Source: Bacteroidota bacterium (lineage in GTDB: Bacteria; Bacteroidota; Bacteroidia; Bacteroidales; VadinHA17). Taken from it: DNA of 32,855 nt. The notes below the pieces were generated by a model that saw only the letters and a list, made by a program, of their open reading frames with translations, ran no database searches and was not told the DNA's origin. Below, piece by piece: positions 1 to 32,855 of this stretch. The translations under genes and the position numbers were made by a program. The stretch is taken from the NCBI GenBank assembly GCA_025350595.1, contig JANXXP010000352.1, forward strand, positions 1 through 32,855. The letters are read 5' to 3'. How positions within the stretch are numbered: position 1 is the first letter of the stretch; each line of letters starts with the position of its first letter.

Positions 1-1
1 A

Positions 2-540
2 GGAAGTGCTGTAATCAATGCAATTCCATTAACACCAGCTTCTCCAATAATAGGTACTATAACGCAACCAACATGTACAGTAGTAACAGGAAGTGTAGCT
101 CTTAGCGGTTTACCGGCAGGTGCATGGACTGTAACAGAATCTATTGGGTCAACAACAATAACAGGTACTGGTACAACAGGAACATTTAGCGGATTAGCGG
201 CCAATAGCTATACCTTTAAAGTTACTGATGGGGTTTCAACATGTACCTCTGTAGCTTCAGCTGCTGCAGTTGTAAATGTACAACCAACCACACCGTCAGC
301 GCCTGCAATAAGCTCGATTACCCAACCGACATGTTCAGTAGCAACAGGAAGTGTAACCCTTAGCGGTTTACCGGCAGGTAATTGGACAGTAACAGAATCC
401 ATTGGATCGACAACAATAACAGGAACAGGAACAACAGCGACCTTCACAGGCTTAGCTGCCAATACCTATACATTTACAGTTACCGATGGAGTTTCAACAT
501 GTACTTCAGTAGCATCTGCTAGTGCTCTAATCAATGTTGC
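2..540 (+). repeat. Two tandem 258-bp (86-aa) coding modules
   Basis: 'caaccaacatgtacagtagtaacaggaagtgtagctcttagcggtttaccggcaggt' at 65 recurs nearly identically at 323 (offset 258 bp). Both encode [68 protein letters not shown]. Confidence 0.9.
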
Positions 541-1756
541 ACCAACCTCAGCATTAGTTGTAATCAGCAACCCTGCTTCTGCATGTTCGCCATCAACTGT
601 TGATATTACCTCAGCAGCTGTAACAGCCGGGAGTTCAGTGGGTCTGACCTTTACATACTGGACAGATGCAGCAGCAACAAGCAGCTATGCCACCCCTTCA
701 GCAGCAGCTTCCGGAACATGGTATATTAAAGGTACCCTTGTTTCAGGTTGTTTCGATATTAAGCCAGTAACAGTTGTTGTTAATCCTTCCCCTGTTATAT
801 CTATAAACAGTCCTGCAGCCGTATGCTCGCCTGCAACAGTTAACCTTACAGCAGCGGCGATAACTTCAGGAAGTACTGCTGGTCTCACTTTTACCTACTG
901 GACTGATGCGACTGCAACAACTTCTTACGCAACTCCATCTGTTGCTACCTCAGGAACTTATTTCATCAAGGGAACTGTAGCCTTAACCGGATGTTATGAT
1001 ATTAAACCGGTTACAGTAACAGTTAATCCAAAACCAGCAGGTAGCGTAGTTGTTACAAATGCGAAATGTTTTGGAGCTAATAACGGAGCTGTGGATCTAA
1101 CAGTTACAGGTGGTACGCCGGCATTTACTTACCTCTGGAGTAATGGAACTGTTACAGAAGATTTAGGTAACGTTGCAGCCGGAGTTTACTCAGTAACTAT
1201 CACAGATGCTAATCTTTGTTCTTCAGGTGTTTCGGCTACTGTTACACAACCTGTGGCGCTTTCAATAAGCAGCGCTAAGGTAGACGCTACATGTCCTGGT
1301 GATCCTACAGGTAGCATTACACTTACAATTTCGGGCGGGACCCTGCCATACAAACCTATCTGGTCAGATGGTATCACAACTATCGACCGTATAAATATTC
1401 CAAACGGGACCTATAGTGTTATCATTGCCGATCTGAATGGATGTGCTATACCTCTTGATGTGATTGTGGAGGTTATTGGTGGTGATAATTGTATTGAAAT
1501 ACCGGGGATCATAACTCCAAATAATGATGGTTTTAATGATACCTGGAAGATCAAGAATATTGATATGTTCCCGAACGCAGAAGTATTTGTATTTACAAGA
1601 TGGGGAAAACTGGTGTATAATTCTAAAAACCTGTCAGCAAACCCATGGGATGGTACAGATAAAGGTAAATTATTGCCAACAGATTCATATCATTATATCC
1701 TTCATCTTAATAATGGGTCACAACCAAGATCAGGGGTAATAAGTATTATCAGATAA
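2..1756 (+). CDS. T9SS type B sorting domain-containing modular cell-surface protein (5' truncated by window edge)
   Basis: Frame +2 is open from base 2 to the stop at 1756, so the listed ORF start at 638 is not a true start. Two 86-aa modules, two 80-aa modules and two SprB-like repeats (GGTPxxTYLWSNG...[13 protein letters not shown]) are followed by a CHU_C/type B CTD ([40 protein letters not shown]...[11 protein letters not shown]...GVISIIR). Confidence 0.9.
560..1038 (+). repeat. Two tandem 240-bp (80-aa) coding modules
   Basis: [51 protein letters not shown] and [52 protein letters not shown], offset 240 bp. Confidence 0.9.
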
Positions 1757-1784
1757 TTATTGTTATATTTCGTAGATTTATTAT

Positions 1785-2783
1785 ATGAGGTTTCTCAGAA
1801 GCATATTACCGGTAATTTTTCTCTGCTGCATTTTTGAAACTGCTGTGGCGCAGCAGGTTCCTATGTATAGCCAGTACATTATGAATGGGTTTTTGATTAA
1901 CCCCTCATATGCCGGACGTGATGGTTATACAACTGTTAACCTTACTGTAAGGGATCAATGGGTAGGAATGGCAGGAGCGCCAACTACGTATGCATTAAGT
2001 TTTCAAACCAGGTTACTTAAGGATAGTTATATTTCGAAATCCACATCTGTAAGAAAAAAGTTTGTTAAACCTACCCGGGGAGGAAATGTCGGACTTGGGG
2101 GATATCTGTTTAACGATAACAATGGTATCATGCACCGAACCGGAATTCAGGCAGCTTATGCATATCACATTTCAATGGGCAGAACGGACGGGACTCCAAA
2201 TTATCTTTCCTTTGGACTGGCAATGACTGCTTATCAGTTTGTTGTGAATACCAATGGTGTTATTTTTGATCCGGCTGATCCCTTGCTTAACTCCTACCAG
2301 AGATCGGTGTTCATTCCTGATTTTAATTTTGGTGCAAGCTATACTACATCAAAGTATTACTTTGGTTTTGCAATGACCAACCTTCTGAGAGGATCATTAT
2401 TCGTATCGGATTCATCTAGTAACAAAAGAACGGAACTTGGTAATTATTTTCTCACAGGAGGCATGAAATTTCCTGTCGCACCTGATTGGGTTATTGAACC
2501 ATCAACATTAATAAAGTCATCTGATATGTTGTTTAAGTCAATTCAGGCAGATCTAACAACACGTGTCTATTATAAAGAAGATTATTGGGCTGGTGTGTCC
2601 TGGAGAACCAGTGATGCTATTATAGTGATGTTGGGGTTAAGATATGACAGGTATTATTTTGCCTATGCCTATGACATTACACTTACTGATATCCGAAAAC
2701 AGAGTTTTGGTACTCATGAGCTTACTCTCGCTGTGAAATTTGGTGAAAGCGCCAGAAGGTACAGATGGATAAATGCATATTAA
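1785..2783 (+). CDS. Type IX secretion system membrane protein, PorP/SprF family
   Basis: Signal peptide, then QQVPMYSQYIMNGFLINPSYAGRDGYTTVNLTVRDQWVGMAGAPTTYALSFQ, typical of PorP/SprF. Located directly downstream of a type-B CTD protein. Confidence 0.92.
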   Translation: MRFLRSILPVIFLCCIFETAVAQQVPMYSQYIMNGFLINPSYAGRDGYTTVNLTVRDQWVGMAGAPTTYALSFQTRLLKDSYISKSTSVRKKFVKPTRGGNVGLGGYLFNDNNGIMHRTGIQAAYAYHISMGRTDGTPNYLSFGLAMTAYQFVVNTNGVIFDPADPLLNSYQRSVFIPDFNFGASYTTSKYYFGFAMTNLLRGSLFVSDSSSNKRTELGNYFLTGGMKFPVAPDWVIEPSTLIKSSDMLFKSIQADLTTRVYYKEDYWAGVSWRTSDAIIVMLGLRYDRYYFAYAYDITLTDIRKQSFGTHELTLAVKFGESARRYRWINAY

Positions 2784-3807
2784 AGGAGTTTTTTACAGAA
2801 TTGCAGGTACTCTCGTCTTTTTAGTTCTTCTGACCTATAGAGGGCACTCTCAGAATGCGGTAACGCAATCTGAACGTATCATGTTTTATAATGTTGAAAA
2901 CCTGTTTGATACTTACAATGATTCTTCTAAGGATGACGACGCTTTTCTTCCAGGAGGAGTGATGAGATGGAATTTAACAAGGTACAATAAGAAAATCAAT
3001 TCGTTATATAAGACAATAGTTGCAGCAGGGGAGTGGAAGTCCCCTGCTGTTGTTGCATTTTGCGAAATAGAAAACAGAAAAGTAATTGAAGATCTTATTT
3101 TTGGCACTTATCTTTCAAAATTTAAATATGGAATTATCCATGAGGAATCTCCTGATCAGAGAGGGATTGATGTTTGTCTCATTTACAGGAAAGATTGTGT
3201 CTCAATACTTGATTACAAGTACTGGATTCCTTCGGGGATTTTGAAAAGAGACTTTACCTCAAGGAGTGTACTATACGCTAAGCTTGGAATTGATCGTGAT
3301 ACTATTCATCTAATTGTAAATCACTGGCCGTCAAGAAGGGGAGGGGTTCTTTCAGGTGAGGATCTCAGGATGAAAATTGCCGGTATGGTCAGAGAAAAAA
3401 CCGATTCTCTTATGAATAAAAAGCCTGACGGTGCAAAGATCATTATTGTGGGTGATTTTAATTGCACTCCTGATGATCAGGTTGTCAGGTCGCTTCTTGT
3501 TCCATATGATTCTGTCAATTTCCTGGTAAACCTTTCTGAAAATATGGCCTTAAAGGGTGAGGGTACATATCGTTATCTTGGAGCATGGGAAATGATAGAC
3601 CAGATAATCGTATCGAACAAATTTATAAACGCTGAAAATGGTTTACATACTAATGAAAAGATGTTAAAAATTTTTAAACCTGATTTTCTCCTTCAGAAAG
3701 ATCCAAAATACCCCGGATTCACACCTTTTTCGACCTATCGCGGATACAAATATCAGGGAGGCTTTAGCGATCATCTTCCTGTTTTAATTGATCTTAAGCT
3801 CAATTAG
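2773..3807 (+). CDS. Endonuclease/exonuclease/phosphatase family protein (secreted)
   Basis: MFYNVENLFDTYND, FCEIENRKVIEDL, VNHWPSRRGG, IIVGDFNCTPDD, FSDHLPVLIDL motifs. Confidence 0.9.
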   Translation: MHIKGVFYRIAGTLVFLVLLTYRGHSQNAVTQSERIMFYNVENLFDTYNDSSKDDDAFLPGGVMRWNLTRYNKKINSLYKTIVAAGEWKSPAVVAFCEIENRKVIEDLIFGTYLSKFKYGIIHEESPDQRGIDVCLIYRKDCVSILDYKYWIPSGILKRDFTSRSVLYAKLGIDRDTIHLIVNHWPSRRGGVLSGEDLRMKIAGMVREKTDSLMNKKPDGAKIIIVGDFNCTPDDQVVRSLLVPYDSVNFLVNLSENMALKGEGTYRYLGAWEMIDQIIVSNKFINAENGLHTNEKMLKIFKPDFLLQKDPKYPGFTPFSTYRGYKYQGGFSDHLPVLIDLKLN

Positions 3808-5224
3808 CCTGGGCTACAGGTGTAAGTCCGATCTCACGTCCTTTTTCTATCATTAATTTTCGGGCAGCTTCATGCTCGTTTGGAATAATACCATCGAGTA
3901 TAGCCTCTCTTATAGCATTTTTTATTATCCCTACTTCCTTTCCCGGGTTTATTCCAAACGCTGTGATAATTTCACTACCATCAATAGGAGGCTGAAAATT
4001 TCTTATTGCATCTTTTTCTTCAATTTCTTTAAGCTTGGTTCTTACATGCTTAAAATTTTCAAGATGCCGGGTCTTTTTTGCTTCGTTCTTAGATGTTATA
4101 TCTGCTTCGCATAAAATCATAAGATCATCTATATCGTCACCTGCTTCAAATAATAATCTTCTTATAGCTGAATCTGTTACTATTTCCTGTGAAACTGAAA
4201 TTGGCCGGAGATGAAGGTCAACTATTTTTTGAACATATTTCATCTTTTCATTTAATGGAAGTTTGAGCCTCCTGAAGATACCTGGAATCATCTTCGAGCC
4301 CACAAACTCGTGCCCATGAAATGACCAGCCTGTACCTGGTATGTATTTTTTGGTCATTGGTTTTGCGATATCATGAACCAGGGCAGCCCATCTAAGCCAG
4401 ATATTTTCTGTGTTTTTACTTATATTATCGAGAACTTTAATTGAATGATGAAAGTTGTCCTTATGCCCTTTCCCTTCCTTCGTTTCAACTCCTTTAAGAT
4501 TATCCAGTTCAGGAAAAATTATCTTGAGCAACCCGGCTTTTTCAAGGAGCAAAAAGCCTTTCGATGGGGTATCGCACATTATTATCTTATTCAGCTCTGT
4601 GATTATGCGTTCTGGTGAAACAATCCTGATCCTTTCTCTGTTTTCGAGTATTGAAGAGAATGTACTCTCTTCAATTGTGAAATTCAGTTGATTTGCAAAC
4701 CTGATCGCTCTCATCATTCTTAATGGATCATCTGAAAAGGTCTTATCCGGATCAAGTGGTGTTCTGATGATTTTCTTTTTCAAATCTTCAATACCTCCGA
4801 AGGGATCAAGAAATTCTCCGAATGTTTCCTTGTTAATACTGATAGCCAGAGCATTAATAGTAAAGTCTCTTCTCTTCTGATCATCTTCAAGGGTCCCGTT
4901 TTCTACAACAGGTTTTCTTGAACCCCTGTCATATGATTCTTTTCTGGCACCTACAAATTCAATTTCGTATTCATCACTTTTAAACATTGCAGTTCCAAAG
5001 TTTTTGAAGATGCTGACTTTCGTTCCGGGTCTTATCTTTCTGGCAGCTTTACGAGCTATCTCAATACCACTTCCTATGACAACAATATCAATGTCCTTAT
5101 CGGGATGATGCCTTTTTAGAAGGCAATCCCTTACCCATCCTCCAATTACATACGCCTGTACATTCTCAGTTGTAACTACATCTGAAAGTGTTTTGAAAAT
5201 TTTGTCATTAAGACATATATTCAT
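3800..5224 (-). CDS. CCA tRNA nucleotidyltransferase / poly(A) polymerase family with HD domain
   Basis: YVIGGWVRDCLLKRHHPDKDIDIVVIG, RRDFTINALAIS, DPLRMMRAIRFANQL, ALVHDIAKP. The ORF-track start at 5239 is TTG; the ATG at 5224 (MNICLNDKIFK) is preferred. Confidence 0.9.
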   Translation of the reverse strand: MNICLNDKIFKTLSDVVTTENVQAYVIGGWVRDCLLKRHHPDKDIDIVVIGSGIEIARKAARKIRPGTKVSIFKNFGTAMFKSDEYEIEFVGARKESYDRGSRKPVVENGTLEDDQKRRDFTINALAISINKETFGEFLDPFGGIEDLKKKIIRTPLDPDKTFSDDPLRMMRAIRFANQLNFTIEESTFSSILENRERIRIVSPERIITELNKIIMCDTPSKGFLLLEKAGLLKIIFPELDNLKGVETKEGKGHKDNFHHSIKVLDNISKNTENIWLRWAALVHDIAKPMTKKYIPGTGWSFHGHEFVGSKMIPGIFRRLKLPLNEKMKYVQKIVDLHLRPISVSQEIVTDSAIRRLLFEAGDDIDDLMILCEADITSKNEAKKTRHLENFKHVRTKLKEIEEKDAIRNFQPPIDGSEIITAFGINPGKEVGIIKNAIREAILDGIIPNEHEAARKLMIEKGREIGLTPVAQAN

Positions 5225-5375
5225 ATATAGATATGACAATTTGTTAATTATTCATGACAAAGTTACAATTAATACTCAATTTTTTGTACCTTAAGACTTT
5301 TACGACTAATTGGCATGAAGGTTGTCAGGGAACTAAACAAACTGATGTTCTATATGTTTAATAAATAAAAATGAA

Positions 5376-5735
5376 ATGACTGAGCATTTAACAAAAGAGA
5401 TGTTTTTGAATAAAGTATTCAATTATGAGACAAATAAAGATTGGAAATTTGAAGGTGAAAAGCCCTGTGTAATAGATTTTTATGCAGATTGGTGCGGTCC
5501 TTGCAAGATGGTAGCTCCTGTTCTGGAAGAGCTGGCAAAAGATTATGATGGTAAAATTAATGTTTATAAAGTCAACACTGAGGAAGAACAGGAACTAGCA
5601 TCTGCTTTTGGTATCAGAAGCATCCCTTCCTTTTTATTCGTTCCTTCGGAAGGTCAACCACAAATGGCAATGGGAGCATTACCTAAAGAAACATTCGTTA
5701 AAGCATTCAAGGATGTACTTCATGTAGAAAAATAG
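5376..5735 (+). CDS. trxA: Thioredoxin
   Basis: DFYADWCGPCKMVAPVLEELAKDYDGKINVYKVNTEEEQELASAFGIRSIPSFLF. Confidence 0.93.
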   Translation: MTEHLTKEMFLNKVFNYETNKDWKFEGEKPCVIDFYADWCGPCKMVAPVLEELAKDYDGKINVYKVNTEEEQELASAFGIRSIPSFLFVPSEGQPQMAMGALPKETFVKAFKDVLHVEK

Positions 5736-5775
5736 CCTGTTCGTCAAAAAATGAAGGCAGTTCAATAAAAATTTC

Positions 5776-5851
5776 AAAATGTTTGAAACATTTTATACCT
5801 GATAAGCGTTTAAATATTCAGAAGGTAGAAACATTAAGTTTCAAACGTTTT
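5776..5851 (+). other. Structured trxA 3' region: short palindrome nested in a longer inverted repeat followed by a T-run
   Basis: AAAATGTTT-G-AAACATTTT at 5776-5794 is a perfect palindrome. AAAATGTTTGAAAC (5776-5789) also pairs with GTTTCAAACGTTTT (5838-5851, one G-U pair), followed by more T. Confidence 0.5.
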
Positions 5852-5885
5852 TTTCATGGATTTAGGTTTAGGGTAGTAAAGTAGT

Positions 5886-5916
5886 AAATCAGGACTTCGG
5901 TCCTGATTTATTTTTA
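5886..5916 (+). terminator. Rho-independent terminator with cUUCGg tetraloop
   Basis: AAATCAGGAC-TTCG-GTCCTGATTT, a perfect 10-bp stem, followed by ATTTTTAT on the + strand. Confidence 0.8.
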
Positions 5917-6111
5917 TACAATATCCTTAAATGTACTGTTGATTTCCTCTTCAATAGTTTTAAGTTTTTTCTGACAAAGCTTTATCATATCAGAAGCTCT
6001 CTTTACTTCAATTGATAGTTTATCAACATCAAGCTCACCGCTTTCTATTTTTCTGAGTATGTCTTCAATCTCAATTACCGCTTCATTAAATGAAAATTCC
6101 TTTTTTGCCAT
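5914..6111 (-). CDS. xseB: Exodeoxyribonuclease VII small subunit
   Basis: 65 aa; FSFNEAVIEIEDILRKIESGELDVDKLSIEVKRASDMIKLCQKKLKTIEEEI; adjacent to xseA. Confidence 0.92.
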   Translation of the reverse strand: MAKKEFSFNEAVIEIEDILRKIESGELDVDKLSIEVKRASDMIKLCQKKLKTIEEEINSTFKDIV

Positions 6112-6166
6112 ATCTTCTAAATTTATTTAACTTTAATAGTAATCTCCCATTCTCCCTCTCTCCTTT

Positions 6167-7543
6167 TCACCCACTCTTTCTAAGCACTGTGCTGGTCACT
6201 TTTCCATCAATGAATTGTGTTTCAATATTATCATCAATCATTATCTTATCCATATTCTTCAATATCTTACCATTAACAGATGTAATGGTGTATCCTCTCT
6301 GGAGAACATTTTCAGGTTTCAGGATATTCAGTGTATTTTCTAAATCTTCCAGCCTGATATTATTTTGTGAAATAACGTTAATGGCTTTTGCAATTAAAAG
6401 CTGCTTCATCCTTTCAAGTGCTGCCCATTTTTCAGAAGAATAAGAATTTACTCCTGAAACTAGTCTGGATTTATGGTTTGCAGGAATTAATCCTGCTCTC
6501 GAAGTAAAATCTCTTCCAATATTAATGATCTCTATAATTTTTCCTGAAAGTTGATCTTTTATACCAGATATCATCAAACGACTAAGTGGTACAAGTCTGA
6601 TTGCTGAGGTCTCGACCCTTTTTTTGTTCGCTTCTATTATTATCCTCGCGTTATCTTTAATTAATGAGCCGAGTACAATCAATTGTTCCTCAGCTTCTGA
6701 TACCTTGGCGATAAGGAAATCAGCAACAGCTGTTGGCGTTTTAAGCGACCTGTTAGCAACCATATCAGCAACAGATATATCCTTTTCATGGCCAATTCCG
6801 GTTATTACCGGCAAGGGAAACTGTGTAATATGATACGCAATATTGTAGCTGTCAAACCAACTGAGATCAGATTGGGAACCTCCACCCCTGATGATGACTA
6901 CCACATCGAACAAGTGAGCATTATTTGCAATTCTATTGAGTGCACTTATTACTCCTTCTTCTGTTTCGCTCCCCTGCATGGCACTCTCGATCAGGGCAGA
7001 ATAAAAAACATATCCGAAACTATTCCCTTTCAGATGGTTAATAAAATCTGAATATCCTGCTGCACCGGAAGAAGAAATAATTGCTATTCTTTGAGGAAGA
7101 ATTGGCATCTCAAGCTCCTTATTCATTGAAAAGACTCCTTCCTCCTCCAGCCTTTTGATAACAAGCTGACGTTTTATTGCCATTTCACCAATGGTAAAAG
7201 CAGGATCAATATCGGTTATTACCAGACTAAGTCCGTATAATTCATGATATTCAATTTTTACTTTGATAAGTATATTGAAACCTTCCTGCAGAGATTCACC
7301 TGTAATATTTTCAAAAAGTGCTTTGAGAAATCTGTAGCGATTATTCCAGATTATAGCCTTTACCCTTGCCCTGACATTCTTCTCATCCGGATTTTTTTCA
7401 ATTAGTTCAAGGTAACAATGACCGTTGAAATTTTCTTTGATCTCAGAAATTTCAGCAACTACCCAGTACATGTCAGGTAGTGCCATATATAGTGAATCTC
7501 TTATTATCAGCTGTAATTCAGTTAAGGAAAGTTTCTCAGCCAT
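6167..7543 (-). CDS. xseA: Exodeoxyribonuclease VII large subunit
   Basis: VVAEISEIKENFNGHCYLEL, IAIISSSGAAGYSDFINHL, VVVIIRGGGSQSDLSWFDSYNIAYHI, PVITGIGHEKDISVADMVANRSLKTPTAVADFL. Confidence 0.95.
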   Translation of the reverse strand: MAEKLSLTELQLIIRDSLYMALPDMYWVVAEISEIKENFNGHCYLELIEKNPDEKNVRARVKAIIWNNRYRFLKALFENITGESLQEGFNILIKVKIEYHELYGLSLVITDIDPAFTIGEMAIKRQLVIKRLEEEGVFSMNKELEMPILPQRIAIISSSGAAGYSDFINHLKGNSFGYVFYSALIESAMQGSETEEGVISALNRIANNAHLFDVVVIIRGGGSQSDLSWFDSYNIAYHITQFPLPVITGIGHEKDISVADMVANRSLKTPTAVADFLIAKVSEAEEQLIVLGSLIKDNARIIIEANKKRVETSAIRLVPLSRLMISGIKDQLSGKIIEIINIGRDFTSRAGLIPANHKSRLVSGVNSYSSEKWAALERMKQLLIAKAINVISQNNIRLEDLENTLNILKPENVLQRGYTITSVNGKILKNMDKIMIDDNIETQFIDGKVTSTVLRKSG

Positions 7544-7545
7544 AA

Positions 7546-9198
7546 TCAGTTTCGCAGTTTTATTATTTTATACACTTTTTCTACTGTGCCCTTTATAATT
7601 CTGATGAAATACATTCCCTGTTCACTGTTTTGAAGTTCAGTAATGACTAATGATCTCCCGGCATAATCCTGATAGTCATTTCTGTAAACCATTTTCCCTG
7701 TCATTGAAACAATTTCTATTGTAAGTATTTCAGGTGGTTGTCGAAATATAATCTCAATACTACCTGTTGTAGGATTGGGTCCTATAACAGATTCTTCAAG
7801 TGGCATTGTGACGTATTTATCCTGAAGCTTTACCAGTGCAGTAACCATATCAGGAATACCATAACCGTAAAGTGAATCAGGTAAATTATATTTGTCAGCG
7901 CTTGTGCGAAGAACTTCTATAATATCAGTGTTCAGAGCTTTCGGCACTGCCTGCAAAAGGCAAGCTGCCATTCCGCTTAAAATAGGGCAGGAGAATGATG
8001 TTCCACTTGATCTTCCAAAAGTTGTAATATCTACCTGAACAGGTACATTTACTCCCATCGCGGCGTTATCTGGTTTTACTCTTCCATCATATGAGGGCCC
8101 GGCTGATGAGAAGGCGGAAATATTATTGTTGGCATCAACTGCTCCAACTGCAAGAACACTTTTCCCATCTGATGGAAAGATTATTCGTTTCCATTCCTTA
8201 TTCCGTTCGTTTCCGGCACTGTTTACAACCAGGATACCCTTTGATGCGGCAATGTCAGCAACTCTGGTCACAAATGCTGTTTTCCCATCAAGATCGGAGT
8301 ATTTGTAATTCATTGAAGGATCATCGAAATAGTAATAACCTAGTGATGATGAAATTATGTCTGCACCCGTACTGTCGGCATATTCGGCTCCGGCAGCCCA
8401 AAAATCTTCTTCGACAGGGTACTCTGAGTCAACATCTTCAGTTTTTAGAAGTAAATAATCTGCCCCTGGCGCTGTTCCTTCCAAAAATTCAGGTTTGTTT
8501 CCGGCTAAAACAGAGAGAACGGCAGTTCCATGAGAGCTTGAACTATAAACGAAATCACTGTTTTTAATAAAATCAAAGGTTTTCTTTACTCCGTTTCTGC
8601 TGCGGAGTGAGATCAGAGATGAGATTTGATCGGCATATGTAAATCCTCCGTCCAGAATGGCTATAAGAATACCTCTTCCATCGTAACCAGAATTGTGGAT
8701 AGCTTTGCCATTAAGCATTGTAACAGGTCGGTCGTAAGCAGTGGGGTCCGCCTGAGTTACCTGAAAGTCCAGTTTGTTATTTAACCCGCCCTTCTTTCCG
8801 GGTGATTTTACAATTTTGATATCGTGTACAAATGGCAGATTCAGGAGTGAGGATATATTAGCGGAGAACTGAGTCTTGAACAGAGCAGTATTCATCCATT
8901 TTGAAGTGCAGTGAAGTTTATATCCGGCGGATGATATTGTATTCAGGTAGTTCTTATTAACAGGAAAATCTTTATAATCCGGTACAGGAATTCCCGCTTT
9001 GTGTCTTCTGTACAGAGCTCTGGATGAAAGCAAATCCTCAGGAGAATAGTTTAAATTATCTCCTTTGTCGTTAAAATAGACTCTGTAATAATATGAATAT
9101 GTTGGTGTTTGTCCATATGACCTGATTGCCGTTGATAACAGCAGCAGAGCAATTAAGATTTTTACTCCCTTTCCGTGTAAAAGATTAAGAGATCTCAT
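7546..9198 (-). CDS. S8 family serine peptidase (subtilase) with T9SS type A sorting domain
   Basis: Catalytic contexts IAILDGGF (Asp), SSSHGTAVLS (His), SGTSFSCPILSGMAA (Ser). C-terminal IGPNPTTGSIEI...SMTGKMVYR...GMYFIRIIKG...YKIIKLRN. ATG at 9198 is preferred over the listed GTG at 9204. Confidence 0.9.
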   Translation of the reverse strand: MRSLNLLHGKGVKILIALLLLSTAIRSYGQTPTYSYYYRVYFNDKGDNLNYSPEDLLSSRALYRRHKAGIPVPDYKDFPVNKNYLNTISSAGYKLHCTSKWMNTALFKTQFSANISSLLNLPFVHDIKIVKSPGKKGGLNNKLDFQVTQADPTAYDRPVTMLNGKAIHNSGYDGRGILIAILDGGFTYADQISSLISLRSRNGVKKTFDFIKNSDFVYSSSSHGTAVLSVLAGNKPEFLEGTAPGADYLLLKTEDVDSEYPVEEDFWAAGAEYADSTGADIISSSLGYYYFDDPSMNYKYSDLDGKTAFVTRVADIAASKGILVVNSAGNERNKEWKRIIFPSDGKSVLAVGAVDANNNISAFSSAGPSYDGRVKPDNAAMGVNVPVQVDITTFGRSSGTSFSCPILSGMAACLLQAVPKALNTDIIEVLRTSADKYNLPDSLYGYGIPDMVTALVKLQDKYVTMPLEESVIGPNPTTGSIEIIFRQPPEILTIEIVSMTGKMVYRNDYQDYAGRSLVITELQNSEQGMYFIRIIKGTVEKVYKIIKLRN

Positions 9199-9986
9199 TA
9201 CCACATGACTCCTGATTTTTCCGGATCAGCAATTTTCCCTTTATTCTTCTCAAGAGAGTCTAAATAATCAGATTCATCGATATCCATTTGGTGGTCATTT
9301 GTTACCCCATCGATGTATGTAATCTTATATTTTAAAGTCCCGTCATTCTTGTAGATAAGCCATATTCCATCCTTTACATCATTTTTATAATGACCTGAAA
9401 ATTCAATCTGTCCGTTTTCAAACCAAACCTCAAACAAACCATTGAATTTACCGTTCATATAATATGATTTCATGCTTATAGTTCCCTTAGGATAGTATTG
9501 AATACATTCCCCCTCAAGTATATCATTTTTATAAATGAGTCTTTCAGCAACAGTGCTGTCGGGATAAAATTTCAGAGATGGACCATTTTTAATATTTCCA
9601 GTGAAGAACACCTCAGAGACAAGATACCCTTTGGTGAATTCAGAAAAGAATCGCCATTTTCCCTCCTTCAATTGATTAATGAAAGTTCCTTTGGACGCAA
9701 TATATCTGTTTTCGTGATAAATTGTTGCAATGGCCTCATTTCCATTTTCATTATAAAAAAGAACAGATCTTAAAGCGCTGCTTTCAAAAAATCTTTTGAA
9801 CTCACCAACAGGGTGATTGTCTTTAAATATTCCATCATACATAATTGTGGAATTTGGATATTTTTTTATCCAGTGTCCCTCTTTCCTTCCCTGGTCATCA
9901 GTTTTATTAATTTCTGTTTCATTCTGACCTGATATCCTTGCAGAAATGACCAGAAGAAAGATTATTGCAACTATTTTCAGATTCAT
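9198..9986 (-). CDS. MORN-repeat / YwqK-family-like secreted protein
   Basis: Repeated G-x-[WF]-x-Y-x-[NE]-G units (DGIFKDNHPVGEFKRFFES, KEGKWRFFSE, NGLFEVWFENGQIEFSGHYKNDVKDGIWLIYKNDGTLKYKITYIDG) after a signal peptide. Confidence 0.75.
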   Translation of the reverse strand: MNLKIVAIIFLLVISARISGQNETEINKTDDQGRKEGHWIKKYPNSTIMYDGIFKDNHPVGEFKRFFESSALRSVLFYNENGNEAIATIYHENRYIASKGTFINQLKEGKWRFFSEFTKGYLVSEVFFTGNIKNGPSLKFYPDSTVAERLIYKNDILEGECIQYYPKGTISMKSYYMNGKFNGLFEVWFENGQIEFSGHYKNDVKDGIWLIYKNDGTLKYKITYIDGVTNDHQMDIDESDYLDSLEKNKGKIADPEKSGVMW

Positions 9987-10019
9987 AATCAGAGAACGTA
10001 AATATTTATATAAAAGTAC

Positions 10020-10052
10020 AAAAAAAAGAGGTTGGAAAATTCCAAACCTCTT
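10020..10052 (-). terminator. Rho-independent terminator of dnaK
   Basis: On the - strand GAGGTTTGGAATTTTCCAACCTC (stem with one bulged base) followed by TTTTTTT, 22 bp downstream of the dnaK stop. Confidence 0.8.
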
Positions 10053-10073
10053 GTGTAAGTAAGTTATCTGTTA

Positions 10074-11984
10074 TTATTTTACTTCTTCAAAGTCCACATC
10101 GGTAACCTCATCGGAACCAGACTTGGCGCTATTTCCTCCAGGTTGTTCTGCTTCAGGCTGAGATGTAGGCTGGCTGGTGTTTTGCGCTGTCTTGTACATT
10201 TCTTCCGAAGCAACCTGCCAAACTGAATTCAATTCTGCCAGAGCTTTGTCGATGGCTTCAACATCCTGAGATTTGTGTGCTTCCTTGAGTTTTGCGAGGG
10301 CTTCTTCAATAGCTGGTTTTTTATCAGCAGGAAGTTTGTCGCCAAATTCTTTAAGTTGTTTCTCGGTGGTAAAGATCATACTGTCAGCAGTATTTATCTT
10401 TTCAACCTTCTCTTTTGCTTTGAGGTCAGCTTCAGCATTTATTTTGGCTTCTTCTCTCATTCTTTTGATCTCATCATCGCTTAATCCTGATGATGCTTCT
10501 ATCCTGATTCTCTGTTCTTTTCCGGTTCCTCGGTCCTTTGCTGAAGCATGTAAGATTCCGTTTGCATCTATGTCAAAGCTTACTTCAATCTGAGGAACGC
10601 CTCTTGGAGCTGGTGGAAGACCATCAAGATGGAATCGCCCGATTGTTTTATTACCAGCGGCCATTGGTCTTTCACCCTGCAGAACATGAATTTCTACTGA
10701 AGGCTGACTATCGGCTGCTGTAGTAAATACCTCAGTTTTCTTAGTTGGAATTGTAGTGTTTGACTCTATCAGTTTGGTCATTACTCCACCCATTGTTTCT
10801 ATACCAAGCGAGAGAGGTGTAACATCAAGTAAGAGAACATCCTTAACTTCTCCTGTAAGCACTCCGCCCTGTATGGCTGCTCCAACTGCAACTACTTCGT
10901 CGGGGTTAACACCCTTTGAAGGTGTTTTTCCGAAGAATTTTTCAACAAGCTGCTGAACTGCAGGTATTCTTGTTGAGCCTCCAACAAGCAGTACTTCATC
11001 TATTTCAGATACAGTAAGACCTGAATCTTTAATGGCAAGTTTACATGGTTCGATACATGATTGGATCAGTTTATCACAAATCTTTTCAAAATTAGCCCTG
11101 GTAAGAGTTTTTACAAGATGTTTTGGAATCCCATCGACAGGCATTATGTAAGGAAGATTGATCTCTGTAGTTGTTGAGCTTGAAAGTTCAATTTTGGCTT
11201 TTTCGGCAGCCTCTTTAAGACGCTGTAATGCCATCGGATCTTTCCTGAGGTCAATATTTTCGTCTTTAAGAAATTCATCAGCCATCCAGTCTATGATAAG
11301 ATGATCGAAATCATCGCCCCCAAGATGGGTATCACCGTTGGTAGATTTTACTTCAAATACTCCGTCGCCAAGTTCAAGAATCGAGATATCGAATGTTCCG
11401 CCTCCAAGGTCAAACACAGCTATTTTAAGGTCTTTAGATTTTTTATCAAGGCCGTAGGCAAGTGCAGCAGCAGTAGGTTCATTAATGATCCTTTTTACAT
11501 TTAATCCTGCTATCTCACCGGCTTCTTTTGTTGCTTGTCGCTGTGAATCACTGAAATATGCCGGAACAGTTATGACTGCATCCGTAACTTCCTGTCCAAG
11601 ATAATCTTCAGCTGTCTTCTTCATCTTTTGAAGAATCATTGCAGATATTTCCTGTGGAGAATAATTTCGGTTGTCAATTTTTACTCTTGGCGTATTATTG
11701 TCACCTTTAACAACTGTGTAGGATACTCTTTTTATCTCTTTAGTAACTTTATCGTACGTTTCACCCATAAATCTTTTAATGGAGAAAACGGTCTTTTTCG
11801 AGTTGGTTATTGCCTGCCTTTTAGCAGGGTCACCTACTTTACGTTCACCATTCTCAACAAAAGCGACTATGGATGGTGTGGTTCTTTTACCCTCACTGTT
11901 AGGAATTACAACAGGTTCACTGCCTTCCATTACTGCAACGCATGAGTTTGTTGTTCCAAGATCGATACCAATTATTTTTCCCAT
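10074..11984 (-). CDS. dnaK: Molecular chaperone DnaK (Hsp70)
   Basis: [81 protein letters not shown]-terminal [12 protein letters not shown]. Confidence 0.98.
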
Positions 11985-12135
11985 TTTATAATAATTTTAA
12001 AAAATTTCAATTTGTTAAAATAGATAAGCAATGATTATGCCATTACAGAAGTAGACTCGTTTTATGTAAATATGTCAAGTAATGTTTACTGACTGGGTTT
12101 CATATAAACTGGGGTCTTTGGACTTCCTGTTTTTA

Positions 12136-12228
12136 GACCCCATGCCTCCCTAAATGGGGGTAATAAGAGTCATAATATTAAATAGTTAGAGTGGATTATT
12201 TTAGCCCCCATTTAGGGGGATGGGGGGC
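12136..12228. repeat. Imperfect ~28-bp terminal inverted repeat (MITE-like or long hairpin) between dnaK and panB
   Basis: GACCCCATGCCTCCCTAAATGGGGGTAA (12136-12163) versus the reverse complement of TTAGCCCCCATTTAGGGGGATGGGGGGC (12201-12228). Confidence 0.7.
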
Positions 12229-12329
12229 AAAAAAGGCGGATAGAAAGACCTACTCATTAAACTGTCAATGTGACAAAACGACAGAATGTCTGGTAGAACC
12301 TGCCAACTTAAAAAGAATTATTTGGAAGA

Positions 12330-12359
12330 TTGATCATCCGATACAAATCAGTAACTTTG
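12330..12359 (+). promoter_or_regulatory. Predicted Bacteroidota-type promoter of panB
   Basis: TTG (12330-12332), 19-bp spacer, TAACTTTG (12352-12359), matching the TTTG/TAnnTTTG consensus. It lies 27 bp before the ATG at 12387. Confidence 0.65.
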
Positions 12360-12386
12360 CAAGCTTTAATTAACACATTTATAATT

Positions 12387-13202
12387 ATGCCAATACATAA
12401 ATCTGTTAAAAGGGTTACTACTCATGTTTTGAATGAGATGAAACTCAAAGGAGAGAAGATTGCAATGCTGACTGGTTATGACTTTTCAATCGCAAAGATT
12501 CTTGATGAAGCTGAAATTGATGTTATACTGGTTGGAGACTCAGCATCAAACGTCATGGCAGGTTATGATACAACATTGCCAATAACGCTTGATAATATGA
12601 TCTACCATGCTGCATCGGTTGTAAGAGCAGTAAAGAGAGCTCTTGTAGTTGTAGATCTTCCCTTTGGAACCTATCAGGGTAATTCAAAAGAAGCATTGGC
12701 TTCATCAATAAGGATAATGAAAGAGACAGGTGCCCATGCTGTAAAGCTTGAAGGAGGTGCACAGGTTGTTGAATCAATCGAGAGAATTCTTTCTGCCGGT
12801 ATACCTGTTATGGGACATCTTGGTCTGACACCTCAGGCTATTCATAAATTCGGTACTTACGTGGTAAGGGCCAGAGAAGAAGAGGAAGCACGCTTACTGC
12901 TTGAGGACGCGAAGCTACTTGAAAAGACTGGTTGTTTTGCAATTGTCCTTGAAAAGATCCCGGCCAAACTTGCTGAAGAAGTCACCAACAGTATTAAAAT
13001 ACCTACAATAGGAATCGGAGCTGGCGGAAAAACAGATGGCCAGGTACTGGTTCTTCATGATATGCTTGGGATAACACAGGAATTCTCACCCCGTTTCCTG
13101 CGCAGATACCATAACCTCCATGCAGAGATTAAAGGAGCTGTTCAGGCCTATATTGCCGATGTAAGATCACAGGAGTTCCCGAACGAGAAGGAACAGTATT
13201 AA
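12387..13202 (+). CDS. panB: 3-methyl-2-oxobutanoate hydroxymethyltransferase
   Basis: [100 protein letters not shown] at 12387 is preferred because the listed start falls in the promoter. Confidence 0.95.
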
Positions 13203-13213
13203 TCAGAAACGTA

Positions 13214-13894
13214 ATGGCTGAAATATTATACGAAGACAATCATATTATTGCTGTATATAAAAAATCATCTGATCTTACTCAGGGTGACAAGACAGGAGAT
13301 ATATCTCTTGATGCGGAAGTTAAAAAATATCTTGGTGAGAAGTATAAAAAGCCGGGGGAGGTTTTTCTCGGAGTTGTTCACAGGCTCGACCGCCCTGTCA
13401 GTGGGGTTATTTTATTTGCCCGAACATCAAAGGCACTCGAACGTCTGAACGAGATGTTCAGAACAAAGCAGGTTAAAAAAACATATCTGGCAATTGTAAA
13501 GGAGAGACCTCCTGAGGATGAAGCTACCATTATTCATTATCTCAAGAAAAACGAAGTGCAGAATAAGAGTTATGTGTTTGATACCGAGGTAAAAGGGTCT
13601 AAAGAAGCCAGCTTAACTTATAGATTGAAAGGAAGGTCTGAAAAATACTATCTTCTGGAAGTTGAACTCCATTCCGGGAGACATCATCAGATTCGGGCAC
13701 AACTTGCAAAAATTGGATGCCCTGTAAAAGGTGATCTTAAATACGGTTTTGCCCGTTCAAATGAAGATGCCGGTATTAGTCTTTTTGCCCGAAAACTCGA
13801 GTTTATACATCCGGTAAAAAAAGAACCTGTTACTATTATTGCTCATTGTCCTGAGGGTGATATCTGGTCAGTCTTCATGGATTCAATAAAATAA
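13214..13894 (+). CDS. RluA family pseudouridine synthase
   Basis: VVHRLDRPVSGVILFARTSKALERLNEMFRTKQVKKTYLAIV (catalytic HRLDRxxSG), LHSGRHHQIRAQLAKIGCPVKGDLKYG. Confidence 0.93.
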   Translation: MAEILYEDNHIIAVYKKSSDLTQGDKTGDISLDAEVKKYLGEKYKKPGEVFLGVVHRLDRPVSGVILFARTSKALERLNEMFRTKQVKKTYLAIVKERPPEDEATIIHYLKKNEVQNKSYVFDTEVKGSKEASLTYRLKGRSEKYYLLEVELHSGRHHQIRAQLAKIGCPVKGDLKYGFARSNEDAGISLFARKLEFIHPVKKEPVTIIAHCPEGDIWSVFMDSIK

Positions 13895-13895
13895 A

Positions 13896-13921
13896 AAAAG
13901 AGCTGCGAAATCAGCTCTTTT
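13896..13921 (+). terminator. Bidirectional hairpin terminator
   Basis: AAAAGAGCTG-CGAAAT-CAGCTCTTTT, just after the pseudouridine synthase stop. Confidence 0.8.
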
Positions 13922-13950
13922 CAGAATCGAAAAATAAACAAAGTATAAAA

Positions 13951-14523
13951 TTATTTTTTCTTGCCTGTATTCTTGTTTTCCTCTTTTGCATTTCCGCTCT
14001 TTGAATCCGGATTTTGTTTGATATCTAGGTCGCTTTCTATCACTTTTACCAGATCTTTAACTTTTTCATAGTCACTGCCTTCAACCGATACTACCATTCC
14101 GTTTTTCTTTATTACATATTTTGTTTTTTCAACATCCAATCTCTTATCGGCACTTCCTCCTTCTTCTGCTTCATCCTCTTTTTCTGAGTCACTGCTTATT
14201 ACAGTAATATTTTTTACTTCTCTTTTTGATTTTTTATCATCATCGGAAACTGTAACAAAAACATGTTCATTACCTTCTCTATTTTCAATGTTTACATCCT
14301 TTCCTCTGTGTTTAAGGTAAATTACCTCACCGTCTTTGAGCTTGATTGAGTCCTTCATGGTACCGTCCTTTATTAAAGTATCGATAACCATTTTGGTACC
14401 TGAACCATCATCAATGACAATTTTGATCTTCTGTTCACTTTTTCTCTCCTGTCCAAAAACCAAAGAGGATGTGAAGAGGAAGATGATACTTATGGCATAA
14501 AACACTCTTAAAATACTTTTCAT
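13951..14523 (-). CDS. Small secreted, highly charged hypothetical protein divergent from the two-component system
   Basis: 190 aa; signal peptide MKSILRVFYAISIIFLFTSSLVFGQ followed by K/D/E-rich sequence; no recognised domain. Confidence 0.7.
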   Translation of the reverse strand: MKSILRVFYAISIIFLFTSSLVFGQERKSEQKIKIVIDDGSGTKMVIDTLIKDGTMKDSIKLKDGEVIYLKHRGKDVNIENREGNEHVFVTVSDDDKKSKREVKNITVISSDSEKEDEAEEGGSADKRLDVEKTKYVIKKNGMVVSVEGSDYEKVKDLVKVIESDLDIKQNPDSKSGNAKEENKNTGKKK

Positions 14524-14551
14524 GACTCGATATGTTAGATTTATAATTGTT

Positions 14552-14559
14552 CAAAATTA
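14552..14559 (-). promoter_or_regulatory. Predicted -7 box for the divergent secreted-protein gene
   Basis: TAATTTTG on the - strand, 29 bp upstream of the ATG ending at 14523. Confidence 0.45.
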
Positions 14560-14580
14560 CTTAATATCGATTTGGATTGG

Positions 14581-14617
14581 GTTAATATTGGGTTAATTAG
14601 AGTTAATGAAAAGTTAA
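14581..14617. promoter_or_regulatory. Four helically phased GTTAA boxes, candidate response-regulator operator
   Basis: GTTAA at 14581, 14592, 14602 and 14613 (spacings 11, 10, 11 bp), between divergent -7 boxes at 14552-14559 (-) and 14646-14653 (+). Confidence 0.65.
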
Positions 14618-14645
14618 ATACTAACATAGTAATAACTTTATATTC

Positions 14646-14653
14646 TAATTTTG
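14646..14653 (+). promoter_or_regulatory. Predicted -7 box for the histidine kinase/response regulator operon
   Basis: TAATTTTG ending 4 bp before the ATG at 14658. An alternative TAACTTTA lies at 14633-14640. Confidence 0.4.
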
Positions 14654-14657
14654 CTTT

Positions 14658-16292
14658 ATGAACAAGAATAAATTCACTGGTCTCATCATTATGATGCTGT
14701 TATCTATTATCGGCATTATCTGGGTGCAGATAGTATGGATTAAGAATGCAGTAAGTATTCAGAATGAAAGTTTCAATAATGCTGTTAACCGAAGTCTGAA
14801 TAATGCAGCAAATGCAATTGAATCATCAAGGAAAATGAACTTTTTTAATAATTTCATTCTCAATGATCCGATAACGTTTAATAGTTCAAGTGAGGGTTTT
14901 GAAAATTTACTCAACATAGGCAGTTATTCTTCTGTTCCAGGAAGTAACATAAGAGTAAGTATTACAAATCAGACGTATAAAAGTAGCCTTGATACTGTTA
15001 CAACAGTCAATAAATCTTATGTAATCACAAATGATACTACACTTGTTGCAGACTCAGCAACTCTGATAGTTGCAGCGCCTGATGAATCCGGGAAAATGAA
15101 TATTATACGCAGAGGGGAGGCGATGAATACTAACTCCAGATCTGTTTATATCAGGCAAAATGAGTTTCTCGACTGGGTTAAAAAGCGTTCAAGTGAGTTC
15201 CGGAACATGAGCGACCAGATGATATCTGAAATCTATCAGTGGGAAAAGACACTTGAAATTGAGAATAAGGAGGTTGAATTTGCACTTAAGCGTTCTCTTG
15301 ATTTTACTGGAATTCAGACTCCCTATGAGTTTGCAATCATAAAAAACGGGATTGTTCAGGATGGGACATTTAAAGATTCACATAAAAATTCTTTCCTGAA
15401 AAGTAATTATAAGGTCAGACTGTTTCCTGACAATATTATAAGACAAGATCTTGTTCTGTCGGTATTATTCCCTGAAAGAACTAACTATGTATTAGGATCA
15501 ATGGCATTGATCCTTGGTGGTTCGTTGCTCTTTTCCCTGTTTATTCTGGCAACTTTTGCTTTAAGCCTGTATTTTATAATCAGGCAGAAAAAGATATCAG
15601 AAATGAAATCAGATTTTATAAACAATATGACGCATGAGTTTAAAACTCCGATTGCGACAATTTCGTTAGCTGCCGATACTATTACAAATCCTAAGGTTAT
15701 TAATGATGAGAAGAGTATCAGACATTTCATCGAAATGATAAAAAAGGAAAATAGCAGGATGAATAAAAAGGTGGAAACAATTCTTCAGATTGCTTCACTT
15801 GATAAAAAGGAGATTGAATTCAGATTTGAGAATGTATCGATTCATACAATTATTGAACATGCTATTGAGACAATTGATATACAGGTTGAACAGCGTAAAG
15901 GAAAGATGAATATTAATCTTAATGCGTCGGAACCTGTCATCTTTGGTGATATTGAGCATCTGATAAATCTTGTAAGTAATCTTTTAGACAATGCTTTGAA
16001 ATATTCACCGGAGTCTCCGGAAATTTCTGTTTCAACAAAAAATTGTGAAAAAGGTGTAATTTTAGATGTGGAAGATAATGGAATAGGAATGACCAAGGCA
16101 GTTCAGAGCAGAATTTTTGAAAGATTTTACAGACAAAATTCGGGTGACGTTCATGATGTAAAGGGATTCGGACTTGGCTTAAACTATGCACGTGCTATTA
16201 TTGAAGCCCATAAAGGCTCAATTACTGTATTCAGTGAACCCGAGAAAGGCAGTCGGTTTGAAGTATTTTTACCATTTAACACAGAGAACTAA
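14658..16292 (+). CDS. Two-component sensor histidine kinase (RprX-like)
   Basis: Two TM segments; H-box FINNMTHEFKTPIATISLAAD; N-box LVSNLLDNALKYS; G-boxes VEDNGIGM and GFGLGLNYARAI. Confidence 0.93.
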   Translation: MNKNKFTGLIIMMLLSIIGIIWVQIVWIKNAVSIQNESFNNAVNRSLNNAANAIESSRKMNFFNNFILNDPITFNSSSEGFENLLNIGSYSSVPGSNIRVSITNQTYKSSLDTVTTVNKSYVITNDTTLVADSATLIVAAPDESGKMNIIRRGEAMNTNSRSVYIRQNEFLDWVKKRSSEFRNMSDQMISEIYQWEKTLEIENKEVEFALKRSLDFTGIQTPYEFAIIKNGIVQDGTFKDSHKNSFLKSNYKVRLFPDNIIRQDLVLSVLFPERTNYVLGSMALILGGSLLFSLFILATFALSLYFIIRQKKISEMKSDFINNMTHEFKTPIATISLAADTITNPKVINDEKSIRHFIEMIKKENSRMNKKVETILQIASLDKKEIEFRFENVSIHTIIEHAIETIDIQVEQRKGKMNINLNASEPVIFGDIEHLINLVSNLLDNALKYSPESPEISVSTKNCEKGVILDVEDNGIGMTKAVQSRIFERFYRQNSGDVHDVKGFGLGLNYARAIIEAHKGSITVFSEPEKGSRFEVFLPFNTEN

Positions 16293-16294
16293 AA

Positions 16295-16990
16295 ATGAGC
16301 AATAAAGAAATTAAGATTTTTTTGGTGGAAGATGACCTGAGTTTTGGATCAGTACTTAAGTCATATCTCGAAATAAATGACTACTCTGTGGAGTGGGTCG
16401 ACGACGGTAAATATGCTCTTGATCATTTCAGAAAAGGGATCTTTAATATCTGTATACTCGATATTATGCTTCCTCATGTTGATGGTTTTACTATCGCCAA
16501 TGAGATAAGAAAAATTAACAATGAAGTGCCTATTATTTTTCTTACAGCAAAAAAACTGAAAGACGATGTACTCAAGGGCTATGGAGTAGGGGGCGATGAT
16601 TATATTACAAAGCCTTTTGATACCGATATTCTGCTTGCAAAGATTCGCGCAATACTTTCAAGACGTGATTTTCAATCAGGCACTAAAGATATTTTTGATA
16701 TCGGGAGGTTTACTTTTAACTCCAAACTCAGAACACTTAGAATAGGAAGTGATGAAAAAAAACTTTCTCCTAAAGAAGCGCAGTTGCTTGAATTACTGGC
16801 AGTTAATCCTAATGAATTAATTAGCAGGGAGAAAGCCTTAAAGAAAATATGGGGATCAGATGATTATTTTACTGCAAGGAGTATGGATGTCTACATAACA
16901 AAATTAAGAAAATTTTTATCTGAAGATCCATCACTGAATATTAAGAACATCCATGGAGCGGGTTTCCAGCTGATTGTCAGGGAAGATTAA
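16295..16990 (+). CDS. OmpR/PhoB-family response regulator (RprY-like)
   Basis: Receiver VEDDLSFG, CILDIMLPHVDGF, IIFLTAKK, DYITKPFD; C-terminal winged helix LSPKEAQLLELLAVNPNELISREKALKKIWG...RSMDVYITKLRKFLSEDPSLNIKNIHGAGFQL. Starts 3 bp after the kinase stop. Confidence 0.95.
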   Translation: MSNKEIKIFLVEDDLSFGSVLKSYLEINDYSVEWVDDGKYALDHFRKGIFNICILDIMLPHVDGFTIANEIRKINNEVPIIFLTAKKLKDDVLKGYGVGGDDYITKPFDTDILLAKIRAILSRRDFQSGTKDIFDIGRFTFNSKLRTLRIGSDEKKLSPKEAQLLELLAVNPNELISREKALKKIWGSDDYFTARSMDVYITKLRKFLSEDPSLNIKNIHGAGFQLIVRED

Positions 16991-17474
16991 CCTTCAGATT
17001 CATTTTATTGAATTGTAAAGGTAGAAGGCTGCTGATACTATCAATAATCTGGATTTTGTTTCTTCCAGCCAAAATTATCCTGATCTTGTTTCCGCTTCTC
17101 GACTCTTCTTCAGCAATTACCTGACGACAGTTACCGCAGGGCGATATAGTTTCGTCCGTTAGCCCTTTTTCTGTCAAAGCGGCAATAGCAATTACTGTTG
17201 GTTTATCATTGTGATGGTTTGATACTACATTGGAAATTGCACTCCTTTCTGCACAAATACCAGAAGGGAAGGCAGCATTCTCAACATTAGCTCCACAAAC
17301 TATTATCCCGCTCTCAAGTCTTATAGCAGCGCCCACTCTGAACTTTGAATACGGGGCATAAGCATTTAACGCAGTTTCTCTGGCAATTAAAACCAATTCT
17401 CTGTCATCCTTATTTAACTCTTCGGTATTTTCATATTCTTCGTAAGAAAATGAAATATTTTTCGTTCTAATCAT
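16977..17474 (-). CDS. cdd: Cytidine deaminase
   Basis: NAYAPYSKFRVGAAI, ENAAFPSGICAERSAI, SPCGNCRQVIAEE. Confidence 0.95.
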   Translation of the reverse strand: MIRTKNISFSYEEYENTEELNKDDRELVLIARETALNAYAPYSKFRVGAAIRLESGIIVCGANVENAAFPSGICAERSAISNVVSNHHNDKPTVIAIAALTEKGLTDETISPCGNCRQVIAEEESRSGNKIRIILAGRNKIQIIDSISSLLPLQFNKMNLKVNLP

Positions 17475-17542
17475 AAACCTCTTATTTAATTGGAGTTATA
17501 AAGGTAATATATTTTCCTTATTTTTGCGATAAACATAAGAAG

Positions 17543-18562
17543 ATGCCCAACAGGTTACTCATTATTATTCAAATGACTCTGATTACAATTTTGTTTTCAT
17601 GTTCTGTATCTAAACCTGTTGTTTCAAGATCAGGTTCCGGACTTTCTGCAGACGCTTTTGCTGATAAGTTTAAGGACCTTGCTGTGGGTGAGATGAAGAG
17701 GACCGGGATCCCGGCTAGTATTACCCTGGCCCAGGCGATGATTGAATCGGACTATGGGAGAAGCAGCCTGGCACATGAGGCAAATAACTATTTTGGAATA
17801 AAATGTCATGATAACTGGACAGGTCCAACTATTAAGCATAATGATGATAAAAGAAATGAGTGCTTCAGAAAGTATTCAAAGCCCGAGGAGTCATTTTATG
17901 ATCATTCCGATTTTTTAAAATCAGTGCCCAGGTATAAATTCCTATTTGATATTGGAACTACTGATTATAAAGCATGGGCACGCGGACTGAGGAAAGCAGG
18001 GTATGCTACCAATCCTGATTATGCCAATATGTTGATTAAAAATATAGAAGACAATAACCTCTGGTATTTCGACCGTGATTACAAAGCCTCAAGTCGTCCG
18101 TCCACGCCGGCAGTTAATGTTAAGGTACCTGATACTGTTCCGGTTATTGATACCAGCGTAAAACAAGTTAGTCCTTCATTTAGTAACTCCGCAGTAATGG
18201 CTCGTGTCCCAAGAATTATTGAAAACAACCGGATCAAATATATAATTGTTAAAGACGGAGAAACAAGAGAGAAACTGGAAAAGGATTTGCAGCTGCTAAG
18301 ATGGGAGCTGGCAAAATATAATGAACTTAAAAGTGATTTTCAGATTGTTACCGGTCAGTTGCTTTATCTTCAACCTAAAAGGGATAAGGCAGAACCGGGT
18401 AAAGAATATTATATCACAGCGGGAGGTGATACCATGTATCTTATATCCCAACGATTCGGGATAAAGCTGAAGAGTCTTTATGAGATGAACAGAATGAACC
18501 CGGACGAGGAAACTCAAGAAGGCAGGAAGATCTGGTTAAGAAGTATTAAACCGGTAAATTAG
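17543..18562 (+). CDS. Glucosaminidase domain-containing protein with C-terminal LysM
   Basis: IPASITLAQAMIESDYGRSSLAHEANNYFGIKCHDNWTGPT, YATNPDYANMLIKNIEDNNLWYFD; C-terminal YYITAGGDTMYLISQRFGIKLKSLYEMNRMNPD. Confidence 0.9.
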   Translation: MPNRLLIIIQMTLITILFSCSVSKPVVSRSGSGLSADAFADKFKDLAVGEMKRTGIPASITLAQAMIESDYGRSSLAHEANNYFGIKCHDNWTGPTIKHNDDKRNECFRKYSKPEESFYDHSDFLKSVPRYKFLFDIGTTDYKAWARGLRKAGYATNPDYANMLIKNIEDNNLWYFDRDYKASSRPSTPAVNVKVPDTVPVIDTSVKQVSPSFSNSAVMARVPRIIENNRIKYIIVKDGETREKLEKDLQLLRWELAKYNELKSDFQIVTGQLLYLQPKRDKAEPGKEYYITAGGDTMYLISQRFGIKLKSLYEMNRMNPDEETQEGRKIWLRSIKPVN

Positions 18563-19520
18563 TCTGCAGATAATAATCAGATATCTTAAACCCTCTGAGG
18601 AACTCAATTGTATTCATACATTTTTTCCCTTCAAGTTGTAAGGAAGTTATGCTAAGGAACCCTCCTTTACACGCAACTCTGATAAAGTGCTTTCCGTCAG
18701 AGAGTATGCTTCCTGATTTTAAACTGTGCTTCTCAAATTCAGGCAGACTTTCAAATATTTTAAATGAATGGGTTATAGAGTCGTTCTTAAAGAATGATCT
18801 TGCACCAGGATGGGGTGCCAGACCCCTTATGAAATTATTAATTTGATGTGGGTCATTATTCCAGTTAATTATACAATAATCAGGGTGAATCTTTGGAGCT
18901 GCTTTCAGATTCTTTTCATTTTTCAGAAGCGATAACTGAGATGTAGACTTAATTTTCCCATCTGCTACTTCGGCAAGAGTTTTAATAATAAGTCTTGCCC
19001 CTTGTTTCATAAGCCGATCGTGCAGATCGCCTGCATTTTCATCAGGAAAGATCCTGACTTCCTCCTGAAGAAGAATGTTTCCGGTGTCGATTTTTTCATC
19101 AATAAAAAACGTAGTTACACCTGTTACCGTTTCTCCATTGATGATGGCGTGATTTATTGGAGCAGCTCCACGATAATCCGGCAGCAATGATGCGTGAAGA
19201 TTTATTGTGCCTATCGAGGGCATTTTCCATACCACCTCAGGAAGCATTCTGAATGCAACTACAATAAACAGTTCCGCTTTAAGTTTTTTCAGTTCTGAAA
19301 TAAACCCTTCGTCTTTTAAATTATTTGGTTGCAGAATGGGAAGCGAGCTGAATTCTGCAAATTCTTTAACGGCTGATTTACCTATTTTCCTGCCTCTTCC
19401 CGATGGTTTATCAGGCGCGGTTACAACTCCGACTACGTTAAACCCATTCATAATCAATGAGCCAAGAGTTGCCACTGCAAAATCAGGTGTCCCCATAAAT
19501 ACTATCCTGAGATTTCTCAT
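18546..19520 (-). CDS. fmt: Methionyl-tRNA formyltransferase
   Basis: RIVFMGTPDFAVATLGSL, VTAPDKPSGRGRKI, GTINLHASLLPDYRGAAPINHAIINGETVTGVTTFFIDEKIDTGNIL. Confidence 0.96.
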   Translation of the reverse strand: MRNLRIVFMGTPDFAVATLGSLIMNGFNVVGVVTAPDKPSGRGRKIGKSAVKEFAEFSSLPILQPNNLKDEGFISELKKLKAELFIVVAFRMLPEVVWKMPSIGTINLHASLLPDYRGAAPINHAIINGETVTGVTTFFIDEKIDTGNILLQEEVRIFPDENAGDLHDRLMKQGARLIIKTLAEVADGKIKSTSQLSLLKNEKNLKAAPKIHPDYCIINWNNDPHQINNFIRGLAPHPGARSFFKNDSITHSFKIFESLPEFEKHSLKSGSILSDGKHFIRVACKGGFLSITSLQLEGKKCMNTIEFLRGFKISDYYLQTNLPV

Positions 19521-19543
19521 ACCTGGTTAATTTTTATGAAAAT

Positions 19544-20776
19544 CTAATCCTTAATGATATGTTTATAGCATGTCAGATTGTGGCCCATTTTATTAGCCTT
19601 TGTTTCAAGATAAAATTTATTGTGCGGATTTGATTCAATAATAAGTGGTATTGTTTCAACAATTTTAATCCCGTAACCTTCCAGTCCGACCCTTTTTACT
19701 GGGTTATTTGAAATAAGACGAACTTTCCCCAGTCCAAGTTCCCTCAGAATACTGGCTCCGACTCCATAATCTCTTTCATCTTCTTTAAATCCAAGTTTTA
19801 CATTTGCCTGCACGGTATCCATACCTTCGTCCTGTAACCTGTAGGCTTTTATTTTGTTAAGCAGACCGATTCCTCTTCCTTCCTGGCTGAGATAAATTAC
19901 AACCCCTTTTCCTTCCGCTTCCACCATCTCCATTGCTCTCCGGAGCTGTGTTCCACAATCGCATCTCAGAGAACCGAAGATATCACCTGTAAAGCAGGAT
20001 GAATGAAGTCTAACCAGTACGGGCTCGTCTTTTGTCCAGGTTCCTTTTACAAGCGCAGCATGCTCAAGACCATTACTGGTTTGACGGAAAGGTATGAATT
20101 CAAAAGCACCCCTTTCAGTAGGAAGTTTTACTCTTTCTCCTTTTTCAATTATTGAATCTCTCTCAAGAGTATAGGTTATCAGGTCTTTAATGGCAATTAT
20201 TTTAATGCCAAATTTCTCACTGATCTTCCAAAGATCGTCAAGGCGTGCCATCGATCCATCATCATTCATTATCTCAACCAGAGCGCCTCCCGGCTTCAGA
20301 CCGGCAAAACGTGTGAGATCAACAACTGCTTCAGTATGACCAGCCCTTCTCAGAACCCCTTTGGCTTTTGCTTTGAGTGGAAATATGTGTCCGGGACGTC
20401 CCAAATCGGATGGTTTGGTTAAAGGATCAACCAATGCCTTAATCGTAATTGCCCGGTCTTTCGCTGATACCCCTGTTGTAGTCTCATTACTCAAAAAATC
20501 AACTGAAACAGTAAACTGAGTTTCGTGCAAAGATGTGTTGACCCCCACCATCAGATCCAGTTCAAGTTCATCACATCTTTCTTCGGGAAGGGCAGTACAA
20601 ATAAGGCCACGGCCATGTTTGGCCATAAAGTTTACTATTTCAGGTGTTATTAATTCAGCAGAACATATAAAATCGCCTTCGTTTTCGCGATCTTCGTCAT
20701 CAACTACAATTAGAAGTTTTCCAGCTCTGATATCCTCAATTCCTTCTTCAATTGTATTCAGTTTAAAATCAATCAT
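19544..20776 (-). CDS. ribBA: Bifunctional 3,4-dihydroxy-2-butanone-4-phosphate synthase / GTP cyclohydrolase II
   Basis: [103 protein letters not shown]. Confidence 0.96.
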
Positions 20777-20789
20777 TTTATAAATATGT

Positions 20790-22286
20790 TTAGTCTGATA
20801 CAGAATTACTCTTACTTTTATTAATACCGATCCTGAATAAATTATTCTTAATCTTTTTAAAGAACATCAGATAAGTGTCAATGTTCATTATCACAGAATC
20901 GGTTGTAGCTTTATATGTAAGGAAAATACCAATTGGCAATAATATATATGAAGCTGCCCACATTCCTGCAAATGTACCCACAACATCCTCTTCAACCATC
21001 TTTTGTCCTGAAATAGAAATAACGTAGTAGATGACAAAGAAAAAGATCGAAATTACTGATGGAGTGCCTAGTCCTCCTTTCCTGATAATTGCGCCAAGTG
21101 GGGCTCCTATTAAGAAAAAAACAATACATGCGAAAGACATTGTCAGTTTCTTGTTCCATTCCACTTCAAATTTTTTGATGAACTTGATTTCGAAATGGAT
21201 CGATTCGCCTATCTCAGCCATATAACTGTTTCCATCCTTAAGGCTCTCGATGGCTTTTACAAGAACAGTTCTCTTTTCAAGGGTTTTGAGAGAATCATAC
21301 AGCACTTTCGCATCAAATTTCACTACGTTCTTCAGAGAATCCGTTTTCCCTTTGTTAGCTACGGCATTAACCTGGAAATTTCTTTGTGTATAAATTTTAA
21401 CTGTATTATATTCTCTGAATTGCAGGGCGCGCTTCTCATTGAATTTTATATTAAGAGAGTCTATATAGGAAGTTAACTGTGATATGTTTTTCATTGCGGC
21501 ATAAGACTTAAAAAGCCCATCCTGACTTCGTTCCAGATCAAAACCGACCAGAGATATTACTATAGACTGTTCCTTAAAAACATCTTTCCGCGAAGGATAT
21601 TTTCTTGCATCGGGGTTCACATTTTTCTCTTCAACTTCATTATACGATTTGCCGTTATATAGGGTCATGATAAGTGCAGTGCCATCGGGGGTTGTATTCA
21701 TATATCCTGAGTCGGCAAGAATAACTGAGGTATTTCCTCTTCTGTCGCGATGGTCGTAGATTATCAGGTTGTTCAGGCGGTTAGTTACCGGATCTTTTGT
21801 GCTGATTTTTATGCTGAAATCCGGAACTCCGTTATAAAATGTTCCGGCTTGAATATTTATATCAGGCTTTTTACGACGGATATCCCACAACAGAGTTCTG
21901 GCTTTATCGGATGAATAGGGGAGAACGTTGTTTGAAAAGAAGAAGGAGATAACCGAAACAAAACCAATCAGAATAAATAATGGTCTCATAATTCTCTGAA
22001 GAGGTATTCCAGAAGATTTTAAAGCCGAGAGCTCACTGAATTCGCCCATGTTTCCAAAAGTCATCAGTGAGGCAAGCAGTATCGCTAATGGAAGAGCTGT
22101 AGGAACGAAAGTCATTGAAAAATGATAAATTAATTCAGCAACAACTTTGAAACTAAGACCTTTCCCGGCAAGTTCATCGACATACATCCACAGGAATTGC
22201 AGAATCAGAATGACCAGCACAATGAAAAATGTGAATATCAGGGGGCCTATAAATGATTTTAAAACAAAGCTGTCGACCTTTTTCAC
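20790..22286 (-). CDS. LptF/LptG family LPS export permease (GTG start)
   Basis: [86 protein letters not shown]-terminal TM block. YjgP/YjgQ pattern. Confidence 0.9.
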
Positions 22287-22348
22287 TGATTGTATTAATT
22301 AGGTAGCAAAACTACTTCATTTTTTATCAATTATCAAGCGACATAATG

Positions 22349-22474
22349 GCGCAACGGCGCAGCGATACAACGGTGCAACGGAAAAAGTGAAGCGTAAAAC
22401 AATGAAAATAAGTGTAATGTCCTTGTGAAAGTATGCCATTGAGTCATTGCGCCTTTGAGCCATTGCGCCTTTTA
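22349..22474. repeat. Short-period repeats in inverted orientation: (GCGCAACG)4-like 8-mers and two 16-mers
   Basis: gcgcaacg|gcgcagcg|atacaacg|gtgcaacg at 22349-22380; gtcattgcgcctttga|gccattgcgcctttta at 22443-22474 in the opposite orientation. Confidence 0.7.
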
Positions 22475-22855
22475 TTATATTCCGAGTAGTCTTTTGAGAT
22501 CTTCGATCTGGGAATTCCAGAGATTAATTGAATCTTTCTTTTCATCGGCTTCTGCGAAATCAGTTATTATTAGTGCCAGATCGCCGGTCAGTTCATCCAT
22601 GTGTATACTGAATTCAAAGTAGTTTTCATCCTCATTTTCAAGATTCAACCATTCAAATCGAACAAGTTTATTGTCTTTCAGGGCAGAAAGTCGTGCTTTT
22701 GACTCGGAATTATCCCAGAAAAATGTAAAGAGATCTCCGTCTACATTCACATTATCAGCGAACCATTCACTTAGTCCCTCAGGAGTGCTGAGTCGTGAAA
22801 AGAGCACTTTTGGTGAACAGTTAAGTGTGCATTCCAATTCGAACTTCAATCTCAT
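22475..22855 (-). CDS. START-like / SRPBCC domain protein
   Basis: 126 aa; LECTLNCSPKVLFSRLSTPEGLSEWFADNVNVDGDLFTFFWDNSESKARL...VRFEW. Confidence 0.8.
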   Translation of the reverse strand: MRLKFELECTLNCSPKVLFSRLSTPEGLSEWFADNVNVDGDLFTFFWDNSESKARLSALKDNKLVRFEWLNLENEDENYFEFSIHMDELTGDLALIITDFAEADEKKDSINLWNSQIEDLKRLLGI

Positions 22856-22925
22856 TATAAAAAATTATTCCTTGCGTGTAACTATTTCTGCAATATAGAA
22901 AAAATATTGAAACTAAAAAACCTTA

Positions 22926-22956
22926 TTGCTAATTTGTAACAAACTGCTTATATTTG
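22926..22956 (+). promoter_or_regulatory. Predicted promoter of the tRNA gene
   Basis: TTG (22926-22928), 20-bp spacer, TATATTTG (22949-22956). Confidence 0.6.
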
Positions 22957-23048
22957 CACCCGCAAAAAGAAATTGATGTTAGTTAATCCACCTTTACTGC
23001 AACCTTTTCTAAAGCCATGGTTGTAAAAGAAAGCTTCGGTGGACAAAG

Positions 23049-23122
23049 GGCGAGATAGCTCAGTTGGTTAGAGCGCATGATTCATAATCATGAGGTCGGG
23101 AGATCATTCCTCCCTCTCGCTA
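23049..23122 (+). tRNA. tRNA-Met (anticodon CAT; elongator Met versus lysidine-Ile2 not resolved)
   Basis: GGCGAGA-TA-GCTCAGTTGGTTAGAGC-G-CATGA-TTCATAA-TCATG-AGGTC-GGGAG-ATCATTC-CTCCC-TCTCGCT-A. Anticodon at 23083-23085; CCA not encoded. Confidence 0.9.
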
Positions 23123-23135
23123 CAAAGAAAAACAG

Positions 23136-23169
23136 GCAGTTATGAAATAAAAATCATAGCTGCTTTTTT
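23136..23169 (+). terminator. Terminator after the tRNA
   Basis: GCAGTTATGA ... TCATAGCTGC stem (one G-U pair) followed by TTTTTT. Confidence 0.8.
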
Positions 23170-23374
23170 ATTTGACATACACAAATGAATACATATGACC
23201 CAAATTAGCAGTATAATTCTTAGGTAGGGTGTTGATCCCAATACTAAGATTCTGAACCATTTCTATAAGAGTACTAATATTCCGGAGTAATAATTCAGCT
23301 TATCCAAATAATGTGAATATCTTTGTTTCGCTGTCAATAATTACTAGTTGTATACTAAAATAAATCAACCCGGA

Positions 23375-24133
23375 ATGCCTCAGATATCCGCAATCATCAT
23401 AACATTGAATGTTGAAGCAATTATAGAAAGATGTCTCGATTCGTTGAAAGGTATTGCAGATGAAATAATTGTTGTTGATTCCTTTTCTACCGATTTAACA
23501 ATGGAAATATGTAAGAGGCATAATGTCCGGTTTCTTACCCATACGTTTGATGGATACAGAGATCAGAAAAACTACGCTCTGTCACTTGCTTCTTACCAAC
23601 ATGTTTTATCTCTGGATGCTGATGAGGCGCTTAGTGAGGAGCTTAGAAACTCAATTCTGGCAATCAAAGAAGACTGGAAGCATGATGGTTATGTGTTCAA
23701 TCGTCTGAATAATTACTGTGGAAAATGGATTCGTCAAAGTAAATGGTATCCCGATAAACAACTTCGTTTATTTGATTCAAAAAAAGGCAAATGGGGTGGA
23801 TTTAATGTTCATGAAAAGGTTATAATGCAAAATGGAAGTAGTGTCTGCAGAGTAAAAGGAGACCTTCTCCATTGGGCATATAATTCTCAGGAAGATCATC
23901 TGGAAAAAATCAAAAAATACTCGACAATAGGAGCTTCCGAATACTTTAAAGCCGGAAGAAGAACTGGCCCGTTTGCGGCAATATTTCATTATGTATGGAG
24001 ATTCTTCAAATCTTACATCCTTCAACTTGGCTTCCTTGATGGTCATATCGGATATATTATCTGTTCTACAACAGCTTATTCAAGCTATCTGAAGTATGCC
24101 AAGTTAAGAAATCTTCAAAAACAGAAATCATAA
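23375..24133 (+). CDS. Glycosyltransferase family 2, WaaE/KdtX-like LPS core glycosyltransferase
   Basis: ISAIIITLNVEAIIERCLDSLKGIADEIIVVDSFSTDLTMEICKRHNVRFLTHTFDGYRDQKNYALSLASYQHVLSLDADEALSEEL. The listed start 23348 is TTG; ATG at 23375 is preferred. Confidence 0.88.
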   Translation: MPQISAIIITLNVEAIIERCLDSLKGIADEIIVVDSFSTDLTMEICKRHNVRFLTHTFDGYRDQKNYALSLASYQHVLSLDADEALSEELRNSILAIKEDWKHDGYVFNRLNNYCGKWIRQSKWYPDKQLRLFDSKKGKWGGFNVHEKVIMQNGSSVCRVKGDLLHWAYNSQEDHLEKIKKYSTIGASEYFKAGRRTGPFAAIFHYVWRFFKSYILQLGFLDGHIGYIICSTTAYSSYLKYAKLRNLQKQKS

Positions 24134-24306
24134 AAGATAAATTGCAGACTTTATTTATGCTATTTTTGTTCTTAAAACCACATTGTTAATTACTTTTGTT
24201 TGTCAAACTTAAATTATTAAGATGTATCATTTGCTTATATTAACTCTTACTGATCAACTAGTTCAGAATTTTAAAAATATTATGTCATAAATTTAATTAT
24301 AGCATT

Positions 24307-25137
24307 ATGTATGAAGTAATTGTAAGAAATCAGAAGATAAGCGACAAAAAATTTTTCCTGATTTCAGGCCCTTGTGTTATTGAAGAAGAAAAAATAATGA
24401 TGGAAGCAGGAGAAAAGCTAAAATCATTGTCCCTGAAATTGGATTTACCTGTTATTTATAAGTCATCTTTTATGAAAGATAACAGAAGTTCAGTAGATTT
24501 TTTTGCCGGACCGGGCTTAGATGAAGGATTGAAAATGCTGGAAAAAATAAAAAATACTTTTGATCTGCCTGTTCTGTCTGACATTCATTATCCTGATCAG
24601 ATTAAGGCAGCCGCTGATGTTCTTGATATAATTCAGATTCCTGCGTATCTTTGTATGCAAACTATACTTATTGTTGAAGCTGCCAAAACCGGGAAAGCCA
24701 TAAATTTGAAACATGGGCAATTCATAGCGCCTGAGAATATGGGAAAGCCAGTTAAAAAAATTGAATCACAAGGTAATAAAAACATCATTCTTACTGAAAG
24801 AGGATATACCTTCGGTTACAATGATCTGGTAGTAGATCCAAGAAGTTTTTATGAGATGAGGAAATTTGATTATCCTGTAGTTTTCGACATCACTCACAGT
24901 ATTCGTAAATATGGGATTCCCAGTTCAGATCCCAGGGGAGGAATGAGGGAATATCTACCTGTAATATCAAGAGCCGGGGTAGCTTCCGGAGTAGATGGAA
25001 TTTTTATTGAAGTTCACCCCGATCCGGCAAATGCAAAATGTGATGCCGCCAGTCAGCTTAAACTTAAAGACCTTGAGGATTTTATCAAGCCTTTAATTGA
25101 AATACACAACATTGAAAAATCATTCAGATTAAACTAA
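24307..25137 (+). CDS. kdsA: 3-deoxy-8-phosphooctulonate synthase (KdsA-like, divergent)
   Basis: FFLISGPCVIEEE, YKSSFMKDNRSSVDFFAGPGLDEGLKML, LPVLSDIHYPDQI, DIIQIPAYLCMQT, KTGKAINLKHGQFIAPENM, PVVFDITHSI, GVDGIFIEVHPDPANAKCDAASQL. Confidence 0.88.
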   Translation: MYEVIVRNQKISDKKFFLISGPCVIEEEKIMMEAGEKLKSLSLKLDLPVIYKSSFMKDNRSSVDFFAGPGLDEGLKMLEKIKNTFDLPVLSDIHYPDQIKAAADVLDIIQIPAYLCMQTILIVEAAKTGKAINLKHGQFIAPENMGKPVKKIESQGNKNIILTERGYTFGYNDLVVDPRSFYEMRKFDYPVVFDITHSIRKYGIPSSDPRGGMREYLPVISRAGVASGVDGIFIEVHPDPANAKCDAASQLKLKDLEDFIKPLIEIHNIEKSFRLN

Positions 25138-25150
25138 ATATATATAGATC

Positions 25151-26167
25151 ATGGAATTATTTCTCGATTCAATAAAAATTGATGAGGTTCAGAGAGCACA
25201 TGAACTTGGGTTCGTTTCAGGATTAACCACAACTCCAACCTTCATGCAAAGAGAAGGTGTAACAGATGTTGATTCAGTTATTCTTAAGTTGTCAAAGATG
25301 ACCAAAATTCTGATGGTTGAGTCTTTAGGCCTCACTGCAGATGAAATTATCAGGGAAGCTGACAGGTTATTGAGCCTGGGCCTGGATATTAATACAACAG
25401 TTTTCAAAATACCGATTTCATTTGAAGGGGCTAAAGCCTGTAAGGTACTTACAGATAAAGGATTAAAAGTAAATCTTCATCTTGTTTATACAATTCAACA
25501 GGCTTATTTTGCATATTGTGCCGGCGCTACATATATCTGTCCTCTCGTAGGTCGGCTTCAGGATCAGGGGCAGGACGCTTTGTCCCTTGTTGAGCAATGT
25601 GTTAAAGCTGTGGAAAGATATAACTATAAAACCAAAGTTATGTTTTCATCCGTTAGAAGTGTTGAACATGTCAGAAATGCGCTGAATATAGGGGCTCATG
25701 CATGTACAGTTCCCTGGAATATTTTAAAACAACTTCCTGAGAATCACTTCACTGAGTTGGGAATAAAGCAATTTGTTGAGCATACTGCAATGTCAAATAC
25801 CAAAGCTTATGATTTAGTTAAAACTGACATGATCTTCCTGAATAGCAGTTCAACGGTTCTTGATTCAATAATCCTGATGACTGAATCAAAAATGGGAGCA
25901 TGCATTATTCTTAATGATAAAAAAGAAATCCATAGAATTTTTACAGATGGAGATCTAAGGAGACTATTAAAAAGTGGTCAGAATAATATTGTAAATAAGA
26001 AATTTACAGAATTGGAACCCAATTCTCCAATATCCGTAAATATAAATTCCTCACTTCAGGAAATAACAAATGTTTTTAAGGCAAAGGATGTCGATAATAT
26101 TGTGGTTACTGACGACGAAAAACCTATCGGTCTTATTGATATTCAGGATGTACTAAAATGGATTTAG
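25151..26167 (+). CDS. Transaldolase/fructose-6-phosphate-aldolase-like domain fused to a KdsD-like CBS pair
   Basis: N-terminus MELFLDSIKIDEVQRAHELGFVSGLTTTPTFMQREG, VFKIPIS, ATYICPLVGRLQDQG, VMFSSVRSVEHV, ACTVPWNILKQL (FSA pattern, Lys in FKIP). C-terminus IHRIFTDGDLRRLLKSG...DNIVVTDDEKPIGLIDIQDVLKWI (CBS pair, KdsD-like signature). Confidence 0.85.
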   Translation: MELFLDSIKIDEVQRAHELGFVSGLTTTPTFMQREGVTDVDSVILKLSKMTKILMVESLGLTADEIIREADRLLSLGLDINTTVFKIPISFEGAKACKVLTDKGLKVNLHLVYTIQQAYFAYCAGATYICPLVGRLQDQGQDALSLVEQCVKAVERYNYKTKVMFSSVRSVEHVRNALNIGAHACTVPWNILKQLPENHFTELGIKQFVEHTAMSNTKAYDLVKTDMIFLNSSSTVLDSIILMTESKMGACIILNDKKEIHRIFTDGDLRRLLKSGQNNIVNKKFTELEPNSPISVNINSSLQEITNVFKAKDVDNIVVTDDEKPIGLIDIQDVLKWI

Positions 26168-26832
26168 AAAAGGAATTTATAAAGCTTGGAGGAAAATTTT
26201 TAACGCCTTCAAATCAGATAATATCTTCTTTGGCAAAAATAAAAGCCTTTGTATTTGACTGGGATGGCGTTTTTAACGATGGCAGGAAAACAGGTGATTC
26301 CGGCAGTTCATTTTCAGAAGTTGATTCAATGGGAATAAACCTTCTGAGGTTTGACTTTTGGTTAAGAAATAACTACTTCCCGAAGGTTTTTATTCTAACA
26401 GGAATGAAGAATGAATCAGCTTCTGAATTTTCAAAAAGGGAACATTTCGACGGGATATTTCTCAATGCAAAAAACAAAATAGAGCCATTTAAAGATATTT
26501 GCAGTAAGTATAAGATAGCTGCAGATGAGGTTGCTTTTATCTTCGACGATATTTTGGATATAGAGGTAGCAAAAGTGAGCGGATTGTCATTTTTCGTTGG
26601 AAGAAAATCAAATCCTTTACTAACGGATTATATTATTCAAAACGAGGTATGTAACTATATTTCAGGTTTCTCAGGACAGAACCATGCCGTTAGGGAGATA
26701 TGTGAGCTGATTATCGGATTATCAGGAGATTATAGAATGGCTCTTGAACTGAGAATTGAGTTTAAGGGAAAATATGAAGACTACCTCCTCAAAAGAAATC
26801 TGGTAAGTACAGACGTTGTGTCGATACAGTAA
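26158..26832 (+). CDS. KdsC-like HAD phosphatase
   Basis: IKAFVFDWDGVFNDGRKTGDSGSSFSEVDSMGINLL, VFILTGMKNESASEF, DGIFLNAKNKIEPFKDI, DEVAFIFDDILDIEVAKVSGLSFFVGR, AVREICELIIGLSG. Overlaps the upstream gene by 10 bp. Confidence 0.82.
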   Translation: MDLEKEFIKLGGKFLTPSNQIISSLAKIKAFVFDWDGVFNDGRKTGDSGSSFSEVDSMGINLLRFDFWLRNNYFPKVFILTGMKNESASEFSKREHFDGIFLNAKNKIEPFKDICSKYKIAADEVAFIFDDILDIEVAKVSGLSFFVGRKSNPLLTDYIIQNEVCNYISGFSGQNHAVREICELIIGLSGDYRMALELRIEFKGKYEDYLLKRNLVSTDVVSIQ

Positions 26833-26864
26833 TTAAAAATATTTTTGTTCGTAAAATTCTGTTC

Positions 26865-27941
26865 TTACATTCTTTTGTACCACTCAATAATTCTTTCTTT
26901 GTTGACATGTTCTGGCCATTCAGGACCAAATGCGTGGCGCCACATATGCTCTAGTCCAAGGGCAGTAACCGCCATCTTATCAAACTGTTCCGGTGTCAAT
27001 CTTTTTGATATCTGAGTTGGAATATCGATCTTATGCTTTTCAACCATGAAATGAAATTCATTTACAGCTTTTCCATATATTTCTTCCAGTTGGTTAAAAG
27101 CTATACAATTAGCAATTCCATGATGTAACCCCAGTACATATGAAAGCCCATAAGACAATGCATGACAAACACCTACTTCACTGTGACCAATGCTCAAACC
27201 TCCGAAATATGAAGCTACCATAAGCTTTTCATCAGCCTCTTCACGTGAGATAATGTCATTGAGGAAAACTTCACGGCATAACGTCTGTGATTGTGTTGCA
27301 TATGAATCGCTGATGGAGTTTCTGTTCATCCCATCCATCGACTCAACATTGTGTATGTAAGCATCCATACCCGTATAAAAGCGTTGGTTTTTAGGCGCTT
27401 CGGATATTAATTCCGGGTCAAGAACTATCAGGTCAAAAGGGGTAAACTCTCCTTTTATTCCAAGTTTCTTAACTGGACCGGTAAGTACTGCCGTCATTGA
27501 AACTTCAGCACCTGTTCCAGACAGAGTTGGAATGCCGATATGGTACACACCCTGGTTTTTAGCAAGGTTCAATCCCTGGTATAATGAGGAAGATCCCTCA
27601 TTTGTAAGCATAACTGAAACAGCTTTGGCATAATCCAAAACACTTCCCCCACCAATTCCTATAACAGCTGAAACCATCCCCTTTCCGGAATCTTTAATCT
27701 GATCCCGGATACTGTCTACGACTTTCGTCTTTGGTTCATCATCGACATTTATCCAAATGATATAGTCAGCTCCTTTTAATGGGATCCTCTTTTCCAGAGG
27801 TTTATTTTTAAAAAAGTCATCCACGAGAAAAACAATATGTGAGTTACTACTGGTGCGGTTGTTCTCCAGAATTCCACTCAATTCATTAAAACTGCCCTTT
27901 CCAAACAAACATCTTGGAACCGATTTTATAACCCTGAACAT
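26865..27941 (-). CDS. kdnB: Iron-containing alcohol dehydrogenase, probable 3-deoxy-D-manno-octulosonate 8-oxidase
   Basis: VIGIGGGSVLDYAKAVSVMLTNEG, HIGIPTLSGTGAEVSMTAVLTG, DLIVLDPELISEAP, GMDAYIHNVES, HHGIANCIAFNQLEE. Adjacent to a KdnA-like aminotransferase and the kds genes. ATG at 27941 is preferred over TTG at 27971. Confidence 0.78.
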   Translation of the reverse strand: MFRVIKSVPRCLFGKGSFNELSGILENNRTSSNSHIVFLVDDFFKNKPLEKRIPLKGADYIIWINVDDEPKTKVVDSIRDQIKDSGKGMVSAVIGIGGGSVLDYAKAVSVMLTNEGSSSLYQGLNLAKNQGVYHIGIPTLSGTGAEVSMTAVLTGPVKKLGIKGEFTPFDLIVLDPELISEAPKNQRFYTGMDAYIHNVESMDGMNRNSISDSYATQSQTLCREVFLNDIISREEADEKLMVASYFGGLSIGHSEVGVCHALSYGLSYVLGLHHGIANCIAFNQLEEIYGKAVNEFHFMVEKHKIDIPTQISKRLTPEQFDKMAVTALGLEHMWRHAFGPEWPEHVNKERIIEWYKRM

Positions 27942-27967
27942 ATAATTTATTGTATTAGTATTATTTG

Positions 27968-29158
27968 TCAAAATATATCTTTGAGTGCTTTTTCAATTTT
28001 TGAAGTGAGATTCTGAATTTCCTCTTCTGACCATGTTATCCTGATCTGAATAGAAACCAGCCGGGAGATTATACTATCAGATTGAGGAAAAACAATCGTT
28101 GCATAATCCTGGGGTGATTTAAATAAAGAAATTGCCAGTTTTGAAGCGGCTTTCATATTCCTGATATGATCCCAGTTTCTAAAATAGTGGTAATTATTAT
28201 CATACCAATATGCATATCCTATTCCATGTTTATCAAAGGATTTCAGTACTTTGCGTGTTGTTGTTTCATCCTGAAGGAAAAAATCGAGAAAAGTGGCACT
28301 ATCTCCATTTTTGTCAGGAACCGTTCTAAAACTGATCTGGGTATATTTTGCAAACGTATTTTCTAATTTGCTTTTGTTCGCCCTCTGTCGTTCGAGAATA
28401 TATGGCAGTTTCCTGAATTGAGCGAGACCAACAGCTGCATGAAGCTCGCTGATGCGGTAGTTCGTTCCAATTATAGGATGAGGTTCAGCACCTCTGTTAT
28501 TCCCTACATGACTATGACCATGGTCGGAATGTTGAGCTGCAGTTTCATAAAGAATAGGATCATCTGTAATAATAGCTCCTCCTTCAGCAGCTGAGACGAT
28601 TTTGAAAAAATCGAAAGAAAATATGGCAATTTTACCAAATGTACCGAGAGGCTTGCCTTTAAATGAAGCTCCCAAAGCCTGGGCTGTATCTTCAATAAGA
28701 ATGAGATTATGTTTTTTGCACACCTCAACAATTTTATCAATCTGTGCCATTGACCCACACATATGGACAAGTAAAACAGCTTTGGTCTTTGGTGTGATTA
28801 CAGCCTCAATACTTTCAGGATAGAGACATAAAGTTTCATCTATTTCCGCAAATACAGGGATTGCTCCGGCATTTAAAATAGCTTCAACAGGGGCAATAAA
28901 AGTGAAAGGAGGCACGATTACCTCATCCCCAACGCCAATTCCACAACAGGCTAATGCAAGATTGTCAGCGGTGGTTCCACTTGAAGTGAGGTGAGCAAAC
29001 CTGACTCCATGATATCGGGCAAGGTCATTCTCAAAAGATTTGGCTTTCCATTGCCCATTTCTTTGTTGATCATGATTATACCGGAAAAGGATTCCCGTTT
29101 CAAGCACATCCATAACTTCCTTTTTCTCTTCTTCCCCAAAAAGTTCTGTACCAGGCAT
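27968..29158 (-). CDS. kdnA: DegT/DnrJ/EryC1-family aminotransferase, probable 8-amino-3,8-dideoxy-D-manno-octulosonate transaminase
   Basis: HLTSSGTTADNLALACCGIGVGDEVIVPPFTFIAPVEAILNAGAIPVFAEID, LILIEDTAQALGASFKGKPLGTFGKIAIFSFDFFKIVSAAEGGAIITDD, GTNYRISELHAAVGLAQ. Confidence 0.8.
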   Translation of the reverse strand: MPGTELFGEEEKKEVMDVLETGILFRYNHDQQRNGQWKAKSFENDLARYHGVRFAHLTSSGTTADNLALACCGIGVGDEVIVPPFTFIAPVEAILNAGAIPVFAEIDETLCLYPESIEAVITPKTKAVLLVHMCGSMAQIDKIVEVCKKHNLILIEDTAQALGASFKGKPLGTFGKIAIFSFDFFKIVSAAEGGAIITDDPILYETAAQHSDHGHSHVGNNRGAEPHPIIGTNYRISELHAAVGLAQFRKLPYILERQRANKSKLENTFAKYTQISFRTVPDKNGDSATFLDFFLQDETTTRKVLKSFDKHGIGYAYWYDNNYHYFRNWDHIRNMKAASKLAISLFKSPQDYATIVFPQSDSIISRLVSIQIRITWSEEEIQNLTSKIEKALKDIF

Positions 29159-29191
29159 AATAAAAGAATATTAAATTAAGGCTCAAAAATA

Positions 29192-30367
29192 TCAATAATT
29201 TTTTGGCAATCTTACTTTATGTAGAAAGAAATCCAGATTACAAATAATATATAGATCATAATTAAAATCATAGATTGAATTTTTATAATCATAAAAAGAT
29301 TCATAGGCTGCTGCCAATTTAATACCATTTGATATATCGTGATGGATAAATACTTTGGACAAAAATAAACTACGGTTGGGAGTTTTGAATCGGTCTGGTG
29401 TTGGCACACCCAATCGCTCCGGATCATTTATTGCAGAAATATTACTGAAAATCCTTTCTCCACGAGGATTGAAGAACTGAAATCCTGACCAGTATCCTGC
29501 TGTAAAATTAATAAATGAAGTATTGACGTAAACGTTTGAATACCTGCCATTCCCATTGGTATACGATATGTTGTGTGGTGATACCATGTCTTTATATTTC
29601 AGATAATATCCGTTGGCACCAATGCTTTTAACAAATGTGCGATCAAAACTATAATCCAATGAAAGACCACAGGTTCCATTGAAACGAGTAATCATCATTG
29701 TAGTATCAAGGGTATTCTGTCCTCCTTTATGTGCAAATAAAAGCTGAAGAGGGATCCCTATTTTCAATGGTTTAGATGGTTCTGTGAGCAAGATTTCAGA
29801 TGAATATCCTAAAGAGAACTGCTCTTTACGGGGATCACTGAATCCAATAAATTTCTGCCAGTTTAGCCATAGATCACCTCTGTAATGGGCATTATGATAC
29901 AAGAATTGTACTCCGTTTTCAACATTTTCTTCGAGATATCTGTCAAAACCATATATTGGCTCTATCATTCTATGATTTATGGTCCCGTACAAGCTGCCCA
30001 TTACCAGATCAAAATTGGGCAAAATCCGATATTGAAATCTAAAGAAAGGCAGGGTTTGTGAAAACCCGTTTAATCCCGAATACTTTAACAAGTGAACCCC
30101 AAATTGTATAATGGTATTTCCAGAAGGCTGGTAGGAAAAAGTCGGACGTAATATATATCCTAAATAGGTGTGTCCTTCTGCTATAGGATTAAAGTATTCA
30201 AGATTCCTTAAGAAATTAATATTCTCAACTCTTAGAAAGATCTTCTGGGTATTGGCCGTATCGAGAACGGATTGAGACATAAAGAATTCATTGTCACGAT
30301 TTTGCGAAAAAATAGCAACCCATGTAATGAGTAGGAAGAAATATGTTAATAGAAATTTTTTACCCAT
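29192..30367 (-). CDS. Hypothetical outer-membrane beta-barrel protein
   Basis: 391 aa; signal peptide MGKKFLLTYFFLLITWVAIFSQ; alternating aromatic beta-strand pattern (LGYILRPTFSYQPSGNTIIQFGVHLLKYSG...); upstream of kdnA on the same strand. Confidence 0.6.
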   Translation of the reverse strand: MGKKFLLTYFFLLITWVAIFSQNRDNEFFMSQSVLDTANTQKIFLRVENINFLRNLEYFNPIAEGHTYLGYILRPTFSYQPSGNTIIQFGVHLLKYSGLNGFSQTLPFFRFQYRILPNFDLVMGSLYGTINHRMIEPIYGFDRYLEENVENGVQFLYHNAHYRGDLWLNWQKFIGFSDPRKEQFSLGYSSEILLTEPSKPLKIGIPLQLLFAHKGGQNTLDTTMMITRFNGTCGLSLDYSFDRTFVKSIGANGYYLKYKDMVSPHNISYTNGNGRYSNVYVNTSFINFTAGYWSGFQFFNPRGERIFSNISAINDPERLGVPTPDRFKTPNRSLFLSKVFIHHDISNGIKLAAAYESFYDYKNSIYDFNYDLYIICNLDFFLHKVRLPKNY

Positions 30368-30649
30368 ATATTATTTGTCTATAGGCTGATCATTCATACA
30401 TTTAATAATTAGAATACACATTTATACAAAGATCAATATTTTTTAGTTGTGTCAGGCAGAACGCCATGGTATAAATAGTTCTGATTGGTTATTTTATATC
30501 AAAGCCGCCAGTTTTCTTTTGATATGGTGATGGATATTTAAGAAGTCGAATTAATTATGTTACTCCTGATTAATAGTGCTAATTTCCTTCCTTTAGATAC
30601 CAGATTGACCAGAAATTTAATATTTTTGTCCATTACTAAAAACTAAAAA

Positions 30650-31387
30650 ATGGCACTTGTACATGAATTGGAAAACAGCGGCAATTGGTTATTTAAACGG
30701 CGGAGCTGGCTACCGGTCTTTATGATCATTGCAGGCATTATTGCGATGTATCTTGGAAACCGGCAGGCAATTCTATTTAGTATGCAGAATGAACTTATAT
30801 TTCTGGGAGTTAGTATTTTTGGACAGATTATCAGAGTATTGACTGTGGGTTTTACTCCGAAAAATACTTCAGGGCGAAATACAAACGATATTCAAATAGC
30901 TGATCAGCTTAATGTAACAGGTATTTATTCGTTGGTTCGCCATCCTCTGTATCTTGGAAATTTCTTCATGTGGCTGGGCCCTGTTTTGTTTTTAAGATCG
31001 GTATATTTTACAGTTATATTCGTGCTTTTTTATTGGTTGTATTATGAAAGGATTATGTTTGCTGAAGAACAGTTCCTACGGAAAAAATTCGGCGATATCT
31101 ATGACAAATGGTCAGAAAACGTTCGAGCCTTCATTCCCTATTCCTTCAAATTTATTCCTGCAAATCTTCCATTTTCAATAAAGAACGTTCTTAAAATGGA
31201 ATATAACAGTTTTGTAAACATATTTGTCACATTCGCACTTATTGATATTTTCAGGAACTATTTCCTCTCGAACAGGATATATATGACTAAGATGTGGATT
31301 TACTTACTGATTTCGGCTTTTTTAATATGGGTCGTCGTCAGGACTATTCAAAAACATACGAAGTGGCTTGAAGTTGAAGGCCGATAA
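30650..31387 (+). CDS. ICMT/PEMT-like membrane methyltransferase; candidate lipid A Kdo2 1-phosphate O-methyltransferase (LmtA-like)
   Basis: MALVHELENSGNWLFKRRSWLPVFMIIAG...GIYSLVRHPLYLGNFFMWLGPVLF...YYERIMFAEEQFLRKKFGDIYDKWSENVRAFIP (isoprenylcysteine-methyltransferase-type RHPxYxGNF...EExFLxxxFG motif) with multiple TM segments. Confidence 0.7.
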   Translation: MALVHELENSGNWLFKRRSWLPVFMIIAGIIAMYLGNRQAILFSMQNELIFLGVSIFGQIIRVLTVGFTPKNTSGRNTNDIQIADQLNVTGIYSLVRHPLYLGNFFMWLGPVLFLRSVYFTVIFVLFYWLYYERIMFAEEQFLRKKFGDIYDKWSENVRAFIPYSFKFIPANLPFSIKNVLKMEYNSFVNIFVTFALIDIFRNYFLSNRIYMTKMWIYLLISAFLIWVVVRTIQKHTKWLEVEGR

Positions 31388-31549
31388 CAGCGTTTTACAA
31401 TACCTGACATAAATAAGATACTTAGTAAATTTAAGTTTCCCAATTAGATGCCATGCAGCAAAGGATACACATGGCAATTTAAGTAAGTGCTTTTGTTTTG
31501 TGCAATGTTTATATCAGGATTTGAAGGATTGAAAGAATTATTTCAGAAT

Positions 31550-31567
31550 ATTGCAATCGGTTGCAAT
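31550..31567. promoter_or_regulatory. LacI-family operator palindrome
   Basis: ATTGCAA-TCGG-TTGCAAT contains TGCAATCGGTTGCA, an exact fit to the LacI/CcpA-type consensus TGNAANCGNTTNCA. Lies 55 bp upstream of the sugar transporter remnant. Confidence 0.65.
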
Positions 31568-31622
31568 AAATAATAATATTTTACACTATTTTTATTAGCA
31601 CTAATTATTAAAAGAAATTTTT

Positions 31623-32027
31623 GTGAGTAACACTTCTATGAGTAACACTTATATGAAAGTCTCTGTTATTGAAAAGATTGGGTATAGCCTTGGTGACCTG
31701 GCTGCCAATTTAATTTTTCAAACCCTAATGACATTTATCGCATTCTTTTATACAGATGTTTATAAAATACCTCCGGCAACTGCTTCTGCTATAATTTTTA
31801 CAGGAGGGATGATTGGAGCTTTTTTTAACCCTGTGATGGGAATAATTGCAGATCGTACATCTACCTGATGGGGAAAGTTCCGTCCCTGGATACTCTGGAC
31901 TGCTATCCCATTCGGAATTGTTGCAATGCCTCATTTTATGGGTTATCGTTCCGGATTATTCAACTATTCGACCAAAACAATAGGCGGGTATGTTGATTTT
32001 GACTGGTTTCATGTAAATTTACTCTGA
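31623..32027 (+). pseudogene. GPH/MelB-type sugar:cation symporter, interrupted and truncated
   Basis: [67 protein letters not shown][TGA 31866-31868][20 protein letters not shown]. Homology pattern continues in frame past the stop, then is lost; second stop at 32025-32027. Confidence 0.85.
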
Positions 32028-32068
32028 CTATTTAGTTAATCCATTGTAAACAAATATTTAATTCTATC

Positions 32069-32855
32069 ATGAATAATCTAAAATCAAAGCTGTTCATTTT
32101 TTCAGTATTCCTGTCATTCGCTAATAGTGCTGTTGCTCAGAACCCCTTTATTCAAAACCAGTTTACTGCTGACCCCACTGCAAGAGTTTTCAATGGCAGA
32201 GTTTATGTTTATCCATCCCACGATATTCAGGCTAAGCCAGGCCGTGGACGTGCCGGCTGGTTTGTTATGGAAGATTATCATGTTTTCTCATCAGCAAATC
32301 TTACTGACTGGACTGACCACGGTGTAATAGTAAGCCAGACTAAAGTCAACTGGGTCGACTCAACATCCTTCAGTATGTGGGCTCCCGATTGTATTGAAAA
32401 AAACGGCAAATACTATTTCTATTTTCCTGCCGGAATGAAAGCCGTCTACGGAAAAGGTTCAGGCGTAGGCGTTGCTATTGCAGACAATCCTGCCGGGCCT
32501 TTTACGCCACAGACAGAACCAATTAAAAATGTCCATGGTATCGATCCGAACGTTTTTATCGATAAAGATGGACAGGCTTATATCTATTGGGCAATGGGTG
32601 AACTTTTCGCGGCAAAACTAAAAGATAACATGCTTGAGCTTGCATCCGAACCGCAGGTGATCGGGGAGTTCCCTAAGCAGGGATTGAAAGAGGGTCCCTT
32701 TTTATTTGAAAGAAATGGAATTTACTATATGACGTATCCTCATGTTCAGAATAAGATTGAAAGGCTCGAATATGCAATTAGCAATAATCCATTAGGACCT
32801 TTTAAAATTACCGGAGTGATAATGGACGAATCTCCAACCGGTTGCTGGACAAACC
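32069..32855 (+). CDS. Glycoside hydrolase family 43 protein (3' truncated by window edge)
   Basis: Signal peptide MNNLKSKLFIFSVFLSFANSAVAQ; ADPTARVFNGRVYVYPSHD, FSMWAPDCIEKNGKYYFYFPAG, GIDPNVFIDKDGQAYIYWA, LKEGPFLFERNGIYYMTYP. Open to the window end, so absent from the ORF track. Confidence 0.9.
   Translation, partial: MNNLKSKLFIFSVFLSFANSAVAQNPFIQNQFTADPTARVFNGRVYVYPSHDIQAKPGRGRAGWFVMEDYHVFSSANLTDWTDHGVIVSQTKVNWVDSTSFSMWAPDCIEKNGKYYFYFPAGMKAVYGKGSGVGVAIADNPAGPFTPQTEPIKNVHGIDPNVFIDKDGQAYIYWAMGELFAAKLKDNMLELASEPQVIGEFPKQGLKEGPFLFERNGIYYMTYPHVQNKIERLEYAISNNPLGPFKITGVIMDESPTGCWTN

Follow-up and report, generated by a model that had tools for sequence, protein, structure and literature searches.

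The gene at 25151..26167 (+ strand) of the window, i.e., of the entire stretch of 32,855 nucleotides that was analysed, very probably encodes a non-orthologous replacement of the arabinose-5-phosphate isomerase KdsD, as far as sequence comparison can tell. Its product of 338 aa (TAL-CBS), a candidate arabinose-5-phosphate (A5P)-forming enzyme delineated by open reading frame, Pfam matches, and a structural model, joins a transaldolase-type barrel (residues 1-211; 25151..25783, +) to a KdsD-like CBS pair with the motif FTDGDLRR (residues 215-338; 25793..26164, +). Kdo is the sugar that anchors lipopolysaccharide, and its synthesis is near-universal among Gram-negative bacteria and an antibiotic target; the first step has been described as one reaction carried out by one enzyme family.

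There is consistent evidence for the fusion of the two domains. Residues 3-202 match the Pfam family TAL_FSA (PF00923; E 2.5e-34) and residues 292-338 the Pfam family CBS (E 2.7e-12). The NCBIfam models kpsF and KdsD match residues 218-336 (E 3.7e-15 and 4.1e-13) with their CBS halves only, and the match to TIGR00393 is likewise limited to the CBS half. When the tail was searched against PDB sequences, the CBS domains of three arabinose-5-phosphate isomerases (4o9k, 3fna, and 3k2v) came out on top, and FTDGDLRR is present in 76 of 81 family members. By profiles and PDB matches, the tail is a KdsD-type CBS pair at the C terminus, and its closest relatives in sequence are the KdsD isomerases; a CBS tree built with no outgroup did not show a descent from KdsD. 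TAL-CBS shares this pair, the association with kdsA, and the inferred role with KdsD/KpsF/GutQ but carries an unrelated barrel in place of their SIS catalytic domain, which was not found in a profile search with Pfam and NCBIfam. The AlphaFold model (59 sequences) has a mean pLDDT of 94.2 and a pTM of 0.77. Because 80 independent loci encode the same colinear, full-length protein, the fusion is not a product of chance or misassembly. The sequence-only reading, which had described a barrel without SIS domain followed by about 120 residues of a KdsD-like CBS pair, was right on both points.

The barrel belongs to the TAL/FSA superfamily, based on its fold, the Schiff-base lysine (Lys86, equivalent to FsaA K85; codon 25406..25408, +), and the catalytic Asp6, both of which are invariant in all 81 aligned sequences, as are E57, N108, R135, S167, and R169. 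The lysine lies in the VFKIPIS motif, where it had been seen in the sequence-only reading, and the changes noted there from TTNPT to TTTPT and from NVTLVF to NLHLVY correspond to Thr28 (25232..25234, +; Asn in FSA and transaldolases) and His110 (25478..25480, +; Thr109 in FsaA), each found in 81 of 81 sequences. Together with Cys130-Pro-Leu132 (25538..25546, +; Cys in 75, Thr in 6, and Leu in all 81 sequences; the FsaA equivalents are A129 and Y131, those of transaldolases Ser and Phe), the pocket is altered at four positions, which in transaldolase structures touch dihydroxyacetone or keep the catalytic water in place. At one of them, the A129S variant of FsaA is reported to have a better affinity for dihydroxyacetone, going by the title of a paper cited in PMC6298115. 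The alignment thus indicates that the lysine chemistry is retained and the donor pocket remodelled.

The original assignment to the FSA type holds only at the level of the superfamily. FsaA (1l6w) has the same fold and lysine but lacks the CBS pair, and its Gln59 and Tyr131 are replaced by E57 and L132 in all 81 members; the score against the FSA model TIGR00875 (160 bits) is below the cut-off of 245.95. A Foldseek search with the modelled barrel returned the small transaldolases of Thermotoga maritima (TM0295; 1vpx), Thermoplasma acidophilum (3s0c), and Bacillus subtilis (3r8r), with target TM-scores mostly of at least 0.9. These proteins (about 32% identity) share the barrel, the Schiff-base lysine, the catalytic Asp6 and Glu57, and Arg135/Ser167 with TAL-CBS, whereas TAL-CBS has Thr, His, Cys/Thr, and Leu in place of their N28, T109, S129, and F131 (FsaA numbering) and differs also in its C-terminal CBS pair and its operon with kdsA. 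Judging from E57 and the best structural matches of the model, TAL-CBS is of the transaldolase type and not of the FSA type (Q59/Y131), but with T28 and L132 in all 81 sequences, it retains the glutamate of classical transaldolases without their pocket.

The position of the gene between kdsA and a kdsC-like gene, which had been recognized from the sequence, is borne out by the annotation of its neighbours. The upstream kdsA (24307..25137, +) encodes a Kdo-8-phosphate synthase that scores above the curated cut-off (334.5 versus 314 bits) and has the motif KDNRS (24475..24489, +) in place of the canonical KANRS. The downstream gene (26158..26832, +), whose start overlaps the end of the TAL-CBS gene by 10 bases, encodes a HAD phosphatase with only a weak match to the KdsC profile (65.5 bits; cut-off 208) but with KdsC phosphatases as its nearest PDB structures. 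Side by side on the other strand follow genes for a KdnB-like iron alcohol dehydrogenase (Kdo 8-oxidase; 26865..27971, −) and a KdnA-like aminotransferase (8-amino-Kdo transaminase; 27968..29158, −), which are close relatives of 5k8c (E 3.4e-116) and 5k8b (E 5.5e-142), structures that we take to be KdnB and KdnA. Because these two genes adjoin the cassette, Kdo and then 8-amino-Kdo are the expected products of the pathway, and 8-amino-Kdo is probably a constituent of the organism's lipopolysaccharide. The KdnA/KdnB pathway has reportedly been described in Shewanella, with an ordinary Kdo supply; we know of no earlier link to a transaldolase. Next to the cassette, 30650-31387 (+) and 29192-30367 (−) encode a relative of LmtA (230 bits; cut-off 325), which in Leptospira is the lipid A Kdo2 1-phosphate methyltransferase, and a remote member of the LpxZ family (181 bits; cut-off 460), so that a lipid A modification cluster may be present.

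At least 451 relatives were recovered when 84,980 species genomes were scanned. The 80 loci that were kept all encode full-length proteins (51-78% identity) and stem mostly from Bacteroidota but also from Desulfobacterales and Ignavibacteriales; cultured hosts include Thermonema rossianum, Thermoflexibacter ruber, Raineya orbicola, and Flexithrix dorotheae. The gene is located beside or near kdsA in 54 and adjoins a kdsC-like gene in 66 of the 80 loci; kdnA (16), kdnB (15), and a kdsB-like gene identified from sequence (16) are also found nearby, and none of the 80 loci contains an SIS gene. On the context of these loci, a coincidental neighbourhood of TAL-CBS and kdsA was rejected. A plasmid search yielded no TAL-CBS among the matches listed, the best of which were ordinary FSA genes or partial, and a literature search covering papers outside subscription journals returned no account of TAL-CBS or of a transaldolase route to Kdo.

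A genome tends to encode either TAL-CBS or the SIS isomerase KdsD but seldom both, in comparisons that include many metagenome-assembled genomes. KdsD is absent from 46 of 50 genomes with TAL-CBS; the remaining four (G121, G128, G135, and G154) encode both enzymes. Of 296 genomes sampled from the phylum, each at least 90% complete, five encode TAL-CBS; these five have kdsA but no SIS, whereas SIS is present in 209 of the 213 other genomes with kdsA, none of which has TAL-CBS. In one family (f12; 111 genomes from 32 genera), 16 genomes encode TAL-CBS, 92 the SIS isomerase KdsD, three neither, and none both; counted by genera (4 versus 28), the p value is 3e-5, whereas Fisher tests at the genome level ignore kinship. 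The association is weak (p 0.01) in the window's own family, which is rich in metagenome-assembled genomes and where SIS likewise went undetected in 17 of the 83 kdsA genomes that have no TAL-CBS. On genome co-occurrence, TAL-CBS thus accompanies kdsA in the manner of an A5P source.

Several genomes depart from this pattern. Neither enzyme was detected in a number of kdsA-bearing genomes of the home family (G007, G016, G080, G062, and G024) and of the phylum sample (G189, G366, G434, and G450), many of which are at least 95% complete, which would be explained either by gaps in the assemblies or by a further A5P source, the third. Two genomes of one genus (G031 and G088) contain both the TAL-linked and the canonical kdsA, and G088 also has an intact SIS isomerase alongside TAL-CBS, which means that the two systems can coexist or that bins are mixed. 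Genomes of family f12 (e.g., G485:C4:51918-52265) encode CBS proteins that stand alone, are about 150 aa long, and resemble the CBS half of KdsD.

The genome that contains the window (98.2% complete, 396 contigs) apparently lost its own isomerase. The sequence-only reading had named a canonical KdsD elsewhere in the genome as evidence that would speak against it; a profile search of the contigs found no normal kdsD, and the sole KdsD-like SIS is an open reading frame of 105 aa on contig C393. This remnant of kdsD, from which an internal segment has been deleted cleanly and in frame, occupies the syntenic site (L001:1375-1692), ahead of the MFS and phosphotransferase genes that follow there in sister genomes too. 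Over its initial ~92 codons it is similar to the single-domain SIS isomerases of these genomes (63-72% identity in the aligned part), and it then continues in the same frame with the final ~14 codons of these isomerases (GYLGIKSREISEKK), ~95 codons being gone; the assembly across the remnant contains no N bases. The reading of a kpsF match on the same contig (G000:C393:6427-6591) as a normal kdsD truncated by the end of the contig was rejected; because the match is internal to a contig of 29.5 kb and lacks ~95 internal codons, it is a remnant.

Three other genomes are natural swaps between TAL-CBS and KdsD. The closed genome G415 has the order kdnA-kdnB-kdsA-HAD-kdsB, with TAL-CBS absent between kdsA and HAD and an SIS-CBS KdsD encoded elsewhere; G465 and G478 combine kdsA-HAD-kdsB without TAL-CBS with a KdsD. 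At the place of the missing gene, G415 has only a few bases (L205 ~6721-6843), which contain a palindromic repeat of the type TGTCGGGTTTGAGAACCCGACA. Phylogenetically, the kdsA of G415 is placed deep inside the TAL-linked clade, as sister to that of G356, a genome with TAL-CBS (support 100/100). One type of KdsA thus functions with either enzyme, a sign that both provide A5P. The earlier proposal that TAL-CBS supplies the acceptor of KdsA in place of KdsD is therefore strongly supported as regards the replacement, by mutual exclusion, operon context, swaps, and the remnant in its own genome, whereas we infer A5P as product, its formation from glycolaldehyde and glyceraldehyde-3-phosphate, and a control of TAL-CBS by CMP-Kdo.

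Bacteria with TAL-CBS probably make A5P by a different chemical route. The formation of an aldose by aldol addition in a class I aldolase requires an aldehyde donor, and the combination of glycolaldehyde and glyceraldehyde-3-phosphate with the stereochemistry of FSA yields D-arabinose-5-phosphate. In the proposed mechanism, Lys86 would form a Schiff base with a small aldehyde, most likely glycolaldehyde, which would be added to glyceraldehyde-3-phosphate held by Arg135/Ser167. The neighbouring KdsA would join the resulting A5P to PEP, the KdsC-like phosphatase would then yield Kdo, and KdnB/KdnA, where present, would convert it to 8-amino-Kdo. The CBS pair, of a type reportedly crystallized with CMP-Kdo in KdsD (4o9k), would probably sense CMP-Kdo or CMP-Kdo8N and throttle the first committed step. 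In its entirety, i.e., as a KdsD replacement that makes A5P from these two substrates, this reading seems to us somewhat better than evenly poised.

Escherichia coli encodes both FsaA and FsaB, which are poorly expressed. The two enzymes are reported to form A5P from glycolaldehyde and glyceraldehyde-3-phosphate (PMC6298115), and FsaA made A5P both in vitro and in vivo within a synthetic pathway, where TalB performed worse (PMC9947464). Yet the loss of kdsD and gutQ makes E. coli auxotrophic for A5P (PMC11301363), which, despite the presence of FsaA and FsaB, weighs against a glycolaldehyde route, and the natural supply of glycolaldehyde may be small. Also to be counted against this route are the absence of the Tyr131 and Gln59 of FSA and the co-occurrence of both enzymes in four of the 50 genomes and in G088.

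The main rival is a transaldol transfer, in which a true transaldolase would move dihydroxyacetone from octulose-8-phosphate, formed by transketolase from glucose-6-phosphate, to glyceraldehyde-3-phosphate, releasing A5P and fructose-6-phosphate. Such a route would draw on abundant metabolites only and is in line with E57 and N108, both of the transaldolase type, and with the transaldolases that the model matches best in structure; by stereochemical reasoning, cleavage of octulose-8-phosphate between C3 and C4 would yield D-arabinose-5-phosphate. Transketolase is reported to form D-glycero-D-ido-octulose-8-phosphate from fructose-6-phosphate and glucose-6-phosphate, and transaldolases handle octulose phosphates (PMC5854111). 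What makes the transfer unlikely are the changes to the dihydroxyacetone pocket (N28T, S130C/T, and F132L) in every member of the family.

The TAL-linked KdsA offers the best argument for an acceptor other than A5P. It forms a separate clade, with KDNRS for KANRS, an altered loop after a conserved TH, and invariant substitutions in the A5P-binding region (A61D, R120M, and Q205R; E. coli numbering), and of the four genomes in which the two systems coexist, three also possess both types of KdsA, whereas G154 has only the KDNRS type. TAL-CBS could then form another aldose phosphate, which the KDNRS-type KdsA would convert to a different ulosonic acid. This possibility carries little weight, because the three swap genomes combine the same KdsA with KdsD alone, the KdnB and KdnA neighbours are close to enzymes that act on Kdo, and KdsA passes the cut-off for Kdo-8-phosphate synthases. 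The substitutions suggest a co-adaptation of the TAL-linked KdsA with TAL-CBS.

Even less probable is a barrel turned isomerase that would convert ribulose-5-phosphate to A5P as KdsD does, with His110 and Glu57 as acid/base. It would require no new metabolite, agrees with the genetic role of KdsD, and would assign a function to the invariant His110, which is new in this family and lies next to the strand of the catalytic lysine; however, the aldolase Schiff-base Lys86 and the phosphate-binding residues are fully conserved, and on chemical grounds a C2 imine of ribulose-5-phosphate has no simple way to an aldose. To our knowledge, the TAL/FSA family contains no isomerase. An ordinary transaldolase of the pentose phosphate pathway with a regulatory tail, located near kdsA by accident, with A5P provided, e.g., by GlmS, is hardly credible, even though the window's own genome encodes no other TAL/FSA relative at E<=1e-10 and human and yeast GFAT can complement an A5P isomerase mutant of E. 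coli (PMC11301363), because the operon is kept across phyla, KdsD is excluded or swapped, and the pocket is altered, and because 209 of 213 kdsA genomes keep KdsD although GlmS is generally present in bacteria.

Returning to the aldol route from glycolaldehyde, we consider it an evenly balanced proposition that many Bacteroidota and some Desulfobacterales and Ignavibacteriales use a dedicated A5P aldolase for Kdo synthesis that is controlled by a product of the pathway via the CBS pair. We know of no earlier example of a natural biosynthetic use of the aldol reaction of glycolaldehyde and glyceraldehyde-3-phosphate, which has so far been exploited in synthetic pathways; if the proposal is true, TAL-CBS would be the first. 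Glycolaldehyde would gain a biosynthetic role, and the family would provide a natural A5P aldolase; an aldolase with a very high affinity for glycolaldehyde has been named as a means to better glycolaldehyde assimilation (PMC9947464). The annotation gap of genomes that possess kdsA without kdsD would be filled, and the first step of Kdo synthesis would have a second, unrelated solution, present in hundreds of genomes.
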